A stretch of 64,000 nucleotides of DNA from assembly GCA_027030245.1 (NCBI GenBank), contig JALVFE010000016.1, positions 496,001 to 560,000 of the forward strand, given 5' to 3'. This document shows positions 1 to 64,000 of the stretch, piece after piece; the stretch's first letter is position 1; every line of letters starts with the position of its first letter. Position numbers and translations under genes: made by a program. The notes under the pieces are model-generated. The model did no database searches, was not told where the DNA came from, and was given only the letters and a program-made list of their open reading frames with translations. The DNA is from Melioribacteraceae bacterium (GTDB lineage: Bacteria > Bacteroidota > Ignavibacteria > Ignavibacteriales > Melioribacteraceae).

Positions 1-269
1 TCGACGGTTGCTTTAAAATCTTTAGAAAATTTAAAAACCGGCACATAATGTTCGGGAACGTAAACTTTTTCTCCCGTTCTGGGATTACGCGCATAACGAG
101 CATTTTTCTTCTTTACTTTATAACTTCCGAATCCTCTGATTTCAATTCCGTTTCCTTCTCTAAGAGCTTGAATAACAGTGTTAAGAAAACCTTCTATAAT
201 TGCTTCCGTTTCGATTTTTGTTAATCCCGTACCGGAGGCAATTTTTTCAACTATGTCGGCTTTTGTCAT
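1..269 (-). CDS. hup: HU/IHF family DNA-binding protein (partial, C-terminus beyond window)
   Basis: This is a nucleoid-associated histone-like protein that bends and compacts DNA as a dimer. Reading down from 269, the translation begins MTKADIVEKIASGTGL and contains the family core IRGFGSYKVKKKNARYARNP followed by RTGEKVYVPEHYVPVF. That is the usual HU beta-arm with its RNPRTG tip. About 89 of roughly 95 residues are present, and the end lies left of position 1. An AAGGAG ribosome site sits just before the ATG, so the start is well supported. A matching promoter lies at 311-341. HU versus IHF subunit cannot be decided from this fragment. Confidence 0.93.
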   Translation of the reverse strand, partial: MTKADIVEKIASGTGLTKIETEAIIEGFLNTVIQALREGNGIEIRGFGSYKVKKKNARYARNPRTGEKVYVPEHYVPVFKFSKDFKATV

Positions 270-310
270 TATAACTCCTTCATTGTATGAAAAATTTTTA
301 TCAAAGCTGT

Positions 311-341
311 AAAAGATAGGAATTTTTTTAAACAAATCAAA
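311..341 (-). promoter_or_regulatory. Bacteroidota-type promoter of the HU gene
   Basis: On the minus strand, TTTG (338-341) is followed after exactly 19 bases by TATCTTTT (311-318). This matches the Bacteroidota consensus TTTG-N19-TAnnTTTG with one mismatch. It would start transcription about 35-40 bases before the HU ATG at 269. Confidence 0.6.
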
Positions 342-345
342 CGTT

Positions 346-390
346 AGAATTGATGTAACTTTAAGTTTCATAAAAAGTTACATCAATTCT
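346..390. repeat. 17-bp perfect inverted repeat between the TPR gene and HU
   Basis: The arm AGAATTGATGTAACTTT (346-362) is repeated exactly inverted at 374-390, with an 11-base loop. It begins 22 bases after the stop codon of the TPR gene on the minus strand. It may act as that gene's transcription terminator, but no uridine run follows directly, so another role (RNA stability, or a dispersed repeat) is possible. Confidence 0.7.
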
Positions 391-412
391 TCGGTTTTCC
401 GGGTATTAAAAT

Positions 413-2041
413 TCAGTTGTTCGATTCGGTTTTAGAAGAAGCGAATTCGTAAAGTTTCTTTATTTCTTCGCCGTAACTTTCGTCAATTTCTTTAATTTTA
501 TTGAAATCTTCCAATGCACGTTTGTAGTTTTTAAGCCGTAAGCCGAGATATCCGTGTAACGCAATAGCATCTTTGAAATGATCGCTCAATTCAATTGCTT
601 TTTCAAGATCGAACAATGCTTCCTGGTCTCTACCCAATTTATGCAATAAATTAGCCCGGATGAAATAATTTTTACTTTCTTCCGGTTTCAGTTGTATAGC
701 TTGCGAAATATCTTCAAGTCCTTGTTCGAATTTACTCTCTTTGAATAACACAATTGCCCTTTTAACACGAGCATCGTAATACCTGTCATCAATCTCTATG
801 GCTTTATTTAGATCGTCTATAATATTTTCATTCCCGTTAAATTTCTCCCGTGCAAGAGCTCTCAAATAATAACCTTGGGTATGTCGTGGATTAAGTTCAA
901 TTAAACTGGTAAAACTGTTTATCGCTCTTTCGAATAAATCTAATTTCAGATTTATTATTCCACGGAGTAAATGGAATTTCTCAACTGCATCGTTAATTTC
1001 AATTGCTTTATTAATCAACGATAATGCTTCTTCGAGATTGTTATTGTTGTACTCATATACCGCCAAAATATACAATTGTTCATGAGTTTTATTATTTCTA
1101 CTCTTTAATTGATTCAAATCTTCTTTAGAGGCCGTTTCGTCTCCTAGTTTTAGTTTTAATCCGGCAGAAATCAGATAAATATCGTTAGCATCTTCCGTAA
1201 GTTCTTTAACCTTTTCCAATTGTTCTATTGCTTTTTCCAGTTCGTTTTGTTCTTTGTAAATCTCGGCAAGAAGAATATACGGTTTTACAAATTCTTTGTT
1301 TATTTCGGTAATTGCAACCAGAGCATCTATAGCATGTTGCAAATCTCCTTTTAAGTAATTGATATAAGCGATGTTATAGATTGCACTGGCATATTCGGGA
1401 TAAATTTCCACTGCTTTATTAAACATCTTTTCTGCTTCTTCGAAATTGCCTTGCTTGTATTTAATATATCCTAAAATGTTATAAACTTCGGGAGATTCCG
1501 GATTTTTTTCGAGAAGATTTGTTAAAATGCCGGAGGCTTCGTCAAATTCGTTATTTTTTATTTTAATGCGGGCAAGCAATATTAATGCATCTGTATTATC
1601 TGGAGAAATTTCAAGCGATTTTTTTACGAAGTTGAGCGCTTCGTCATATTTTTTTTCGATATATTTAATTTCACCTTTAATAAAAAATCCTTCGGCTCGG
1701 TCGGTACTTCCGGAAATGAATTTATCGATAAAATTATTTGCTTCGGTAAACTTTTTTTCAATAAGAGCAATATTGCTTAAAAAATAAAAGGTGTAAGGCG
1801 AAAATTGCGGGTCGATTTTTGCCACTTCCAAAAAATCTTGCTCCGCATTTGTATGGTTTCCCAAATAATATTCGGATATTCCTTTTCCGTAGAGGGCATT
1901 TATGTTTTTGGGAACGTATTTGAGAGCAGATGAATAGTTTGTTAACGCCGCAGCATATTCTTCTTTTTCAAGAGCATTGCTTCCTTTGTTAAGTAGTTCT
2001 TCAATTTCTTTCTTGTGTAAAAGCTTGTTAAAAATTCCCAT
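413..2041 (-). CDS. Tetratricopeptide repeat protein, about 14 TPR units
   Basis: The 542-residue protein is built almost wholly of degenerate 34-residue TPR units from about residue 15 to 530. Recurrent motifs include ALTNYSSALKYVPKNINALY, AEKMFNKAVEIYPEYASAIY and ALFDLEKAIELSDHFKDAI. No signal peptide, membrane segment or catalytic domain is visible, so it is probably a cytoplasmic scaffold. TPR proteins assemble complexes, but partners cannot be read from the sequence. The start at 2041 has a GAGAGGG ribosome site. It lies downstream of the TPR histidine kinase in the same direction (75-base gap), which suggests a shared signalling context without proving it. Confidence 0.85.
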   Translation of the reverse strand: MGIFNKLLHKKEIEELLNKGSNALEKEEYAAALTNYSSALKYVPKNINALYGKGISEYYLGNHTNAEQDFLEVAKIDPQFSPYTFYFLSNIALIEKKFTEANNFIDKFISGSTDRAEGFFIKGEIKYIEKKYDEALNFVKKSLEISPDNTDALILLARIKIKNNEFDEASGILTNLLEKNPESPEVYNILGYIKYKQGNFEEAEKMFNKAVEIYPEYASAIYNIAYINYLKGDLQHAIDALVAITEINKEFVKPYILLAEIYKEQNELEKAIEQLEKVKELTEDANDIYLISAGLKLKLGDETASKEDLNQLKSRNNKTHEQLYILAVYEYNNNNLEEALSLINKAIEINDAVEKFHLLRGIINLKLDLFERAINSFTSLIELNPRHTQGYYLRALAREKFNGNENIIDDLNKAIEIDDRYYDARVKRAIVLFKESKFEQGLEDISQAIQLKPEESKNYFIRANLLHKLGRDQEALFDLEKAIELSDHFKDAIALHGYLGLRLKNYKRALEDFNKIKEIDESYGEEIKKLYEFASSKTESNN

Positions 2042-2116
2042 TGCGCCCTCTCAAGATTTTATTTCTTTAAACTTTTTTATATAAGATATAAAAATATTTT
2101 CCATAATAAAAGAAAA

Positions 2117-4111
2117 TCAAGCCGAAGGTAAAACAAACTTAAAATGACTTCCTTTACCCACTTCGCTTTCCGCCCAGATTTTCCCGCCGTTTTTATCTAT
2201 AAATTCTTTACAGAGTATTAATCCGATTCCGGTACCTTTTTCTTTTGCGGTTCCGTACGTCGTGTTGATTGCATCCAGTCTGAAAAGTTTATCCAACTCT
2301 TCCTGTTTAATACCAATTCCCGAATCGCTTATATCAACCTCAATCTGGTTGCCCAATTTTTGAGCCGAAATTGAGACCGTTCCGCCTTCTCTGGTAAACT
2401 TAACCGAATTGGTGAGTAAATTTCTTATCACCGTAGATATTGTGTTTTGATCGGCATAAACCTGAATGTTTTCCGGAATATTATTCTCTATTTTTATATT
2501 CTTCCGGTTTGCAGCTGGTTTCAAAAGCTCTATGGTGTTCTCAACCAAGGATTTAAGATTTACCGTTTGAGGTATAATGGGAATCATACCTCTTTGCGAC
2601 ATAGACCAACTGAGTAAGTTATCCAACAATTCATTTGAGGATTTTGCCGCTTTGTTGATTTCTTTAAGTGCCAATATTTTCTCTTCGTCCGATAGATACT
2701 CGTAATCCTTAATCACCATATCGGAAAAAGCTATTATGGAATGAAACGGGTTTTTCAAATCGTGTGAGATTAACGAGAAAAAGACATCTTTAGTTGAGTT
2801 CAACCATTTCAGTTTTTCGTTTGCGTCCGCCTTTACTTTGTATGCGTAAAAGATTGCCAGTCCGAAAAGAATAAAAAGCACGGAACTTATCAACAAGAAA
2901 TTTCTGAAATTCCTTTCTTTGTTTAATTCATAATTTTGAATTCTCTTTGCAGCTTTAAGTTTGTTTATTTCGTTTTCTTTCTGCGCGCTTTCGTATTTAA
3001 CTTGAAGTTCGGCTACCCTTTTGTTGAATTCCGACGAGAACAGTTCTTCGTTAACTTCCGTAAACTTTTCTGAAAATTCCAAAGCCTTTTTATAATCCCC
3101 CAATTCTTTATAAAAAGAAATAAAACTTCTATAAGTTTCCGCAATTAATTTTTTAGAACCTATTTCCTTTGCAAGTTCCAATGCATCATTTAAGTATTTT
3201 TCTGCTTTACCGAACTGTTTTAAAATAAGGTATGCTTTACCCAGATTTCCGTACGACGAAATCAATCCGTTCCTATCGTCTATTTCTTTAGCAAGCTTAA
3301 TTGCTTTGTTAAGATACGGAAGAGCTTTTTTTACTTTCCGTTGTTCGATAAACAGTTCTGCTATATTGTTGTAGGAAGTTTCGATTGAATACAAATTGCC
3401 CAATTTTAATTTTATATTTAACGCCCTCTCATAATTTCGTAATGCCTTATCGTATTGTCCAAGATCTCTGTAAATCAATCCGATATTATTCAACGCAATC
3501 ACAACTCCGCTGCTGTCGTTAAGTTTTTCTTTTTGAGCCAGTGATTTTTTGAAAAATGATAATGCTTTTTCGAAATTGTTCAGATTCCAGTAAACCGTTC
3601 CGATTCCGTTCTGGGCTTCTGCTATTCCGTTCAGGTCGTTGTTTTTTTTATAATAATCCAAGCTTTTAAAATAAAATTTCAACGCATCCGCATAATTTCC
3701 CAATTCGTTGTTTAACATCGCTATATTATAAGAAGCAACTGCAAGGGATCTGTTATCGTCCATCTCTTCTGCTAGTTTGAGCGCTTGTTTGTAAACGGAA
3801 AGTGCGGAATCGTACTCGGCTTTAATCCAATGGATATTTCCGATATTGATTAATGATGAAAACATTCCGATTTTATACATCAACTTTTTCGATTCAGCCA
3901 AAGCTTCCTTTGCATATTTCAAACTTTGAGATGTTGAAGTTCCCCAATAAGCGCCGGATAATTTATTGAGAACTTTAACTTTTTCAACGCCTTGAACCGA
4001 ATCTAATTTGGTTTCCAGACTGTCGATAATTCCGTAACCGTAATTAACCGAAGACAAAAACAAAAAGAATACCGTTAAAACTTGAACCAAATTAATTTTA
4101 CTTAGCTTCAA
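2117..4111 (-). CDS. TPR-containing sensor histidine kinase
   Basis: A 664-residue membrane sensor kinase. Residues 1-27 form a signal peptide. Residues 40-355 hold about seven TPR units and should lie outside the cytoplasmic membrane. A coiled coil follows (355-400), then one membrane helix (404-425). The HisKA box FFSLISHDLKNPFHSI has its phosphorylated His near 450. The C-terminal ATPase shows DSGIGI and GTGIGL G-boxes. The kinase would pass phosphate to a response regulator, but none is adjacent. Its ATP lid (YGTAKEKGTGIGLILCKE) closely resembles that of the PAS kinase at 25151-26758, so the two may be related. Ligand unknown. Confidence 0.9.
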   Translation of the reverse strand: MKLSKINLVQVLTVFFLFLSSVNYGYGIIDSLETKLDSVQGVEKVKVLNKLSGAYWGTSTSQSLKYAKEALAESKKLMYKIGMFSSLINIGNIHWIKAEYDSALSVYKQALKLAEEMDDNRSLAVASYNIAMLNNELGNYADALKFYFKSLDYYKKNNDLNGIAEAQNGIGTVYWNLNNFEKALSFFKKSLAQKEKLNDSSGVVIALNNIGLIYRDLGQYDKALRNYERALNIKLKLGNLYSIETSYNNIAELFIEQRKVKKALPYLNKAIKLAKEIDDRNGLISSYGNLGKAYLILKQFGKAEKYLNDALELAKEIGSKKLIAETYRSFISFYKELGDYKKALEFSEKFTEVNEELFSSEFNKRVAELQVKYESAQKENEINKLKAAKRIQNYELNKERNFRNFLLISSVLFILFGLAIFYAYKVKADANEKLKWLNSTKDVFFSLISHDLKNPFHSIIAFSDMVIKDYEYLSDEEKILALKEINKAAKSSNELLDNLLSWSMSQRGMIPIIPQTVNLKSLVENTIELLKPAANRKNIKIENNIPENIQVYADQNTISTVIRNLLTNSVKFTREGGTVSISAQKLGNQIEVDISDSGIGIKQEELDKLFRLDAINTTYGTAKEKGTGIGLILCKEFIDKNGGKIWAESEVGKGSHFKFVLPSA

Positions 4112-4122
4112 ATTCTCCCCTT

Positions 4123-5139
4123 TTATTTTTTTGGTAATCTTTCCAAATACGAACTGTTGCTTAAAACGGCAAATGATTCCGTTTGCCGTAGTTCTTCGAT
4201 TGTTAATTTATTCATATAACTCATTGCGCTTCTCACACCGTCCGAAATAGCATTTATCACATTTCTCACATGCCCTTTGTAAGGCACCATAGTTTCTTCG
4301 CCTTCTATAAATTCGTTTTTCATTTTCACGCCGAACGAAGCACTGCCGCGGTATTTTTTCCAAAGCTGGTCGTTATATTTTATAACTTCGCCGGGAGCTT
4401 CCCGGGTTCCGGCAAGCAATCTACCTAGCATAACGGTATCGGCGCCCAAAGCCAAGGCTTTTGCTACGTCGCCGGGATTTTTAATTCCGCCGTCTGCAAT
4501 TATTTTAATATTTAACTTCCCTTCTTCCCTTGCAAAATAAACATCGAGTAATGACGAAACTTGACCGATCCCGATTCCGGTTTGAACCGAAGTTGTGCAT
4601 ACGCTTCCGCCGCCGATTCCAACTCTTACCGCATCAGCCCCGGCATCTACAAGTTGCTTTAATGTTTTCCCGTTTGCCGTATTCCCAACTATAACATAAG
4701 CATCAAAATTATTTTTTATGTGTTCGGTTTTCTTTAATACTTCAAGGTTATTTGCATTCGCAGTGTCAATGCAAATTATCGAGACCTTTTCAAGCAGTTT
4801 GGAAATTATATCATCGGGGGTATTCAAGCCGATGGATACGGACTTAACTCCATCGCTTCCGGCTTCATTATTCAAAAGCTTTTCAACCGAAGAATCAAAT
4901 CTATTTAATATTCCCAAACACCCGAGTTCATTTAGAGCATTAGCCATTTCAATTCCTGTTACGGTATCCATAGGACTTGAAAGAATGGGCAGCCCAAGAT
5001 TAAGTCCGAGAAACTCCGTTGAAGTATCGGCTACCGAACGGCTTTTGGCTTTGGAAATTTCAACAGGTACTAGACTTATATCGTCATAAGTCAAAGACAT
5101 CGAGTAATCGTTCAAGCCGGCTTTGGAATAAATTTTCAT
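4123..5139 (-). CDS. IMP dehydrogenase / GMP reductase family enzyme lacking CBS domains
   Basis: A (beta/alpha)8-barrel enzyme of purine nucleotide interconversion, cytoplasmic. The family signature loop GGGSVCTT carries the catalytic Cys near residue 181. Phosphate-binding [16 protein letters not shown] follows near 214, then GADTVMLG. The C-terminus keeps [11 protein letters not shown]. At 338 residues it has no room for the paired CBS domains of typical GuaB, and its size fits GMP reductase (GuaC). The segment between the flap and EGE is short, as in GMP reductases. The loop reads GGGS where both families usually have GPGS. I cannot decide between a CBS-less GuaB and GuaC from sequence alone. 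It follows pepF-like gene orientation but faces 11 bases from the TPR kinase downstream. Confidence 0.8.
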
Positions 5140-5158
5140 CTACGGATAATCCGGAATA

Positions 5159-7069
5159 TTATTCGTTTAATAGTTTTTCCATTTGATCTAATAATTTATT
5201 CATCTTATGCACAACCGCTTCGACCGGTTCCGGAGAAGTCATATCCACTCCGGCTTCTTTCAGAACATCTATCGGGTATTTCGAACTGCCGGATTTCAAG
5301 AAATTCAAATATTTATCAATTGCGGGTTGACCTTCTTTTGTAACCTTAGCCGCCAAAGCTTGGGAAGCGGCAAAACTCGTCGCATACTGGTAAACGTAAA
5401 AGTTATAGTAGAAATGTGGAATTCGTGCCCAAGTATAAGTTTCTTCGGTATCGACGGTCATTTCATCGCCCCAATACCTTTGATACATTTCTTTGTATAA
5501 ATTACAGAGTTTATCCGGAGTTAAGGCATCGCCTTGTTCCGTTTTTTCATTCACTAATTTTTCAAATTCCGCAAACCTTGTTTGCCTGTAAAATGTAGTA
5601 ACAATGTTAGTAAGATTTTTTTCAATCAGCGCTAACTTTTCCATTTTGGTTTCCGCGTGATCAATCAAATAATCCAATAATAAAGCTTCGTTCATGGTGG
5701 AAGCGACTTCCGCAACGAAAATAGAGTAATTGGCATACGGGAAAGGTTGGTTTTGTTCGGTGTAATACGAGTGCATGTTGTGTCCCATTTCGTGCGCAAG
5801 CGTAAATAGATCGTCCAACTCATCCGCCCAGTTCAGCAATACATAAGGATGTACTCCGTAAGTGGTTCCGGAAGAATAAGCTCCGCTTCTTTTGCCTTTT
5901 GTTTCGTAAACGTCAATCCATCTGTTATTAAATGCCATTTTCAAATTATTGATGTAATCTTCACCCAATGGTTTCAATGCATCCAACAGAATTTTTTTCG
6001 ATTCTTCATACGAATATTTTTTCTTGACCGAAGGGAATAAAGTAACGTACGTGTCATACGGATGAAGTTCTTCAATCTTCAACATTTTTTTCTTAATCTT
6101 TGCCCATCTGTGTAACGGTTCAAGATTTTCGTTTACTTTTTCAATTAAATTGTTGTAAACCGAAACCGGAATGTTGTTGGGCGTTAATGCCGCTTCGAGA
6201 TTGGATTTATATTTTCTGGATTTTGCGTAAAAAATATTCGATTTGATATTTCCGTTAAACAATGCGACCAATGTATTCTTGTATTCCATAAACGGCTTGT
6301 AATAACCTTTGTAAACCCTTCTGCGGTAATCTCTGTCGAGAGAATACATTGCGGCACCGTAACGGGCATGCGAAATTTTAATAGGCGTTCCGTCTTCGCC
6401 TTCAACAGTCGGGAATTGGATATCCGCATTGTTAAACATTCCGAAAGCGGAATAAGCAACACTTGTAACGGGTCCGGCTAGAGCAAGTATTTCTTCTTCG
6501 CCCGGCGAAAGCGTGTGCGGTTTCATTCTTAATAAATCTTCAAGAAGATGTTTGTAAATGCCGAGTTCTTTTTCTTCGTCTACAAACTTCCATAATTGAT
6601 CTTCCGGAATAGCAAGTATTTCAGGTCTGATAAAAGATGATGCGGCGGAAACTTGAGAGTTTAACGCCATTACCCTTTCGAACCTTCCTTGATTTTCGGG
6701 ATTCGATAAATCAAGATCTTTCGACAGACTTGCGTATAAATAAAGTTTACCGAGTTTAATTTCCACATCATCGCTGAATTTCAAACACTCAAGTAATTTT
6801 TGGGCGGAAGTTCCGAGCTTACCCTCAAATTGTTCAAACTCTCCTACGGCGTCTTTCACCCATGCGAAATCTTTTTCCCAATCCGCAGGCGATTTATAAA
6901 CGTCTTCGAGATTCCATTTATATTGCTCTTCAATTTGTTCGCGCGTGGGCACCTCTTTTGTTTTTTCTTGAGAAAGAACATCGGTATTAAACAAAAAGCC
7001 GGTTGAAATAATTAATGCTGCCAATTTAATCCTCACTAAACTTTTGATTATAAATACAAATTTTTCCAT
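5159..7069 (-). CDS. pepF: Oligoendopeptidase F, M3 family metallopeptidase
   Basis: A zinc peptidase that cuts short peptides. The HEXXH site is LAHEMGHNMHSY with HEMGH at residues 426-430. The third zinc ligand lies in FVAEVASTMNEALL near residue 454. At 636 residues it has the usual PepF length of about 600 plus an N-terminal extension with a hydrophobic helix (residues 10-33). That is consistent with a signal peptide or anchor, so this copy is probably exported to the periplasm, unlike the cytoplasmic PepF of lactococci. The IMPDH-type gene follows 19 bases downstream on the same strand, so co-transcription is possible although the functions are unrelated. Confidence 0.93.
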   Translation of the reverse strand: MEKFVFIIKSLVRIKLAALIISTGFLFNTDVLSQEKTKEVPTREQIEEQYKWNLEDVYKSPADWEKDFAWVKDAVGEFEQFEGKLGTSAQKLLECLKFSDDVEIKLGKLYLYASLSKDLDLSNPENQGRFERVMALNSQVSAASSFIRPEILAIPEDQLWKFVDEEKELGIYKHLLEDLLRMKPHTLSPGEEEILALAGPVTSVAYSAFGMFNNADIQFPTVEGEDGTPIKISHARYGAAMYSLDRDYRRRVYKGYYKPFMEYKNTLVALFNGNIKSNIFYAKSRKYKSNLEAALTPNNIPVSVYNNLIEKVNENLEPLHRWAKIKKKMLKIEELHPYDTYVTLFPSVKKKYSYEESKKILLDALKPLGEDYINNLKMAFNNRWIDVYETKGKRSGAYSSGTTYGVHPYVLLNWADELDDLFTLAHEMGHNMHSYYTEQNQPFPYANYSIFVAEVASTMNEALLLDYLIDHAETKMEKLALIEKNLTNIVTTFYRQTRFAEFEKLVNEKTEQGDALTPDKLCNLYKEMYQRYWGDEMTVDTEETYTWARIPHFYYNFYVYQYATSFAASQALAAKVTKEGQPAIDKYLNFLKSGSSKYPIDVLKEAGVDMTSPEPVEAVVHKMNKLLDQMEKLLNE

Positions 7070-7147
7070 TTGTTTACCCCAAAAAATTAATGCACAGAAA
7101 ACTTAAGAATCGGAAAAGCCGACATCAAAGATAACAAAAATCAAACT

Positions 7148-10100
7148 TTATTTAACAATAGTTTCATTCAGTTTAAGAACACATTTTCCTTCATCATCCG
7201 AATAATGGCAGAAAACACAATGTTTAAGGTTTGGAATGAACTCGTAATTTCTTATTGCGCGGACAATTTCCGCAATATCGTTGCCGAATTTTTTCAAACC
7301 GGAGCGGTTAAGCTGCCGCACAACAGGATTTTCCGGTATGTCAAGAAAGATTAATCTCAGCTCGAAGTTTTCGATATTCTTATATGCTTTGCTTAAAACG
7401 TAAGCGTAAAATTTCAGTTGGTTAAGATAACCCTTAATTTTATTATCGATTTTCTTTTCCGTCACATCATCACTTTTATAATCCACAATTATAATCTTGT
7501 CTTCCTCAATAATCAGTTTATCTACAATTCCGTAAAGATAATAATCGTTTTCCGCTGCGTAAATTTCATATTCATTTTTATAATTTTCGAATTCCTTCAA
7601 ACGTTTGTATTCTTCCGATTTATAAAACTTTCCGATTTTGCTTAATATCCTTTCACGCAATTTCTCTATGCCGTTCATAAGTTGCGGTTGACTTATAGCC
7701 TCCGCTTCAATTAATTCCGTTGTTTCCTTTTCCAATAACTCGGGCGGAGTTTCATGTTCGAGCAAAGAATGTATTATTCTGCCTTGAACGTCCGCAAGGC
7801 TAAGTATTTCTTCGTCTTCCTCTTTATAATTGAACTCGTATAGATTGCTTAATTGCTTTTTCATCGAATATAATTTGGAATAACCGAGTTCGTATGTCAA
7901 TTTGTATTTCACGGGGCATTGGGAAAACACCGCAACTTTGGAAGCGGAAATAATTTCATTCTTTTCTTTATCGATAATTTTTTCAATATCAATTTTTTCA
8001 GGGAACGGAATTTTTGACGACCGGGCGTTTTTTAATTTTTCTATTTCAATGTTCGTTGTGACGGTAATGTGTAAATCCGCTGAAATTTCTTTTTCAGAAA
8101 ATATTCCTTCTTCCGGTTTAGCAACTTTTAATTTTGTTGAAAATTCATAACCACCTTCAGTTTGATAATGATTTATCGTACGGAAAAGAAGATCGGCAAA
8201 TGAATTATTTGAATAACTTCCATTATTGGCGGTTGCCGAAATAAACAAATATTCTTCAGCCCTTGTGACTCCAACGTAAAGCAATCTTTTTGTTTCGGCA
8301 ATTTCCTTTCTGCGTTGAACATAATCCGATAGCCAAACAACAGGCGCGGCTTTATACTTCTCGAAATAATTATTAAGCGGGACTTTCGTCATTATTCCGA
8401 AATTCTTATCGATTCTTATACTTTTGGATTTTGCCCTGTCTTGCTGCGTTCTGTCAGCCGTCCGGTAAAGAAACACGGCTTTGAATTCCAGACCTTTCGC
8501 CTTGTGCAAAGTCATTAAATTAACTGCATCGGCATCTTCCAAAATTTTTGCTTGACCTTCGTCGTCTGTTTTTTCAATCGATTGGGAAAGATAATTCACA
8601 AAATCATACAGCGTTGCAAAACTTTGATTGGAAAAGTTATTGGCTATTGCGATTATTTTTTCGAGATTGGCGATTTCCTGAGCCGAATTCCGCTTTGCCG
8701 AAACAACTGACCAATAACCCGTATCTTCGCAAATTTTTCTTATCAATTTTGCAATATCGGATGCAGCCGCTTCACTTAAATGCAAATTGATTAAATTCAA
8801 TATTTCGCGGGCATCATTGTTGTTTTGAGCATACATTTTAAATTTTTCGAAAAACGAATCCCCTTCGCACAACGATACTTCATATAACTCAACGTCCGAA
8901 AAAGTATAGAACGGACTTCTCAACAAACCGACGAAAGCCTTATCGTCATTGGGGTTTAACAGAAAAGTAAGATAATTTGTAATGTCGTAAATTATTTGTT
9001 TTTGGTAAAAACCTTTTCCGCCAATAATTAAATAGGGAATATCATATTTCACAAATTCCTTTTCCAATTCTTCGAATGCAGATCTCTTCCGGCAAAGTAT
9101 TGCAATGTCGCTGAACTTGAGTCCCTTTTCGCGAACCAATTCTAAAATTTTTGCCGTAACAAGTGTGCTTTCTGGTTGGTAGTCTTCCGACTTTAAATCG
9201 GTAATTAAAAATTCCACCGCGCCTTTTTCTTTTCCGGTGTAAGCGCAAATTATTTCTTCGTATTTTACTTCGTTAAATTCGAGCTTGGGAGAATCGAATA
9301 ACTTGGAAAAAACAAAATTGGTAAACGCAGCAATGTTCGGTGCCATGCGGAAACTGTGCGGTAGAACCAAAGGAGCGCCACCGCTTTTAATTTCTTCTTT
9401 TGTTTTGTTAAAGACTTCCAACTCCGCGCCCCGAAACATATAAATGCTCTGCTTTTCGTCACCTACAACAAACAGATTTCCCTTTTTCAAGTTTTCCAAA
9501 ATCGGCATAAAGATATTGTATTGCACTTCGTTCGTATCTTGATATTCGTCAATCATTATATATTCGTATTTAGCTTTAAGCTTTTCTTGAATTTCCGGTT
9601 TTACTACCAACCGTTCGGTAAACAAAAGCATGTCTTCGTAATCCAAATAAGCGTTTTCCGATTTTTTCCTTTGATATATTCCGAAAAGTTCGTCGAAAAC
9701 CTTTACGAAATTCATTCCAAAGCGCGCAAGCTCTTTTTCTATAATTGCGGTTTGGTCTCCCAATTCAAGCGTAGAAACGGAACGGAAAAATTCTTCCACT
9801 TGCCCGATTTTATCGGCAACGGCAATTTGATCCGGACTGCTGAGATATCCTTTTTTTCGTACTGTTCCGCTTTTTGTAAGCATCACTTCTGCAATTGACA
9901 TAATCAAATTAATTTTTGCCAATAAATCTTTTTCTTTTTTAATCTTTACTATCAAATCTTGTATTTTTTCAACTGTTTCGTTGCGTTTGGTAACCGAAAA
10001 TGCGAAGCTGTTAATTTCTTCAATGTTGCGTATTGTTTTTTCAACTTCGTCGCTTAAATATTCTACAAGTTTTTGTTCAAAATCATTTTTGAATCTTGCT

Positions 10101-10696
10101 GCAATTTGATTAACCGTGTTATTGTATATGTTTTCTTTAACGGAAAGTAAATCTTTACGATCGTTAATAGCGGAAGTCAGTTCGTTAACCAACGTGAATT
10201 TCGAACCGAAGATTCTAATTAAGTATTTAATTTCCGGTTCAAGCCGGTTTGATTGCGCAAAGTTCTTGAATAACTCTTCGATACTTTTTTCTATCAATTC
10301 GGCAGATACCGATTCATCTATGGGAACGAAGTTTACGTCAAGACCGGCATCGGGTGCGTTTTCTTTCAAAACGTTCAAGCAAAAAGAATGAATGGTTGAG
10401 ATGTTTGCGGAAACCAGATTTTGACGCATTCGCTCCAAGCGGAATCTTTTTTCCGGATCAGTCTCCGTAATCAATCTTTCGTTTATTTCCCGTGCTATCC
10501 GCGAATACAGTTCGGCAGCAGCCTTTTCGGTAAAAGTAATTGCAACGATTTTATCCAAATCCACGTTGCCGTTCAACGCAATTTCCACGTAACGCTTGGA
10601 AAATACAAACGTTTTACCCGAGCCGGCGTTTGCCGTAAGCGCAATATGTTTATCGTAAGCTAAAGCCTTTTTCTGATTATCGGTCAGTCCGCTCAT
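7148..10696 (-). CDS. UvrD-family helicase-nuclease, AddA/RecB-like
   Basis: A 1182-residue DNA repair enzyme. The Walker A motif TANAGSGKT is at residues 21-29, and the helicase box DEYQDTNE is near 405. Later UvrD motifs include VNLMTLHKAKGLEF and LLYVGVTRAEEYL. The C-terminus is a PD-(D/E)XK nuclease with GIVDKL and IIVDYKSDD. Cysteines at the start of the nuclease (FSQCPVKYK) and at 1160, 1163 and 1172 (CVFCHYSDDEGKC) look like the iron-sulfur staple of AddB-type nucleases. Such proteins resect double-strand breaks with an AddB partner, but no AddB is present here. Its ATG overlaps the TGA of the upstream kinase (ATGA), so translation is coupled. Confidence 0.88.
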   Translation of the reverse strand: MSGLTDNQKKALAYDKHIALTANAGSGKTFVFSKRYVEIALNGNVDLDKIVAITFTEKAAAELYSRIAREINERLITETDPEKRFRLERMRQNLVSANISTIHSFCLNVLKENAPDAGLDVNFVPIDESVSAELIEKSIEELFKNFAQSNRLEPEIKYLIRIFGSKFTLVNELTSAINDRKDLLSVKENIYNNTVNQIAARFKNDFEQKLVEYLSDEVEKTIRNIEEINSFAFSVTKRNETVEKIQDLIVKIKKEKDLLAKINLIMSIAEVMLTKSGTVRKKGYLSSPDQIAVADKIGQVEEFFRSVSTLELGDQTAIIEKELARFGMNFVKVFDELFGIYQRKKSENAYLDYEDMLLFTERLVVKPEIQEKLKAKYEYIMIDEYQDTNEVQYNIFMPILENLKKGNLFVVGDEKQSIYMFRGAELEVFNKTKEEIKSGGAPLVLPHSFRMAPNIAAFTNFVFSKLFDSPKLEFNEVKYEEIICAYTGKEKGAVEFLITDLKSEDYQPESTLVTAKILELVREKGLKFSDIAILCRKRSAFEELEKEFVKYDIPYLIIGGKGFYQKQIIYDITNYLTFLLNPNDDKAFVGLLRSPFYTFSDVELYEVSLCEGDSFFEKFKMYAQNNNDAREILNLINLHLSEAAASDIAKLIRKICEDTGYWSVVSAKRNSAQEIANLEKIIAIANNFSNQSFATLYDFVNYLSQSIEKTDDEGQAKILEDADAVNLMTLHKAKGLEFKAVFLYRTADRTQQDRAKSKSIRIDKNFGIMTKVPLNNYFEKYKAAPVVWLSDYVQRRKEIAETKRLLYVGVTRAEEYLFISATANNGSYSNNSFADLLFRTINHYQTEGGYEFSTKLKVAKPEEGIFSEKEISADLHITVTTNIEIEKLKNARSSKIPFPEKIDIEKIIDKEKNEIISASKVAVFSQCPVKYKLTYELGYSKLYSMKKQLSNLYEFNYKEEDEEILSLADVQGRIIHSLLEHETPPELLEKETTELIEAEAISQPQLMNGIEKLRERILSKIGKFYKSEEYKRLKEFENYKNEYEIYAAENDYYLYGIVDKLIIEEDKIIIVDYKSDDVTEKKIDNKIKGYLNQLKFYAYVLSKAYKNIENFELRLIFLDIPENPVVRQLNRSGLKKFGNDIAEIVRAIRNYEFIPNLKHCVFCHYSDDEGKCVLKLNETIVK

Positions 10697-13600
10697 TCCG
10701 GTTTGCGTTTTAGTTTAATTAAAATTGTGGTGCCGCTTGTATCCGTCTTTTCAACTTCTATTGCGCCGCCAATCGATTCCAAAAATTTCTTAGCCAAACT
10801 TAAACCTATTCCGGTGCCTTGTTGTTTTGTAGTGAAATTCATATCAAAAATTTTATCGATTACCTTTTCGTCAATACCGGAACCGTTATCGGCAATTCTT
10901 ATTTCATAAATTCCATTGTTTTTCTTTAGAGAAACATCAACTTTATCTGCTCCGGCTTGAATGGAATTTCTTATAACGTTAATTAAAGTTCTTTTTAATT
11001 GATCGGAATCCACCGCAACGTTAAGCTGTTCTTCGCTTTTGATAAATTCGATTTTTACTTTTTCTTCCGAAAACAGATTTATCGCATCATCAATAAGTTC
11101 AATCAAATTAACGTCTTCCACTTTAACGGCGGGCATCCGTGCAAACCGCGAAAATTCCGATGCTATATTTCCTAATGTTTCTATTTGCGAAATTATGGTC
11201 TTAGTAACTTTTTTAAATATTTCGTCGAACTTTTCCGATTTATCGTTGTATGCGGCAATAAGTTGCTGGGTTGCCAATTTCATCGGGGTAAGCGGATTTT
11301 TAATTTCGTGGGCAACTTGTTTTGCCATCTCTTTCCACGCCGCTTCCCTTTCGGCTTCGGCAAGCAGTACTTGGTTCTTTTTGAGTTCCCTTACCATATA
11401 ATTAAAACCGTCAACAAGTCCTTTTACTTCTCCCTTTACGTTTTCTTCCAGTTCGATATTCAAATCCCCGCCAGCTACCGATTTTGTTGCGAGCGTCAAT
11501 TTTCTAATCGGTTTGGAAATTTGATTCGCCAATATTGTGCTAAGCAATAACACCAATAAAACGGCTAACGAATAATTTACAATCAAAAAAGCATCGACTT
11601 CGTTTCCGGACATCGGAAGAAGGATGGTGTTAAAGGCATCGCTTACTTTAATAATATATTCCTTGCCGCGCAATTCCGTAAAATAGTAAAATGCATTATG
11701 TCCGTAATTTTCGATTTGTTCTTTCGTAATGTAATCTTGCGAGCCGTGTTCGATAATATTCAAATATGCTTTTGGGTTAATTACCGCCGGTATCAAACCG
11801 ATATGATAAAATAAATTTTCCGTGCTGAAAACCATGTACTTCGGATCGAACACCGTGTAATTTATATTCAAATCGTTTGCAGCTTGATCAAATACTTCGA
11901 ACAAATCGGGAAATTGCTGTGCAGGTCTTGCTTTTACATACGATTCAATTCTGTATGCACGCTTACCCAATTTATAAAATATAGATTCTCTGTTTTTTTC
12001 TTCCGTCAATTCCCTGAAGTAAATTGCCAATAAAATCAAAGGGATAATGGAAATAACCAAAAACGCAGCCAGCAATTTGGCTCTTAACGATATCTCGATT
12101 TTTTCACGTCTGATAAATCTGTAAACTAATCCCAGACCGGCAAATATTAATATTAAGATGGAATGAATGAAAATCACAGTAAAAAAATCGAACAAATATC
12201 TTGAGATATTTTTCTTTTTAATTCCAAGCATTAAAGTTTTAACTTTTCCTTCTTGCTTTATGCTTGTCGAATAAAACAAATAATCACGGTCGTTGATTTT
12301 AAGTCCGAACCAAACATCTTTTTCTTTATTTAATCCTTCCGATTTAATGGCGCTTACTTCACTATCCGAGAGTTTTATATTTCCGACAACATTTTTAAGC
12401 GTATCGTTAATAAACTCCAATATTCTTATTTTATCCAACCCTACAATTAACTTTTGCCGCATAGGCGGCGGCGTTAAAAATTCGGGTAAATTATTAAACG
12501 CAAAATTGGTAATATCAAAAAGGATTGAACTTTCGAGATATCCTAACAAGGAATAATTATCTTTAATCGGGAAAATACCCTTCAAAAATAATCCTTCGTT
12601 ATTCCCTAATTCTTTTTTGAATATCTGAATATCGTTTATTCCTTCCGGTTTTTCTTTCCAATTATTTAGGGCAATATCTTCCGATACAACACCGAACCCA
12701 CCGAGAAGTTCTTTCTCATAATTCAAAATGCTGATGCTGGAATTTATGGTTTCTTTCTGTAACGGACTTTTACTCCAAATTTTAAATGCCGAAGCATCGA
12801 AATTTGCGTGACCGGACGAGAGCGCCTTTACCGTTTCAGATCTACTGAAATCGCTTAACAAAGTTTCGGTAATCAAAAACCGCAGCCAACTTTCGTTAGG
12901 TTTAATAAGTTCTTTCGCATAAATCCGGATAGAATCTTTTTCCAGATAATCGTTAAAATGCAACATCAACATTACGGAAAGAACCGAACCCGCAAATAAA
13001 CCGAACACCCAATATAAAATTTGCTTCCCGTGGTAACGCACGGCGAGATACATCAACAGCAATACTGTTGTTATGTAAACAATTCTGATGAAACCGGTTG
13101 CTTGCGGTTCCTTTTGAAAATAGTCGAATAGAAAGCCGGCTATTTGCAAAATGAGAAAAAGTATAAACCAAAAACTTATCGGTTTTCCGCCTAATCCCGG
13201 GAAAGCATATTTTGCGAACATCAATAAAATCACACTTATCATCAGAAATGAAAAACCGATGAGCAAAATATTAATTAACATAAAGACTTTAACCGGTCCG
13301 GGTGAAATAATATATTCGTTAAAATAAATAATCGTAGAATCGAACATTACGCTTTTGATTGTTGCACCGAAAGCCCGGTATACAAGCAAAAAGATAAACA
13401 CCGCCGCAAGAAACACAAGTACTCTTACCGTTAAGGGATATTTCACGATACGTTCCTTTAGAACCGAATCCCTTCCGAGAACAAACCGCAAAAAGTTAAT
13501 AATTATTAACACAACGAATATGTTGGTAACGAATAATTCCGCAGGCGATTGCACCATGTTAAAAGCAAACCGCGAAGCGAAATAAGCGGGATTAGAAAAA

Positions 13601-14517
13601 TCGGATGGGAAAACATATTCCGAAATTCCGGAAGCAAAAAGTAAAACCCGAAAACACAATAAATAAATAACAAAAATCAAAAGATTGGTAACGGAGTGAA
13701 TTTTAAAATATCCGTTCTTCCTAAGCAAAACCCCGATTACGGAAAATAAAAGGATGACAAGCAAATACTCAATGAATGTCAATCCGTTCTTAACTTTAGC
13801 AAGATAAACATCAAGAGTCGGTTTTTTGAAAGATACAATTCCGATTTTTCTACCGGCATTATTTCGTAAATCAAATGAGTGAAACCGCCCGTCTTTATTA
13901 GCGGTTGCCGAATTTGAATACTTTATTTCAAACCGTGTATTGAAAAGGTTCGTTAAGTATTCCGTAAAGTTTACGTTTTTGAAATAACGGTTTTGCAATT
14001 TATATTGTTTTTCCACAGGTAACAAAAGCAAAATCCGGTAAGCAGAGTTTGATTTATTAATCGTATCATAGACCGCTAAAAACACAACCAAATCCGAAGC
14101 GATAAATCTGCTTTCACCGGATGGGAAAGCAATTGAATCGGGATTAAAATTTTCCAGGTAGTAATTGCTTGTCCAAACAAAATCGTTTCCGTTTGCGGAT
14201 GTAATTTTCACCGAAATGTTACTTGGTAAGTTTTCATTTACAAATTGCATCAGTCCGGTTTGGGTTATTTCCGAACCGAGCATTTTGCTTTTTATCAAAC
14301 TCAACGCTTGAATTAACGAATCTTGTTTGGAATTAAAAACGTTCCGGGTAGTATTAGTAATGCGGGTTATCTTTTCGTTTAGGTTATCAATCCATTGTTG
14401 TTTTTGTCTCTCGATAAAAAACGATTTTGAGATTTCCAACAAAAGTACAATAGCAAGTAAAATGCCCGTAAGGTAAAGAAAAATTTTGTTACGTTTTGTA
14501 AAGGAAGGCGACATCAA
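10693..14517 (-). CDS. Large multi-spanning sensor histidine kinase, NtrY-like
   Basis: A 1274-residue integral membrane kinase. A first helix (residues 12-34) is followed by an extracytoplasmic domain of about 200 residues and then a run of roughly nine helices. A second extracytoplasmic domain and two more helices precede a HAMP linker (ISKPIRKLTLATKSVAGG). The H-box is KQVAHEIKNPLTPMKLA, and the ATPase has DNGSGI and GTGIGLSLAKKF. The HEIKNPLTP box is typical of NtrY-like nitrogen or redox sensors, but the many-helix N-terminus is unusual. No response regulator is adjacent. The gene is coupled by a 4-base overlap to the AddA-like gene and follows the DUF4783-like gene by one base. Confidence 0.88.
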   Translation of the reverse strand: MMSPSFTKRNKIFLYLTGILLAIVLLLEISKSFFIERQKQQWIDNLNEKITRITNTTRNVFNSKQDSLIQALSLIKSKMLGSEITQTGLMQFVNENLPSNISVKITSANGNDFVWTSNYYLENFNPDSIAFPSGESRFIASDLVVFLAVYDTINKSNSAYRILLLLPVEKQYKLQNRYFKNVNFTEYLTNLFNTRFEIKYSNSATANKDGRFHSFDLRNNAGRKIGIVSFKKPTLDVYLAKVKNGLTFIEYLLVILLFSVIGVLLRKNGYFKIHSVTNLLIFVIYLLCFRVLLFASGISEYVFPSDFSNPAYFASRFAFNMVQSPAELFVTNIFVVLIIINFLRFVLGRDSVLKERIVKYPLTVRVLVFLAAVFIFLLVYRAFGATIKSVMFDSTIIYFNEYIISPGPVKVFMLINILLIGFSFLMISVILLMFAKYAFPGLGGKPISFWFILFLILQIAGFLFDYFQKEPQATGFIRIVYITTVLLLMYLAVRYHGKQILYWVFGLFAGSVLSVMLMLHFNDYLEKDSIRIYAKELIKPNESWLRFLITETLLSDFSRSETVKALSSGHANFDASAFKIWSKSPLQKETINSSISILNYEKELLGGFGVVSEDIALNNWKEKPEGINDIQIFKKELGNNEGLFLKGIFPIKDNYSLLGYLESSILFDITNFAFNNLPEFLTPPPMRQKLIVGLDKIRILEFINDTLKNVVGNIKLSDSEVSAIKSEGLNKEKDVWFGLKINDRDYLFYSTSIKQEGKVKTLMLGIKKKNISRYLFDFFTVIFIHSILILIFAGLGLVYRFIRREKIEISLRAKLLAAFLVISIIPLILLAIYFRELTEEKNRESIFYKLGKRAYRIESYVKARPAQQFPDLFEVFDQAANDLNINYTVFDPKYMVFSTENLFYHIGLIPAVINPKAYLNIIEHGSQDYITKEQIENYGHNAFYYFTELRGKEYIIKVSDAFNTILLPMSGNEVDAFLIVNYSLAVLLVLLLSTILANQISKPIRKLTLATKSVAGGDLNIELEENVKGEVKGLVDGFNYMVRELKKNQVLLAEAEREAAWKEMAKQVAHEIKNPLTPMKLATQQLIAAYNDKSEKFDEIFKKVTKTIISQIETLGNIASEFSRFARMPAVKVEDVNLIELIDDAINLFSEEKVKIEFIKSEEQLNVAVDSDQLKRTLINVIRNSIQAGADKVDVSLKKNNGIYEIRIADNGSGIDEKVIDKIFDMNFTTKQQGTGIGLSLAKKFLESIGGAIEVEKTDTSGTTILIKLKRKPE

Positions 14518-14518
14518 A

Positions 14519-14953
14519 TTAGTTGATAGTTATTTGAACTATTACCCATTCACCGTTTTTTTTCTCCAAGGAAATAAACACAAGCGCCGAGCCGCTCATA
14601 CCGTTGTGCCTATAGTCCAAAACTCCCGAAGCGCTTGGGAAATTTCCTTCTGCGGAAATATTTTTATATCCGAAACTAACTATGTTGTATTCATCGAAAA
14701 AATCTTTAAGGACAAAAAAGGCTTGGTTCGGCGTAAAATAATCGGAAACACCGTTTCTCAATTTGATTAAAACATCCCCGTGAAAATATCCTGTGAATGC
14801 GGAAATGTTATTGTTTACAATGCCGTCTCTGAAATCTTCGAATATTTTTCCCGGTTCGTTTTTTTGGAAATCACCAACACTTAAGGGTGCGGCATTAATA
14901 CTCATTCCGTAAAAAATCAAAATTAACGTTACTTTTATCAAAACGGATTTCAT
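14519..14953 (-). CDS. DUF4783-like secreted protein, NTF2-like fold
   Basis: A 144-residue protein with a signal peptide (residues 1-21, ending around NAAP). The rest resembles the DUF4783 family of Bacteroidota, with FRDGIVNNNISAFTGYF, a central LRNGVSDYFTPNQAFFVLKD and the closing GEWVIVQITIN typical of small SnoaL/NTF2-like domains. Function is unknown. It would lie in the periplasm or outer envelope. It sits immediately before the large kinase (one base apart), so it may supply or modulate its periplasmic input, which is inference from position only. Confidence 0.7.
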   Translation of the reverse strand: MKSVLIKVTLILIFYGMSINAAPLSVGDFQKNEPGKIFEDFRDGIVNNNISAFTGYFHGDVLIKLRNGVSDYFTPNQAFFVLKDFFDEYNIVSFGYKNISAEGNFPSASGVLDYRHNGMSGSALVFISLEKKNGEWVIVQITIN

Positions 14954-14994
14954 CGTTACTTTTTCTTTTTAGTAATTAAAATAATCAAAAGATA

Positions 14995-15028
14995 AGAAAA
15001 AAGCATACCGTTTTTACGATATGCTTTC
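14995..15028 (-). terminator. Intrinsic terminator after the fibronectin-III lipoprotein gene
   Basis: On the minus strand, AAAGCATA and TATGCTTT (15020-15027 and 15000-15007) form a stem, closed inside by CG/CG around a short loop. A run of T follows. It begins 10 bases after the stop at 15038. Confidence 0.75.
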
Positions 15029-15037
15029 GTTTTAACT

Positions 15038-15886
15038 TTACATTTTCTTCTTTATCAACGGGGGAATTTTCCGCTCAGCAGGAACTGCTTTCAACTTAAG
15101 TTGCTGTTCACCTTCCAATAATTGATATGCCCAATCGAAGACCATTCTTTGATTTGTTAAATCCGTTATCCGGATTTTAGCAAAATGATTATCCCACGTC
15201 CAAATTATGTAAGTGTGACCCGGAATTGCTTCAACGTATTTAACGTTTTCGCCTTCGTTGAGCGGAACCCAACCGGAAAGCGGAGCTTCGGTTATTTCAT
15301 ACAAATCGGTTGTAGGACCCATATCTTGAATGTCGGTATCTTCCCAAACATTGATATATAACGTTCCGTCAAAATTTTCGAAAAACATATCTGAAGTAAA
15401 TTGATCGGAATTTTCATCGAACGGAACAACCGAATATTCGCTGAAATCGTAACCCGATATTTCGGGGAATTGATTGTAATCGTATATCTTCTGGTTCATG
15501 CCTTCGGGTCGGGCAACACCGTAAACTTCATCGTAACTTAATTCGCTTTCGTTACCGTTAAAATCGTATGCGGCAACCGCGTAATAATATTTCACGCCGT
15601 TTTGGGCTTCGTAATCTACATAAGAATTGGATTCCGTACTTCCGATTAATGTGTATTCGCCCCAATAGCTATCGGAATAATAAACATTGTATCCAGCAAC
15701 GTCGCTTTCCCTGTTGTAGCTCCATGTAATTTCCACCAAATTATCGCCGACAAAAGTTCTAACATTTTTAGGCGGAGCGGGCGGCACATTGTCATAATAA
15801 TTATTGAAATTTTTACATCCGGAAAGAACAATCACCGTTAAAATAATACTAACAGCCGCTTTAATACTTTTTCTTCCGGTTTTCAT
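15038..15886 (-). CDS. Fibronectin type III domain lipoprotein
   Basis: A 282-residue exported lipoprotein. The N-terminus is a lipoprotein signal with the box VLSGC, placing the lipidated Cys near residue 24. Residues 35-125 form a fibronectin type III domain (PPAPPKNVRTFVGDNLVEI, YYYAVAAYDFNGNES). The C-terminal half is not recognised; it contains aromatic strands such as GHTYIIWTWDNHFAKI. FN3 lipoproteins on Bacteroidota surfaces usually bind other proteins or glycans, and no enzyme motif is visible. The ATG has a strong GAGGTGATAAA ribosome site. A terminator follows, so it appears to be a single-gene unit. Confidence 0.82.
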   Translation of the reverse strand: MKTGRKSIKAAVSIILTVIVLSGCKNFNNYYDNVPPAPPKNVRTFVGDNLVEITWSYNRESDVAGYNVYYSDSYWGEYTLIGSTESNSYVDYEAQNGVKYYYAVAAYDFNGNESELSYDEVYGVARPEGMNQKIYDYNQFPEISGYDFSEYSVVPFDENSDQFTSDMFFENFDGTLYINVWEDTDIQDMGPTTDLYEITEAPLSGWVPLNEGENVKYVEAIPGHTYIIWTWDNHFAKIRITDLTNQRMVFDWAYQLLEGEQQLKLKAVPAERKIPPLIKKKM

Positions 15887-15918
15887 TTTATCACCTCAAT
15901 TATTTGTTCATAAGGTAT

Positions 15919-15932
15919 ATTGCAATTGCAAT
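15919..15932. promoter_or_regulatory. 14-bp palindrome upstream of the FN3 lipoprotein gene
   Basis: ATTGCAATTGCAAT is a perfect palindrome 32 bases upstream of the lipoprotein ATG, in the position of an operator. The cognate regulator is unknown. Confidence 0.35.
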
Positions 15933-16018
15933 GCCAAATTAAAAATGCCGAGAATTTCATGATTATGCGGTTTCCGGACGGTAAAATTATAAAATGTGTA
16001 TATTCGCCAATGATTCTC

Positions 16019-16036
16019 TGTTCACAATAATGAACA
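16019..16036. repeat. Short inverted repeat after pyrC
   Basis: TGTTCA and TGAACA flank six bases, 14 bases after the pyrC stop. It is too short for a strong terminator and could equally be an operator for the lipoprotein gene. Confidence 0.3.
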
Positions 16037-16049
16037 TAAAGGTTTGAGT

Positions 16050-17339
16050 TTAAATCTCGATAAACCGGTCTTGATAAAACATCTTGCCATTATTTATGAC
16101 CGCTACCGGTTTACCCGTAAGCAATCGTTTATCGAAAGGCGAATTTTTCGATTTCGATTTGAATTTGGAAACATCCACCGTCCAGACTTCTTCGGTATCG
16201 AATATTGTAAGATTTGCTTTTTCGCCCGCTTGAATTTTGGGAACGGGAAGGTTTAATATTTTCCTTGGGTTAACTGCAAATTTTTCTACAAGTTGAGTTA
16301 ATGTAAGATGCCCTTTGTGAACCAATTCGGTAATTGCCAAACCCAATTCGGTTTCCAAACCGATTATTCCGTTCGGGGCAAGGGTAAATTCCATATCTTT
16401 TTCTTCGGGGGAATGCGGCGCGTGATCGCTTGCAATAACGTCAATCGTTCCGTCTTTTAATCCTTCGATTATTGCTTCCACATCTTCTTTTGTTCTTAAC
16501 GGCGGATTCATTTTATAATTGGTATCGAAAGTTTTAAGATTTTCTTCGGTCAACGTAAAATGATGCGGCGTTGCTTCGGCGGTAACTTTTAAGCCTTTTT
16601 TCTTTGCTTGTCTTACAAGTTCAACGCCATTCTTCGTACTGATATGAGCAATGTGCAGACTTCCGGCACCGAGATATTCCAACATTAAAATATCCCGCAT
16701 TATCGTCAGGTCTTCGGCAACTGAAGGAACAGGGGGCAAACCGAGTAGAGTTGAAGTAATTCCTTCGTTCATCGAACCGCCTGCAAGGGTTTCGTCCTCG
16801 CAATGTTCGATAACCGGTTTGTTATACATGTGTGAATATTCGAGCGCTTTTCTTAAGATCGCCGCGGTTTTCACTGCCACTCCGTCGTCGGAAAATGCTA
16901 CCGCTCCGGATTCGGAAAGTTCCGCCATCGGAGCGAGAACCTCGCCTTTTCTTCCTTGCGTAACAGCGCTAATAGGATCGACATCTACGAGATGATTTTT
17001 AGCTTTCTCTTTAATCAGGTTAACAACTTCGGCGGAATCTATTGCAGGTTCGGTGTTCGGCATGCAAGCTACCCCCGTAAAACCGCCCGCAGCAGCGGAA
17101 TTACTTCCGGTTATTACCGTTTCTTCGTCTTCCCTTCCGGGTTCCCTGAAATGAACATGCATATCATAAAAACCCGGACTGACATATTTTCCCGTAAAAT
17201 CGAATACTTTATCCGCCTGAAGCATATTTCCGGAGCTTTCCACATTCGTAATAATTCCGTCTTCAATTAAAATATTTACCGTTTCATTTAATCCGGTAAC
17301 CGGATCAATTGCATTGATGTTTTTAAGTAAAATTTTCAT
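16050..17339 (-). CDS. pyrC: Dihydroorotase
   Basis: This enzyme closes carbamoyl aspartate to dihydroorotate in pyrimidine synthesis, in the cytoplasm. The metal-binding DMHVHFREPG has HVH at residues 61-63. Further ligands appear in VIEHCEDE, HIAHIST and IASDHAPHSPEEK. At 429 residues it is a type I (Bacillus/Aquifex-like) dihydroorotase, not the shorter E. coli PyrC type. It is the last gene of pyrR-pyrB-pyrC, 23 bases after pyrB, and shares the attenuated pyr promoter. Confidence 0.96.
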   Translation of the reverse strand: MKILLKNINAIDPVTGLNETVNILIEDGIITNVESSGNMLQADKVFDFTGKYVSPGFYDMHVHFREPGREDEETVITGSNSAAAGGFTGVACMPNTEPAIDSAEVVNLIKEKAKNHLVDVDPISAVTQGRKGEVLAPMAELSESGAVAFSDDGVAVKTAAILRKALEYSHMYNKPVIEHCEDETLAGGSMNEGITSTLLGLPPVPSVAEDLTIMRDILMLEYLGAGSLHIAHISTKNGVELVRQAKKKGLKVTAEATPHHFTLTEENLKTFDTNYKMNPPLRTKEDVEAIIEGLKDGTIDVIASDHAPHSPEEKDMEFTLAPNGIIGLETELGLAITELVHKGHLTLTQLVEKFAVNPRKILNLPVPKIQAGEKANLTIFDTEEVWTVDVSKFKSKSKNSPFDKRLLTGKPVAVINNGKMFYQDRFIEI

Positions 17340-17362
17340 GTCAAATTTTTTCGTTTTTTCCG

Positions 17363-18283
17363 TTAATTCATTGTTCCTAATAAATAAAGCACCGCCATTC
17401 GGATTGCAACACCGTTTGTGACTTGATCGAGAATTACTTGATAAGGACCGTCTGCAACATCCGAAGAAAGTTCCACTCCCCTGTTTATCGGTCCGGGATG
17501 CAAAATTAAAACATCTTTATTGTTTTTTTCTATCCGTTCCGATGTAATTCCGAAATAATTATGATATTCCCTGAGCGAAGGAATGGACGAACCGGCGGCA
17601 CGTTCAAGTTGAATACGCAACACGTTTAACACATCGTGTTCGGCTATTGCTTTATCGATATCATGATAAACTTTTACTCCCAAGTTTCCGATTCCTTTGG
17701 GAATCATAGTAGCCGGACCGCACACGCTTACTTTTGCCCCCATTGTTTGTAGCCCGAAAATATTCGAAAGCGCCACTCTGCTGTGTGCAATATCCCCGAT
17801 AATGCATACTTTCAATCCTTCCAATCTTCCGGTTTTTTCTCTAATCGAATACATATCCAATAACGCTTGAGTCGGATGTTCGTGCCTTCCGTCTCCGGCA
17901 TTGATGATATTCGCATTTGTAATTTTGGTTAGATAATGTGGAACACCGGCAGAGCTGTGTCTTACAACAATCATATCAATTTTCATTGCTTCAATATTTT
18001 TCACCGTATCTTTAAATGTTTCTCCTTTGCTCGTGCTACTTCCCGCTTTTGAAAAGTTAACCGTATCGGCGGAGAGCCTTTTTTGTGCAAGCTCAAAAGA
18101 AATTCTTGTTCTTGTGGAGCTTTCGTAGAACAAATTTACTACGGTTTTACCTTGCAGAGTGGGAACTTTTTTTATCGGTCGCTCCAACACCTCGCGGAAA
18201 GTTGTTGCGGTATCGAGAATAGTTTGAATGTCTTCTTTGGGTACGCCGTGTAGTCCCAACAAATGTTTACTTGAAAGTGACAT
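17363..18283 (-). CDS. pyrB: Aspartate carbamoyltransferase catalytic subunit
   Basis: It joins carbamoyl phosphate and aspartate, the committed step of pyrimidine synthesis. The carbamoyl-phosphate loop SSTRTRISFE is at residues 55-64, HPTQALLDMYS near 137 and LHPGPINRGVE near 266. The length (306) is normal for PyrB. No regulatory PyrI subunit gene follows, so like the Bacillus enzyme it is probably regulated only at expression. It starts three bases after the pyrR stop codon. Confidence 0.97.
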   Translation of the reverse strand: MSLSSKHLLGLHGVPKEDIQTILDTATTFREVLERPIKKVPTLQGKTVVNLFYESSTRTRISFELAQKRLSADTVNFSKAGSSTSKGETFKDTVKNIEAMKIDMIVVRHSSAGVPHYLTKITNANIINAGDGRHEHPTQALLDMYSIREKTGRLEGLKVCIIGDIAHSRVALSNIFGLQTMGAKVSVCGPATMIPKGIGNLGVKVYHDIDKAIAEHDVLNVLRIQLERAAGSSIPSLREYHNYFGITSERIEKNNKDVLILHPGPINRGVELSSDVADGPYQVILDQVTNGVAIRMAVLYLLGTMN

Positions 18284-18286
18284 AAA

Positions 18287-18832
18287 TTAATCTTCCGAAA
18301 TATCTATTAAATAAACTGCGTCTTCGCCGTCGATTTCTTTCATTTTAACTTTAATCTCTTCGTTGATTGAAGTGGGAATATTTTTACCCACGAAATCCGG
18401 ACGTATCGGCATTTCGCGGTGACCTCTATCGATTAAAACACAAAGCTGAATTGTGTTAGGTCTGCCTAAATCCATTAGCGCATCGAGAGCCGCTCTTGCC
18501 GTTCTGCCGGAAAACAAAACATCATCGATAAGAATTATATCCTTTTCATTAATATCGAAAGTAATGTTTGTAACCGAAACTTCGGGTTGTTTCAAACGCG
18601 TACGGAAATCGTCCCGGTAAAGCGTTACATCCAAAACACCCAGCGGTGGCTCGCTCTTGTCGATTTCCTTAATTTTTTCGTGAATTCGTTTGGCGATAAA
18701 TTCCCCTCTGGTTCTCATACCGATCAATACAATATTTTCGGAACCTTTATTCCGCTCGAGGATTTCGTGTGCGAGGCGGGTAATTGTGCGGTTTAATCCC
18801 GCTTCATCAATTAATTGTGCTTTTATTTTCAT
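18287..18832 (-). CDS. pyrR: Bifunctional PyrR: pyr attenuation regulator / uracil phosphoribosyltransferase
   Basis: PyrR binds UMP and the pyr leader RNA to cause termination, and also makes UMP from uracil and PRPP. The 181-residue protein carries the PRPP motif IILIDDVLFSGRTARAALDAL at about 99-119. It also has the family N-terminus (TRLAHEILERNKG, then LIGMRTRGEFIAKRI) and LYRDDF. The start agrees with the family. There is no ribosome site at normal distance before the ATG, because the terminator hairpin ends 16 bases upstream. Translation may depend on coupling to the short leader ORF whose TGA overlaps this ATG. It is the first gene of the pyr operon. Confidence 0.96.
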   Translation of the reverse strand: MKIKAQLIDEAGLNRTITRLAHEILERNKGSENIVLIGMRTRGEFIAKRIHEKIKEIDKSEPPLGVLDVTLYRDDFRTRLKQPEVSVTNITFDINEKDIILIDDVLFSGRTARAALDALMDLGRPNTIQLCVLIDRGHREMPIRPDFVGKNIPTSINEEIKVKMKEIDGEDAVYLIDISED

Positions 18833-18909
18833 GTGTATTTAAAAAAAATCCTCATTGACGAAAAGTCGATGAGGTTTTCTCCTGTTTGATTAATATTAGT
18901 TATGTGCAT
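18829..18909 (-). CDS. Possible 26-residue leader peptide ORF in the pyr leader
   Basis: Reading from the ATG at 18907-18909, the peptide MHITNINQTGENLIDFSS continues for eight more residues through the terminator. It stops at a TGA that overlaps the pyrR start as ATGA. The arrangement would allow translational coupling to pyrR, which lacks its own ribosome site. Against it, AAGGA lies directly against the leader ATG with no spacing, and an open frame this short could be chance. Confidence 0.3.
   Translation of the reverse strand: MHITNINQTGENLIDFSSMRIFFKYT
18841..18876 (-). terminator. pyr attenuator: Rho-independent terminator before pyrR
   Basis: On the minus strand CCTCATcGAC, a TTTTC loop and GTCaATGAGG form a stem with one mismatch. 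It is followed by a single A and eight T, 16 bases before the pyrR ATG. Its 5' arm (CTCAT) can instead pair with GTGAG in the PyrR-binding hairpin, which would give the antiterminator form. Confidence 0.85.
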
Positions 18910-18916
18910 TCCTTTT

Positions 18917-18933
18917 TTATCTCACTGGATAAA
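18917..18933 (-). promoter_or_regulatory. PyrR-binding RNA hairpin (anti-antiterminator)
   Basis: TTTATCCAGTGAGATAA on the minus strand contains the conserved PyrR-binding loop UCCAGnGAG inside the perfect stem TTATC/GATAA. It lies between the promoter and the attenuator terminator, which is where PyrR binding loops stand in Bacillus pyr leaders. Confidence 0.8.
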
Positions 18934-18953
18934 GTTAAAGGTAAATTTTCTTA

Positions 18954-18984
18954 CAAACTTATAAAAAAAAGTCAGAACCTCAAA
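18954..18984 (-). promoter_or_regulatory. Bacteroidota-type promoter of the pyr operon
   Basis: TTTG (18981-18984) and TAAGTTTG (18954-18961) are separated by exactly 19 bases on the minus strand, a perfect match to TTTG-N19-TAnnTTTG. The predicted RNA start near 18947 gives a leader of about 115 bases containing the PyrR hairpin and terminator. Confidence 0.75.
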
Positions 18985-19064
18985 GCATAGAAAAGAAAAT
19001 TAGAAGAAAAATTTGATTTTCTTAAAAAATTTCGCTTATAGTTCTAAATGATAAAGCAGAGAAT

Positions 19065-19370
19065 TCAATTATTCCGTGATAAATTGAAAATTTTTTTAAT
19101 CATAGAAAGGATATTGATAAAAGCGGAGATTAAAAATCCGTAAAAAGCAATTAAAACATCATAAATTGTTACGTTTAATTGACTTACCGAAGAAACAACA
19201 AAAGTAAAGATTTTCATCATTAAAATTAACGTAAAGAGGAATGCAAAGCCGTAAAATCCGCCGCGAATTGATCCGAAAAGAAAAACTTTCAATATTTTTC
19301 TTGAATTTCGGGTTTTATTCAGCGTTGTGAATAAATCATCCGAAGTAAATATGTTTTTTACTTCAGCCAT
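19065..19370 (-). CDS. Small two-helix membrane protein, family copy A
   Basis: A 101-residue protein I cannot assign to a known family. After about 30 polar residues, a first helix (GFYGFAFLFTLILMMKIFTF, 38-57) and a second (YDVLIAFYGFLISAFINIL, 69-87) flank a short loop. Its pattern (basic or aromatic lead-in, GFxxxFTLI helix, V-T-x-x-D turn, GFLIS helix) aligns with the products at 20069-20329, 20413-20688 and 24868-25146. The four copies surround signalling genes. It would sit in the inner membrane. The gene next to it on the minus strand is the response regulator, transcribed toward it across 130 bases. Confidence 0.75.
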   Translation of the reverse strand: MAEVKNIFTSDDLFTTLNKTRNSRKILKVFLFGSIRGGFYGFAFLFTLILMMKIFTFVVSSVSQLNVTIYDVLIAFYGFLISAFINILSMIKKIFNLSRNN

Positions 19371-19500
19371 TCCACAAAATTTTCTTTATAACTTATTAAA
19401 AAATAAGAAAATATTAGCTTTATGTAAAGAAAAAAATGAGATGATCCGAATAAAATTTTAAGATAAATAAAATTAGGTTTGTCAAAACAGGCAAATCGGG

Positions 19501-19884
19501 TTAATATTCGCTTTTACCCATAATTTTATCAATTTTATTGGCAATTTGCTCAAAATTAATCGGTTTAAGCAAATATTCTTCAACGTCAAGAGCTAATAAT
19601 TTATTTAAGGTGGCTCCGTCGCTTCTTGCGGTCAGCGCAATTATCGGTGTTGTTATCTGAGGATGTTGCATTCTAAGAATTTCCAACATTTGTATTCCGT
19701 CCATTACGGGCATCATTACATCTAAGAATACCAAATCCGGATTATCCAAAACAATTTTCTCCAAACCTTGTTGACCGTTATCGGCGGTTAAAACTTCGCA
19801 CGAATAAAGTTTGGATAGAGCGCGAGTTAAGAAGATTTGCTCGTTTTTGTTATCGTCAATTATTAATATTTTATTCAGTTCCAT
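19501..19884 (-). CDS. Single-domain response regulator (CheY-like)
   Basis: A 127-residue receiver domain with no output domain. The acidic pocket is IIDDNKNEQ near the N-terminus, and the phospho-acceptor Asp is in LVFLDVMMPVMDG (about residue 55). Conserved Thr is in IALTARSD and Lys in YLLKPINF (about 107). It probably relays or regulates through protein contact, as CheY or Spo0F do. ATG at 19884 is preferred over an in-frame GTG two codons earlier, although neither has a clear ribosome site. Three orphan kinases occur in the window, and the PAS kinase at 25151 is the nearest possible partner. Confidence 0.92.
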   Translation of the reverse strand: MELNKILIIDDNKNEQIFLTRALSKLYSCEVLTADNGQQGLEKIVLDNPDLVFLDVMMPVMDGIQMLEILRMQHPQITTPIIALTARSDGATLNKLLALDVEEYLLKPINFEQIANKIDKIMGKSEY

Positions 19885-20000
19885 ACACACACCATTTTAC
19901 TTTATCTAATATAATGAAAAATAAAATATTTTCAATCGTATTATCGGTTTCAAAACGAAACAATTAAGGTGACTTATTTTTTAACACTGTTTGCTTCCCA

Positions 20001-20029
20001 TCACAGCATTGGGATTCTCAATACATTTT
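20001..20029 (+). promoter_or_regulatory. Candidate activator half-site and promoter for membrane protein copy B
   Basis: TCACA (20001-20005) lies 21 bases upstream of the start of TACATTTT (20022-20029), a near match to the TAnnTTTG element. The same spacing (20 bases) occurs before copy C, where a full TGTGA-N6-TCACA operator is present. No matching left half-site is seen here. Confidence 0.35.
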
Positions 20030-20068
20030 ATTGGGTTTAGAAATTTTAATTAATGTGAGGGAAAAAAA

Positions 20069-20329
20069 TTGTATACAAGAGAATTAGAACAACAAACAGC
20101 AGTTTCAACTTACAATACTCATTTATTCAAATCTATTAAAGCTGCGGCAGCGGAAGCAATTCTTTGGTTTGCATTTATACTTTTTCTGTTAATTAAACTT
20201 AATATGCTTTCATTCTTTGTAACAGAACATTTTGCTATTGGAATAAACGAAGTTTTGGTTAGCTTATTAGGATTTGCAAACATATTTGCCATTAGATTTT
20301 TTCAATTATACGCAAAACAACCGAAATAA
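20069..20329 (+). CDS. Small two-helix membrane protein, family copy B
   Basis: An 86-residue protein without a recognised family. Residues 1-25 are polar. Helix one (AILWFAFILFLLIKLNMLSF, about 30-49) and helix two (VLVSLLGFANIFAIRFFQL, about 62-80) flank a loop ending in INEV. It matches the layout of copies A, C and D but is the most diverged: the GF before helix one is lost, while the (I/V)-x-(D/E)-(V/L) turn and GF in helix two remain. The start is TTG at 20069 with a GAGGG ribosome site eight bases before it, and no in-frame ATG fits. The gene is on the plus strand, divergent from the response regulator. Confidence 0.65.
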   Translation: MYTRELEQQTAVSTYNTHLFKSIKAAAAEAILWFAFILFLLIKLNMLSFFVTEHFAIGINEVLVSLLGFANIFAIRFFQLYAKQPK

Positions 20330-20349
20330 CTGAAATTGTTAACTGAAAT

Positions 20350-20365
20350 TGTGATTTGCATCACA
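20350..20365 (+). promoter_or_regulatory. CRP/FNR-family operator upstream of copy C
   Basis: TGTGATTTGCATCACA matches the CRP consensus TGTGA-N6-TCACA at all ten conserved bases. It is centred about 23 bases upstream of TACATTTA (20381-20388), a TAnnTTTG-like element, and 48 bases upstream of the ATG at 20413. That is an activator-type position. Which CRP-family protein binds is unknown. Confidence 0.65.
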
Positions 20366-20412
20366 TTGGAAACCGATAAATACATTTAGATTGAAAATAA
20401 AATGATACTATT

Positions 20413-20688
20413 ATGGAATTTGAACAAAACAGATGGGAAAATATTGAAGCTCAAACCGGCGGGTTTTTGTTTTACTTGAAAAAGTATGTTTTTTCACCTT
20501 TGAAATCCGCAATTTCCGGTTTCGTTCTTTTTTTCATGTTAATCCTTGTAATTAAAATTTTAAAATACTTTTTTGTAAGCAGTTACGAATTTGGAATTGA
20601 ATTATTCGATTTTATCATTGCCTCCGCAGGTTTTATCCTTTCATTCCTCTTCGCTTTGTTAGAAGCTATCCGTAATCGACCGTATTAA
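20413..20688 (+). CDS. Small two-helix membrane protein, family copy C
   Basis: A 91-residue protein of unknown family. A polar N-terminus (about 22 residues) is followed by SPLKSAISGFVLFFMLILVI (helix one, about 29-48). The turn is FGIELFDFI, then IIASAGFILSFLFALLEAI (helix two) and a short basic tail (RNRPY). The alignment with copies A and D runs without gaps through both helices, with GF before helix one, the acidic turn and GF-hydrophobic in helix two. The upstream region has a perfect CRP-like operator, so expression probably follows a CRP/FNR-type signal. Confidence 0.72.
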   Translation: MEFEQNRWENIEAQTGGFLFYLKKYVFSPLKSAISGFVLFFMLILVIKILKYFFVSSYEFGIELFDFIIASAGFILSFLFALLEAIRNRPY

Positions 20689-20742
20689 ACCGGTTGCCAG
20701 CTAAATATAACCCGACTTTTACCGATTATAAGTTGTTATAAA

Positions 20743-20773
20743 TCACATATTTACGAAAAATGTTCTATTTTTT
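20743..20773 (+). promoter_or_regulatory. Candidate activator half-site and promoter before the 72-residue orphan
   Basis: ATCACAT at 20742-20748 lies about 23 bases upstream of TATTTTTT (20766-20773). This repeats the TCACA/TAnnTTT arrangement seen before copies B and C. The left half (TGTTA) is imperfect and closer than in the CRP consensus. Confidence 0.3.
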
Positions 20774-20804
20774 TGCAATAAAAAATAGATACCGGAGAAC
20801 CAAA

Positions 20805-21023
20805 ATGAATAAATTAATTGAAGGGCAAGACGGCATTTATAAAATAAAACACCGTACAAAAATTTATCAATACAAGCGTGATAAATTCGGTAACATAACT
20901 AACGAATGTATATTACATGTAATGACCGACACAATAGAAAATGATTTCGATCGCAGCGAAGTAAGTAAATTTATACAAAGTATGGTGCGACAGGAACAAT
21001 CGATAAATTCCGATTTTGCCTGA
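20805..21023 (+). CDS. Small hypothetical protein, 72 residues
   Basis: I do not recognise this protein. It starts MNKLIEGQDGIYKIKHRTKI and contains YQYKRDKFGNITNE and a C-terminal acidic helix (TIENDFDRSEVSKFIQSMV). It is soluble and charged with no signal peptide. The ATG at 20805 has a GGAG ribosome site seven bases upstream. An upstream in-frame ATG at 20763 lacks one and would cover the predicted promoter. It lies between membrane protein copy C and the STAS gene on the plus strand, so a link to that signalling group is plausible but unproven. Confidence 0.6.
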   Translation: MNKLIEGQDGIYKIKHRTKIYQYKRDKFGNITNECILHVMTDTIENDFDRSEVSKFIQSMVRQEQSINSDFA

Positions 21024-21100
21024 GATCACACAAACCGATTAAAGCTTGTAAATAAATATACGATAATAAATTACAGAAAAACAGAAATAGGGCTGGGGAA

Positions 21101-21586
21101 ATGAATAAAGCATATTTTAAGAACGTAAAAACCGGAACGGGTTACAACATGTCAACCTCTATAGATAAACAACAGATGGAACTTACCGGTGTTACACGCG
21201 TAAACGGAAAATTACCGGACAGCGAAAATATAAAAGGACCTTTTCAAATAGTCGCTACCAAACCGAATAATTTTGCCGTGGTTCGGGTTAACTTGGATAG
21301 AGCCACTCTTGCCGAAGCGAGCGATTTAAAAAAATATCTTTTCACTATCTTGAACGAAGGAATAAATAATATAATCGTAGACCTGAACAATTGCAATTTT
21401 ATAGATTCCACGTTTTTCGGAGTGTTAGTAGGTACGCTTAAAAAAGCGAAAAGCACAAACGGAAACGTCTTCCTCGTTTACGATCCGGTAAAACAATTGC
21501 CGTTATTTACCGAAACGGGCTTAGCTAAAATATTTACTACGTTCAGTAACTTGGAAGAAGCTTATTCCGAATTGAATCTTAACTGA
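21101..21586 (+). CDS. STAS-domain protein, anti-sigma factor antagonist type
   Basis: A 161-residue cytoplasmic protein. Residues about 45-160 form a STAS domain, and the site NNCNFIDSTFFGVLVGTL carries the Ser near 103 that partner-switch kinases phosphorylate in SpoIIAA/RsbV. The first 45 residues are an extra, poorly conserved tail; later Met codons (17, 26) could shorten it. The ATG at 21101 has a GGGG ribosome site. No RsbW-type anti-sigma kinase or PP2C phosphatase is nearby, so its partners must be elsewhere or be one of the HATPase kinases. Its 3' end overlaps the convergent YihY gene by eight bases. Confidence 0.85.
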   Translation: MNKAYFKNVKTGTGYNMSTSIDKQQMELTGVTRVNGKLPDSENIKGPFQIVATKPNNFAVVRVNLDRATLAEASDLKKYLFTILNEGINNIIVDLNNCNFIDSTFFGVLVGTLKKAKSTNGNVFLVYDPVKQLPLFTETGLAKIFTTFSNLEEAYSELNLN

Positions 21587-22526
21587 TTTTACTGTTACCG
21601 GACGTATGGTTTGCCGCTTTTTTCAATAATCTTTCCCTGTACAACTGCCCTATTTCCGCTCCTACGATAAACAAGCAAGACGAGTAGAATATCCAAAATA
21701 AAACCACGATTATTAATACGAAAGCTCCGTATAATTTGTTTGTCGAAAGAAAATGCGCAATATAAAACTCAAAGATTTTCCTTGCCAGTTCCCAAAGCAG
21801 CGTTGCCCAAAACGCGCTAACCAATAAAGCTTTCCGGTTAATTTTTTCATAAGGAATCAACAAATAAAAAAGAAAGAAAAGTGTAAAAATTACAATCACG
21901 GAAGCAACTGAAAAGAGCGAATTAATAAAATCAGTAACAATGAACATATTTAAAAAATCAATTTCTTTTGCGGATTTAAGTATCACGTTTGCAATAGGGA
22001 AAATAAAAGTTGAAAGTAAAATAAGAAAAATAACAAGTATCACCATTCCGAAATCCCTTAGAAGTCCAATCCAAACACTTCGTACCTTTTGAACTTTATA
22101 AACTTTATTCAATATTGTACGCATACTGCTGAACAACCATGTTGAAGTGAAAAACAAACCTATCGCACCCAAGTAAGCCGCTACCGTTTTATATTCGATT
22201 ACCTCCGGTAATCTCGAAAGAATAACTTTTTTTGTATAAGCGGCATATTCGGGATAAGGAATTATTGTGTCTATCAAGTTGCTTATTTGGGTCTGTAAAG
22301 TTGCGGGACTAATAATATTTCCCAAAATAGCAAATGCTAAAAGTAAAATTGGAATTATACTTAGAAGAAGAGAAAATGCTACTCCGCCTCCGGAAAGGAA
22401 AATATGGTGTTCATCGATACGGTGATATAATCCCACAACGTAATAACGGAAAAACCCGAGAATTTTTTTGTACGTTTCCAAAGAAAAATATTTAGCTATA
22501 AATTTTAATAACCGGAACTTACTCAT
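21579..22526 (-). CDS. YihY/UPF0761 family inner membrane protein
   Basis: A 315-residue membrane protein with about six helices. It shows the family features: [21 protein letters not shown] near residue 45, then [18 protein letters not shown], and [20 protein letters not shown] near the end. The family was once misnamed ribonuclease BN and its function is still unsettled, with transport or envelope roles proposed. It overlaps the purL 3' end by eight bases and is transcribed with it. The C-terminal tail is short. Confidence 0.9.
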
Positions 22527-24741
22527 TCATAATTCTGGCGATTGTATTGAAATATATATCAGATAGTTTTTCCAAACTCAAATTTATATTTGTGTTAACC
22601 GTGAAGAGATTGCCACCGGTTATTCCGATTTTTTGGACAGGAACGTTTAATTTTTCTGCAATGCGGTAAACTTCTTGTTCCGATTCGGGTGGAACGGAAA
22701 TAATAATTCTCGATTGAGATTCGGAAAAGTAGGAAAAATCTTTTCTCGTTTTGACCGGAATTTTTACGTTGCAGCCGATTTGGTTTTCCTCGTTAACTAT
22801 ACAACACTCGGCTAATGATGCAAGAATACCTCCTTCGGAAATATCGTGGGCGGAATTAACCAACTTATTATCAATCATTTCAAGCAAGCAGTGCTGTAAT
22901 TTTTTTTCCGTTTCCAAATCGATTTTTGGCGAATCGCCTTTTACCAAATTGTGAACAACTTTCAGATATTCACTACCCCCAAGTTCTTCAAAATCTTCAC
23001 CTAAGACGAAAATTAAATCCCCTTCGTTTTTAAAATAGCAAGACGTAACGTTTTGTAAATCTTTAATTATTCCAACCATCCCGATTACCGGCGTGGGGTA
23101 AACCGCTCTATCGGGACTTTCGTTATAGAAACTCACATTTCCACCGGTTACGGGAGTATCAAAAAATTCGCAAGCTTCTTTCATTCCCGCAATCGATTCT
23201 TTGAAAAGCCAATACATTTCGGGTTTATACGGATTTCCGAAATTCAGGCAGTTCGTAATAGCCAAAGGTTTTCCGCCCGAACAAACTATATTTCTTGCAG
23301 CTTCGGCAACTGCGATTTTTGTCCCCTCTTTCGGATTTAAATAAACGTAGCGACCGTTACAATCCGTTTTTGCGGCAATAGATTTGTTATAATCTTTAAT
23401 CCGTATAACTGCGGAATCGCAACCCGGACCCAAAACCGTATTTGTTTGAACCATGGAATCGTATTGCTGGTAAACCCATTTTTTAGAAGCAATGTTTGGT
23501 GAAGAAAACACTTTAAGAAAAGTCTCTTCCAAATTTTCCGGTTGGGGTAAAGACGAAAAATCGAATTGTCTGATCTCATCGATATATCCGGGCTTTTTAG
23601 ATTCACGGTAATAAACCGGTGCACCGCCGCCTAAAACCAAATCGAAACTTTCTATTTTTGCTTTTTCCTTTCCGTAATGCTCAACTTCTATATAAGGTCC
23701 GTTTGTCACTTCCCCGATTATTTCGCAACTCAAATCCCATTTTTCGAATATTTTTTTAACTTCGTGTTCTTTGCCTTTTTTTGCAACGACCAACATCCGT
23801 TCTTGACTTTCGGAGAGCATTATTTCGTATGCGGTCATGTCTTTTTCCCGCAGCGGAACTTTATTTAGGTCTATTTTCATTCCCGCGTTTCCTTTATCGC
23901 TCATTTCCGAAGTGGAACATGAAATTCCCGCCGCCCCCATATCTTGTATTCCGACAACCAATCCCTTTTCTATTACTTCGAGAGTAGCTTCGAGTAAAAG
24001 TTTTTCGGTGAACGGATCGCCCACTTGAACCGACGGACGTTTGGCTTCGGATTCTTCGGAAATTTCTTCGGAAGCAAAAGTGGCTCCGTGAATTCCATCC
24101 CTACCGGTTGCCGAGCCGACAATCATTACCGGATTACCTTCTCCTTTTGCAATTGCGGAAGTAACCTTGTCCACATCAACAATTCCGATTGCCATTGCGT
24201 TAACGAGCGGATTATCTTTATAAACCTCATCGAAATAGACTTCACCGCCGACCGTAGGCACACCGAAACAATTTCCGTAATCGGCAATTCCTTTCACAAC
24301 CCCTTCGAACAAATAACGCGTCCGCGCATCATCCAAAGTTCCGAAACGTAATGAATTAAGAGCCGCTATCGGTCTGGCGCCCATGGTAAAAATATCCCTT
24401 AAAATTCCGCCCACTCCGGTTGCCGCACCTTGATACGGTTCAACGGCGGATGGATGATTATGACTTTCGATTTTAAATGCTATTGCCTGCCCGTCGCCTA
24501 TATCTACCAGTCCGGCATTTTCTTCGCCGGCGCCAACCAATAAATTTTTTCCGCTCCTCGGAAGTGTTTTTATTAATGCTATCGAATTTTTATAACTGCA
24601 ATGTTCGCTCCACATCACACTGAAAATTCCAAGCTCTGTGTAATTAGGTGTTCTGCCTAATCTCTCGCATATTTTATTATACTCTTCCTCGGTAAGTCCG
24701 TGCTCAAGAGCTAATTCAAGGGTTACTTTCGGTTCTTCCAT
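22519..24741 (-). CDS. purL: Phosphoribosylformylglycinamidine synthase II
   Basis: The synthase subunit of the fourth step of purine synthesis, using ATP and ammonia delivered by PurQ. The 740-residue length is that of the small PurL, which needs separate PurS and PurQ (not in this window). Signatures include [20 protein letters not shown] near residue 35, [40 protein letters not shown] (metal and substrate site), and the second-half repeat [21 protein letters not shown] weak promoter-like TATATTTC lies about 25 bases upstream. YihY follows and overlaps. Confidence 0.97.
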
Positions 24742-24867
24742 TTGATGAATATTTTTTTGTTAAAGCGAAATATAATATATTAGTTTGATGTATAAAAGAA
24801 AGGGGAATTTTACGGTAATGTCATTTTGAGTAAATAAGCGGAAAGAAGGTAGAAGAAAAAATAAAAT

Positions 24868-25146
24868 TTATTTCTGAACGTCGCGTAAATGTTTGATAAC
24901 GGTAGCGAAAGATATTAACAGAAATCCCCAACCGGCGGTCACCAAATCGTTAAGCGTTACTTGAAATATTTCGAATATTCCAACCACAAAAGCAAAAAGC
25001 CGGGTTAATATTATTAGCGTGAAAGCCGCTGCAAAACCGTATAAGCCGATTTCAAAAGGAACAACAACATAATCGTGACCAATCTTTTTCAAATAAAATT
25101 TATCGAATTTTCCTTTGGCTTTATTCGAATCGATTGATACACTCAT
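24868..25146 (-). CDS. Small two-helix membrane protein, family copy D
   Basis: A 92-residue protein of the same unknown family as copies A-C. After a basic N-terminus (SNKAKGKFDKFYLKKI), helix one is IGLYGFAAAFTLIILTRLFA and helix two LVTAGWGFLLISFATVIKHL. The turn is FQVTLNDL, very close to copy A (LNVTIYDVL). The ATG at 25146 is chosen because AAGGAG precedes it; an upstream ATG at 25170 lacks a site and would overlap the kinase. It begins four bases after the stop of the PAS kinase, so the two are almost certainly one operon. This is the best functional clue for the family. Confidence 0.75.
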   Translation of the reverse strand: MSVSIDSNKAKGKFDKFYLKKIGHDYVVVPFEIGLYGFAAAFTLIILTRLFAFVVGIFEIFQVTLNDLVTAGWGFLLISFATVIKHLRDVQK

Positions 25147-25150
25147 AAGT

Positions 25151-26758
25151 CTATTCTCCTTTATCAACATGAGCGGACTTTGGTAACTTAACTATTACCG
25201 TGGTTCCGATGTCTTTTTGGCTTTCAATGAGAAGTTCGCCGTTCATAATTTTTAAAAGTTCATTACAAATAATTAAACCTAATCCGGTTCCTTTTTCGTT
25301 TCCGGTTCCGTAACTTGTAATGTGTTCTTCGAAATTCAATAATTTCGGTATGTCCCCGGCGTTTATACCGGTTCCGGAATCTTTAATTTCCAATTGAACA
25401 TATTGTTCGGATTTACTCGCCGAAATTACTACTCTGCTTTTTTCGTAAGAAAACTTAATGGCGTTATCCAAAATATTTTCCATGATATTGCCGAGCATGG
25501 TTTTATCGGCAAAAACATTGAAGTGTTCGGGAATTCTGTTTTCGAGCACAATACTTTTTTTATCGGCTTTCCTTTTGATATTATGAATAACTTCATCGAT
25601 AAAAATCGTCAAATCTAAAAATTCTTCAACCGGTTTGAGATTACCGAGTTGTATTTTCGTCCAAAGCAATAAGTTGTTCAACAGAGAGTAAGCGAATTGT
25701 GCGGATTTTCGGATTTCCGAAGCGAATGATTTTTTATCTTCATCGGAATAATTATCAAATTCGTCAACCAGAATATCGGAAAATCCCAAAATCGTGGTAA
25801 AAGGACTCCGCAAATTATGTGAAATAACCGAGAACAATTTATCCTTGTTTTTATTGGATTTTTTTAATTTTTCTTGGGATTCCAAAAGGTTTATTTCAAA
25901 CTCTTTTCTTCTGGTAACATCGTTAATTATGCCGATAATGCCGGCTAACTTCCCGTCCTTATCGAAAAATGCCGACTTGTTAATCTCTAATTCCATTTTC
26001 CGTCCGTCCGGCTTAAAGTATGTTGCGGAAAATAAAATATTTTGGGGAGAACGGACTATTTCCAAATCGGTGTTGTAATCTTTTGCCGCAATGTCTTCCG
26101 GGAAAATTTCATATTCCGATTTGCCGAAAATTTCATCGGCTTTTTCATCAAAAAGTTCCTCGAATTTTTTATTGCACCCCAAGAAAATTCCCTTATTGTT
26201 TTTGTAGTAAACAGCGTTTGGAATGCTGTTGAGCAGCGTGTGAAGAAAATCTTTCTGAAATTTTACAATCGGCTCCGCCGAAAAATAATTTTCGTGCGGA
26301 ATTACAATATGCAGAAACTCTTCCGGTTTTTCATTCCCGTTGAAAATTGCCGTAACATAATAATCGGTTGGAATGGCTTTGGCAGATTTGGTTAATACCG
26401 ATAACCGGAAATGCACAAAGCGGTTTTTTTCGTAAATCAGTTTTTCTACATTATTTTCAGCTTCTTCTTTTTCGACCGTAAGACATAAATCGCTCCATTT
26501 ACTTCCGCTTATTTCTTCTTCGTCGTATCCGGTAAAATTCAAAAAAGTATTATTTACTCTGTGAATTTTCCCATTCAAACCGGTAATCAATGCTCCGAAT
26601 GCGGGATTATTCCAAAGCGCAACGGTCTCTTCCCTAAAAATAGAAACATAAGCTGAATCGAAATTATTTTCTTCATCAAATCCGGAATATTCCAAAGAAT
26701 TTATTATTTGATTTAGCGCTTCGGTAAAATTAGTAGCAGAATTTCGGCCGGAATCCAT
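25151..26758 (-). CDS. PAS-domain sensor histidine kinase
   Basis: A 535-residue soluble kinase with two PAS domains at about 50-145 (FGALITGLNGKIHRVNNTFL) and 165-285 (NAVYYKNNKGIFLGCNKKFE). The H-box is LFSVISHNLRSPFTTILGFS with His 314. The ATPase has an N-box near 430, DSGTGI near 460 and GTGLGL near 490. The HNLR variant of HDLK is common in Bacteroidota kinases. It has no membrane segment, so membrane contact could be supplied by its operon partner, the small membrane protein D. No response regulator is in the operon; the free receiver at 19501 is the nearest. Confidence 0.9.
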   Translation of the reverse strand: MDSGRNSATNFTEALNQIINSLEYSGFDEENNFDSAYVSIFREETVALWNNPAFGALITGLNGKIHRVNNTFLNFTGYDEEEISGSKWSDLCLTVEKEEAENNVEKLIYEKNRFVHFRLSVLTKSAKAIPTDYYVTAIFNGNEKPEEFLHIVIPHENYFSAEPIVKFQKDFLHTLLNSIPNAVYYKNNKGIFLGCNKKFEELFDEKADEIFGKSEYEIFPEDIAAKDYNTDLEIVRSPQNILFSATYFKPDGRKMELEINKSAFFDKDGKLAGIIGIINDVTRRKEFEINLLESQEKLKKSNKNKDKLFSVISHNLRSPFTTILGFSDILVDEFDNYSDEDKKSFASEIRKSAQFAYSLLNNLLLWTKIQLGNLKPVEEFLDLTIFIDEVIHNIKRKADKKSIVLENRIPEHFNVFADKTMLGNIMENILDNAIKFSYEKSRVVISASKSEQYVQLEIKDSGTGINAGDIPKLLNFEEHITSYGTGNEKGTGLGLIICNELLKIMNGELLIESQKDIGTTVIVKLPKSAHVDKGE

Positions 26759-27256
26759 TCCCCTAGTTCCCTTTTATTCAGAATTTTCAGATTTGCCTTA
26801 TTATCGGAAAAAGTGGGATTTAATAAAGTATTAATACGAATTAAATTAAGAATTTGTCTCATTTTTTTATTTAGTTCTGAGACAAAACAAACACCTTCCT
26901 GAAAAATTTCTATGAAAACAAACCGTAAAGAAAAAATTGTGATATGGAACAAAATTTGTTTTTCCGTGAAAAAACTAAACAGAAATTATAATTTGAAAGG
27001 GTGCAACTTTATTTGCGGAAAAAATTTTGCGGAAACAACATAACTATAATCTTTATAAGCATTTGCGGACTTTACTCAAGCAATACGTCAACTTTTTTCG
27101 CACCGGTAATTATAAAAGCCAAAATTTAAAAATATGATTTCAAGTAAAAAATCAAACATTTTGTGATGAAGGTCAAGTGGCATGATAAATGAATTTCTTA
27201 TATTCGAGCAAAACTCACCAATTAAACATTCTCTTCAAGGGCGGGCGGAGGTAAAT
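26759..27256. other. Divergent regulatory region between the PAS kinase and the 27257 operon
   Basis: 498 bases with no convincing gene. The sequence is strongly AT-rich. It contains the 5' leaders of the kinase (minus) and of the small protein gene (plus), plus the CRP-like site at 27162-27177. An open frame on the minus strand at 26713-26952 overlaps the kinase start and looks accidental. No hairpin terminator or repeat was found. Confidence 0.6.
27162..27177 (+). promoter_or_regulatory. CRP/FNR-like operator upstream of the 27257 operon
   Basis: TGTGATGAAGGTCAAG keeps the left half TGTGA exactly and three of five bases of the right half, at the same N6 spacing as the perfect site at 20350. 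GATAAAT then ATTT follow downstream at both places, and TATATTCG (27199-27206) could be the TAnnTTTG element. It lies about 80 bases before the ATG. Confidence 0.4.
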
Positions 27257-27562
27257 ATGAAAAAAACGGATATTGTCGGAACCACAACAACGATTCACGA
27301 CTTATCTGACGAACAACTGGCAGTATGTAAAGCGGTGTTGGAAAAAACCAAATCTTATTTTTTCAAAAACGAACTTAGAAAATTAGAGAGAATGGAAAAA
27401 CAGGCAATTCTTTACGATTTGGAAAAATTTAAGAAAGTAAAAAATTTGAGGTATAAACTACGGACGTCGGATCTCGATGATTGGTTTAAAGAATGGGAAG
27501 TTTACAGAAAGATAAATGAAGAACTCAAATTACGGCAAAATACCCTCGTCAAAGCAAGTTGA
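27257..27562 (+). CDS. Small hypothetical helical protein, 101 residues
   Basis: I do not recognise this protein. It begins MKKTDIVGTTTTIHDLSDEQ and is mostly amphipathic helix rich in Lys and Glu (FFKNELRKLERMEKQAILYD, then FKEWEVYRKINEELKLRQN). It has no signal peptide or membrane helix. The ATG at 27257 follows a GGAGG ribosome site by five bases, a stronger start than the in-frame ATG at 27182. Its stop is 10 bases before the M23 peptidase gene, so they form an operon, and a role with the peptidase is possible. Confidence 0.6.
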   Translation: MKKTDIVGTTTTIHDLSDEQLAVCKAVLEKTKSYFFKNELRKLERMEKQAILYDLEKFKKVKNLRYKLRTSDLDDWFKEWEVYRKINEELKLRQNTLVKAS

Positions 27563-27572
27563 AGCGGATCAA

Positions 27573-28550
27573 ATGAAAAAAGAATTCTTTTACTACTCGA
27601 AAAAGGAACTGAGGTTTGTACCGGTTAAAAATGCTTACAAGAAATTTTTGTTAGTAATTGCGCTAACTTCCTTATTTTCAGGAATAACTTTTACTTTTCT
27701 TTACGTTACATTTTCCGGAATTGTTAATCCCCAACAAAATTTAAACGAACTTCAAGAGCGAAATGCCCAACTGCTTGCCCAATTGAAATTATTGGGAAAT
27801 CAATACCGCAATTTGGAGAAAAAAGTAAATCAAATTACAAGCAAAAATAACGAACTCAGGTTAGCCGTAAATTTACCGGCGGAAGACACAAACGATGAAT
27901 ACGGAACCGGCGGATTTTTATTCGAAAACGTTGATCCAAGGAATACGGAAGAAGAAAAAAATATACTTCTACAACTTGCCGATTATGCAAGCAAACTCGA
28001 TTTAAAAGTCAGAAAAGAATTAAATAGCTATTCAGAAGTTAAAACCAAGTTAGCCGAAAACGAGAAATTTTACGAATGCTTGCCCGCAATAAAACCTGTA
28101 CATGCAAACTACGGCGACAGATTCGGCATGCGGTACCATCCGATATTGAAAATCAGAAGGATGCACTCGGGTGTGGATTTCTTGGCAAATACCGGCACTC
28201 CGGTTTATGCTCCCGGTGCGGGAAGGGTAATTTATGCCGGGCGCAACGGTGGTTACGGATTAACTTTAAAAATCGATCACGGCTACGGTTACGTAACTTT
28301 ATATGCACATCTAAAAAAAATCAAAGTAAAGCGACGCCAATATGTTAAACGCGGGGACTTAATTGCCATTTCGGGTAACTCGGGAAGTTTATCTACCGGT
28401 CCTCATTTGCATTACGAAGTAAGATACAAAGGGATAGCGCTTAACCCGCGGAATTTTATTTTCGACGACGTTGATATTTTCGATTACAGAAAACAAAGGA
28501 ATCAACTGGAAAAACACGAAGAAGAAGCATTTGCTTTTGCCATCGATTAA
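27573..28550 (+). CDS. M23 family peptidase (LytM/DipM type), membrane-anchored
   Basis: A 325-residue cell-wall hydrolase or activator. A membrane helix (about 23-47) is followed by a coiled coil (about 56-96), and the LytM domain occupies 180-300. Zinc ligands are His 198 and Asp 202 in RMHSGVDF, His 246 in LYAHLKK, and the HLH of GPHLHYEV at 278-280. All are present, so the enzyme should be active, unlike EnvC-type pseudo-peptidases. The coiled coil plus anchor layout resembles peptidases that cut peptidoglycan cross-links during growth. An earlier ATG at 27516 would overlap the upstream gene. The end overlaps the GMC gene by four bases. Confidence 0.9.
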   Translation: MKKEFFYYSKKELRFVPVKNAYKKFLLVIALTSLFSGITFTFLYVTFSGIVNPQQNLNELQERNAQLLAQLKLLGNQYRNLEKKVNQITSKNNELRLAVNLPAEDTNDEYGTGGFLFENVDPRNTEEEKNILLQLADYASKLDLKVRKELNSYSEVKTKLAENEKFYECLPAIKPVHANYGDRFGMRYHPILKIRRMHSGVDFLANTGTPVYAPGAGRVIYAGRNGGYGLTLKIDHGYGYVTLYAHLKKIKVKRRQYVKRGDLIAISGNSGSLSTGPHLHYEVRYKGIALNPRNFIFDDVDIFDYRKQRNQLEKHEEEAFAFAID

Positions 28551-30082
28551 TCGGCTTTACCCGGAACTTTATCCATCGCTCTTTCCGTCATTGCCAAAAT
28601 GGTAAGTGATGGATTTACTCCGGGATTAGCCGAAATCGCCGACCCGTCGCAAACCCACATATTTTCATAACCAAAAACTTTTTGATTTGAATCGATTACT
28701 CCTTCGCTTCTATTCGCACCGATAACGGCGCCGCCGAGAATATGTGCAGTTGTCGGAATACCGCCCAACGTTTCGGTCAACAATACCATAGGTTTGCCGT
28801 TAACAATTCCGGCATACTTTTCGGCAAGTTCCTTTGCTTCCGGAATAAACGCAGAAGGTGCTTTTCCCTCTTGCATTTCGGTTTTCATTCCAAACCTGCT
28901 TAAAGTAAAGCGTATTTTAGAATCGATAGTTTGCATAAAGAGTAATATTTGCGTCCGCTTTGCCCAATTCCATACTGTAAAGACCTTAAAATTTTTAATT
29001 GGATATTTTATCAAATCTAAAATAATATTTTTAATCCGGCTCCAAACGGATTTTCCCGAAACCATTGGCGACATAAGAATCCGCCAAAATCCGGAGCCGG
29101 AGCCGTATCTTACGGGTTCCAAATGTGTGCTGTTACCGGTGTAAAGAATCGAACCGATTGCTATTCCATCGGAAAAGGAAATTGATTTATCGAACGTAGT
29201 AACACCGACAAGACTTTCTGAATTTGTACGAACATCCGCGCCGACCTGGCCGGGTAAGTTTGGTAAAGAAGTTTGTTTAAGTTTTAACAATAATTTTACC
29301 GTTCCCAGAACTCCGCCCGAAAAAACTATGGATTTTGTTATAAACGATTTTTTACTTTTGAAAAAAGACGTACTGCTTTTCGTTAAAACACGGTAACCGC
29401 TCTCACCTTTATTTCCGTCCAAAGGAACAACATCAATTACTTCGGTCTCGGAAATTATTTCGGCACCCAATTTTTCCGCTTCGGCAAGATAATTTTTATC
29501 CAATGTGTTTTTGGCGTTATATCTGCAGCCAGTCATACAACCGCCGCAGAAATTGCATTCGTTCAAATTGCTTTTCTCTCCATTTCCAAATGAAACCGCA
29601 ACCGTTGTAGGATAAAATTCATTTTCCTTGCCGATTAGTTTACCCAATTTTTTAAGCGCCAAATCTCCTGTTTCCAACCGGGGATTCTCAACGGCACCCA
29701 ACATTTCAAGAGCTTTCCGGTAGTAAGGTTTCAATTCGTTTTCCCAATCGACCAGCTTTTTCCAACTTCCGCTTTCGTAAAATTCTTTTTTGGGAATTGC
29801 CAAAGTATTCGCGTAAACCAGCGATCCGCCGCCGACCCCAACTCCGGATAAAATTGTGATGTGTCTGAAAAAAGACAATTTGAAAAACCCGAAGAAACGC
29901 AATACGGGAATCCACATCCACTTTTTCAAATTCCAATTTGTTTTGGGAAAATCATCCGCAGTTAACCTTTTTCCCTTTTCGATAACCAAAACTTTATAAC
30001 CTTTTTCGGATAGCCTCAATGCCGAAACGGAACCTCCGAAACCGGATCCTACAATTACAAAATCATAATCGTATTCTTTCAT
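28547..30082 (-). CDS. GMC-type FAD oxidoreductase, cholesterol-oxidase-like, with cysteine cluster
   Basis: A flavoprotein with the N-terminal FAD motif VIVGSGFGGSVSALRLSEKG and the second FAD segment ILSGVGVGGGSLVYA. The C-terminal GMC signature includes VCDGSAISANPGVNPSLTIL. Between them a cluster CNFCGGCMTGC gives the spacing CX2CX2CX3C, like a four-iron ferredoxin half, also known in cholesterol-oxidase-like GMC proteins. The substrate is unknown; sterols are not implied. ATG at 30082 puts the FAD motif at the usual distance from the start; ATG 30127 would add 15 residues. Neither has a clear ribosome site. It is divergent from etfBA. Confidence 0.85.
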   Translation of the reverse strand: MKEYDYDFVIVGSGFGGSVSALRLSEKGYKVLVIEKGKRLTADDFPKTNWNLKKWMWIPVLRFFGFFKLSFFRHITILSGVGVGGGSLVYANTLAIPKKEFYESGSWKKLVDWENELKPYYRKALEMLGAVENPRLETGDLALKKLGKLIGKENEFYPTTVAVSFGNGEKSNLNECNFCGGCMTGCRYNAKNTLDKNYLAEAEKLGAEIISETEVIDVVPLDGNKGESGYRVLTKSSTSFFKSKKSFITKSIVFSGGVLGTVKLLLKLKQTSLPNLPGQVGADVRTNSESLVGVTTFDKSISFSDGIAIGSILYTGNSTHLEPVRYGSGSGFWRILMSPMVSGKSVWSRIKNIILDLIKYPIKNFKVFTVWNWAKRTQILLFMQTIDSKIRFTLSRFGMKTEMQEGKAPSAFIPEAKELAEKYAGIVNGKPMVLLTETLGGIPTTAHILGGAVIGANRSEGVIDSNQKVFGYENMWVCDGSAISANPGVNPSLTILAMTERAMDKVPGKAD

Positions 30083-30156
30083 ATTTTGCGCCCGTTTTTT
30101 CTCATAAATGCTTGATTTTATTGACATTATAAAAGGATAATTTAGTATAAATATAT

Positions 30157-30164
30157 TATATTTG
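30157..30164 (+). promoter_or_regulatory. Possible -7 element of the etfBA promoter
   Basis: TATATTTG matches TAnnTTTG exactly about 76 bases before the EtfB start. No TTTG stands 19 bases upstream, so the site is weak unless an activator helps. Confidence 0.3.
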
Positions 30165-30239
30165 TAACATTAATCATATTATTTTATACACGCAAGATTT
30201 TGCATATAAGTTAAAATTTTTAAACTAAATGGAGGTGTG

Positions 30240-30986
30240 ATGAAAATTGCAGTTTGCGTAAGTCACGTTCCCGATACCGCAACGAAAGTGATTATCGGCT
30301 CCGACGGAAAATCTATCGATCCCTCCGGAGTTACTTACGTTGTGAACCCATACGATGAATTCGCAATCGAGGAAGCTTTGAAAACAAAAGAGCAACTCGG
30401 CGGCGAAGTTGTTGTTATTAGTCTTGGCACCGATGCAAATAAAGAATCGATTAGAAAAGCGTTGGCTATGGGCGCCGACAGCGGTGTTTTGTTAAAAGAC
30501 GAGAACCAACGGGATTCTTTCGGCGTTGCTAAAGCGCTTGCCGAAGAAATTAAAAACCAAGGCGCAGAAATTGTATTCTTCGGTAAACAATCGGTTGATT
30601 ACGATAATTCCATTACCGGACAATTGACAGCGGAATTGTTGGGTTACAACTGCGTTACGGTTGTAGTCGACTTAAAAATCGACGGCAATAAAGTAATTGC
30701 GGAAAGAGAAATTGAAGGTGGACGCGAAGTTGTGGAAACTTCCCTTCCCGTTGTTATTACTGCTCAAAAAGGATTAAACGAACCGCGATATGCTTCTCTG
30801 AAAGGTATAATGGCAGCTAAAAGAAAAACAATAGAAGAAAAAGAAGCGGCACCGGCCGAAAACTACGTTGAAATATTGCGTATGAAAAAACCGGCACCGA
30901 AACAGCCCGGTAAAATTTTAGGCTCGGATGCAAGCGCCGTTCCGGAACTAATCCGTTTATTAAGAGAAGAAGCAAAAGTAATATAA
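30240..30986 (+). CDS. etfB: Electron transfer flavoprotein beta subunit
   Basis: EtfB binds AMP and pairs with EtfA to carry electrons from acyl-CoA dehydrogenases to the quinone pool. The 248-residue protein begins MKIAVCVSHVPDTATKV and has NPYDEFAIEEALK, the VVISLGTDANKESIRKALAMG segment and GQLTAELLGYNCVTVV. The recognition loop YASLKGIMAAKRK is present. GGAGG stands four bases before the ATG at 30240. An in-frame GTG directly upstream is less likely. etfA follows 12 bases downstream. The two acyl-CoA dehydrogenases in this window are the natural donors. Confidence 0.96.
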   Translation: MKIAVCVSHVPDTATKVIIGSDGKSIDPSGVTYVVNPYDEFAIEEALKTKEQLGGEVVVISLGTDANKESIRKALAMGADSGVLLKDENQRDSFGVAKALAEEIKNQGAEIVFFGKQSVDYDNSITGQLTAELLGYNCVTVVVDLKIDGNKVIAEREIEGGREVVETSLPVVITAQKGLNEPRYASLKGIMAAKRKTIEEKEAAPAENYVEILRMKKPAPKQPGKILGSDASAVPELIRLLREEAKVI

Positions 30987-30998
30987 GGAGTTTTTACT

Positions 30999-31970
30999 AT
31001 GGCAAATAAAATTTTAGCTGTATTGGAACAAAGAGAAGGTAAACTCAAAAAGATTTCTTTTGAAGTATCCAAAGCCGCTTCTGAGATTGCAGAAAAACTT
31101 GGCGGCGAAGTCGAAGCAGTAGTTATCGGCAATGAAATAGAAGGCGTTGAAAACGTTGGCGGTTACGGAATTTCGAAAGTGACCGTTTATAAAAATGCAG
31201 AACTCGATAAATATTCGTCTTCGGCTTATAAAGATATTTTAGCCGAACATATTAACAATTCGGGAAACGATATAATATTTTTCGGAAACACGGCAATGGG
31301 CAAAGACTTGGCGCCCAGAGTTGCCGTTAAAGTTAATGCGGGAATTGCAATGGATTGTACCGCATTGGAAATAGAAGGCGGTGAAATAATTGCTACGCGT
31401 CCCGTTTACGCGGGAAAAGCATTGATCGACGTAAAATTAACAAGCGAAAAGAAAATATTTACATTGCGGCCTAATGTTTTTAATCCGGGCGAACCCTCCG
31501 ATGCGAAAGCAGAAATAGAAGTAAAAGAAGTAGCTAACCCGAATCTTAGCGAACGCGTAGTTGAACTGAAAAAATCGGAAGGTAAATTGGACGTTGCCGA
31601 AGCCTCGATTATCGTATCGGGCGGTCGCGGCATGAAAGGTCCGGAACATTTCCATCTCGTTGAAGAATTAGCCGATTTACTCGGTGCGGCTGTAGGCGCT
31701 TCCCGCGCAGTTGTGGACGCCGGTTGGAGACCGCATAGCGAGCAAGTAGGACAAACGGGTAAAACCGTTTCCCCGAATCTTTATATTGCTCTTGGTATCT
31801 CCGGTGCAATTCAACATTTAGCCGGTATGAGATCCTCAAAATACATTGTGGCTGTTAACAAAGATCCCGATGCGCCTATTTTTCAAGTAGCCGATTACGG
31901 AATTACCGGCGATGTATTCGAAGTTGTTCCGGCAATGATTGAAGAAATCAAAAAACTGAAGGAAAGTTAA
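30999..31970 (+). CDS. etfA: Electron transfer flavoprotein alpha subunit
   Basis: EtfA carries the redox-active FAD. The 323-residue protein has the FAD-binding C-terminal domain with SGGRGMKGPEHF, GASRAVVDAGWRPHSEQVGQ, then TGKTVSPNLYIALGISGAIQ and NKDPDAPIFQVADYGITGD. The N-terminus gives the usual LAVLEQREGKLKKISFEV. AAGGAG precedes the ATG. It forms a two-gene operon with etfB and ends at a strong shared terminator. Confidence 0.97.
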   Translation: MANKILAVLEQREGKLKKISFEVSKAASEIAEKLGGEVEAVVIGNEIEGVENVGGYGISKVTVYKNAELDKYSSSAYKDILAEHINNSGNDIIFFGNTAMGKDLAPRVAVKVNAGIAMDCTALEIEGGEIIATRPVYAGKALIDVKLTSEKKIFTLRPNVFNPGEPSDAKAEIEVKEVANPNLSERVVELKKSEGKLDVAEASIIVSGGRGMKGPEHFHLVEELADLLGAAVGASRAVVDAGWRPHSEQVGQTGKTVSPNLYIALGISGAIQHLAGMRSSKYIVAVNKDPDAPIFQVADYGITGDVFEVVPAMIEEIKKLKES

Positions 31971-31987
31971 ATAAAATAGTATTTGTT

Positions 31988-32019
31988 AAAAGTCCGGTGC
32001 TTTTTACACCGGACTTTTT
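31988..32019. terminator. Bidirectional intrinsic terminator between etfA and the exonuclease
   Basis: AAGTCCGGTG (31990-31999) and CACCGGACTT (32007-32016) form a perfect 10-bp stem around a 7-base loop. A T run follows on the plus strand and A run precedes, so it can stop transcription of both convergent genes. Confidence 0.88.
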
Positions 32020-32701
32020 ATATATTCAAATATTCGTTCCAAATTTTGTAAAGTTCGTATGTCGCTTTAATATCTTCACCGCAGTATATTGCAATATCTT
32101 TTATCCTTCCCGCTTTGTATAACTCTTTAACTTCCATTCCGGTAATGCCTTTGCTCTTCGGTGATTCTATTCCAAAAGCATTACAGTAAAAATCGAGATT
32201 GAATTTCCTCATCAAGCCGTAATATGTAAACTGATCAAGCAAATCAATATGATGAGTGAGACTGTAACGGCTTTGAATTAAATTGGCGCTCGGTTTAACC
32301 CGCAGCATAGCCGAACGCAGCATCAGAAACGGAATATCGAAATTTCTTCCGTTAAATGTAATAACTTGGTCGACTTTGGAAACGTAATTCCAAAACAGCT
32401 CTAACATTTCCCTTTCTTCCACACCTTTGTATTCCACATTTTTATCTTCAGCTTTCCAAGAGTCTTTTCCTTCAAACAAAACAAGCGAACCCTCCGATTC
32501 CACATTCAACATGCCGATTGCAACAACTTTTGCCGTAAAAGGATATAAACTCAAGTATCTTTTTGATTTGTCTATTTTTTCGCGCTTGAGTTCCTCGTCT
32601 TTTTCTTGTTCCGCGTATCTTAAGATATATTCTTGCTGGGAAAGCGAAAGGGATTCAAACTCATAACCGGCAGTTTCAATATCGAAAATTAATTTTCTCA
32701 T
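32018..32701 (-). CDS. PolB-like 3'-5' exonuclease (DnaQ superfamily)
   Basis: A 227-residue protein of the predicted PolB-type exonuclease family. Exo I is LIFDIETAGYE (Asp 7, Glu 9), Exo II is VITFNGRNFDIPFLMLRSA, and Exo III is YCGEDIKATYELYKIW. All acidic metal ligands are visible, so it should be active. No polymerase domain is present. Its in vivo role is unknown; such proteins may trim DNA in repair. It is a single gene that converges on etfA through a shared terminator. Confidence 0.88.
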   Translation of the reverse strand: MRKLIFDIETAGYEFESLSLSQQEYILRYAEQEKDEELKREKIDKSKRYLSLYPFTAKVVAIGMLNVESEGSLVLFEGKDSWKAEDKNVEYKGVEEREMLELFWNYVSKVDQVITFNGRNFDIPFLMLRSAMLRVKPSANLIQSRYSLTHHIDLLDQFTYYGLMRKFNLDFYCNAFGIESPKSKGITGMEVKELYKAGRIKDIAIYCGEDIKATYELYKIWNEYLNI

Positions 32702-32776
32702 AAATTAACCCGATTTGATACTGACGGTAATTTAATATTTTAAATAGTTTATATCAAGATTCTTAGTGTGAAATGT

Positions 32777-33658
32777 TTACTTTTTTCCGCGTATAATTTT
32801 TTCTATCTCATCCCACATTTCGTGCGGAATTTCATCAAGAAAATTAAACTCTCCGGCGCCTTTAAGCCATTCACCGCCGTCGATAGTTACAACTTCACCG
32901 TTTATGAAAGCGGAATATTCTGAAATGAGATATGCGGCAAGATTTGCAAGTTCCTGGTGTTCACCTACCCTTTTCAAAGGAATTTTCTTATCTACGGAAA
33001 AATTTTTTCTCAGCTCTTCCGGAAACAATCTATCCCAAGCGCCTTTTGTAGGGAAAGGTCCGGGCGCAATTGCATTAAATCTTATTCCATATTTTGCCCA
33101 TTCCACCGCAAGCGAACGCGTTAAAGCTAAAACGCCTGCTTTTGCAACGGCAGAAGGAACAACATAACCCGAACCTGTCCACGAATATGTGGTAACAATG
33201 TTTAACACCGATGCACTTTTCTTATTTTTAATCCAGTGTTTGCCAAAGCATAAAGTTGCATAATAAGTTCCCCGTAAAACAATGTTAACAATAATATCGA
33301 ACGCCCGATGCGAAAGTCTTTCGGTGGGACTGATAAAATTTCCGGCGGCGTTATTAACCAACGAATCAACTTTACCGAAATGTTTCAATGTTTCGCTTAA
33401 TAAATTTTCAATTTGTTCATAAGAAGTTACATCGCATTTTACGGGTAGAACTTTGTTCCCGGTTTCATTCTCAATTTCCTGTGCGGTTTGTTTCAATACA
33501 TCTAATTTACGGCTTGCAATAACAACACTTGCGCCCAATTCCGAAAAATATTTTGCCATAGATTTTCCAAGTCCCGTTCCACCGCCGGTTACAACAACCA
33601 CATTATCCTTCAGTGCGTTATCTTTTAACATTGGTTGTGTATAAAGATTCTGACTCAT
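32777..33658 (-). CDS. SDR family oxidoreductase, 2,4-dienoyl-CoA reductase-like
   Basis: An NADP-dependent short-chain reductase of 293 residues. The dinucleotide site is VTGGGTGLGKSMAKYFSELG. The segment LVNNAAGNFISPTERLS is characteristic of mitochondrial-type 2,4-dienoyl-CoA reductases, which feed unsaturated fatty acids into beta-oxidation. The substrate site continues with AVAKAGVLALTRSLAVEWAK and RFNAIAPGPFPTKGAWDRL. The usual SDR Tyr-x-x-x-Lys is replaced by a Ser-x-x-x-Lys arrangement (SAVAK), as in that subfamily. It follows the fad operon by 111 bases on the same strand, which supports the assignment. Confidence 0.85.
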   Translation of the reverse strand: MSQNLYTQPMLKDNALKDNVVVVTGGGTGLGKSMAKYFSELGASVVIASRKLDVLKQTAQEIENETGNKVLPVKCDVTSYEQIENLLSETLKHFGKVDSLVNNAAGNFISPTERLSHRAFDIIVNIVLRGTYYATLCFGKHWIKNKKSASVLNIVTTYSWTGSGYVVPSAVAKAGVLALTRSLAVEWAKYGIRFNAIAPGPFPTKGAWDRLFPEELRKNFSVDKKIPLKRVGEHQELANLAAYLISEYSAFINGEVVTIDGGEWLKGAGEFNFLDEIPHEMWDEIEKIIRGKK

Positions 33659-33689
33659 TTACTTTTCCCGCTTTGTAAATTAATCTGCC

Positions 33690-33717
33690 TTCGCAATAAT
33701 AAATAATCGCTTGCGAA
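33690..33717. repeat. Inverted repeat between the acyl-CoA dehydrogenase and the dienoyl-CoA reductase gene
   Basis: TTCGCAA (33690-33696) and TTGCGAA (33711-33717) are exact inverted copies separated by 14 bases. CGC-TT-GCG lies inside the right side. The TTCGC core recalls the fad palindrome at 41095-41135, so it may be a second operator for the fatty-acid regulator or a weak hairpin. Confidence 0.35.
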
Positions 33718-33769
33718 AGTGAAAGGTATGTTGACAAGCTATTGAAAACCAACAAGCCAAGATAAAGAT

Positions 33770-35551
33770 TTAGAAACAATATTCGTTAGCTTCTAACATT
33801 TTATTCGCAATTTTTCTTCTCAGTTGAATCGTATTGACCGGGTCAAATTTGGTAAACCGTTTCAAACCGAGAAGTAACATTTTCAATTCGTCGCCTTCGG
33901 CAAAAGCCGCTAACGCATGCTTTCCAAAGTTATTTATTCTTTCCAGCGCATCGCTAACGTAAATACGTGTCATATCGATAAACGGCGCGGCGGCTTGCTC
34001 ATCCCGTAAAGCTAACTTTTGTGTTCTTAAAATTGCCGATTCGGAAACATAAACATCGATAAGCATATCGGTAATATTCATAATTATTTCCTGCTCGTCT
34101 GCCAATTTTTGCATGAATTTTTGAACAGCGGAACCGGCTATCATCAAAATTGCTTTTTTCGCATTGTCGATTGCTTTCAGTTCTTTTGCCAGAATACCTT
34201 CCGGCTCTTCACCGAAAGTCGGTATTGACATTAACTCTTTTTGTACACCCATTGCCGGACCCATCAAATCAAGTCTGCCTTTCATAGAACGCTTTACGAG
34301 CATATCAACAATTAAAAGTCTGTTTATTTCGTTCGTTCCTTCGAATATTCTGTTAATTCTGGAATCGCGGTAAGCGCGCGCGGCGGGATATTCCTCCGAA
34401 TAACCGTAACCGCCGTGGACTTGCACAACTTCGTCAACAACATAATCAAGCATCTCCGAACCAAATACTTTCATTATTGATGATTCGATTGCGTATTCTT
34501 CCGCTGCTTTAATAAGTGCGTCGCTGTAAGGCATTCCGTCCTTCATTAAATCTTTAACCATGCTGTCAATCAATCCGCTGGTTCTCAAAACAGCCGCCTC
34601 TGATACAAATGTTCTAACAGCCATTTCCGCAAGCTTATGTTTAATGGCTCCGAAGCTACCGATTGTTTTTCCGAATTGCTTTCTTTCATTGGCATAATTT
34701 ACGGCGATTGAAATAAATTTCTTTGCTCCGCCGGTGGTCATTGCACCGAGTTTAAATCTTCCGATATTAAGAATATTGAAAGCAACATAATGACCTTTTC
34801 CGATTTCGCCCAAAATATTTTCTTTCGGTACTTTAACATTATCCAAAAATAAAGCTCTCGTTGAAGAGCCTTTTATTCCCATTTTGTTTTCTTCTTCGCC
34901 TTTGGTAAAACCTTCGGAATCTGTAGGAATAATAAAACACGTAAATTTATCGCCATCAACTTGGGCAAAAGTAATAAGTATATCGGCAAACCCGCCGTTG
35001 GTGATCCACATTTTTTGACCGTTAAGGATATAATAATTTCCGTCTTCGGAAAGTGTTGCGGTTGTCTTTGCAGAAAGAGCATCCGAACCGGAAGTAGGTT
35101 CCGTTAAACAGTAAGCCGATTTCCATTCTCCGGAAACAAGCTTCGGCAAATATTTTTTCTTTTGTTCTTCAGTTCCGTAATACAAAATAGGTAAAGTGCC
35201 AATACCCGTATGAGCCGCAAACGACACTCCGAAAGAATGGCTCGGACCCATTGCCATAGCAAGAATCGTGTTGGTATTAAAATCTTCTCCCAAGCCTCCG
35301 TATTCTTCGGGGATAGCGGTTCCCAACAGACCCAATTCCCCAGCTTTATTCAGCAATTTAATTGTAAGGGAATGATCGGAGCTTTGTTTATCAATGGCAT
35401 CCAGATTCGGCCAAATTTCTTTTTCAATAAATTCGCCGACCATTTCCGACATCATTTTTTGCTCTTCCGTTGTATCTTCCGGAATGAATACTGATTCCGG
35501 GGCGCTATCTTTTACTAAGAATTCCCCGCCTTTGAGTAATTCCTTTTCCAT
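33770..35551 (-). CDS. fadE: Acyl-CoA dehydrogenase, long form (FadE-like)
   Basis: The first oxidation step of fatty-acid beta-oxidation, FAD-linked, passing electrons to ETF. In 593 residues, the standard acyl-CoA dehydrogenase domain (1-420) shows YCLTEPTSGSDALSAKTTA, WITNGGFADILITFAQVDG and QVHGGYGYSEEYPAARAYRD. RIFEGTNEINRLL follows, with the catalytic Glu near 410. A C-terminal helical domain of about 170 residues follows, as in very-long-chain enzymes and Bacillus FadE (YusJ). Third gene of the fadN-fadA-fadE block, 41 bases after fadA. Confidence 0.93.
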   Translation of the reverse strand: MEKELLKGGEFLVKDSAPESVFIPEDTTEEQKMMSEMVGEFIEKEIWPNLDAIDKQSSDHSLTIKLLNKAGELGLLGTAIPEEYGGLGEDFNTNTILAMAMGPSHSFGVSFAAHTGIGTLPILYYGTEEQKKKYLPKLVSGEWKSAYCLTEPTSGSDALSAKTTATLSEDGNYYILNGQKMWITNGGFADILITFAQVDGDKFTCFIIPTDSEGFTKGEEENKMGIKGSSTRALFLDNVKVPKENILGEIGKGHYVAFNILNIGRFKLGAMTTGGAKKFISIAVNYANERKQFGKTIGSFGAIKHKLAEMAVRTFVSEAAVLRTSGLIDSMVKDLMKDGMPYSDALIKAAEEYAIESSIMKVFGSEMLDYVVDEVVQVHGGYGYSEEYPAARAYRDSRINRIFEGTNEINRLLIVDMLVKRSMKGRLDLMGPAMGVQKELMSIPTFGEEPEGILAKELKAIDNAKKAILMIAGSAVQKFMQKLADEQEIIMNITDMLIDVYVSESAILRTQKLALRDEQAAAPFIDMTRIYVSDALERINNFGKHALAAFAEGDELKMLLLGLKRFTKFDPVNTIQLRRKIANKMLEANEYCF

Positions 35552-35592
35552 TTTTCAATTCCGTATTTGTTTATAAATTTTATATTTAATTT

Positions 35593-36765
35593 TTATAATC
35601 TTTCAAAAATTGATGCTACGCCTTGACCCCCGCCGACGCAAGCGGTGACCAGTCCGTATTTTTTGTTCCTTCTTTCCAACTCATTCAAAATTTGAACGGT
35701 AAGTTTGGCGCCGGTGCAACCCAACGGATGCCCTAATGCAATTGCGCCGCCGTTTACGTTTAATATTTCCGTATTTAAATCCAATTCCCTAATAACCGCA
35801 AGCGATTGAGCGGCGAACGCTTCGTTTAATTCAATCAAGTCGATATCGTTTAATTTCATACCGGCTTGTTGTAAAGCTTTGGGAACGGCGGCAACCGGAC
35901 CTATTCCCATAATACGGGGGTCGACTCCAGCAACCGCATACGAAACCATACGGGCAATCGGTTTTAAGTTCAATTCTTTCACCATATCTTCCGACATAAT
36001 CAAGACAAAAGCCGCACCGTCGGAAGTTTGAGAAGAATTGCCGGCAGTTACCGTTCCCCCTTGGGCAAATGCCGGCTTTAATCGGGCTAATGCCTCGAGA
36101 GTTGTATCTTTTCTGGGACCTTCGTCGGTATCGACCACATATTTTTTGGTTTTTCTTTTTCCGTCTTCCAAATAAGTTTGTTCAACTTCCACCGGAACAA
36201 TTTGATCTTTAAAATATCCTTGCTCAATTGCCCGGAGCGCTTTCATATGTGAATTGTAAGAGAATTCGTCTTGCTCTTCTCTGCTGATTTTATAATCATG
36301 CGCAATTTCTTCGGCTGTTAGTCCCATCCCCAAATAATATTCGGGATGATTAACAACCAAATTGTAATTCGGGGCGAGCTTCCAACCGGTCATCGGCACC
36401 ATCGACATTGATTCGGTTCCGCCGGCGATTATGCAATTTGCCATACCGGAACGTATTTTAGAAATTCCTATCGAAATGGTTTCGACTCCGGAAGCGCAAA
36501 ATCTGTTCACCGTTACACCCGGAACTTCTTGCGGAAGACATTGCAGGGCAATCATTCTTCCTATTTGCAAACCTTGTTCGGCTTCCGGGAAAGCATTCCC
36601 CACAATTACATCGTCAATCCTTTTTCTATCCAACTGGGGAACTTGATCGAGCATATAGTTAATTACGTCAGCTGCCAAATCATCCGGGCGATAAAAACGG
36701 AATCCGCCTTTTTTCGCTTTTCCAACGGCCGATCTGTAACCGGCCACGATGTATGCTTCTTTCAT
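35593..36765 (-). CDS. fadA: Acetyl-CoA acyltransferase (thiolase)
   Basis: Thiolysis of 3-ketoacyl-CoA, the last step of beta-oxidation. The 390-residue protein has the nucleophilic Cys 90 in [15 protein letters not shown], the His in [16 protein letters not shown] and the second Cys in [10 protein letters not shown]. These are the three catalytic elements of degradative thiolases. It lies between fadN and fadE in the same order as the Bacillus subtilis fadNAE operon, 27 bases after fadN. Confidence 0.95.
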
Positions 36766-36792
36766 TTTACCTTATATTTTAATTATTAAAAT

Positions 36793-39198
36793 TTAGTTTC
36801 TTAATGGTTTTCCCGTATTAAGAGTATGTTGAATCCGTTCCAGAGTTTTTCTTTCTCCAACGAGACTCAAAAATGCTTCCCTTTCGAGATCGAGTAAATA
36901 TTGTTCATCAACCAGAGTTCCTTCGCTCAAATCGCCGCCGCACATTACATACGCAAGTTTCTCCGCAATCTTCTTATCGTGTTCGGTTATGTATTTGGCT
37001 TTGTAATACGAGTATGCGCCTAGCATTAAAGTAGCCAAGCCGGACTTGCCTAACACTTTGATATCGGTTCTTTTAACGGGTTGGGTGTATCCTTTTTCGG
37101 AAAGCCGGATTACCGACTTTTTAGCTTCGGCAATCACTCTGTTGGGATTCACTGTGTAAACATCCAGCCCTTTTCTAAACAATCCCAAATCATAAGCTTC
37201 GTAAGCCGAAGTGGATACTTTTGCCTGACCGATTGTCAAAAACCTATTTTGGAGTTCAGGAAATTCTATACCGCCTTCCACGTAACTATCTGAAGCTCTA
37301 AGGGTCATTTCTTTCGTACCGCCGCCGGCAGGAATAATTCCCACTCCAACTTCAACCAATCCCATATAAGTTTCAGCCGATGCGTTAATCTGATCGGAAT
37401 GCAAGCACAATTCGCAACCGCCGCCTATTGCAAGGTTGTGCGGAGCGGCAACAACCGGAATTGCCGAATATCTGATACGCATCATTGTGTTTTGAAAAGT
37501 TCTTACCGCTAAATCTATTTCTTCGTATTCCTGTTCTGTTGCCAGCATAAATATCATTGCCAAATTTGCACCGGCGGAAAAATGCGGGCCGTTATTTCCA
37601 ATTACCAATCCGCGAAAATCTTTTTCGGCAATTTCTATGGCTTTGTTAATTCCTTCCAAAATTTCCGTGCCGATGCTGTTCATTTTCGTGTGGAATTCCA
37701 GATTCAAAACCCCGTCTCCGATGTCGTGTAAAGTGGCTCCGGAGTTTTTCCATACCGGCTTTTCGTTTCTGAAATTGTCGAGAATTATAAAACCTTCCTT
37801 ACCGGGAATATCCTTGTAGGTTTTGGTTTTAATATCGTAAAATTGTTTTTTCCCTTTTTCCGTTTTGTAGAAGGAATCGAATCCGCCGTTTAACATATCG
37901 TAAACCCAAGACGCAGGCTTAAGATTCATCTCTTCCATTTTCTTAACGGTCTTTTCCACACCAAGAACATCCCATTGTTCAAACGGACCGAGTTCCCATC
38001 CGAAGCCTGCACGCATTGCATCGTCAATTTTGTAAAGCTCTTCGGTTATTTCGGGAATGCGGTTGGAAGAATATCTAAAAATCATATACGATAATTTGCG
38101 CAAAAACTCACCGGCTTTATCTTTTTGTGCAATCAAAAATCTCAATCTTTCCCTTAAATCTTCAATCGGTTTTGCTGCGCCTACCGAAGCGAATTTCGGT
38201 TTCGAAGGCGGATTGTATTCCAAAGTTTTTACATCAAGTTCAAGAATAACGCGCTGACCCTTTTCATCTTTTGTCTTCTTATAAAATCCTTGTTTGGTTT
38301 TATCTCCGAGCCATTTGTTTTCAACCATTTTGTTTACGAAATCCGGTATCTTAAAAAGCTCGCGCTCTTCGTCATTAGGGCAATCGTTATAAAGATTATT
38401 TGCAACTTTAACGAGCGTATCAAGTCCAACAACGTCCGAAGTTCTGAACGTAGCGGATTTAGGTTTACCGGTTAACGGTCCGGTTAGAACATCAATTTCT
38501 TTCACGGTCAAGTCTAATTCTTTCATCAATTTAAAGACCGCCATTATGCTGTAGACCCCGATTCTATTGGCGATGAACGCGGGCGTATCTTTACAAAGCA
38601 CAACGGTTTTTCCCAAGAACACATCGCCGTAATGCATTATGAAATCTATAACCGACGGGTCTGTTTGCGGAGTCGGAATTAACTCAAGCAATTGAAGATA
38701 TCGCGGCGGATTGAAAAAGTGGGTTCCGCAAAAATGTTTTTGAAAATCTTCGCTTCTGCCTTCTGAAATCAGATGAACGGGAATACCCGATGTATTTGTT
38801 GTTACCAAAGTTCCGGGTTTTCTGAATTTCTCCACTTCGGCAAAAACTTTTTTCTTTATTTCCAAATTTTCAATCACCGCTTCAATAATCCAATCTGCGT
38901 TTCCGAGCCAATCCATATTGTCTTCGAAATTGCCGATTTGTATTCTTGAAGCAAACGACTTATGGTAAATCGGGGAAGGTTTGGATTTTAATACATTTTT
39001 CAGATTGTCGTTAACAATTCTGTTACGCACTGCGGCGTCTTGCAGAGTTAAGCCTTTTTTCTTTTCTTCGTCGGTTAACTCGCGCGGAACAATATCCAAA
39101 AGATAAACCTTGCAACCGATATTAGCGAAATGACAAGCAATGCGGGAGCCCATTACTCCCGAACCGAGAACAGCTACTTCTTTAATTATTCGTTTCAT
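36793..39198 (-). CDS. fadN: 3-hydroxyacyl-CoA dehydrogenase / enoyl-CoA hydratase (FadN-like)
   Basis: A bifunctional 801-residue enzyme with the dehydrogenase first and the hydratase last, the reverse of E. coli FadB. The NAD site is VLGSGVMGSRIACHFANIGC at about 10-29, followed by TNTSGIPVHLI and HFFNPPRYLQLLELIPTP of the dehydrogenase. The crotonase-like part starts near 480 with LNLEFHTKMNSIGTEIL and GNNGPHFSAGANLAMIF. Length and order match Bacillus FadN (YusL). It follows fadD by 36 bases and starts the fadN-A-E block. Confidence 0.94.
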   Translation of the reverse strand: MKRIIKEVAVLGSGVMGSRIACHFANIGCKVYLLDIVPRELTDEEKKKGLTLQDAAVRNRIVNDNLKNVLKSKPSPIYHKSFASRIQIGNFEDNMDWLGNADWIIEAVIENLEIKKKVFAEVEKFRKPGTLVTTNTSGIPVHLISEGRSEDFQKHFCGTHFFNPPRYLQLLELIPTPQTDPSVIDFIMHYGDVFLGKTVVLCKDTPAFIANRIGVYSIMAVFKLMKELDLTVKEIDVLTGPLTGKPKSATFRTSDVVGLDTLVKVANNLYNDCPNDEERELFKIPDFVNKMVENKWLGDKTKQGFYKKTKDEKGQRVILELDVKTLEYNPPSKPKFASVGAAKPIEDLRERLRFLIAQKDKAGEFLRKLSYMIFRYSSNRIPEITEELYKIDDAMRAGFGWELGPFEQWDVLGVEKTVKKMEEMNLKPASWVYDMLNGGFDSFYKTEKGKKQFYDIKTKTYKDIPGKEGFIILDNFRNEKPVWKNSGATLHDIGDGVLNLEFHTKMNSIGTEILEGINKAIEIAEKDFRGLVIGNNGPHFSAGANLAMIFMLATEQEYEEIDLAVRTFQNTMMRIRYSAIPVVAAPHNLAIGGGCELCLHSDQINASAETYMGLVEVGVGIIPAGGGTKEMTLRASDSYVEGGIEFPELQNRFLTIGQAKVSTSAYEAYDLGLFRKGLDVYTVNPNRVIAEAKKSVIRLSEKGYTQPVKRTDIKVLGKSGLATLMLGAYSYYKAKYITEHDKKIAEKLAYVMCGGDLSEGTLVDEQYLLDLEREAFLSLVGERKTLERIQHTLNTGKPLRN

Positions 39199-39234
39199 TT
39201 TAACTTTTCAATTTAATTTATTGATAAATATAAT

Positions 39235-41043
39235 TTACAGAATATTTTTGTAATTCCTTTCTTTTTCCGGATCGTATATTGCCTCGATTAAATCGGCATA
39301 TTTCTTTAACAAAACCCTTCGTTTAAGTTTAAGGGTCGGAGTAAGTTCACCGGTTTCGACTGTCCAATCATCCGGAACCAACGCAATTTTTTTAATTTGT
39401 TGAACTTTTCCGAACCGTTTATTATAAAATTGAACATCTTCCCAAATCCGGTTTTTTACAACATCCGAAGTAATTATTTCTTCGCGTGTTTTTCTTTCCA
39501 CACATTTCTTTTCGCACCACTTAACAATAAACTTGAAATTAGGAACAATAATAGCTGCGGGGAATTTCCGGTTTTCCCCGATAACCATAATCTGTTCGAT
39601 GAAGTTTGATTCTTTCATTTTATTTTCAATCGGTAAAGGCGCAACGAACTTTCCGCCGGAAGTTTTAAACACTTCTTTAACGCGATCGGTAATTTTCAAA
39701 AACCTGCCTTCCACTAGTTCTCCGATATCGCCGGTATGAAACCAACCTTCTTCGTCGATTGCCTCTTTGGTATCTTCGGGTTTATTATAATAGCCGAGCA
39801 TAACGTTCGGACCTTTCGCAAGAATTTCCCCTTGTTCTGAAAGTTTAATTTCCACATCCGGTAAAGGTAACCCGACCGTTCCCAAGTAGAATCCGTCTTC
39901 GGTAAATCTGTTACACGCTAATACCGGCGAAGTTTCCGTTAAGCCGTAACCTTCACGTATCGGAATGCCCGCAGCGGTAAAGATTCTTGCCAAACGCGGT
40001 TGCAACGATGCGGCTCCGCTAATAATTCCTTTCAATTCACCGCCCAATGCTTCCATCCATTTCGTAAAAACCAATTTTCTTGCAATCGACAATTTAAAAT
40101 TGTAAAACCAACCGTTTTTACCCATCGGGTGATAAGCATTTGCCAAAGTTAACGCCCAACCAAATATCGCTTTTTTCGGTCCGGAAAGTTCCCTTCCCTT
40201 TTCCATAATTCTGTCGAAAATCTTCTCTATTAAACGCGGAACGGTCGTAAAATAATTGGGCTTTATTTCTCTTATGTTTTCTCCGATTTTATCAAGGCTT
40301 TCCGCATAGTAAATTTGCGCGCCTACCGCTAAATAATAATACGATGCGGTTCGTTCGAAGATATGGCATAACGGTAAAAAACTGATAATTCTATGCTCGT
40401 GAGATATCGGCATTACACCGATTAACGAAATTATATTGGAAATGATATTATAATGCGAAAGCATAACGCCTTTGGGAACACCCGTAGTGCCGGAAGTATA
40501 AATTATTGTTGCCAAATCGTTCGCATTGATGGAATTCTTAATTTCATCCAACTTGTCTCTCAATGATTCATCTGCCGCAGATGTAATTTCCTTCCAGTTT
40601 TTCAATCCTTCAATCTCGTCGAAGGTATAAACGTTAATTTCCCAATCTAATCCGGCCTTAACTCTTTCAACCTTATCATATAGTTCCACATTTTCTACAA
40701 AAACAAGTCTGACGTGTGCATCGGTAAAAATGTATTTGTAATTTTCTTCGCTCATGTTAGGATAGAGCGGCACCACAATTGCACCGATTTGTAACGAAGC
40801 AATATCTGTGATGTTCCATTCAACTCTGTTCCGGGAAATAATGGCAATTTTATCTCCAGGCGAGTAGCCGTTGGCAATTAAACCGAGACTCATTTTATCG
40901 ATAATTTCCTGGAGACGGGAAGAGCTGAATTTTCTCCATTTGCCTTCCACCTTATCGCAAATTGCATCTTCGTTAAAATAATTTTCAATTTGATACGGAA
41001 TGACATCGAATAAGCGGTTTTTTATTATTTGCATTCGAGCCAT
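39235..41043 (-). CDS. fadD: Long-chain fatty acid-CoA ligase (AMP-forming)
   Basis: Activates fatty acids to acyl-CoA using ATP. The 602-residue protein has the AMP-binding P-loop TIIYTSGTTGVPKGVMLSH, the substrate loop GYGLTETSPVLACN and the hinge motif GWFHTGDIGEL, with TDRVKEVFKTSGGKFVAP. I chose ATG 41043 (MARMQIIKNRLFDVIPYQ). The open frame extends to 41247, but that would run through the promoter, the palindrome and into the divergent regulator gene. First gene of the fad operon. Its TTGACA-N17-TATTTT promoter overlaps the palindromic operator at 41095-41135, so the divergent regulator probably controls it. Confidence 0.94.
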   Translation of the reverse strand: MARMQIIKNRLFDVIPYQIENYFNEDAICDKVEGKWRKFSSSRLQEIIDKMSLGLIANGYSPGDKIAIISRNRVEWNITDIASLQIGAIVVPLYPNMSEENYKYIFTDAHVRLVFVENVELYDKVERVKAGLDWEINVYTFDEIEGLKNWKEITSAADESLRDKLDEIKNSINANDLATIIYTSGTTGVPKGVMLSHYNIISNIISLIGVMPISHEHRIISFLPLCHIFERTASYYYLAVGAQIYYAESLDKIGENIREIKPNYFTTVPRLIEKIFDRIMEKGRELSGPKKAIFGWALTLANAYHPMGKNGWFYNFKLSIARKLVFTKWMEALGGELKGIISGAASLQPRLARIFTAAGIPIREGYGLTETSPVLACNRFTEDGFYLGTVGLPLPDVEIKLSEQGEILAKGPNVMLGYYNKPEDTKEAIDEEGWFHTGDIGELVEGRFLKITDRVKEVFKTSGGKFVAPLPIENKMKESNFIEQIMVIGENRKFPAAIIVPNFKFIVKWCEKKCVERKTREEIITSDVVKNRIWEDVQFYNKRFGKVQQIKKIALVPDDWTVETGELTPTLKLKRRVLLKKYADLIEAIYDPEKERNYKNIL

Positions 41044-41080
41044 TTGCCATCCGTTTTGTTGAGTGGATTTATCGTGAGTA

Positions 41081-41109
41081 AAAATAAAAAGATAAAAATT
41101 CATTGTCAA
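41081..41109 (-). promoter_or_regulatory. fadD operon promoter
   Basis: On the minus strand TTGACA (41104-41109) is followed after 17 bases by TATTTT (41081-41086), a sigma-70-like arrangement about 38 bases before the fadD ATG. The TTGACA lies inside the palindrome, so binding of a regulator would block it. Confidence 0.5.
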
Positions 41110-41135
41110 GCGAATTTTCGCTAATAATGAATTTT
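41095..41135. promoter_or_regulatory. Palindromic operator in the fadD/regulator divergent region
   Basis: Outer arms AAAATTCATT (41095-41104) and AATGAATTTT (41126-41135) enclose the core AGCGAATTTTCGCT (41109-41122), itself a palindrome. The symmetry, about 41 bases, and the central position between divergent genes suggest the binding site of the XRE/ScfR-like protein encoded next door. Confidence 0.6.
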
Positions 41136-41140
41136 TGCTA

Positions 41141-41171
41141 TTTGTTGATATTCCAGATTTGTTTATATTTG
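41141..41171 (+). promoter_or_regulatory. Bacteroidota-type promoter of the fad regulator gene
   Basis: TTTG (41141-41144) and TATATTTG (41164-41171) are exactly 19 bases apart, a perfect TTTG-N19-TAnnTTTG match. The RNA would start about 15 bases before the ATG at 41194. Confidence 0.7.
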
Positions 41172-41193
41172 GATATAATTTCCCAAAAAGTTT

Positions 41194-42702
41194 ATGGAAC
41201 TTACTACCAAATACATAAAACTTATTTTCGGATTGAAGCTCAAGCAATACCGCCTGGATAAAGGAATGTCTCTCGGCGAATTGGCAAGGAAATCCGATTT
41301 ATCGGTATCATACTTAAACGAAATAGAAAGCGGGAAAAAATATCCTAAGCAAGATAAAATTGCCGCGCTAGCCCGCACGCTTGGCGTTTCTTACGACAAA
41401 CTTGTTTCTTTAAAGTTAAATAAAAAACTCGCTCCTATCGGAGAATTGCTCGAGTCGAATATTCTTGACCAATTACCTCTCGATCATTACGGAATTGATA
41501 TTCAAAAACTGATAATCCAACTTTCCAATGCTCCCGCTCAACTTAATGCTTTGGTTTCCACGCTTATAGAAATGGCAAGAAGCTCCGAGCTAAGCGATAA
41601 CGCTTTCAGCAAAACGGCTTTGCGGACATATAAAGAATTGAACGAAAATTATTTTGAAGACATAGAAATATCCGTTGAGAAATTCAAAGCAAAATACAAA
41701 ATCGATAAAACAAAAAGCGTAACATATAATAAACTAAAAAAAATATTAACCGAACAGTTTAATTACGAACTGAACGATAAAGCCCTTGCGGACAACGAAG
41801 AACTTTCATCAATCCGTGCAATTGTAATTCCCGGAAATAAAAATAAACTTTTAATCAATCCGAAATTAAAACCCGAACAGAAATTATTTATTCTGGCGAA
41901 AGAGCTTGGATATCTTTTCATGAAAATTGAAGAACGGTCTTACGTTTATGCAAGAAGACCTCTTAAATCTTTTGATGAACTATTAAACAATTACCGGACT
42001 TCTTATTTCGCAACGGCATTAATTATCGATAAGAATCAATACATAAAAGAAATTAAATCGTTCTTTAACAAAAAAAATTGGGACGGGCATTTTTTACTAA
42101 AGTTAATTACCAAGTTTAACGCAACTCCGGAAATGTTTTTCCAAAGGCTAACAAACATTGCATCGAAATATTTGGAACTAAACGGGTTTTTCTTTCTACG
42201 TTTCAACAAAGAAATAGGAACTGACGAAATTTCCCTTTCGAAGGAGATGAGACTTAACATAAGACAAAATCCCGGCGGATACCAAGCCGACGAACATTAT
42301 TGCCGCAGATGGATATCAATAGGCGTTTTGAAACAATTGGAAGAAAGGGTGAAAAAATCGAAAGGTTTCGACGATAAAATTGCCGGAATTCAAATTTCAC
42401 ATTTTTACGAAACAGACGAAAAGTTCCTCACAATTTCGGTTGCACGACCAAGCACATTAATTAAAAATACGTTAATCAGCATAACAGTCGGTTTTCTTTT
42501 GGATGAAAAAACCGGTGCCGTTATTAAATTCAGTAACGACCCTAAAATCAAAACGGTTAAAGTCCATAACACTTGCGAAAGATGCGGAATAACAGATTGC
42601 AAAGTCAGGGTTGCCCCGCCAATAGTTTTAACGAGAAAACAAGAAAGCTTGAAAGTGGATAACGCTTTACAAAAATTAATTTCCGAACTCGGGAAAAATT
42701 AA
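41194..42702 (+). CDS. XRE-family transcriptional regulator, ScfR/RamB type with IrrE-like domain
   Basis: A 502-residue regulator. Residues 10-65 form an XRE helix-turn-helix (YRLDKGMSLGELARKSDLSV, then SYLNEIESGKKYPKQDKI). The middle resembles the IrrE/ImmA-type domain of this family, although a HEXXH zinc site is not evident. The C-terminal block has CERCGITDCKVRVAPP (Cys 461, 464, 469), the hallmark of ScfR/RamB short-chain fatty-acid regulators. Family members sense acyl-CoA or acetate status. Facing fadD across a palindrome, it is very likely the local repressor or activator of beta-oxidation. It ends four bases from the convergent ltaE. Confidence 0.88.
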   Translation: MELTTKYIKLIFGLKLKQYRLDKGMSLGELARKSDLSVSYLNEIESGKKYPKQDKIAALARTLGVSYDKLVSLKLNKKLAPIGELLESNILDQLPLDHYGIDIQKLIIQLSNAPAQLNALVSTLIEMARSSELSDNAFSKTALRTYKELNENYFEDIEISVEKFKAKYKIDKTKSVTYNKLKKILTEQFNYELNDKALADNEELSSIRAIVIPGNKNKLLINPKLKPEQKLFILAKELGYLFMKIEERSYVYARRPLKSFDELLNNYRTSYFATALIIDKNQYIKEIKSFFNKKNWDGHFLLKLITKFNATPEMFFQRLTNIASKYLELNGFFFLRFNKEIGTDEISLSKEMRLNIRQNPGGYQADEHYCRRWISIGVLKQLEERVKKSKGFDDKIAGIQISHFYETDEKFLTISVARPSTLIKNTLISITVGFLLDEKTGAVIKFSNDPKIKTVKVHNTCERCGITDCKVRVAPPIVLTRKQESLKVDNALQKLISELGKN

Positions 42703-42706
42703 AATA

Positions 42707-43738
42707 TTAATTTATTTCACTTAAAATTTGTTTTGCCTTTTCTATTTCATCCCAACCGGCATCCATGTGGGTTACAGCCCGCAGAGAGCCGACGGTTCCG
42801 ACCGAAAGCAATAATCCCTTCCCTTTTGCTTGAGCCAAAACCTCATCCACGCTTTTTCTTAAAGGTTTGAATATTAAAATGTTTGTCTGGACAAGACCGG
42901 GGTCAATTTCAAAATTATCCAGACCGTTAATAAATTGAGCAAGGTCTTTTGCTTTCTCGTGATCTTCCGCTAACCGTTCGATATTATTTTTAACCGCATA
43001 TAATCCCGCCGCGGCAATAATTCCCACTTGCCTCATACCGCCGCCCCAAGCTTTCCTTACGCGGAACGCTTCCGTAATAAAGTCTTTCGTTCCGGCAATT
43101 ACCGAACCGATCGGAGCTCCCAAACCTTTGGAAAGACAAACGGAAACAGAATCAAAATAAGCAGCGTATTCTTTGGGTGCAATTCCGGTTGCAACGGACG
43201 CATTCCACAATCTCGCGCCGTCCAAATGGAATTTTAAGTTATGCTTATCGACCAACTGCCGTAACTCTTTAATTATTCCGATAGGATAAATTGTTCCGCC
43301 CGCCCTGTTGTGAGTATTCTCGACTTCTATTACTTTTGTTCTTGGCATGTAGTAAGCGCTTGTTGGTCTAATTAAAGGCTCCACTTTATCCGGAGTTATT
43401 ATTCCGTTTTCCCCTCGAACAGGATACAACTGGATTCCGCTCACTGCAGCCGGCGTACCGGATTCGTATTGAAAAATATGCGCATCGGCTTCGCATATCA
43501 CTTCGTCGCCGGGAGATGTATGCACATTCAAACTTATTTGATTTCCCATCAAACCGCTGGGCACAAACAAAGCTGCTTCTTTTCCCAAAAGACCGGCAAC
43601 ATATTCTTCCAATTCGTTAACCGTCGGGTCTTCTTTATAAACATCGTCTCCCACTTCTGCTTCGTACATTGCTTTTCTCATTCCGGTCGAAGGTTTTGTA
43701 ACGGTATCGCTGCGCAAATCTATAAATTTTCCGTTCAT
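42707..43738 (-). CDS. ltaE: Low-specificity L-threonine aldolase
   Basis: A PLP enzyme splitting threonine to glycine and acetaldehyde. The 343-residue protein has the PLP-lysine region [19 protein letters not shown] (Lys near 200), the substrate region [15 protein letters not shown] and [14 protein letters not shown]. Its N-terminus [20 protein letters not shown] is the family signature. It is the last gene of the era-to-ltaE operon, three bases after lnt. Confidence 0.95.
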
Positions 43739-43741
43739 GTT

Positions 43742-45400
43742 TTATCTCCCAGTTTTTCTTCGAATCGAATTAATAATCATAATTAGAATAATAATTCCGG
43801 TGAATACCAAAACCAACGCAGGCACAAGCAAAGGATGCGCGGTATAAAAAGTTATATTCTTCATCGGAACGATTTCACCGGTAAGAACCGTTCGTTCGAA
43901 CATTTTAGTTTCTTCCAAAGTATTTCCGAGCGGATCGATGATACAGCTTATACCTCCGTTTGCCGCGCGTACAACAAATCTGCGGTTTTCCACTGCCCGC
44001 AATACACTGATTTCCTTGTGCTGATACGGTCCGCTCGAATTTCCGTACCAACTGTCGTTAGTAACGACCGCAATAAACTCTCCTCCTTTTTTTACAAACG
44101 AAGCAACGAAACCGGGATAAATCGATTCAATGCAAATCACTGCTGCGGCTTTAACCGGGCGTTTCAGTTTTCCGTTATCAATAATGAAAACCGTCGTATC
44201 CGTGCCGGTATTCCAGCTCGATATTCCAACGTTCCACTTAATCCACTTTCCTAGGAATGGAAGTTTTTCCACGTACGGAACTTTCTCACCGAAAGGAACC
44301 AACTTTATTTTACCGTATGTTTGAACTTCCTCCATTCCGGGATTAAACGCCAGCGCCGAATTATAAGAAGTGTATAAGGTTTTACTGTTCTTCAAATGTT
44401 TGGCATCCTCCGGGGCTAACGAAGGATTATGGTAAAACTTAACATTTGGCATACCCGTAATAAGCGAAACGGAATTCGAATCCAGAAAACTTCGTATCCG
44501 CTTTACTTCTTTTTCGTATCTGCCGGTTAATAAATAAACAGGCAAAGCCGTTTCGGGCCAAACTAGAATTTGCGCTCCTTCATCTACCGCTTTTTCCGAA
44601 AGTTCGAAATACATATTCAGTTGTTCGTTCAAATTCCCCACTTCCCATTTCTTCCAAGGATTTAAATTGGGTTGAACCAAACCGACTTTAATTTTTTCCG
44701 CCGGTAACTCAAAATCGTTAATCTTAATGTTGCCGTAAATGATTGGCAGAATCAACAAAGTTAAACCGGTACTTAAATAAAACGAATTGACCAGTTTTTT
44801 TTCGAAAAATAATTTTAGACTATAAAACAAAAACAGATTGACATATAAAATCAATAACGATAAACCGTATGCGCCTATGATATCCGCTATTTGAATATAG
44901 GAACGGAAATAAGGCAGACTGTTTCCCAAAGTCAACCACGGAAATCTGAACTCGGTTACACTGTACAGATATTCGTAGGTTACCCAAAACAGCGGGAAGG
45001 ATAACATTGCGGTTTTTGTGGAAATTTTTCTCTTTGCAAAGTAAAACAGAGTGGAAGGAATTAAAAACAATAACGGGTTAAAAAACATTAAAACGGTTCC
45101 GGCAATCAACAGAAACGGGTCTGCATCGGGAGTCCAACTCCCAACCCAATAAAGAGTGATTATGTTAAATATGAATGCAGTAAAATATGTAAACCTGTTT
45201 ATCTCACCAAGACCGTTAAGTTTTTCCAATTTGAATAAGTATGGAATGAGAGCCACGAAAATCAAATAAGGAAAAGGTACCGGCGGAAAAGAAATTCCCA
45301 ACATCACTCCGCTTATAAGCCCGAAAGTATATTTTTGCTTTCTTGCTTTCCTTTCTTCCGTGGTTAAATTTTTGCCGGAGATGTAGTTAATAAAATTCAA
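43742..45400 (-). CDS. lnt: Apolipoprotein N-acyltransferase
   Basis: Adds the third acyl chain to lipoproteins in the inner membrane. In 552 residues, about six N-terminal helices precede the nitrilase-like domain with the Glu-Lys-Cys triad. Glu is in ILVWPETALPV, Lys in GKIKLVPFGEKVPYVEKL and Cys in AAVICIESIYPGFV. NDSWYGNSSGPYQHKE is also present. A C-terminal membrane helix follows. The last four bases of dedA overlap its start. Confidence 0.94.
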   Translation of the reverse strand: MNFINYISGKNLTTEERKARKQKYTFGLISGVMLGISFPPVPFPYLIFVALIPYLFKLEKLNGLGEINRFTYFTAFIFNIITLYWVGSWTPDADPFLLIAGTVLMFFNPLLFLIPSTLFYFAKRKISTKTAMLSFPLFWVTYEYLYSVTEFRFPWLTLGNSLPYFRSYIQIADIIGAYGLSLLILYVNLFLFYSLKLFFEKKLVNSFYLSTGLTLLILPIIYGNIKINDFELPAEKIKVGLVQPNLNPWKKWEVGNLNEQLNMYFELSEKAVDEGAQILVWPETALPVYLLTGRYEKEVKRIRSFLDSNSVSLITGMPNVKFYHNPSLAPEDAKHLKNSKTLYTSYNSALAFNPGMEEVQTYGKIKLVPFGEKVPYVEKLPFLGKWIKWNVGISSWNTGTDTTVFIIDNGKLKRPVKAAAVICIESIYPGFVASFVKKGGEFIAVVTNDSWYGNSSGPYQHKEISVLRAVENRRFVVRAANGGISCIIDPLGNTLEETKMFERTVLTGEIVPMKNITFYTAHPLLVPALVLVFTGIIILIMIINSIRRKTGR

Positions 45401-46008
45401 CTTTGTGCTTTACGTTTATTTAGAAAATACTTAACAGCAAAATACAAAATAACAACTGCAGTAAGCGCATAAACAATGTGCGAATATGTCGTAAGATAAT
45501 AATCAATCAATTGGGCATTACGTCCGAGTTGCATACCCATAAAGATAATTAAAGTATTCCACAAGAAAGCGCTGATTAAAGCATAAACGAAAGTTTTCCA
45601 AACGTTCAATTCGTGCACACCGGCAAAAAAACTGATTACCGAACGCGTGCCGGGTAGAAACCTGTTTGCCAAAACTATCCAATAGCCGTATTTCGAAAAC
45701 CATTCGTCCGTTTTATGTAATGCATCCTTACTTATAAATTTTAATTTTCCGGTACGCAAAACTTTTTCACTAAGAAAATAACCGACGTAATACATTAAGA
45801 TAAAACCCAGAGCGCTGCCAATACTGGTAATGAACAAAACGGGAATAAAACTCACCGAAGTTGTTGCAATAAGCGAAGCGCCGATAACAACCACAACATC
45901 GCTGGGAGAAGGGGGAAATACATTTTCGATAAACGCAAAGAAAAACAAGATAAAATAAATCCAAGCGGGATCGAGCGAACTGATATATGCAATAATTTCT
46001 TCAATCAT
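45397..46008 (-). CDS. DedA/VTT family membrane protein
   Basis: A 203-residue protein with four or more helices and the SNARE-associated (VTT) domain. Motifs are [19 protein letters not shown] near the start and [20 protein letters not shown] with the conserved R-x3-G-x-R. DedA proteins move undecaprenyl phosphate or phosphatidylethanolamine between leaflets; which substrate applies here is unknown. It overlaps ispF by eight bases and lnt by four. Confidence 0.9.
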
Positions 46009-46495
46009 TTTTATCTTCTACAAGTAGCGCAACGGCGTAAGCTTTAATACCTTCTTCCCTTCCGACAAACCCCATTTTTTCGGATGTGGTTGCTTTAACG
46101 GAAACGGAACCGACCGGCACGTTAAGAATATTCGCAATGGATTTACGGATTCCGTCGATGAACGGCTTCAGCTTCGGTTTTTCCGCAACTACGGTTGTAT
46201 CGAGATTACCGAGCCGGTAATCATGTTTTATAATCAATTCGTTTACTTTGGAAAGTAAAATTTTACTGTCGATGTTTTTATATTGTTCGTCCGTATCGGG
46301 AAAATGTTTTCCGATATCGCCGAGAGCAAGGGCTCCGAGCATAGCGTCGCAAATTGCATGAAGTAAAACATCCGCATCGGAATGACCGGCAAGTCCTTTT
46401 TCGGAAGGTATTTCGATTCCACCGAGTATTAGTTTTCTGTTTTCGGCAAATTTGTGCACATCGTATCCGAAACCGATTCTAAAAGGAGAATTCAA
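46001..46495 (-). CDS. ispF: 2-C-methyl-D-erythritol 2,4-cyclodiphosphate synthase
   Basis: A step of the MEP isoprenoid pathway. The 164-residue protein has zinc ligands Asp 12 and His 14 in GFGYDVHKF and His near 46, with [20 protein letters not shown]. The C-terminus has [20 protein letters not shown]. It shares a four-base overlap with the acylphosphatase gene and an eight-base one with dedA, so all three are translated together. Confidence 0.97.
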
Positions 46496-46776
46496 TATCT
46501 TACCTCGAAATTTTCGAACTCATTTTCCGGTTCGCCCCATTTTACCTTTACGTCTTTAACGTATGCGTGCGAAGGTCCGATTTTAATTTTCTTGATTAAT
46601 TCTTTAATTAAATATTCAGGTCCTTCCGCTACGGTCAGAACTTCACCGGTATATAAATTTTTCGTAAACCCTTTTAAGCCGAGTTGTTGGGCATTGCGCA
46701 AAACAAAATACCTGAAACCAACGCCTTGCACAACACCGCTCGCAACAATTTCAGCTCTTAATACTTTTTCTTCCAT
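46492..46776 (-). CDS. acyP: Acylphosphatase
   Basis: A 94-residue enzyme hydrolysing acyl phosphates. The catalytic Arg is in [20 protein letters not shown] and Asn in [11 protein letters not shown], both present. The ATG at 46776 is preferred to an in-frame TTG at 46782. Its start overlaps the EamA gene by 26 bases, which is a large overlap but both frames are well supported. Confidence 0.93.
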
Positions 46777-47698
46777 TTTCAAAATAGTCGTAGGTTTCCG
46801 AAATAATCAATCCGGAAAAAATTAACACCGCTCCAAAGATTCCAAAATTAGTGATTTTTTCATTTAATATAAAGAATGCCAAAATCGATGCAAAAATCGG
46901 TTCAAGGGAATAAATAATTGCCGCTTTAGTCGGCGTAACATTTTTTTGAAATTTGGTAATTATTGCCGTGGTTATTAGCGTTGCAAAAATTGCGGTATAC
47001 AAAATCCCGAAAATAAGATAATCCGTAAACTCTATACGTATTTTCTCTATATCCGAAAAATCAAAAAAGGAAGAAGCGGCAAAAGCGGCTATGGCAGTAA
47101 CTGCCATCTGCATGAACAAAATCACCGTAAAGCCGTGCTTGTTGGTAACGATATCCAAATAAACCACATAAACGGCAAAAAAGACTGCGCAGAGTAACGT
47201 GAAAAAATCCCCGATATTAAAATTGGTTGCCAAATCGGAAATAAAAGTAAAAATTGAATTACCTCTGCCGGATAAAAATAAAATTCCGGCAAACACCAAA
47301 ATAATTCCGATTATAGAACCTTTTGTCGGGGGTTTTCTTTCCAGTATTGTTTGAAGAACCGGCACCATAACAACCGATGAGCCTGTTATAAAAGCGGAAT
47401 TTGTGGCGGATGTAAATTTTAAACCTATGGTTTGGGTTGCAAATCCCAAAAAGAAAAACAACCCAAGTAATCCGCCTGATATAATCGCAGCTTTATTAAA
47501 TTCACTTTTGAATTTGAAAACAAAAGGTAAAAGCAATAAAGTGGCAAGAAGAAATCTCAATCCGATAAAAAGCATTGAAGAAACATCTTGCAAAGATACT
47601 TTTACGATTACAAAAGTGCCGCTCCATAAAACCGTGGCGATTAGAAGAGCCGATTCGGAAAAATATTTACCGCGCGCCCGGCGAACGTTATTTTTCAT
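46751..47698 (-). CDS. DMT/EamA family transporter
   Basis: A ten-helix drug/metabolite transporter of 315 residues, with two EamA repeats. Signatures include ALLIATVLWSGTFVIVKVSL at the start of repeat one and KAAIIYSLEPIFASILAFFI in repeat two. ATG 47698 is chosen because it makes an N-terminus of normal length and its coding overlaps the era stop (ATGAAAAATAA). A longer frame reaching 47767 would run inside era. The substrate is unknown. Confidence 0.88.
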   Translation of the reverse strand: MKNNVRRARGKYFSESALLIATVLWSGTFVIVKVSLQDVSSMLFIGLRFLLATLLLLPFVFKFKSEFNKAAIISGGLLGLFFFLGFATQTIGLKFTSATNSAFITGSSVVMVPVLQTILERKPPTKGSIIGIILVFAGILFLSGRGNSIFTFISDLATNFNIGDFFTLLCAVFFAVYVVYLDIVTNKHGFTVILFMQMAVTAIAAFAASSFFDFSDIEKIRIEFTDYLIFGILYTAIFATLITTAIITKFQKNVTPTKAAIIYSLEPIFASILAFFILNEKITNFGIFGAVLIFSGLIISETYDYFENGRKSIKS

Positions 47699-48596
47699 CG
47701 CCGGTAACGTAACCGAACCGTTTAAGAATATTAGGATTCGAGCGCCATTTAGGTCTAACCTTAACACGCAATTCCAAAAATACGGGGCGACCTAAAAAAT
47801 TTTCCACCGCCTCGCGTGCAACCTTACCCAACTTTTTTATTTGTTCGCCGTTTTTCCCAATAATAATGGGCTTTTGCGTTTCTTTTTCTACAATTATATT
47901 AGCGAGAATATAATCCTTCCCTTTTTCCCGTTCCTTAAATTCTTCAATAATTACTTCGGTGCTAAACGGAACTTCATCTCTGTAAAATTCAAATATTTTT
48001 TCACGGATTAATTCGGATACGAAAAATCTTTCATCGCGGTCGGACAATTGATCGTCGGGATAATATTTTGGTCCTTCGGGTAAATATTCCAAAATTGCGT
48101 TTAATACTTCGGAAACGTTTGCGCCAAGTGTAGCGGAAACCGGTATTACTTTTTTGAACAGACCGGTTTTCTCTATGGATTTTATAATATTATTCAATGC
48201 GGTTTCGTTCGACAAATCAATTTTGTTGACCACCATAATTTTTGGAATATTTACTTTATTGATGATTTCCCGAACTTTTTCGTCTTGAAGCGCCGCGGCG
48301 TTCGGGTCGGCGGAAATATCAATCATAAAAACCAGTACATCGGCATCCTTAACGGAATTGAGCACATACTCGAGCATTTTTTCCTGCAGTAAATATGTAG
48401 GTTTTAATATGCCCGGCGTATCTAAAAAAATTATCTGATAATTTTCGTCGCTCAAAATTCCCAAAATATTTTTGCGTGTTGTCTGTGGTTTTTTTGTAGT
48501 GATAGAAAGTTTTTGTCCGATTAATGCATTCATCAAAGTAGATTTACCTACATTGGGTTTCCCGATTATTGCAACGTAACCGCTTTTTGTCTTCAT
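47688..48596 (-). CDS. era: GTPase Era
   Basis: Assembly factor for the small ribosomal subunit. The GTPase domain has GKPNVGKST (G1), DTPGI (G3) and NKID (G4). The C-terminal KH domain includes KPIIIGKNGEQIKKLGKVAR and VFLELRVKVRPKWR. At 302 residues it is of normal length. It heads a seven-gene overlapping operon down to ltaE. Confidence 0.97.
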   Translation of the reverse strand: MKTKSGYVAIIGKPNVGKSTLMNALIGQKLSITTKKPQTTRKNILGILSDENYQIIFLDTPGILKPTYLLQEKMLEYVLNSVKDADVLVFMIDISADPNAAALQDEKVREIINKVNIPKIMVVNKIDLSNETALNNIIKSIEKTGLFKKVIPVSATLGANVSEVLNAILEYLPEGPKYYPDDQLSDRDERFFVSELIREKIFEFYRDEVPFSTEVIIEEFKEREKGKDYILANIIVEKETQKPIIIGKNGEQIKKLGKVAREAVENFLGRPVFLELRVKVRPKWRSNPNILKRFGYVTGDEK

Positions 48597-48669
48597 AATT
48601 TTCCCGGATGATTTTGTAAAATAAAATGCAAAATAGAAATTGGGTTCATCAAAGGCAAATATAAAAGAT

Positions 48670-48696
48670 TGCCCGTCCGGAATTACCGGACGGGAA
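48670..48696 (-). terminator. Terminator after trxB
   Basis: CCCGTCCGG (48672-48680) and CCGGACGGG (48686-48694) form a perfect GC-rich 9-bp stem with a five-base loop, seven bases after the trxB stop. On the minus strand a T-rich stretch (CTTTTATATTTG) follows three bases later. Confidence 0.7.
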
Positions 48697-48701
48697 TAAA
48701 T

Positions 48702-49652
48702 TTAGGCAAGTTCTTTTTCTTCCAACCAATGTTGGGCATCGAGAGCAGCCATACAACCTGTTCCCGCTGCGGTTACCGCTTGCCGGTAAACTTTATCGGC
48801 AACATCTCCCGCGGCAAAAACGCCTTCAACATTAGTTTTAGTCGTGCCGGGTTCAACAATTAAATATCCGGTCTCATCCATTTCGAGTTGACCTTTGAAA
48901 ATATCAGTGTTGGGTTTATGCCCGATTGCAATAAAAATTCCGTCCACATCGACTTGTTGTGTGGAACCGTCTTTAGTATTTTCGAGCAAAGCACCGGTAA
49001 CAAATTTAATTCCGTTTTCCTCTTTACCCAAAACCTCTTTAATTACCGCATTGGTAATGAATTTAATTTTGGGGTTTTTACGTGCTCTCTCAAGCATAAT
49101 TCTGGAAGCCCGGAATCCCTCGCGTCTATGAACGATAGTAACTTCGGAAGCAAATTTAGTAAGGTAATTTGCCTCTTCCATTGCGGTATCGCCGCCGCCA
49201 ACCACAATCACTTTTTTATCCCTGTAGAAAAATCCGTCGCAAGTGGCACAAGCGGAAACTCCGTAACCCATGTATTTCTGTTCGCTTTCCAAACCGAGTA
49301 ATCTTGCCGAAGCGCCCGTGGCAATTATTACCGCATCGGCGGTATGAACTTCGTCTCCGGTTTTTATTACAAAAGGTCTGGCGGAAAAATCAACTTCCGT
49401 AACTTCTTTGAAGAAACAATTTGCACCGAATTTACATGCTTGTTTCCTCATTATGTCCATTAATTCCGGACCTTGAATACCGTTTTCGAAACCAGGATAA
49501 TTTTCAACTTCCGTCGTTATGGTTAATTGTCCACCCGGTTGCATACCTTCAAAAATAACGGGATTTAAATCGGCTCTTCCCGCATAAATCGCCGCAGTCA
49601 ATCCTGCCGGACCGGAACCAATAATAACTACTTTATGATGATTTTCTGACAT
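48702..49652 (-). CDS. trxB: Thioredoxin-disulfide reductase
   Basis: An NADPH-dependent flavoenzyme keeping thioredoxin reduced. The 316-residue protein shows FAD motif [20 protein letters not shown], redox CATC in [21 protein letters not shown] motif [18 protein letters not shown] and the C-terminal FAD contact [19 protein letters not shown]. The ATG at 49652 follows GGAGTTACA, so it is chosen over an in-frame ATG at 49700. Confidence 0.95.
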
Positions 49653-49754
49653 TGTAACTCCGTTTTTTATTTCATAAATATCATTTCTTGTAAAATTCAA
49701 TTTATATATGATACATTAGTGCAAAGAAAGGTTCAAATTATTCGGATAAACCGC

Positions 49755-50687
49755 TCAATTTTTCATCAAAAATCCGGCGTTTCTTTTCAAACCTTTAAGC
49801 TTTGCACGGTAAATGGGACTTTCTTTAAATTTATTTTTAAATTCTTTGTTATCCATCGCCAGAACATCTTCAAGATTTAGTTCAATATTCTCTGTTTCCC
49901 GGAAATTTTTATTGCCGGCAGGACGGGAAAATTTAACGTTCCACGGACAAACGTCTTGACAAATATCGCAGCCGAAAATCCAGTTTTCAAATTTACCTAA
50001 AAATTCATCCGGAATCTCACCCTTATTTTCAATTGTCAAATACGATATACATTTGTTCGAATCAACCACATAATTTTCCACAATCGCATCTGTCGGACAA
50101 GCATCGATGCAAGCAGTGCACGTTCCGCAAAAATTTGGGATTGGTTCATCATAAGAAAATTTGTAATTCGTAATAATTTCACCGAGAAAAATCCAACTTC
50201 CATACCCACGCGTAATTACGTTGGAATGCTTTCCCATCCATCCGATACCCGCACGCACCGCCCAGACTTTATCCATAACCGGACCGGTATCAACATAATA
50301 AACCGATTCGAAACCTTCGTCAATTTCTTTTAACTTACTTACCATTTTTTCGAGCATTTCCCACATTATAAAATGATAATCACGCCCCCAAGCATATCTT
50401 GAAACCTTACCGTAATTCTCTTTTCCCGAATATTCCGCTTCAGTGTAATAATTCACCGCAAGACTTATCACGCTTTCGGCGCTTTGAAGAATATTGCGGA
50501 CATTTTTTCTTTTTTCAATATTTCTTTCCATATAAGTCATTCCGGCATGGTAATTATTTTCGAGCCATTTTTCCAACGCGGCAATTTCTTCATTCAAAAT
50601 CTCCGCTTTTGTAAACCCCACCAAATCAAATCCGGTATCTTTTGCAATTTTTATTACGGTTTCGTTATCGAGTTTTGTTTCTTTCAT
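49755..50687 (-). CDS. queG: Epoxyqueuosine reductase
   Basis: The last step of queuosine synthesis for tRNA, a cobalamin and iron-sulfur enzyme. The 310-residue protein has two ferredoxin clusters, CGTCTACIDACPTDAIVENY and CDICQDVCPWNVKFSR, with CISYLTIENKG between them. It lacks the C-terminal HEAT extension of the longer E. coli type (about 380 residues), as in the short Bacillus-like form. The Rieske protein gene precedes it by 16 bases on the same strand. Confidence 0.94.
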   Translation of the reverse strand: MKETKLDNETVIKIAKDTGFDLVGFTKAEILNEEIAALEKWLENNYHAGMTYMERNIEKRKNVRNILQSAESVISLAVNYYTEAEYSGKENYGKVSRYAWGRDYHFIMWEMLEKMVSKLKEIDEGFESVYYVDTGPVMDKVWAVRAGIGWMGKHSNVITRGYGSWIFLGEIITNYKFSYDEPIPNFCGTCTACIDACPTDAIVENYVVDSNKCISYLTIENKGEIPDEFLGKFENWIFGCDICQDVCPWNVKFSRPAGNKNFRETENIELNLEDVLAMDNKEFKNKFKESPIYRAKLKGLKRNAGFLMKN

Positions 50688-50703
50688 AAATATTGTTTTA
50701 TTA

Positions 50704-51039
50704 TTACCATTTTAATTCTTGCGGAATCACTTCGGCAAAAACATAATCATTTTCAATTTTTATTTTATAAGTTTTAAGTCCATTTCCGCCGTTATTTTTC
50801 TTTCCGTTTTCAAGATTGAATTCCCAACCGTGAAGCGGGCAAACAACATTGCATCCCTCTATTGTTCCCTCGTAAATCAACGCGCTTTTTTGATGCGGAC
50901 AAATATTACTTACCGCATATATTCTACCGTCAATTTTAAATACGGCAATATCAGTATCGTTTATGAAAAATCTCTTTCCGGTTTTTTCTTTTAATTCCGA
51001 AATATGACAAAGTTTAAAATAATTGCTTGTCACGGGCAT
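50704..51039 (-). CDS. Rieske [2Fe-2S] ferredoxin
   Basis: A 111-residue small Rieske protein. Both cluster motifs are present: CPHQKSAL (Cys-x-His) and CPLHGWEF (Cys-x2-His), joined by YEGTIEGCNVV. It resembles the NirD or bphA3-like ferredoxins that donate electrons to oxygenases or nitrite reductase. No oxygenase is nearby. Its ATG shares one base with the TAA of the MBL hydrolase gene (TAATG), so they are coupled. Confidence 0.9.
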   Translation of the reverse strand: MPVTSNYFKLCHISELKEKTGKRFFINDTDIAVFKIDGRIYAVSNICPHQKSALIYEGTIEGCNVVCPLHGWEFNLENGKKNNGGNGLKTYKIKIENDYVFAEVIPQELKW

Positions 51040-51884
51040 TACAATTTTTCATATTTTTCTTTTACCTTAAACCCTTTATCGGTCTTGGTAACCGTAGCCG
51101 CTGTCACAAATGGATCGTGTTCGAATACCAATTTCCATTCTTCTTCCACAGCCATCGACAAATATTTTTTCTTTTCTTGAACCGTTATCAAAGGTTGAAT
51201 ATCATAACCCATAACATAAGGAATGGGAATGTGGGACATTGTAGGAATCAAATCACCGCAGAAAAGTAACGTTGTAGATTCATCGGAAAGTTTAACCATT
51301 TGTTGAGCAAAAGTATGTCCGTTAATTTCAATTAATTCAATTTCATCGTCGAATTGTGAAGTTCCGTCGATAAATTGCAATACACCTTCTTCGTGCAACG
51401 GTAAAAATCTATCAGCAATAAAACTTCCCCTGTCCCTATCGGAAGGATTTAAAGCCCAATCGAAGTGTTTTTTCTGAACGTAATACTTTGCATTCGGGAA
51501 AGCGGGAACCATTTTTCCGTCTTCAAATTTTGTAGACCCGCCGGTGTGATCGAAATGCAAATGCGTAAGAATTACATCCGTAATGTCTTGCGGCGCTAAA
51601 TTTTCTTGAGTCAGTGAATTTTCCAAATCCGATTGGGATTTATCAATCCGGTAAATTTTGTTAAACTTTTCATCCCAAAAATTCCCGATTCCCGTATCAA
51701 TTAGAATTTTTCTTTCATTGCAGCTCAGAAGAACGCATCTTGTACCTAGAGTAATTCTGTTCGCTTCATCCGGCGGATTGGTTTTTTGCCATAATACTTT
51801 CGGTATAATTCCAAACATTGCGCCGCCGTCTAATCCGAAGGTTCCGGTCGGTAAAAATTTAACTTCATATTTTCCGATTTTCAT
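51039..51884 (-). CDS. MBL-fold metallo-hydrolase
   Basis: A 281-residue metallo-beta-lactamase-like enzyme. The metal site is VILTHLHFDHTGG, with further ligands in INGHTFAQQMVKL (His), LLFCGDLIPTM (Asp) and KLVFEHDPFV (His). The family covers lactonases, glyoxalases and others, and the substrate is not clear. TAATG coupling with the Rieske gene suggests a joint role. Confidence 0.85.
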   Translation of the reverse strand: MKIGKYEVKFLPTGTFGLDGGAMFGIIPKVLWQKTNPPDEANRITLGTRCVLLSCNERKILIDTGIGNFWDEKFNKIYRIDKSQSDLENSLTQENLAPQDITDVILTHLHFDHTGGSTKFEDGKMVPAFPNAKYYVQKKHFDWALNPSDRDRGSFIADRFLPLHEEGVLQFIDGTSQFDDEIELIEINGHTFAQQMVKLSDESTTLLFCGDLIPTMSHIPIPYVMGYDIQPLITVQEKKKYLSMAVEEEWKLVFEHDPFVTAATVTKTDKGFKVKEKYEKL

Positions 51885-51924
51885 AATTCGTTTCCCAAAT
51901 ACTTATCTGAAAATAGCGTTTTTA

Positions 51925-51966
51925 AAATAAAAAAACCGCAACGAAAAAACTCATTGCGGTTTTAAA
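51925..51966 (-). terminator. Terminator after the ferredoxin gene
   Basis: AAAACCGCAA (51932-51941) and TTGCGGTTTT (51954-51963) make a 10-bp stem with a 12-base loop. On the minus strand a run of T follows. It lies about 20 bases after the ferredoxin stop. Confidence 0.85.
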
Positions 51967-51984
51967 CTTAGCGGGCGTCATTAA

Positions 51985-52323
51985 TTACGAACGGCCTTCA
52001 AGTTCATCTAACATTTCTTTTTTCTTCATTAATGTTTCTTTATCTTCAACGTGGTTCGGATCCGGAACACAGCAATCAACCGGACACACAGCGGCACATT
52101 GCGGTTCATCGTAGAAACCGACGCATTCGGTACATTTATCTGGTACTATGTAATAAAATTCATCCGAATAAAAACCTGTAGCTCCTGAAGGTGCGGGATC
52201 ATCGGGACCGTAAGTTTTACCTCCTAATTCCCATTCCGAACCGCCCTCGTAAATTGCGTTATTCGGGCATTCCGGTTCGCAAGCTCCGCAATTGATGCAC
52301 TCATCAGTTATCATTATAGCCAT
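51985..52323 (-). CDS. Two-cluster 4Fe-4S ferredoxin with inter-cluster insertion
   Basis: A 112-residue cytoplasmic electron carrier. Cluster one is [17 protein letters not shown], the second [20 protein letters not shown]. The CX2CX8CX3C of the second is typical of Chlorobium and chromatium-type ferredoxins. Between them is a 38-residue stretch rich in Gly, Pro and Asp ([15 protein letters not shown]), longer than usual. The ATG at 52323 has AAGGAG at the right spacing; an in-frame TTG before it is less likely. A terminator follows. Its partner enzyme is unknown. Confidence 0.92.
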
Positions 52324-52534
52324 GGCCAACTCCTTTGAAATTACTGGTAAATTATTATTTAATTTTTACAAAAATAAAACCGATTTACAAATTCAAATTT
52401 AACGTATAAGTAAAAATAACAAGTTCCGTTAAAAAGACAAACAACTACAAAAATATAATTCTAAACTCACTCAATTATAAAAAAAGGCGCGGGAAAAAAC
52501 AAGACAAAACCTTCTTATTTTACAGGATAAAAAA

Positions 52535-53248
52535 TTACCAGCTGCCGCTAGCACCTCCGCCGCCGAAAGAACCGCCGCCGCCGGAGAATCCTCCGAAACT
52601 TCCGCCGCCGCTCGAAAATCCGCCGCCGCCGAATCCGCCACCGTAATAAATTATTCCTCCGCCTCTGCCTCCTCTTCTTCTGGAAGCGAGAATAAAAAAG
52701 ATAAAGAACAAAATCATGTAAAAAACAAAAACACCTATCGGATCACTTTCCTTTTTCTTCGGTTTACCGGTATATTCCCCTTTTGTTGCTTTGATAATAG
52801 CGCTTAAACCGGCTACTATTCCTTTGTAATAATCTCCTCTTTTGAAAAACGGTGCGACTTCGTTACGTAAAATAGAACTTGCAAGTGCATCGGGTAATGC
52901 TCCTTCCAGACCATAACCGACTTCGATTCTCATTTTTCTGTCTTTCTTTGCAATTAAAAAGAGAATGCCGTTGTCGTGCTCTTTCGTTCCTATTTTGTTT
53001 TTCTCCGCAACTTCATTCGCATACATTTCAATCGGATAACCGTTTAGCGAGTTAATCATCAAAACAACAATCTGGGTAGATGTGGAATCGTCAAATTCCC
53101 TTAATGCTTGTTCCAAATATCTCATCTGGTCGGTGGTAAGCGTACCGGTAAAATCGTTAACATAATTTTTTAACGAAGGTATCTCGGGTTGTGCATTTAA
53201 GTACCAACCCGAGAAAAATATAAAAATTATGACTTTCAGATATTTCAT
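52535..53248 (-). CDS. TPM domain membrane protein (YgcG-type)
   Basis: A 237-residue exported protein. A signal peptide (1-19) leads to the TPM (TPM_phosphatase) domain with KNYVNDFTGTLTTDQMRYLE, then EVGYGLEGALPDALASSILR. A membrane helix (VFVFYMILFFIFFILASR, about 175) is followed by a C-terminal Gly-Ser rich tail. Such YgcG-like proteins occur beside LemA and are tied to envelope or photosystem repair in other groups. It is coupled to the LemA gene by a three-base gap. Confidence 0.92.
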   Translation of the reverse strand: MKYLKVIIFIFFSGWYLNAQPEIPSLKNYVNDFTGTLTTDQMRYLEQALREFDDSTSTQIVVLMINSLNGYPIEMYANEVAEKNKIGTKEHDNGILFLIAKKDRKMRIEVGYGLEGALPDALASSILRNEVAPFFKRGDYYKGIVAGLSAIIKATKGEYTGKPKKKESDPIGVFVFYMILFFIFFILASRRRGGRGGGIIYYGGGFGGGGFSSGGGSFGGFSGGGGSFGGGGASGSW

Positions 53249-53251
53249 ATT

Positions 53252-53848
53252 TTAAAATTGAACCTTAGGCGGTTTTTCGGAACCTTCGACCGATTTGAAA
53301 TATTGTTTCTCTCTGAAGCCCGTCATATTAGCAATAAAATTCGCCGGGAATCTTCTTATGGTTGTATTGTATTCTTGCACCACTTTGTTAAATTTTCTTC
53401 TTTCAACAGCAATTCTGTTTTCGGTTCCTTCCAGCTGGGCCTGCAATTGAAGGAAGTTTTCGTTTGCTTTTAATTCGGGGTACCTTTCCACAGTTACAAG
53501 CAACCGGGATAAAGCGCTGCTCAGTCCGTCTTGCGCGGCTTGAAATTTTTGAAACGCATTAGGATCGCTTAACATTTCCGGAGTAAGTTTTATTTGATTA
53601 ACTTTTGCCCGCGCTTCGGTAACCGCAGTGTATGTTTCTTTTTCGAATTTTGCCACACCTTTTACGGTTTCAACTAAATTGGGAATCAAGTCGGCTCTAC
53701 GCTGGTATTGGTTTTCCACTTGACTCCATTGCTGCATAACTTTTTCATCCAGAGTTACCAATTTATTATAAACCCCAACTCCCCATAAAATTGCACCGAT
53801 TATAACGATGAGAATAGCGACCGCTACTCCGCAACCGATTTTTTTCAT
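53252..53848 (-). CDS. lemA: LemA family protein
   Basis: A 198-residue inner membrane protein with an N-terminal helix (residues 5-24) and a soluble helical bundle. It has the family segment VTLDEKVMQQWSQVENQYQR, YQRRADLIPNLVETVKGVAK and PNAFQKFQAAQDGLSSALSR. The function is unclear. GGAGG precedes the ATG. It is the first gene of the LemA-TPM pair. Confidence 0.95.
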   Translation of the reverse strand: MKKIGCGVAVAILIVIIGAILWGVGVYNKLVTLDEKVMQQWSQVENQYQRRADLIPNLVETVKGVAKFEKETYTAVTEARAKVNQIKLTPEMLSDPNAFQKFQAAQDGLSSALSRLLVTVERYPELKANENFLQLQAQLEGTENRIAVERRKFNKVVQEYNTTIRRFPANFIANMTGFREKQYFKSVEGSEKPPKVQF

Positions 53849-53859
53849 TATACCTCCGA

Positions 53860-55221
53860 TTAATTTGTTAAACTTCGCATCGGCGCGGGAATTCTTCCGC
53901 CGCGACCGACAAATTTATTACTGCTTAATTCCGAAACCTTCATCACCGGGGCTTTGCCGAGCAATCCGCCGTAATCCACGTAGTCTCCGATTTTCTTTCC
54001 GTATGCGGGAATCAATCGTGCGGAAGTAGTTTTATCGTTAATCACGCCGATTGCGCATTCATCTGCAATTATACCCGCAATAGTAGATTCGGGTGTATCG
54101 CCGGGAATTGCTATCATGTCCAAACCCACGGAACAGACGGAAGTCATTGCCTCCAACTTTTCAATTGTGATATGTCCTTTTTCCGCAGCTCTAATCATTC
54201 CTTGGTCTTCGCTTACGGGAATGAAAGCTCCGCTCATTCCGCCAACGGAAGAGCTTGCCATTAATCCGCCTTTTTTAACCGCATCGTTTAACATTGCCAG
54301 CGCGGCTGTAGTTCCGGCTGCTCCAACATCTTCAATCCCCATAGCCTTTAAAACATCGGCAATGCTGTCGCCTTCGGCGGGAGTTGGAGCCAAGGAAATA
54401 TCAATAATTCCAAACGGGATTCCGTGCATTGCGGCAACTTTTCTTCCTATCAATTCTCCTGCCCGCGTAATTTTAAAAGTTGTTTTCTTGATGATCTCGG
54501 CAAGTTGTTGCAAATCCACATTGCCTGCGGTTTTTATCGCATCCAAAACAACGCCGGGGCCGCTTATGCCCATGTTAATTGTAACTTCCGCTTCCGACAC
54601 TCCGTGAAAAGCACCGGCAACGAACGGATTATCTTCCGGCACGTTGCAAAAAACAACCAACTTAGCGCAACCTATCGAGTCTCTGTCTTTTGTAAGTTCG
54701 GCAGTTTTCTTTACCGCCTGCGCCATCATGTTCACCGCATCTATATTAATTCCCGCTTTCGTCGATGCCACGTTAACGCTCGATACAACCCTTTCGGTAG
54801 AAGCCAAAGCATACGGAATTGCTTTTATCAATTCTTTCTCGCCGTTTGTAAATCCTTTTTGCACCAAAGCGGAAAACCCGCCAATGTAGTCAACGCCAAC
54901 ATCTTCGGCGGCTTTGTCCAAAATCTTTGCAACTTCTACAAATTCTTCGGCATTCAAGCCATCAAAAGCAATTGAGACTGGAGTAACGGCAATTCTTTTA
55001 TTGGCTATGGAAATACCGAACTGAGCTTCCACTTGCTCGGCGTAGTTGACATGGTTTTTCGCATACTTTAAAATTTTGGAATAGATTTTCTCTTTCGTTA
55101 TTTCGATATTACGGTCGTAGCAATCGCGCAAACTTATTCCCATTGTTACCGTGCGGATATCGAAATGTTCGATTTCCGTCATTTTAATAGTTTCGAGAAC
55201 TTCTTCGAATTCGTAAGGCAT
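53860..55221 (-). CDS. UPF0210/DUF711 PFL family protein
   Basis: A 453-residue cytoplasmic protein of the DUF711 family, structurally related to pyruvate formate-lyase. It shows the conserved [52 protein letters not shown] and [20 protein letters not shown]. Its biochemical role is unknown. The ACT protein gene precedes it by 19 bases, the usual neighbour of this family. Confidence 0.93.
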
Positions 55222-55240
55222 AATTTTATTTCCTTAATTT

Positions 55241-55669
55241 TTAAACCCGGTGCATATAACGGAACACGTCTTCGTGTTGAAGGTAAATTTTAACTTTTAA
55301 TTCGTCCGCCACTTTGTTCATTGTTTCTTGTAATTCACGCAAACCTTTTTTGGATGAACCGATATTTATTACCATCATCATAGTATAAAAATCGGAAAGG
55401 ATTTTTTGGCTGATATCCAAAATATCGCATCCGGCTTCGTAAAGGGCTTTTGTAATTCCCGCAACAATTCCCGGATGATTCATTCCGAACGAAGTTAATA
55501 TCACTCTACCGGAATCTGAAGATTCAACCCTTGAAGGTTGCCCGGACTTTTCCAACTTTCTCACTGCTTTTTCCACAACTTCCTTAACCAATTGCGGTGT
55601 GGCGTTTTCCCCCAATTCTTCAATTGCTTCCAAAGTTATTTTTCTTAATTCTTGTTCAGAGAGACTCAC
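55241..55669 (-). CDS. ACT domain protein, UPF0237-like
   Basis: A 142-residue protein. The last 90 residues are an ACT domain (RVILTSFGMNHPGIVAGITK, then SKKGLRELQETMNKVADELK). The first 45 residues (LTLEAIEEL-type helix, ENATPQLVKEVVEKAVRKLE) form a charged helical extension not found in the standard 90-residue UPF0237 protein. The GTG start overlaps the upstream stop as GTGA and has AAAGGAG before it. The ACT domain probably senses an amino acid for the UPF0210 partner, by analogy. Confidence 0.88.
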   Translation of the reverse strand: MSLSEQELRKITLEAIEELGENATPQLVKEVVEKAVRKLEKSGQPSRVESSDSGRVILTSFGMNHPGIVAGITKALYEAGCDILDISQKILSDFYTMMMVINIGSSKKGLRELQETMNKVADELKVKIYLQHEDVFRYMHRV

Positions 55670-56496
55670 GGTTTTTCTCCTTTATATTCAATTTGCACTT
55701 TTCGTAATGCTTTATTCGCTATTTCGATATTTTTTTGCAATGCGAATTTTTCCGCATTTTGATAGTTCCCCCGGTAAAACCTGAACCACAACAAATTACC
55801 GATAACAATTCCGTCAAACACACGCTCGGCTAAAAACGCATTTACCGTTAAATATCCCCACAAAACATTCATTCCCAGAGACATTAGTCCGGAAATATAA
55901 TGCCCGGTATAAAATTGACCGGCGCCCGGTAAAATATAAGAAATTAGTTTTGCAAAAGTTACTGAATATTTTTGATTTATCACATCATTACAAACCGCGA
56001 TTAAACTATCAACGGAATCCAATTGCATAAACTCTGCTTTTGCCGAATCCCATTTATCAGCAAACATGAAAGCCCAGCCTTTCCAGTAATGGATTTTTTT
56101 AACCATTGATGAATCTTTAACGCCTTGCAAAAGATTTCCTAACATACGAAGCGCATTTTCTGTCGTGCCGCGTAAAATATTACTCCTCGCAATCTGCAGA
56201 CGCGCGTTTAATTTTTGCAGATCATTTTCCGCATTTATTTCGGCAAGCTTGAAAAATTTAACCGCGTCGTCGTATTTTCCCCCTTTTTTGTAGGACAATC
56301 CGATTTTATAATTTCCCGTAAAACCGAAGCGATGTTCCGAATCGAAAAAAAGCAAACGTTTATATTCGGTAATTGCATCATAATATTGGTTTTGAGCAAA
56401 TAATAAATCGGCATAATTCAATTGCGAATCGAGATTGCTTTGAGCAACTAAGCGGGAAAATCCAACGAATATTATTATGTAAAAAATCTTATTCAT
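55666..56496 (-). CDS. Exported TPR protein with C-terminal PGAGQFY membrane domain
   Basis: A 276-residue protein of unknown function. A signal peptide (1-19) is followed by two or three TPR units (LLFAQNQYYDAITEYKRLLF). The C-terminal part begins with SYILPGAGQFYTGHYISGLM and two or three helices. The architecture is the same as in the gene just upstream (56498-57379), so the pair probably arose by duplication. ATG 56496 directly follows the upstream stop. Earlier ATGs in the frame would overlap that gene and lack a signal peptide. Confidence 0.75.
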   Translation of the reverse strand: MNKIFYIIIFVGFSRLVAQSNLDSQLNYADLLFAQNQYYDAITEYKRLLFFDSEHRFGFTGNYKIGLSYKKGGKYDDAVKFFKLAEINAENDLQKLNARLQIARSNILRGTTENALRMLGNLLQGVKDSSMVKKIHYWKGWAFMFADKWDSAKAEFMQLDSVDSLIAVCNDVINQKYSVTFAKLISYILPGAGQFYTGHYISGLMSLGMNVLWGYLTVNAFLAERVFDGIVIGNLLWFRFYRGNYQNAEKFALQKNIEIANKALRKVQIEYKGEKP

Positions 56497-56497
56497 C

Positions 56498-57379
56498 TTA
56501 TTTGCAAAAATTGTAATCCGGAGTAAAATAATTTTCACGTTCAAGAAATTTTGATAATTCTTGTTCGTAATTAACTTTGTTTCTTTTGTTATAAATTTGC
56601 GCGGCGGCAACCGAACCGTAAATATTTCCACCATAGAATATTGCGGTAAGTCCGGCGAAAATCCATCCCCGCGTTTTGTGTCCCGCTCTAAAATTGTCGT
56701 AAGCAAGGAAACCGAGAATCCCGTTAAAAATAAAAGCCGTAATTCCGTCACCTAATTCGCCCGCGTAAATTTTTCCCAAGCCCGGAATCAAAGCGGAAAG
56801 CAAACCGGCTGCCGTTAAACTTTTACGCGGCAGATTTACTTTCTTCCGGTAGAACTTCATTATTTCTTCTTTTGCCGGAACATTAAACCACAAACGGAAA
56901 TTCGAAGAATCCGGCAAAGGTAAATCTTCAAATAAATAAGTTAGATAATTTAATCTTGTAATTTCAGGAAAGTATTTAAAGTTGCCGGTAGAACCAAGAT
57001 AAAGATTTCTGAACTCGCGAAATTGTTTCATCAGGAAAACGGTTTTATAAAATTCCAGTCTTGCTTCGGGGAAAAAAATATTTTCTTGCGGAAAAGAATT
57101 GAAATACATTTTTGCAATACCGAATTTTTTCATCCTTTCGTATGCCAAACCGATTTTAAATTGCAACGTATCGTTCGGTTTTAATTTCAAACAACTCCGG
57201 TATTCTTCCACCGCACGCAGATAATCTTTTGTGCAAAAAAGATGATTCCCAAATTTGATCCGGTTTAACAATGTAAAAAATTTATCAGGCGGTTTTATCG
57301 TTTGTGCGGACGAAATTATTTGAAAGACAAAAAACAGCAAGTAAACAATAGTAATTTTTCCGTTTGGATTCTTTCTCAT
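56498..57379 (-). CDS. Exported TPR protein with C-terminal PGLGKIY membrane domain
   Basis: A 293-residue paralogue of the next gene. Residues 1-25 form a signal peptide (IVYLLFFVFQIISSAQT), and TPR units follow (KDYLRAVEEYRSCLKLKPND). The C-terminus has SALIPGLGKIYAGELGDGIT and several helices (FIFNGILGFLAYDNFRAG, TRGWIFAGLTAIFYGGNIYG). The PGxGxxY-x-G element marks small membrane proteins of Bacteroidota. The function is unknown, but the lspA and yidD-like genes immediately upstream suggest envelope biogenesis. Confidence 0.75.
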   Translation of the reverse strand: MRKNPNGKITIVYLLFFVFQIISSAQTIKPPDKFFTLLNRIKFGNHLFCTKDYLRAVEEYRSCLKLKPNDTLQFKIGLAYERMKKFGIAKMYFNSFPQENIFFPEARLEFYKTVFLMKQFREFRNLYLGSTGNFKYFPEITRLNYLTYLFEDLPLPDSSNFRLWFNVPAKEEIMKFYRKKVNLPRKSLTAAGLLSALIPGLGKIYAGELGDGITAFIFNGILGFLAYDNFRAGHKTRGWIFAGLTAIFYGGNIYGSVAAAQIYNKRNKVNYEQELSKFLERENYFTPDYNFCK

Positions 57380-57437
57380 AAATTTATGTCCGCCAGGTAA
57401 ACATTGAACGATATGAAATTAAGGTTTGAGAATATAA

Positions 57438-57950
57438 TTATTGTTTTTCACCGTCCGGTTCCGGCTTTCCGGCGAAGAAACTCTCAATCAATAAAATCAA
57501 TACTCCGACGGTGACCGAAACATCCGCAAGATTGAAGATACCGGTTCTTACAATCCCCAAATCGATATGCAGAAAATCGGTAACCGAGCCGAAAAGAATT
57601 CTGTCATAGAGATTCCCGATTCCGCCCCCGATGATAAAAGACAATGCAATTATTAAAATTATGCTTAAATCATTCTTTTTAAAAAACCAAATCAAAAGTA
57701 AAATTATAATTATCGCAGGAAACCAAAGGAACAAAACATCTCTTATTTTGGAATTTAAACCCGAACCCAATCCCAAAAAAGCGCCGGTGTTTTCCACCCT
57801 TTTCAAAATAAAATTATGATCGATTATTTCTATCGTTTTACCGGGTTCCAATTTTTTTCTTGCAATTGATTTGGATATTTGATCGCAGCCGATATTTGCT
57901 AAAATCAAAATCACAAAAATAATCATACGAAAAGTTTTATTCGGTTTCAT
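57438..57950 (-). CDS. lspA: Lipoprotein signal peptidase II
   Basis: An inner-membrane aspartic protease that removes lipoprotein signal peptides after lipidation. The 170-residue protein with four helices has the catalytic Asp in GGGIGNLYDRILFGSVTDFL and in IFNLADVSVTVGVLIL. The N-terminal CDQISKSIARKKLEPG is also conserved. It overlaps the yidD-like gene by 14 bases and precedes the paired TPR-membrane genes, and it serves the FN3 lipoprotein and others. Confidence 0.95.
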   Translation of the reverse strand: MKPNKTFRMIIFVILILANIGCDQISKSIARKKLEPGKTIEIIDHNFILKRVENTGAFLGLGSGLNSKIRDVLFLWFPAIIIILLLIWFFKKNDLSIILIIALSFIIGGGIGNLYDRILFGSVTDFLHIDLGIVRTGIFNLADVSVTVGVLILLIESFFAGKPEPDGEKQ

Positions 57951-58386
57951 CGGGAAGCACGCCTAAAATTGTAATTTTGTTTTCGTCAAGCATGTAGTTA
58001 TCAACCGGATCGATAAGTTTGCCCGACTTTCCGATTTTGTAACGGCTTTCACTTTTAAAAAAATTGGAGTCTCTCGTAAACCTGTCCGCAAACATCAATA
58101 CACCTTGAACGATATTTGTTTTCTTTACTGCATCCACAAAGAAAGTAGAACAAGTAGGCTGAAACGGACAATTATCTCCGTCGAGATCGGAAAACCCAAA
58201 CCAGTAAACGTCTCTGAGCATTGTAAGAGCAAGGGTTCCGAAGTTGCTGTGATCGAGCGAATAATCACGGTCTTTAATTTCCGGCAATTGATAAATTGAA
58301 TTATCTGCTTCCCATTTATCCCAATCGGTTTGAGCCGAGATTATTCCGCTAAATAAAACAAACAAAAAAATCAATTTGGTTTTCAT
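57937..58386 (-). CDS. Secreted YidD-like protein
   Basis: A 149-residue protein. A signal peptide (1-18, ending SAQ) is followed by an acidic stretch and then the YidD core CPFQPTCSTFFVDAVKKTNI plus VQGVLMFADRFTRD. Typical YidD is 70-85 residues, has no signal peptide and helps YidC insert proteins at the inner membrane. The signal peptide here places it outside the cytoplasm. Cys pairs (CPFQPTC) are kept. It overlaps lspA. Another possibility is a role in outer envelope assembly. Confidence 0.8.
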   Translation of the reverse strand: MKTKLIFLFVLFSGIISAQTDWDKWEADNSIYQLPEIKDRDYSLDHSNFGTLALTMLRDVYWFGFSDLDGDNCPFQPTCSTFFVDAVKKTNIVQGVLMFADRFTRDSNFFKSESRYKIGKSGKLIDPVDNYMLDENKITILGVLPDETE

Positions 58387-58408
58387 GATTTACAAGAGAC
58401 TCCCGTCA

Positions 58409-59557
58409 CTATTGAATTTCCTTCAATATTTCACGAGCGATAATAATTTTTTGAATTTCGGAAGTGCCTTCATAAATCTCCGTAATTTTTGCATCGCGTA
58501 AATATCTTTCGACCAAATATTCCCTAACGTATCCGTAACCGCCGTGAATCTGAATAGCTTCGAGCGCGCATTTCACCGCTGTTTCGCTTGCAAAAAGTTT
58601 AGCCATGGAAGCTTGCTTGATGTAATCTTTCCCGGCGTCTTTTAATGCCGCGGCTTGGAACGTAAGAAGTTTTGCGGCTTCAACGTTTGTAGCCATTTCG
58701 GAAAGTTTAAATTGAATTGCTTGATGATTAAAAATTTCGGTTCCGAAAGCTTTCCTTTCCATCGAATATTTCAAAGCTTTCTCGTATGCCGCGGTTGCAA
58801 TTCCGACAGCTTGAGAAGCAATTCCGTAACGCCCGCCGTTAAGCGTATTCATCGCGAAGTAAAATCCTTTGCCCACTTCCCAAATAACGTTTTCTTCGGG
58901 AACGCGGCAATTCGTAAAAGTGAGCGAGCATGTGTCGGAACTTCTAATTCCCAATTTATCTTCTTTCTGTCCGTGTTCGAATCCCGGAGTTCCTTTCTCT
59001 ACCAAAAATGCGGTAATTCCTTTATGCCTTTTTTCTTTGTCGGTTTGCGCCATTACGATATAATAATCGGCAGAAGTTCCGTTAGTAATCCAATTCTTAA
59101 TTCCGTTAAGAACCCAATACTTTCCGTCTTTTTCCGCCATTGTTCTTTGTTGGGTGGCGTCGCTGCCGGCTTCGGGTTCGGAGAGCGCAAAAGCTCCGAG
59201 TTTTTCACCTTGAGCCAAAGGCGTAAGATATGTTTTTTTAATGTATTCGGAACCCCATTTTTCCAGTCCGAAATTAACCAGCGAATTGTTAACCGACATA
59301 ATTACTCCAACGCTGGCATCCACTTTGGAAATTTCGATTAAAGCCAAGACGTAACTCACGGTATCCAAACCGGCTCCGCCGTATTCCGGAGAAACCATCA
59401 TTCCCATGAATCCGAGCTCTCCGAGCTTCTTAACAATTTCGGTCGGGAATTCCGCTTTTATGTCTCTTTCAATTGTAGATGGGGCAATTTCCGTTTCGGC
59501 AAATTCCCTTGCCGTTTGTTGAATCATTAGTTGTTCTTCAGTTAAATCAAAATTCAT
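58409..59557 (-). CDS. Acyl-CoA dehydrogenase, short-chain type
   Basis: A 382-residue FAD enzyme. Motifs are FALSEPEAGSDATQQRTMAE, WITNGTSADYYIVMAQTDK, IQIHGGYGYVREYLVERYLR and ITEIYEGTSEIQKIIIAREI (catalytic Glu near residue 365). The length and sequence fit butyryl-CoA/short-chain dehydrogenases. It probably oxidises short acyl-CoA and donates to EtfBA. ATG 59557 has a GGAG site six bases upstream; the ten extra residues upstream are rejected. Confidence 0.94.
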   Translation of the reverse strand: MNFDLTEEQLMIQQTAREFAETEIAPSTIERDIKAEFPTEIVKKLGELGFMGMMVSPEYGGAGLDTVSYVLALIEISKVDASVGVIMSVNNSLVNFGLEKWGSEYIKKTYLTPLAQGEKLGAFALSEPEAGSDATQQRTMAEKDGKYWVLNGIKNWITNGTSADYYIVMAQTDKEKRHKGITAFLVEKGTPGFEHGQKEDKLGIRSSDTCSLTFTNCRVPEENVIWEVGKGFYFAMNTLNGGRYGIASQAVGIATAAYEKALKYSMERKAFGTEIFNHQAIQFKLSEMATNVEAAKLLTFQAAALKDAGKDYIKQASMAKLFASETAVKCALEAIQIHGGYGYVREYLVERYLRDAKITEIYEGTSEIQKIIIAREILKEIQ

Positions 59558-59670
59558 TTTAAACTCCGCAATTTTTGAACAAATCAATACTTATAATCAA
59601 AATTACAAAAATTATTTGATATTAGATTGCGGAAAATATCCGGTATGATTTGGCGGTTTGATAAGTTATA

Positions 59671-60033
59671 TTAAGCGGAAACTTTAAATTTTTCCTTTAC
59701 GGTTTCCTTGATAATCCCAAGATATTTTTCTTCCAAAAGTTTATTGAAATTTTCCGGTTTGGGTAAATTGTCAATGTAATTTCCGGGATTGTAATATTTC
59801 TTTTTCTCTTCGTCAGAAAGTTTGTAAGAAAGAAGTTCGAATTTCAGAGCTTCTTTGTCATCTTCGTTTTTGTTTGCTTTGTCAATAACGGATAGGCAAA
59901 TTTCATCGGTGAGTTTATTTCTCTCCGTAATGAAAAGTTTGTTGAACTCTTCGAACTTATTCAATTCGAGCAAAACATGAACATAAACGAAATTTGCTTC
60001 GGAAGTATCGAGATTTGTTCTTTTTCTGCTCAT
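59671..60033 (-). CDS. Hypothetical helical protein, 120 residues
   Basis: I do not recognise this protein. It begins MSRKRTNLDTSEANFVYVHV and consists mostly of charged helices (LNKFEEFNKLFITERNKL, KFELLSYKLSDEEKKKYYNP) with a Lys-rich end. It has no signal peptide or membrane segment. It is divergent from rlmN. Its layout slightly resembles a TPR fragment but no repeat is clear. No ribosome site is seen before the ATG. Confidence 0.6.
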   Translation of the reverse strand: MSRKRTNLDTSEANFVYVHVLLELNKFEEFNKLFITERNKLTDEICLSVIDKANKNEDDKEALKFELLSYKLSDEEKKKYYNPGNYIDNLPKPENFNKLLEEKYLGIIKETVKEKFKVSA

Positions 60034-60155
60034 TACGCAACAAAATTATTTTTCGTATTTATAATTAGCGAAAATTACGGGGAATTTACAATTTTTATTT
60101 TACCGGAAATAAGTAATGCTGATTATTAACGCGAACATTCGTATATTTGCTCGCT

Positions 60156-61220
60156 ATGAAAAACGATAATATTAAATATCAATTGAAAGGTCTTACGCTA
60201 AGCGAGTTGCAACAATTATTTAAAGGACTCGGAGAGCCGAAGTACAGGGGCGAACAAGTTTTCAATTGGATGTATAATCATCTTACAACCGATTTTAGTG
60301 AGATGCTAAACCTTTCCAAGGCTTTACGAGAAAAGCTGAGCGAGAAATTTTCGTTGCAATCGTTGGAATTAATTACGGTTCAAGATTCCCCCGCAACCGG
60401 TACAAAAAAATATTTATTTGCTACGCAAGATAATCATAAAATAGAATCCGTCGTTATTCCCGATAAAGACAGAAACACATTATGCATTTCAACACAAGTC
60501 GGTTGCCCGTTGGACTGTAAATTTTGCGCTACCGGTTTAATGGGTTACAAAAGAAATTTAACATCGGCGGAGATAGTTGACCAATACCTTTTGGCGGCAA
60601 AAGATTACGGGAAGAAAAACATTACCAATATAGTTTACATGGGAATGGGCGAACCGCTCTTGAACTTTGACGTTACATTAAAAACGCTTTCAATATTCAC
60701 GAGCGAATTGAACAAAGGTCTCAGCCGGAACAGGATTACGGTATCAACAGCGGGAATTCCCGAAAAAATCAAGTTACTTGCCGAGAGTGGTCTAAGGGTA
60801 AAATTAGCTCTTTCATTGCACTCTTGTTTTAACGACATCCGTTCCAAACTCATGCCGATAAATAAAAAATATCCGGTAGAGAAAAATATAGAAGCGATAA
60901 AATATTATTCCAAAAAGACAAAGACCCCGATAGTATTCGAATATACAATGTTCAAAAACATAAACGACCGTGACGAAGACATAGAAGCATTGGCAAAAAT
61001 ATGCAACCAATTGTCTTGCAAAATAAACATCATACCGTTTAACAGTATTGCGCATATGAATCCAGGCGGTTTCGGGGCAACGCTGGAACCCACTCCGCAC
61101 GAAAGGATTAACGAATTTGCTCAATCGTTAAGGAATAAAAACGTAACCGTAATGGTGAGAAAAACACAAGGCGACGACATTGCCGCCGCTTGCGGTCAAC
61201 TTGCGGCAAAAAACAGATAA
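60156..61220 (+). CDS. rlmN: 23S rRNA/tRNA m2A methyltransferase RlmN
   Basis: A radical-SAM enzyme that methylates A2503 of 23S rRNA and A37 of some tRNAs. The 354-residue protein has the cluster motif CPLDCKFCATGLMGYKRN (CX3CX2C), with CISTQVG before it and VYMGMGEPLLNF after. The mechanistic Cys near the C-terminus is in IAAACGQLA. ATG 60156 is preferred to an in-frame TTG at 60147. There is no ribosome site, and TATATTTG lies only seven bases upstream, so the mRNA may be leaderless. The SpoU gene follows by two bases. Confidence 0.97.
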   Translation: MKNDNIKYQLKGLTLSELQQLFKGLGEPKYRGEQVFNWMYNHLTTDFSEMLNLSKALREKLSEKFSLQSLELITVQDSPATGTKKYLFATQDNHKIESVVIPDKDRNTLCISTQVGCPLDCKFCATGLMGYKRNLTSAEIVDQYLLAAKDYGKKNITNIVYMGMGEPLLNFDVTLKTLSIFTSELNKGLSRNRITVSTAGIPEKIKLLAESGLRVKLALSLHSCFNDIRSKLMPINKKYPVEKNIEAIKYYSKKTKTPIVFEYTMFKNINDRDEDIEALAKICNQLSCKINIIPFNSIAHMNPGGFGATLEPTPHERINEFAQSLRNKNVTVMVRKTQGDDIAAACGQLAAKNR

Positions 61221-61222
61221 CG

Positions 61223-61759
61223 ATGAAAAAATTAACTCACGCGGAAATATCGGAAAAAAGAAGCACGCTGGAAACACTCGACCGAGTAAAAAAACTCCCT
61301 GTTTACGTCGTGCTTAACAGTATCCGCAGTTCGTATAATGTGGGTTCTATTTTCCGGACGTCGGACGGTGCGATGATAGAAAAACTTTACTTGTGCGGTT
61401 ACACTCCGCATCCCCCGAAAAAAGAAGTTTTAAAAACAGCTCTCGGTTCACAAGACAGCGTAAATTGGGAATATGCGGAAGACCCCGTAAAGGTTATAAA
61501 AGATTTGAAGAAGCAAGGAATTAAAATAGTTGCTTTGGAACAAACGGACGAGAATATTCCGTATTATTCTCTAACGAAAAACGATTTTCCGTTGTGTCTC
61601 GTTGTCGGTAACGAAATTACCGGAGTTTCCCAAGAGTTAATCGATTTGTGCGATGCATCAATCGAAATTCCCCAATACGGAATTAAACAATCGTTAAACG
61701 TAGCCGTGGCTTACGGAATAGCGGTTTTCGAATTGAGAAAAATTTTCGACAACGGATAA
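61223..61759 (+). CDS. SpoU/TrmH family RNA methyltransferase
   Basis: A SPOUT 2'-O-methyltransferase of 178 residues. Motif 1 is NVGSIFRTSDGAMIEKLYLC, motif 2 LVVGNEITGVSQELIDLCD and motif 3 IPQYGIKQSLNVAVAYGIA. It lacks the N-terminal substrate-binding domain of longer TrmH/RlmB proteins, so it is a compact form. The target nucleotide is unknown. It starts two bases after rlmN, so the two RNA methyltransferases form an operon. ATG 61223 is chosen because the earlier frame lies within rlmN. Confidence 0.93.
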   Translation: MKKLTHAEISEKRSTLETLDRVKKLPVYVVLNSIRSSYNVGSIFRTSDGAMIEKLYLCGYTPHPPKKEVLKTALGSQDSVNWEYAEDPVKVIKDLKKQGIKIVALEQTDENIPYYSLTKNDFPLCLVVGNEITGVSQELIDLCDASIEIPQYGIKQSLNVAVAYGIAVFELRKIFDNG

Positions 61760-61760
61760 A

Positions 61761-62417
61761 TTAACCCGCATAAGTAAAATAATCTTCCCCGTTTTCTTTG
61801 GTGTGAATCAAAAGCAGATTTGCCCGTACCAATTTTATCAAAGTTCTGGATGCCCTGCGGCGAGAAAGGTTTGCAATTTCGCTCAATTGTTTTACGGTAA
61901 TAGTTTCGTGTTCATCCAAATATTCAAAAACCGTTTGTTCGTTTTTACCAATCTGATATTTTTTCAACGGTATCGATTTGGACTGGGTCTGAAGGATTTT
62001 AATCATCTCTTTACTGGCGGGAACGCTTTTATCGTTTACTCTTACAAACACTTCGGATGAATTTAAATCGAGCTCTTCCAAATAATCTTGTATTCTGTGC
62101 GGCTTGTTCTCCGATTCGAAAATCTCAGCAATTACTATTTCCTTTTCATCCAGATTAATGAAATGAATTTTGTATTCTACCGGCGGTTCGCAATACTTTT
62201 CCGCCGTAATACGAACCAGTTCCGCTTCACCTTTTTCGCTTTCAACTCCGTAGACCGATTTATTATCATCGATTCCGAAAAGCACATATCCGCCACGGGT
62301 ATTTGCAAACGCAATAAACTCTTTCGCTATTTTTTCGTAAGTTGAGAAACGTTGCTTGAATTCAACATTCAAGCCTTCGCCCTCTTCAATCAATTCAAGA
62401 AGTTTTCTGCGGTTCAT
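61761..62417 (-). CDS. AlbA_2 (Schlafen-type) domain protein with winged helix
   Basis: A 218-residue probable regulator. The N-terminal AlbA_2 domain has EGLNVEFKQRFSTYEKIAK, FIAFANTRGGYVLFGIDDN and FVRVNDKSVPASKEM. The C-terminal 65 residues form a winged helix-turn-helix (VFEYLDEHETITVKQLSEI, then RRRASRTLIKLVRANLL). Such proteins bind nucleic acid, but their ligands are mostly unknown. It converges on the SpoU gene with a one-base gap and follows the TPR gene upstream by 17 bases. Confidence 0.85.
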   Translation of the reverse strand: MNRRKLLELIEEGEGLNVEFKQRFSTYEKIAKEFIAFANTRGGYVLFGIDDNKSVYGVESEKGEAELVRITAEKYCEPPVEYKIHFINLDEKEIVIAEIFESENKPHRIQDYLEELDLNSSEVFVRVNDKSVPASKEMIKILQTQSKSIPLKKYQIGKNEQTVFEYLDEHETITVKQLSEIANLSRRRASRTLIKLVRANLLLIHTKENGEDYFTYAG

Positions 62418-62434
62418 ATTTCCGAAGTAAAAAT

Positions 62435-64000
62435 TTATTTCCCAGCCGGTTTAACGGTTTGTATTTTGTTCTCTGCCGGTATGTTTTTCTTCGTTTTATT
62501 TTCGTCCGAATTTCCGGTTTCTTTTTTAAGCTTATCCGTAACGGGCTTTACCTTGGCAGAGTCTGCGGCGGCTTTCTTTTTAGCCAATTCTTTTTTGTAA
62601 AAATATATTTTCGTTTTAATCTTTTTGGCATACGCCGAGTTAGTAAATTTAGTGTTGAGCAAATCATAATATTCTGCAGCGGAATCGGGTTCTTCCAATT
62701 TATTTTCGAAAAGCCACCCGAGCGCATAGAGCGATTTTGCGGCATAAGTGGATTTCGGATAAGTTTTGTAAATTGATTTCAATTCGGGTATCGCATCGGA
62801 GAATTTATTTTTGTCGATTAAACTTTCGGCTTTCAAGTATTGTTGTTCCGCGGGTCCGGTCTGACTTTTAACTTCCGGAAGGTTAAGTTTTTCGGCAACC
62901 TTGTTAACTATTTCGTTTCCTTTATAATTCTCGTAAATTACCTCGTAAATGCTGTCGGCTTTAACCGTGTCGCCGCTCAATTCGTAATAACTTCCCAACG
63001 CGTAAAGTATTTGGGGCTTCTGCGGATTGTTTTCGTTGTCTTCCAACGATTTCGTATAATAATAGAAAGCAGAATCCGGAACATTAAATTCCGTAAAGAA
63101 AATATTTGCAAGCTCGAATTCGGTATTACTTATTAAAGTGTTTAACGAATCCACTGAAATTTTTGGTCTTCTTGGTTTTACCGGACCTTTCTTCTTTTTC
63201 TTATTATTTCTATTTGAAGAATATTTTTGTCTGCCCCGTTTAAACCTGTTATTTTCCCCTTCGTTTTGTTTGCCTGTTTCGGTTTTTACCGTATCTTTTC
63301 TTAACGCTTCCTCATAAGCCAGAGAATCGAGAATAAACGCATCTTCGTCCGTTAAATATAGAAGTTGCTTTTGCTGTCTTCTTAACTTTTTCAATAGTCT
63401 GGAATATTTGTTAATCAAAAAAGATTCGTTTCGCGCTTCCGATTTAATTTCGAACGGAGCTTTGGAATTTAACGTTTTATCAAAATAAATTTTTGCACTG
63501 TCGTATAAACGGTAATCATTCATTAAAATGTTACCGAGATAATAACTTGCAATCCCTCCGGTTTCAACTTGCGAATAAACAGAATCGACCGCTTCGTATT
63601 GGGCAAACGCATCTTCAATTAATCCTTTTTCATAATAAATCTGACCTATTTCCAAATCAATTTTATCCGAAAATTCTTGGAATTTATTTTCGTTTTTCAA
63701 TTCTTCCAAAAGTTTCAAGCTTTCGTCAACTTTACCCAACTTGCGGTAAATTTTAGCTATTTCCAATTTACTGTTAAATTCCGTAGTAAAATCGGGATTA
63801 AATTTTTCAACGGATTGAAATGCGGCAACAGCTTCATCCAAGTTATTCAGTTCAAGCTGTAATTTACCCAAGTGGAAAGACGTTTGTGCATTCAGAATAT
63901 CGTCATCCGAAACATTTAAAAATTGGTTACAAAGTTCTATTGCTTCGGGAATTCTTTCACGATAAGTGAGAAAAGATATTTCCGTTATATAAGCATCTTT
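62435..64000 (-). CDS. TPR-repeat protein (partial, N-terminus beyond window)
   Basis: The open frame runs off the window at 64000, and 521 codons are visible. TPR units occur before and after a Lys/Arg-rich linker (about 265-285 residues from the C-terminus, NRNNKKKKKGPVKPRRP). The visible part starts KDAYITEISFLTYRERIPEA, and repeats include ALYALGWLFENKLEEPDSAA and YALGSYYELSGDTVKADSIY. The C-terminus ends in a Lys-rich low-complexity tail. Repeats of this kind occur in Bacteroidota envelope TPR proteins resembling YbgF or gliding-related factors. A signal peptide cannot be judged here. Confidence 0.85.
   Translation of the reverse strand, partial: KDAYITEISFLTYRERIPEAIELCNQFLNVSDDDILNAQTSFHLGKLQLELNNLDEAVAAFQSVEKFNPDFTTEFNSKLEIAKIYRKLGKVDESLKLLEELKNENKFQEFSDKIDLEIGQIYYEKGLIEDAFAQYEAVDSVYSQVETGGIASYYLGNILMNDYRLYDSAKIYFDKTLNSKAPFEIKSEARNESFLINKYSRLLKKLRRQQKQLLYLTDEDAFILDSLAYEEALRKDTVKTETGKQNEGENNRFKRGRQKYSSNRNNKKKKKGPVKPRRPKISVDSLNTLISNTEFELANIFFTEFNVPDSAFYYYTKSLEDNENNPQKPQILYALGSYYELSGDTVKADSIYEVIYENYKGNEIVNKVAEKLNLPEVKSQTGPAEQQYLKAESLIDKNKFSDAIPELKSIYKTYPKSTYAAKSLYALGWLFENKLEEPDSAAEYYDLLNTKFTNSAYAKKIKTKIYFYKKELAKKKAAADSAKVKPVTDKLKKETGNSDENKTKKNIPAENKIQTVKPAGK

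Follow-up and report, generated by a model that had tools for sequence, protein, structure and literature searches.

The window, which is the whole 64,000-nucleotide stretch of DNA analysed here, carries a PyrR leader ahead of pyrR-pyrB-pyrC (Table 1), and this observation is confirmed. The leader is probably a PyrR-controlled attenuator of the three genes in which a translating ribosome serves as the antiterminating element. The hairpin, the start of a leader open reading frame (ORF), its open frame and the terminator are read from the sequence and from comparison with relatives; from the same material we infer all steps of the mechanism, namely PyrR binding, ORF translation, termination and the dependence on UMP.

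According to this proposal, transcription would start just 5′ of the PyrR hairpin. When UMP is plentiful, PyrR-UMP would keep the hairpin closed and shield the start of the leader ORF. Because that start lies only 0-13 nt past the hairpin (1 nt in the window), the closed hairpin would block ribosome loading, the terminator would fold, and RNA polymerase would leave before pyrR. When UMP is scarce, a ribosome would load and translate the ORF up to or into the 5′ arm of the terminator, which would prevent the stem from forming and allow read-through. Opening of the terminator would also uncover the pyrR start region beside the 3′ arm.

Table 1. Features of the pyr leader and operon, in window coordinates
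Feature	Position	Strand	Basis or remark
pyr attenuator leader, whole	18829-18984	minus	upstream of pyrR-pyrB-pyrC
Promoter, taken to be of Bacteroidota type, TTTG-N19-TAAGTTTG	18954-18984	minus	sequence; TTTG 18984-18981, TAAGTTTG 18961-18954
Predicted PyrR-binding hairpin	18911-18941	minus	RF00515, clade model R1, stem covariation; TTATCCAGTGAGATAA (18932-18917) inside
A-rich linker, 36 nt	between PyrR hairpin and terminator	minus	
Predicted intrinsic terminator CCTCAT-CGACTTTTCGTCA-ATGAGG and U-tract	18841-18874	minus	stem covariation; arms 18874-18869 / 18855-18850, U-tract 18848-18841
Putative leader ORF, 26 codons and stop	18829-18909	minus	ATG 18909-18907, TGA 18831-18829
pyrR, 181 aa	18287-18832	minus	NF003549, 242.7 bits (cut-off 138)
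pyrB, aspartate carbamoyltransferase	17363-18283	minus	NF002032, 403.5 bits (cut-off 263); starts 3 nt past pyrR
pyrC, dihydroorotase	16050-17339	minus	TIGR00857, 423.9 bits (cut-off 279)

The PyrR hairpin and the promoter

The PyrR protein of the window scores well above the cut-off of its NCBIfam equivalog model (Table 1), and solved PyrR chains match it at 7e-64 to 6e-44. The next gene after pyrR is pyrB in all 59 named loci with enough sequence, out of 61 loci in all. The positions that the initial annotation had assigned to the leader elements agreed with our re-reading of the minus strand.

An Rfam search of the window at gathering thresholds gave no match. In a relaxed search, RF00515 aligned to the leader over the full length of the model (51.2 bits, E 2.7e-6, below the gathering cut-off of 54), with non-standard pairs mainly in the model's middle stem, and a PyrR-type hairpin with the CC-N-G-N-GAG loop is present ahead of the pyr genes. 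Across the whole 3.8-Mb genome, the leader was the best place for this model (51.2 bits, E 6.1e-6), followed by a match of 25.3 bits. The initial annotation, which had recognised the PyrR loop and proposed such a covariance search, had held that a score below threshold here and in related genomes would count against it; taken literally, this is what we found, as the window stays below the cut-off and 57 of 58 genomes have no match above it. Nevertheless, a clade model, R1, built from 64 aligned leaders (alignment A1) with the window's own genus left out, scored the window at 89.2 bits (E 1.4e-12; next match in the genome, 26.4 bits), and together with the covarying stem in relatives these scores uphold the PyrR loop.

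The same leader was also found in related genomes, where the initial annotation had suggested that it be sought. RF00515 matched at E ≤ 0.01 in 44 of the 58 genomes, the window's own included (above the cut-off in one), and all 30 listed loci, again with the window's own, lie upstream of pyrR at a distance of at most about 90 nt. By coordinate comparison, R1 matched at pyrR in 52 of the 54 genomes having pyrR; many of these 52 had themselves fed the model, and the four genomes of the window's genus had not. The lower matches in the window's own genome (at most 25.3 bits with RF00515 and 26.4 with R1) were judged by score alone. Extra matches of the two models in relatives (L065, L070, L073-L075 and L183-L185) were rejected as second PyrR sites, being terminator-like stretches without an adjoining pyrR. 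One of them, L065 (G036:C64:13951-14090), is a terminator-bearing leader before an ORF that by eye resembles anthranilate synthase (trpE), and is possibly another attenuator.

The leaders compared below derive from 156 pyrR loci, 135 of which have distinct upstream sequence (21 duplicates were dropped). The hairpin was detected by a first pattern in 121 of these and by a second in 3, with none in the remaining 11. The 124 hairpin leaders consist of 2 from Bacillota, 23 more distant ones and 99 assigned to the window's order, the last comprising 58 genomes placed by computed kinship and 41 contigs placed by rank of PyrR identity (at least 65%), some of which carry only Bacteroidetes or Chlorobiota labels. 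Nineteen chosen pairs of the hairpin and the terminator form in 95.4% of 1216 alignment cells, and changes on both sides were seen in 12 of the 19 pairs (6.2 in shuffles) and in 117 cells (36.6 in shuffles). Unaided, RNAalifold recovered 14 pairs from the aligned leaders, which make up the upper stem of the PyrR hairpin and the terminator, and it found no third stem beside them. The leader folds at −21.7 kcal/mol, compared with −12.2 for shuffled sequences (sd 2.9, n = 200, 2 of which fold as well).

The promoter TTTG-N19-TAAGTTTG of the initial annotation, which we take to be the Bacteroidota-type consensus, was found where it had been placed, and its box recurs in relatives. An exact TAnnTTTG box ending 0-25 nt 5′ of the hairpin is present in 46 of the 99 leaders, against a mean of 3.1 and a maximum of 9 in 500 shuffles. 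The upstream element of the 90 leaders having at least 5/6 of the box is TTTAC in 45 and TTTG in 14. A sigma-70 scan reported no promoter on the minus strand at the leader. Judged from the promoter, the transcript would start at about position 18947, which would put the hairpin almost at its 5′ end.

The leader open reading frame

In calling the leader complete with promoter, PyrR loop, alternative pairing and terminator, the initial annotation overlooked the ORF at 18909-18829. In the window, the AAGG of the hairpin 3′ arm ends one base ahead of the start of this ORF, and its TGA overlaps the ATG of pyrR (18832-18830) as ATGA. An ATG lies within 16 positions past the hairpin in 82 of the 99 leaders, whereas 1000 shuffles of the linkers gave 24 on average and never more than 41. 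Among the 17 leaders lacking it, 13 have TTG (11) or GTG (2) within 13 positions, where about 13% would be expected, and the other 4 have no ATG, GTG or TTG in range; counting any start codon, the total is 95 of 99 (in 1000 linker shuffles, 33.5 on average and 49 at most). The position of the ATG varies among leaders over the range given above, and we therefore take it for a start codon rather than part of a fixed RNA motif. No ATG was present within 18 nt 3′ of the hairpin in any of five Bacillota hairpins. The 23 more distant leaders have ATG in 13 cases, GTG or TTG in 4 and none in 6, these being counts without a shuffle control.

The frame behind the ATG is also kept open. Of the 82 ATG leaders, 79 have a detected terminator and were used for the frame tests. 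Ahead of the terminator, 30 of 774 codons in the ORF's own frame are stops, compared with 91 of 754 and 84 of 727 out of frame (p = 5e-11), which is a roughly three-fold depletion; in a thinned set of 46 leaders the counts are 17/448, 50/438 and 45/419 (3.8, 11.4 and 10.7%; p = 3e-6), both p-values being optimistic as the leaders are related. The ORF ends before the terminator in 26 of the 79 leaders, in every case by no more than 16 nt, and inside or beyond it in the other 53. In frame, none of the 79 leaders has its first stop farther than 16 nt ahead of the terminator, whereas 32 and 23 do in the other two frames, the 16-nt limit having been set post hoc as the largest value observed. This distance is about the forward reach of a ribosome. 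The GTG and TTG leaders with the codon at +0 or +1 (n = 10) showed no separation of frames, with stops in 5/101, 11/97 and 4/94 codons. Taken as a signature of leader-ORF attenuation, in which the ORF would lead a ribosome to the terminator, the pattern in the sequence is strong for this putative ORF.

We considered whether the ORF might be an N-terminal extension of pyrR and rejected this, its frame relative to pyrR being 0 in 23, 1 in 21 and 2 in 35 of the 79 leaders. A regulatory peptide was rejected as well, given that the predicted peptides share no sequence by eye; the likely function of the ORF is therefore translation as such and not its peptide. In 24 of the 99 leaders the ATG directly abuts AAGG, which is thus too close for a normal Shine-Dalgarno sequence. 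A Shine-Dalgarno-like 4-mer precedes 10 of 40 long ORFs in the window, compared with a background of 6%, and a search of the window's own genome for 16S rRNA, from which the anti-Shine-Dalgarno sequence might be read, found none. A Shine-Dalgarno sequence as the loading signal of the leader ORF is weakly supported.

The terminator and the competing explanations

The terminator that had been annotated just before pyrR was borne out: its stem covaries in relatives and is followed by a U-tract, as would be expected of an intrinsic terminator ahead of structural genes. The run of five T residues 3′ of the stem is invariant in the 64 aligned leaders of A1. At least 7 of the 10 positions after the stem are T in all 96 leaders, a count that is partly by construction because the terminator search required a T run. 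The 3′ arm ends within 13 nt of the pyrR ATG in 76 of 96 leaders, and in the window it carries the GAGG nearest to the pyrR start. A simple terminator scanner reported this palindrome on the plus strand only, not on the minus strand. In many relatives, the two covarying stems of the terminator appear by eye to be separated by a 2 × 2 internal loop without pairing, in which GC often faces AA (A1 columns 109-110 with 132-133). A purine element (AGG, GGA or GAG) occurs in the last 9 nt 5′ of the terminator in 66 of 96 leaders, compared with 3 of 67 nine-base blocks from other parts of the linkers; in the window it lies at 18882-18875 (minus strand). Pairing with the U-tract and a slowing of the ribosome on the leader are two possible roles.

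One could envision instead a classical attenuator of the Bacillus type, in which, when PyrR is absent, the 5′ arm of the terminator forms an antiterminator either with the linker or with the 3′ half of the hairpin, and the leader ORF is incidental. Such was the reading of the initial annotation, which had GTGAG of the loop pair with CTCAT of the terminator arm. The letters are complementary, and the RF00515 alignment spans the full model, as this explanation would have it, but the antiterminator role drew no support from folding. For the window's transcript truncated ahead of the 3′ terminator arm, the best fold (−9.8 kcal/mol) keeps the PyrR hairpin closed, whereas forcing GUGAG to pair with CUCAU gives −3.3 kcal/mol, which is 6.5 worse. 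The pairing is also rare in relatives: among 96 leaders, the median probability that the 5′ arm pairs with the hairpin is 0.006, and 6 leaders exceed 0.3. The same calculation at four Bacillota sites (two at L175 and one each at L176 and L177, with the weaker L178 site left out) gave 0.37, 0.70, 0.63 and 0.49 for two sites of Bacillus velezensis, Paenibacillus and Lactobacillus; a further Bacillota control, L179, had no RF00515 match. With any upstream partner, mostly the linker, the 5′ arm pairs at a median probability of 0.36, and above 0.5 in 23 of 96 leaders, so that a weak local antiterminator formed with the linker is possible on these computed values, although we do not favour it. A Bacillus-type antiterminator common to the hairpin and the terminator 5′ arm was not found in the window and is rarely predicted among its relatives, and the classical scheme leaves unexplained both the conserved start codon and the depletion of stops in one frame. 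We regard it as unlikely.

Alternatively, PyrR might act mainly on translation, by halting translation of a leader ORF coupled to pyrR, with the pyrR start region concealed by the second hairpin and termination playing a minor part. The closeness of the terminator 3′ arm to the pyrR ATG in 76 of 96 leaders would suit such an arrangement, as would the 26 of 79 ATG leader ORFs that reach or pass the pyrR start, and the PyrR-dependent translational repression reported for Mycobacterium smegmatis offers a precedent. However, an invariant five-T run would be needless if the start had merely to be masked, and the other 53 ORFs fall short of pyrR, which makes this explanation improbable. An arrangement like that of Escherichia coli pyrBI, whose leader ORF likewise extends up to or into the terminator, would have UTP-dependent pausing of RNA polymerase decide whether the ribosome catches up, with PyrR secondary. 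The linkers, however, are A-rich (56% A, 23% T) and show no U-rich pause tract of the pyrBI type, their longest U run being at most 3 in 81 of 96 and 4 or 5 in the remaining 15, and the PyrR hairpin is conserved and covarying; we consider this scenario very improbable. A ribosome whose entry is gated by the PyrR hairpin is the reading that we carry forward.

Distribution and relation to known systems

The initial annotation had taken the host for a member of the Bacteroidota, which comes near. The genome is close to Melioribacteraceae (Ignavibacteria), its nearest named relatives being Melioribacteraceae, Stygiobacter, Melioribacter and Ignavibacterium, with the NCBI lineage Ignavibacteriota; in GTDB, Melioribacteraceae belong to Bacteroidota. 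In a phylum sample of 296 genomes, RF00515 matched in 43, of which 20 belong to the window's order, 13 to the rest of its class and 10 lie outside the class. The match precedes pyrR in 20 of 20, 12 of 13 and 0 of 10 of these, respectively. We rejected the 10 matches outside the class as PyrR leaders; none has a pyrR within 1.6-3.1 kb around it, and they are therefore taken as chance matches. The PyrR protein occurs in 176 of 296 genomes (apparently the same draw), 42 in the class and 134 outside, and RF00515 detects a leader at pyrR in 32 of the 42 and in none of the 134. As no such leader was found in these 134 genomes, PyrR may have another mode of action there or a purely enzymatic role. 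Nearly all of them have two matches to the PyrR family model.

By pattern search, such a hairpin was also detected ahead of pyrR in 11 named loci with labels other than Ignavibacteria or Bacteroidetes, including records of Calditrichota, KSB1, Zixibacteria and LCP-89. In view of these hairpins in other phyla and of the 49-53% identity of PyrR to four Bacillota records, we do not favour a recent transfer from Bacillota. In or near the group, pyrR without a PyrR hairpin by pattern was noted at L094 (upstream sequence the same as at L157), L164, L166, L168, L169 and L171-L173; these loci are candidates for lost control or a diverged site.

On balance, we lean towards a distinct class of PyrR attenuator that would be widespread among Ignavibacteria, with traces in other FCB-group phyla. 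In it, an RNA-binding metabolite sensor would control whether ribosomes enter a leader ORF whose sequence is not conserved, and the ribosome would serve as the antiterminator, bringing PyrR control and translation coupling of the pyrBI type together within about 100 nt. What is new is the predicted combination of a PyrR hairpin and a leader ORF without a classical antiterminator across most of the sampled order. If this is true, one protein-RNA module, PyrR and its hairpin, has been joined to different output devices by phylum, RNA refolding in Bacillota and a gated ribosome in Ignavibacteria, which would help to explain why the Rfam model half-recognises these leaders. The start codon would also offer a clear mutational target for transcription-translation coupling in a group with modest use of Shine-Dalgarno sequences. 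Our literature search found no paper pairing Ignavibacterium with PyrR and none combining PyrR, "leader peptide" and Thermus.

PyrR attenuation is a familiar mode of control in Bacillota. Like the pyr attenuators of Bacillus subtilis and RF00515, the leader described here has a PyrR hairpin near the mRNA start and a terminator before pyrR in a pyr operon. It differs in that one site was found in this genome, compared with three attenuators in B. subtilis, in that no RNA antiterminator is predicted and a leader ORF is present, and in that the terminator abuts the pyrR start. In the B. subtilis scheme described in PMC7430163, segment B pairs with A or with C, and the pairing values computed above for Bacillota fit this arrangement; the same paper gives the PyrR site consensus ARUCCAGAGAGGYU, with which the window agrees at 10 of 14 positions (counted by hand). 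A survey of 255 genomes listed 211 pyrR RNA sites, according to PMC3766115, and the portion of PMC2965389 that mentions PyrR and "leader peptide" does not treat a leader-ORF arrangement of this kind.

The terminator and leader ORF also set the present arrangement apart from M. smegmatis, with which it would share a PyrR acting on a ribosome-binding region. PyrR-dependent translational repression was reportedly described there by Fields and Switzer in 2007, and neither element is known to be involved in it. For Thermus ZO5, Van de Casteele et al. are said to have proposed in 1997 that PyrR binds where a leader ORF, itself followed by a terminator, has its ribosome-binding site; the likeness would lie in this overlap of the PyrR site with the start of the leader ORF, and it lowers the novelty of our proposal. 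In E. coli pyrBI, a ribosome on the leader ORF prevents the terminator before pyrB, and UTP is sensed without PyrR through pausing of the polymerase in a U-rich tract. The ribosome as terminator blocker is the feature that we propose to be shared with pyrBI, whereas the window and its relatives have an A-rich linker and, ahead of the ORF, a PyrR hairpin.
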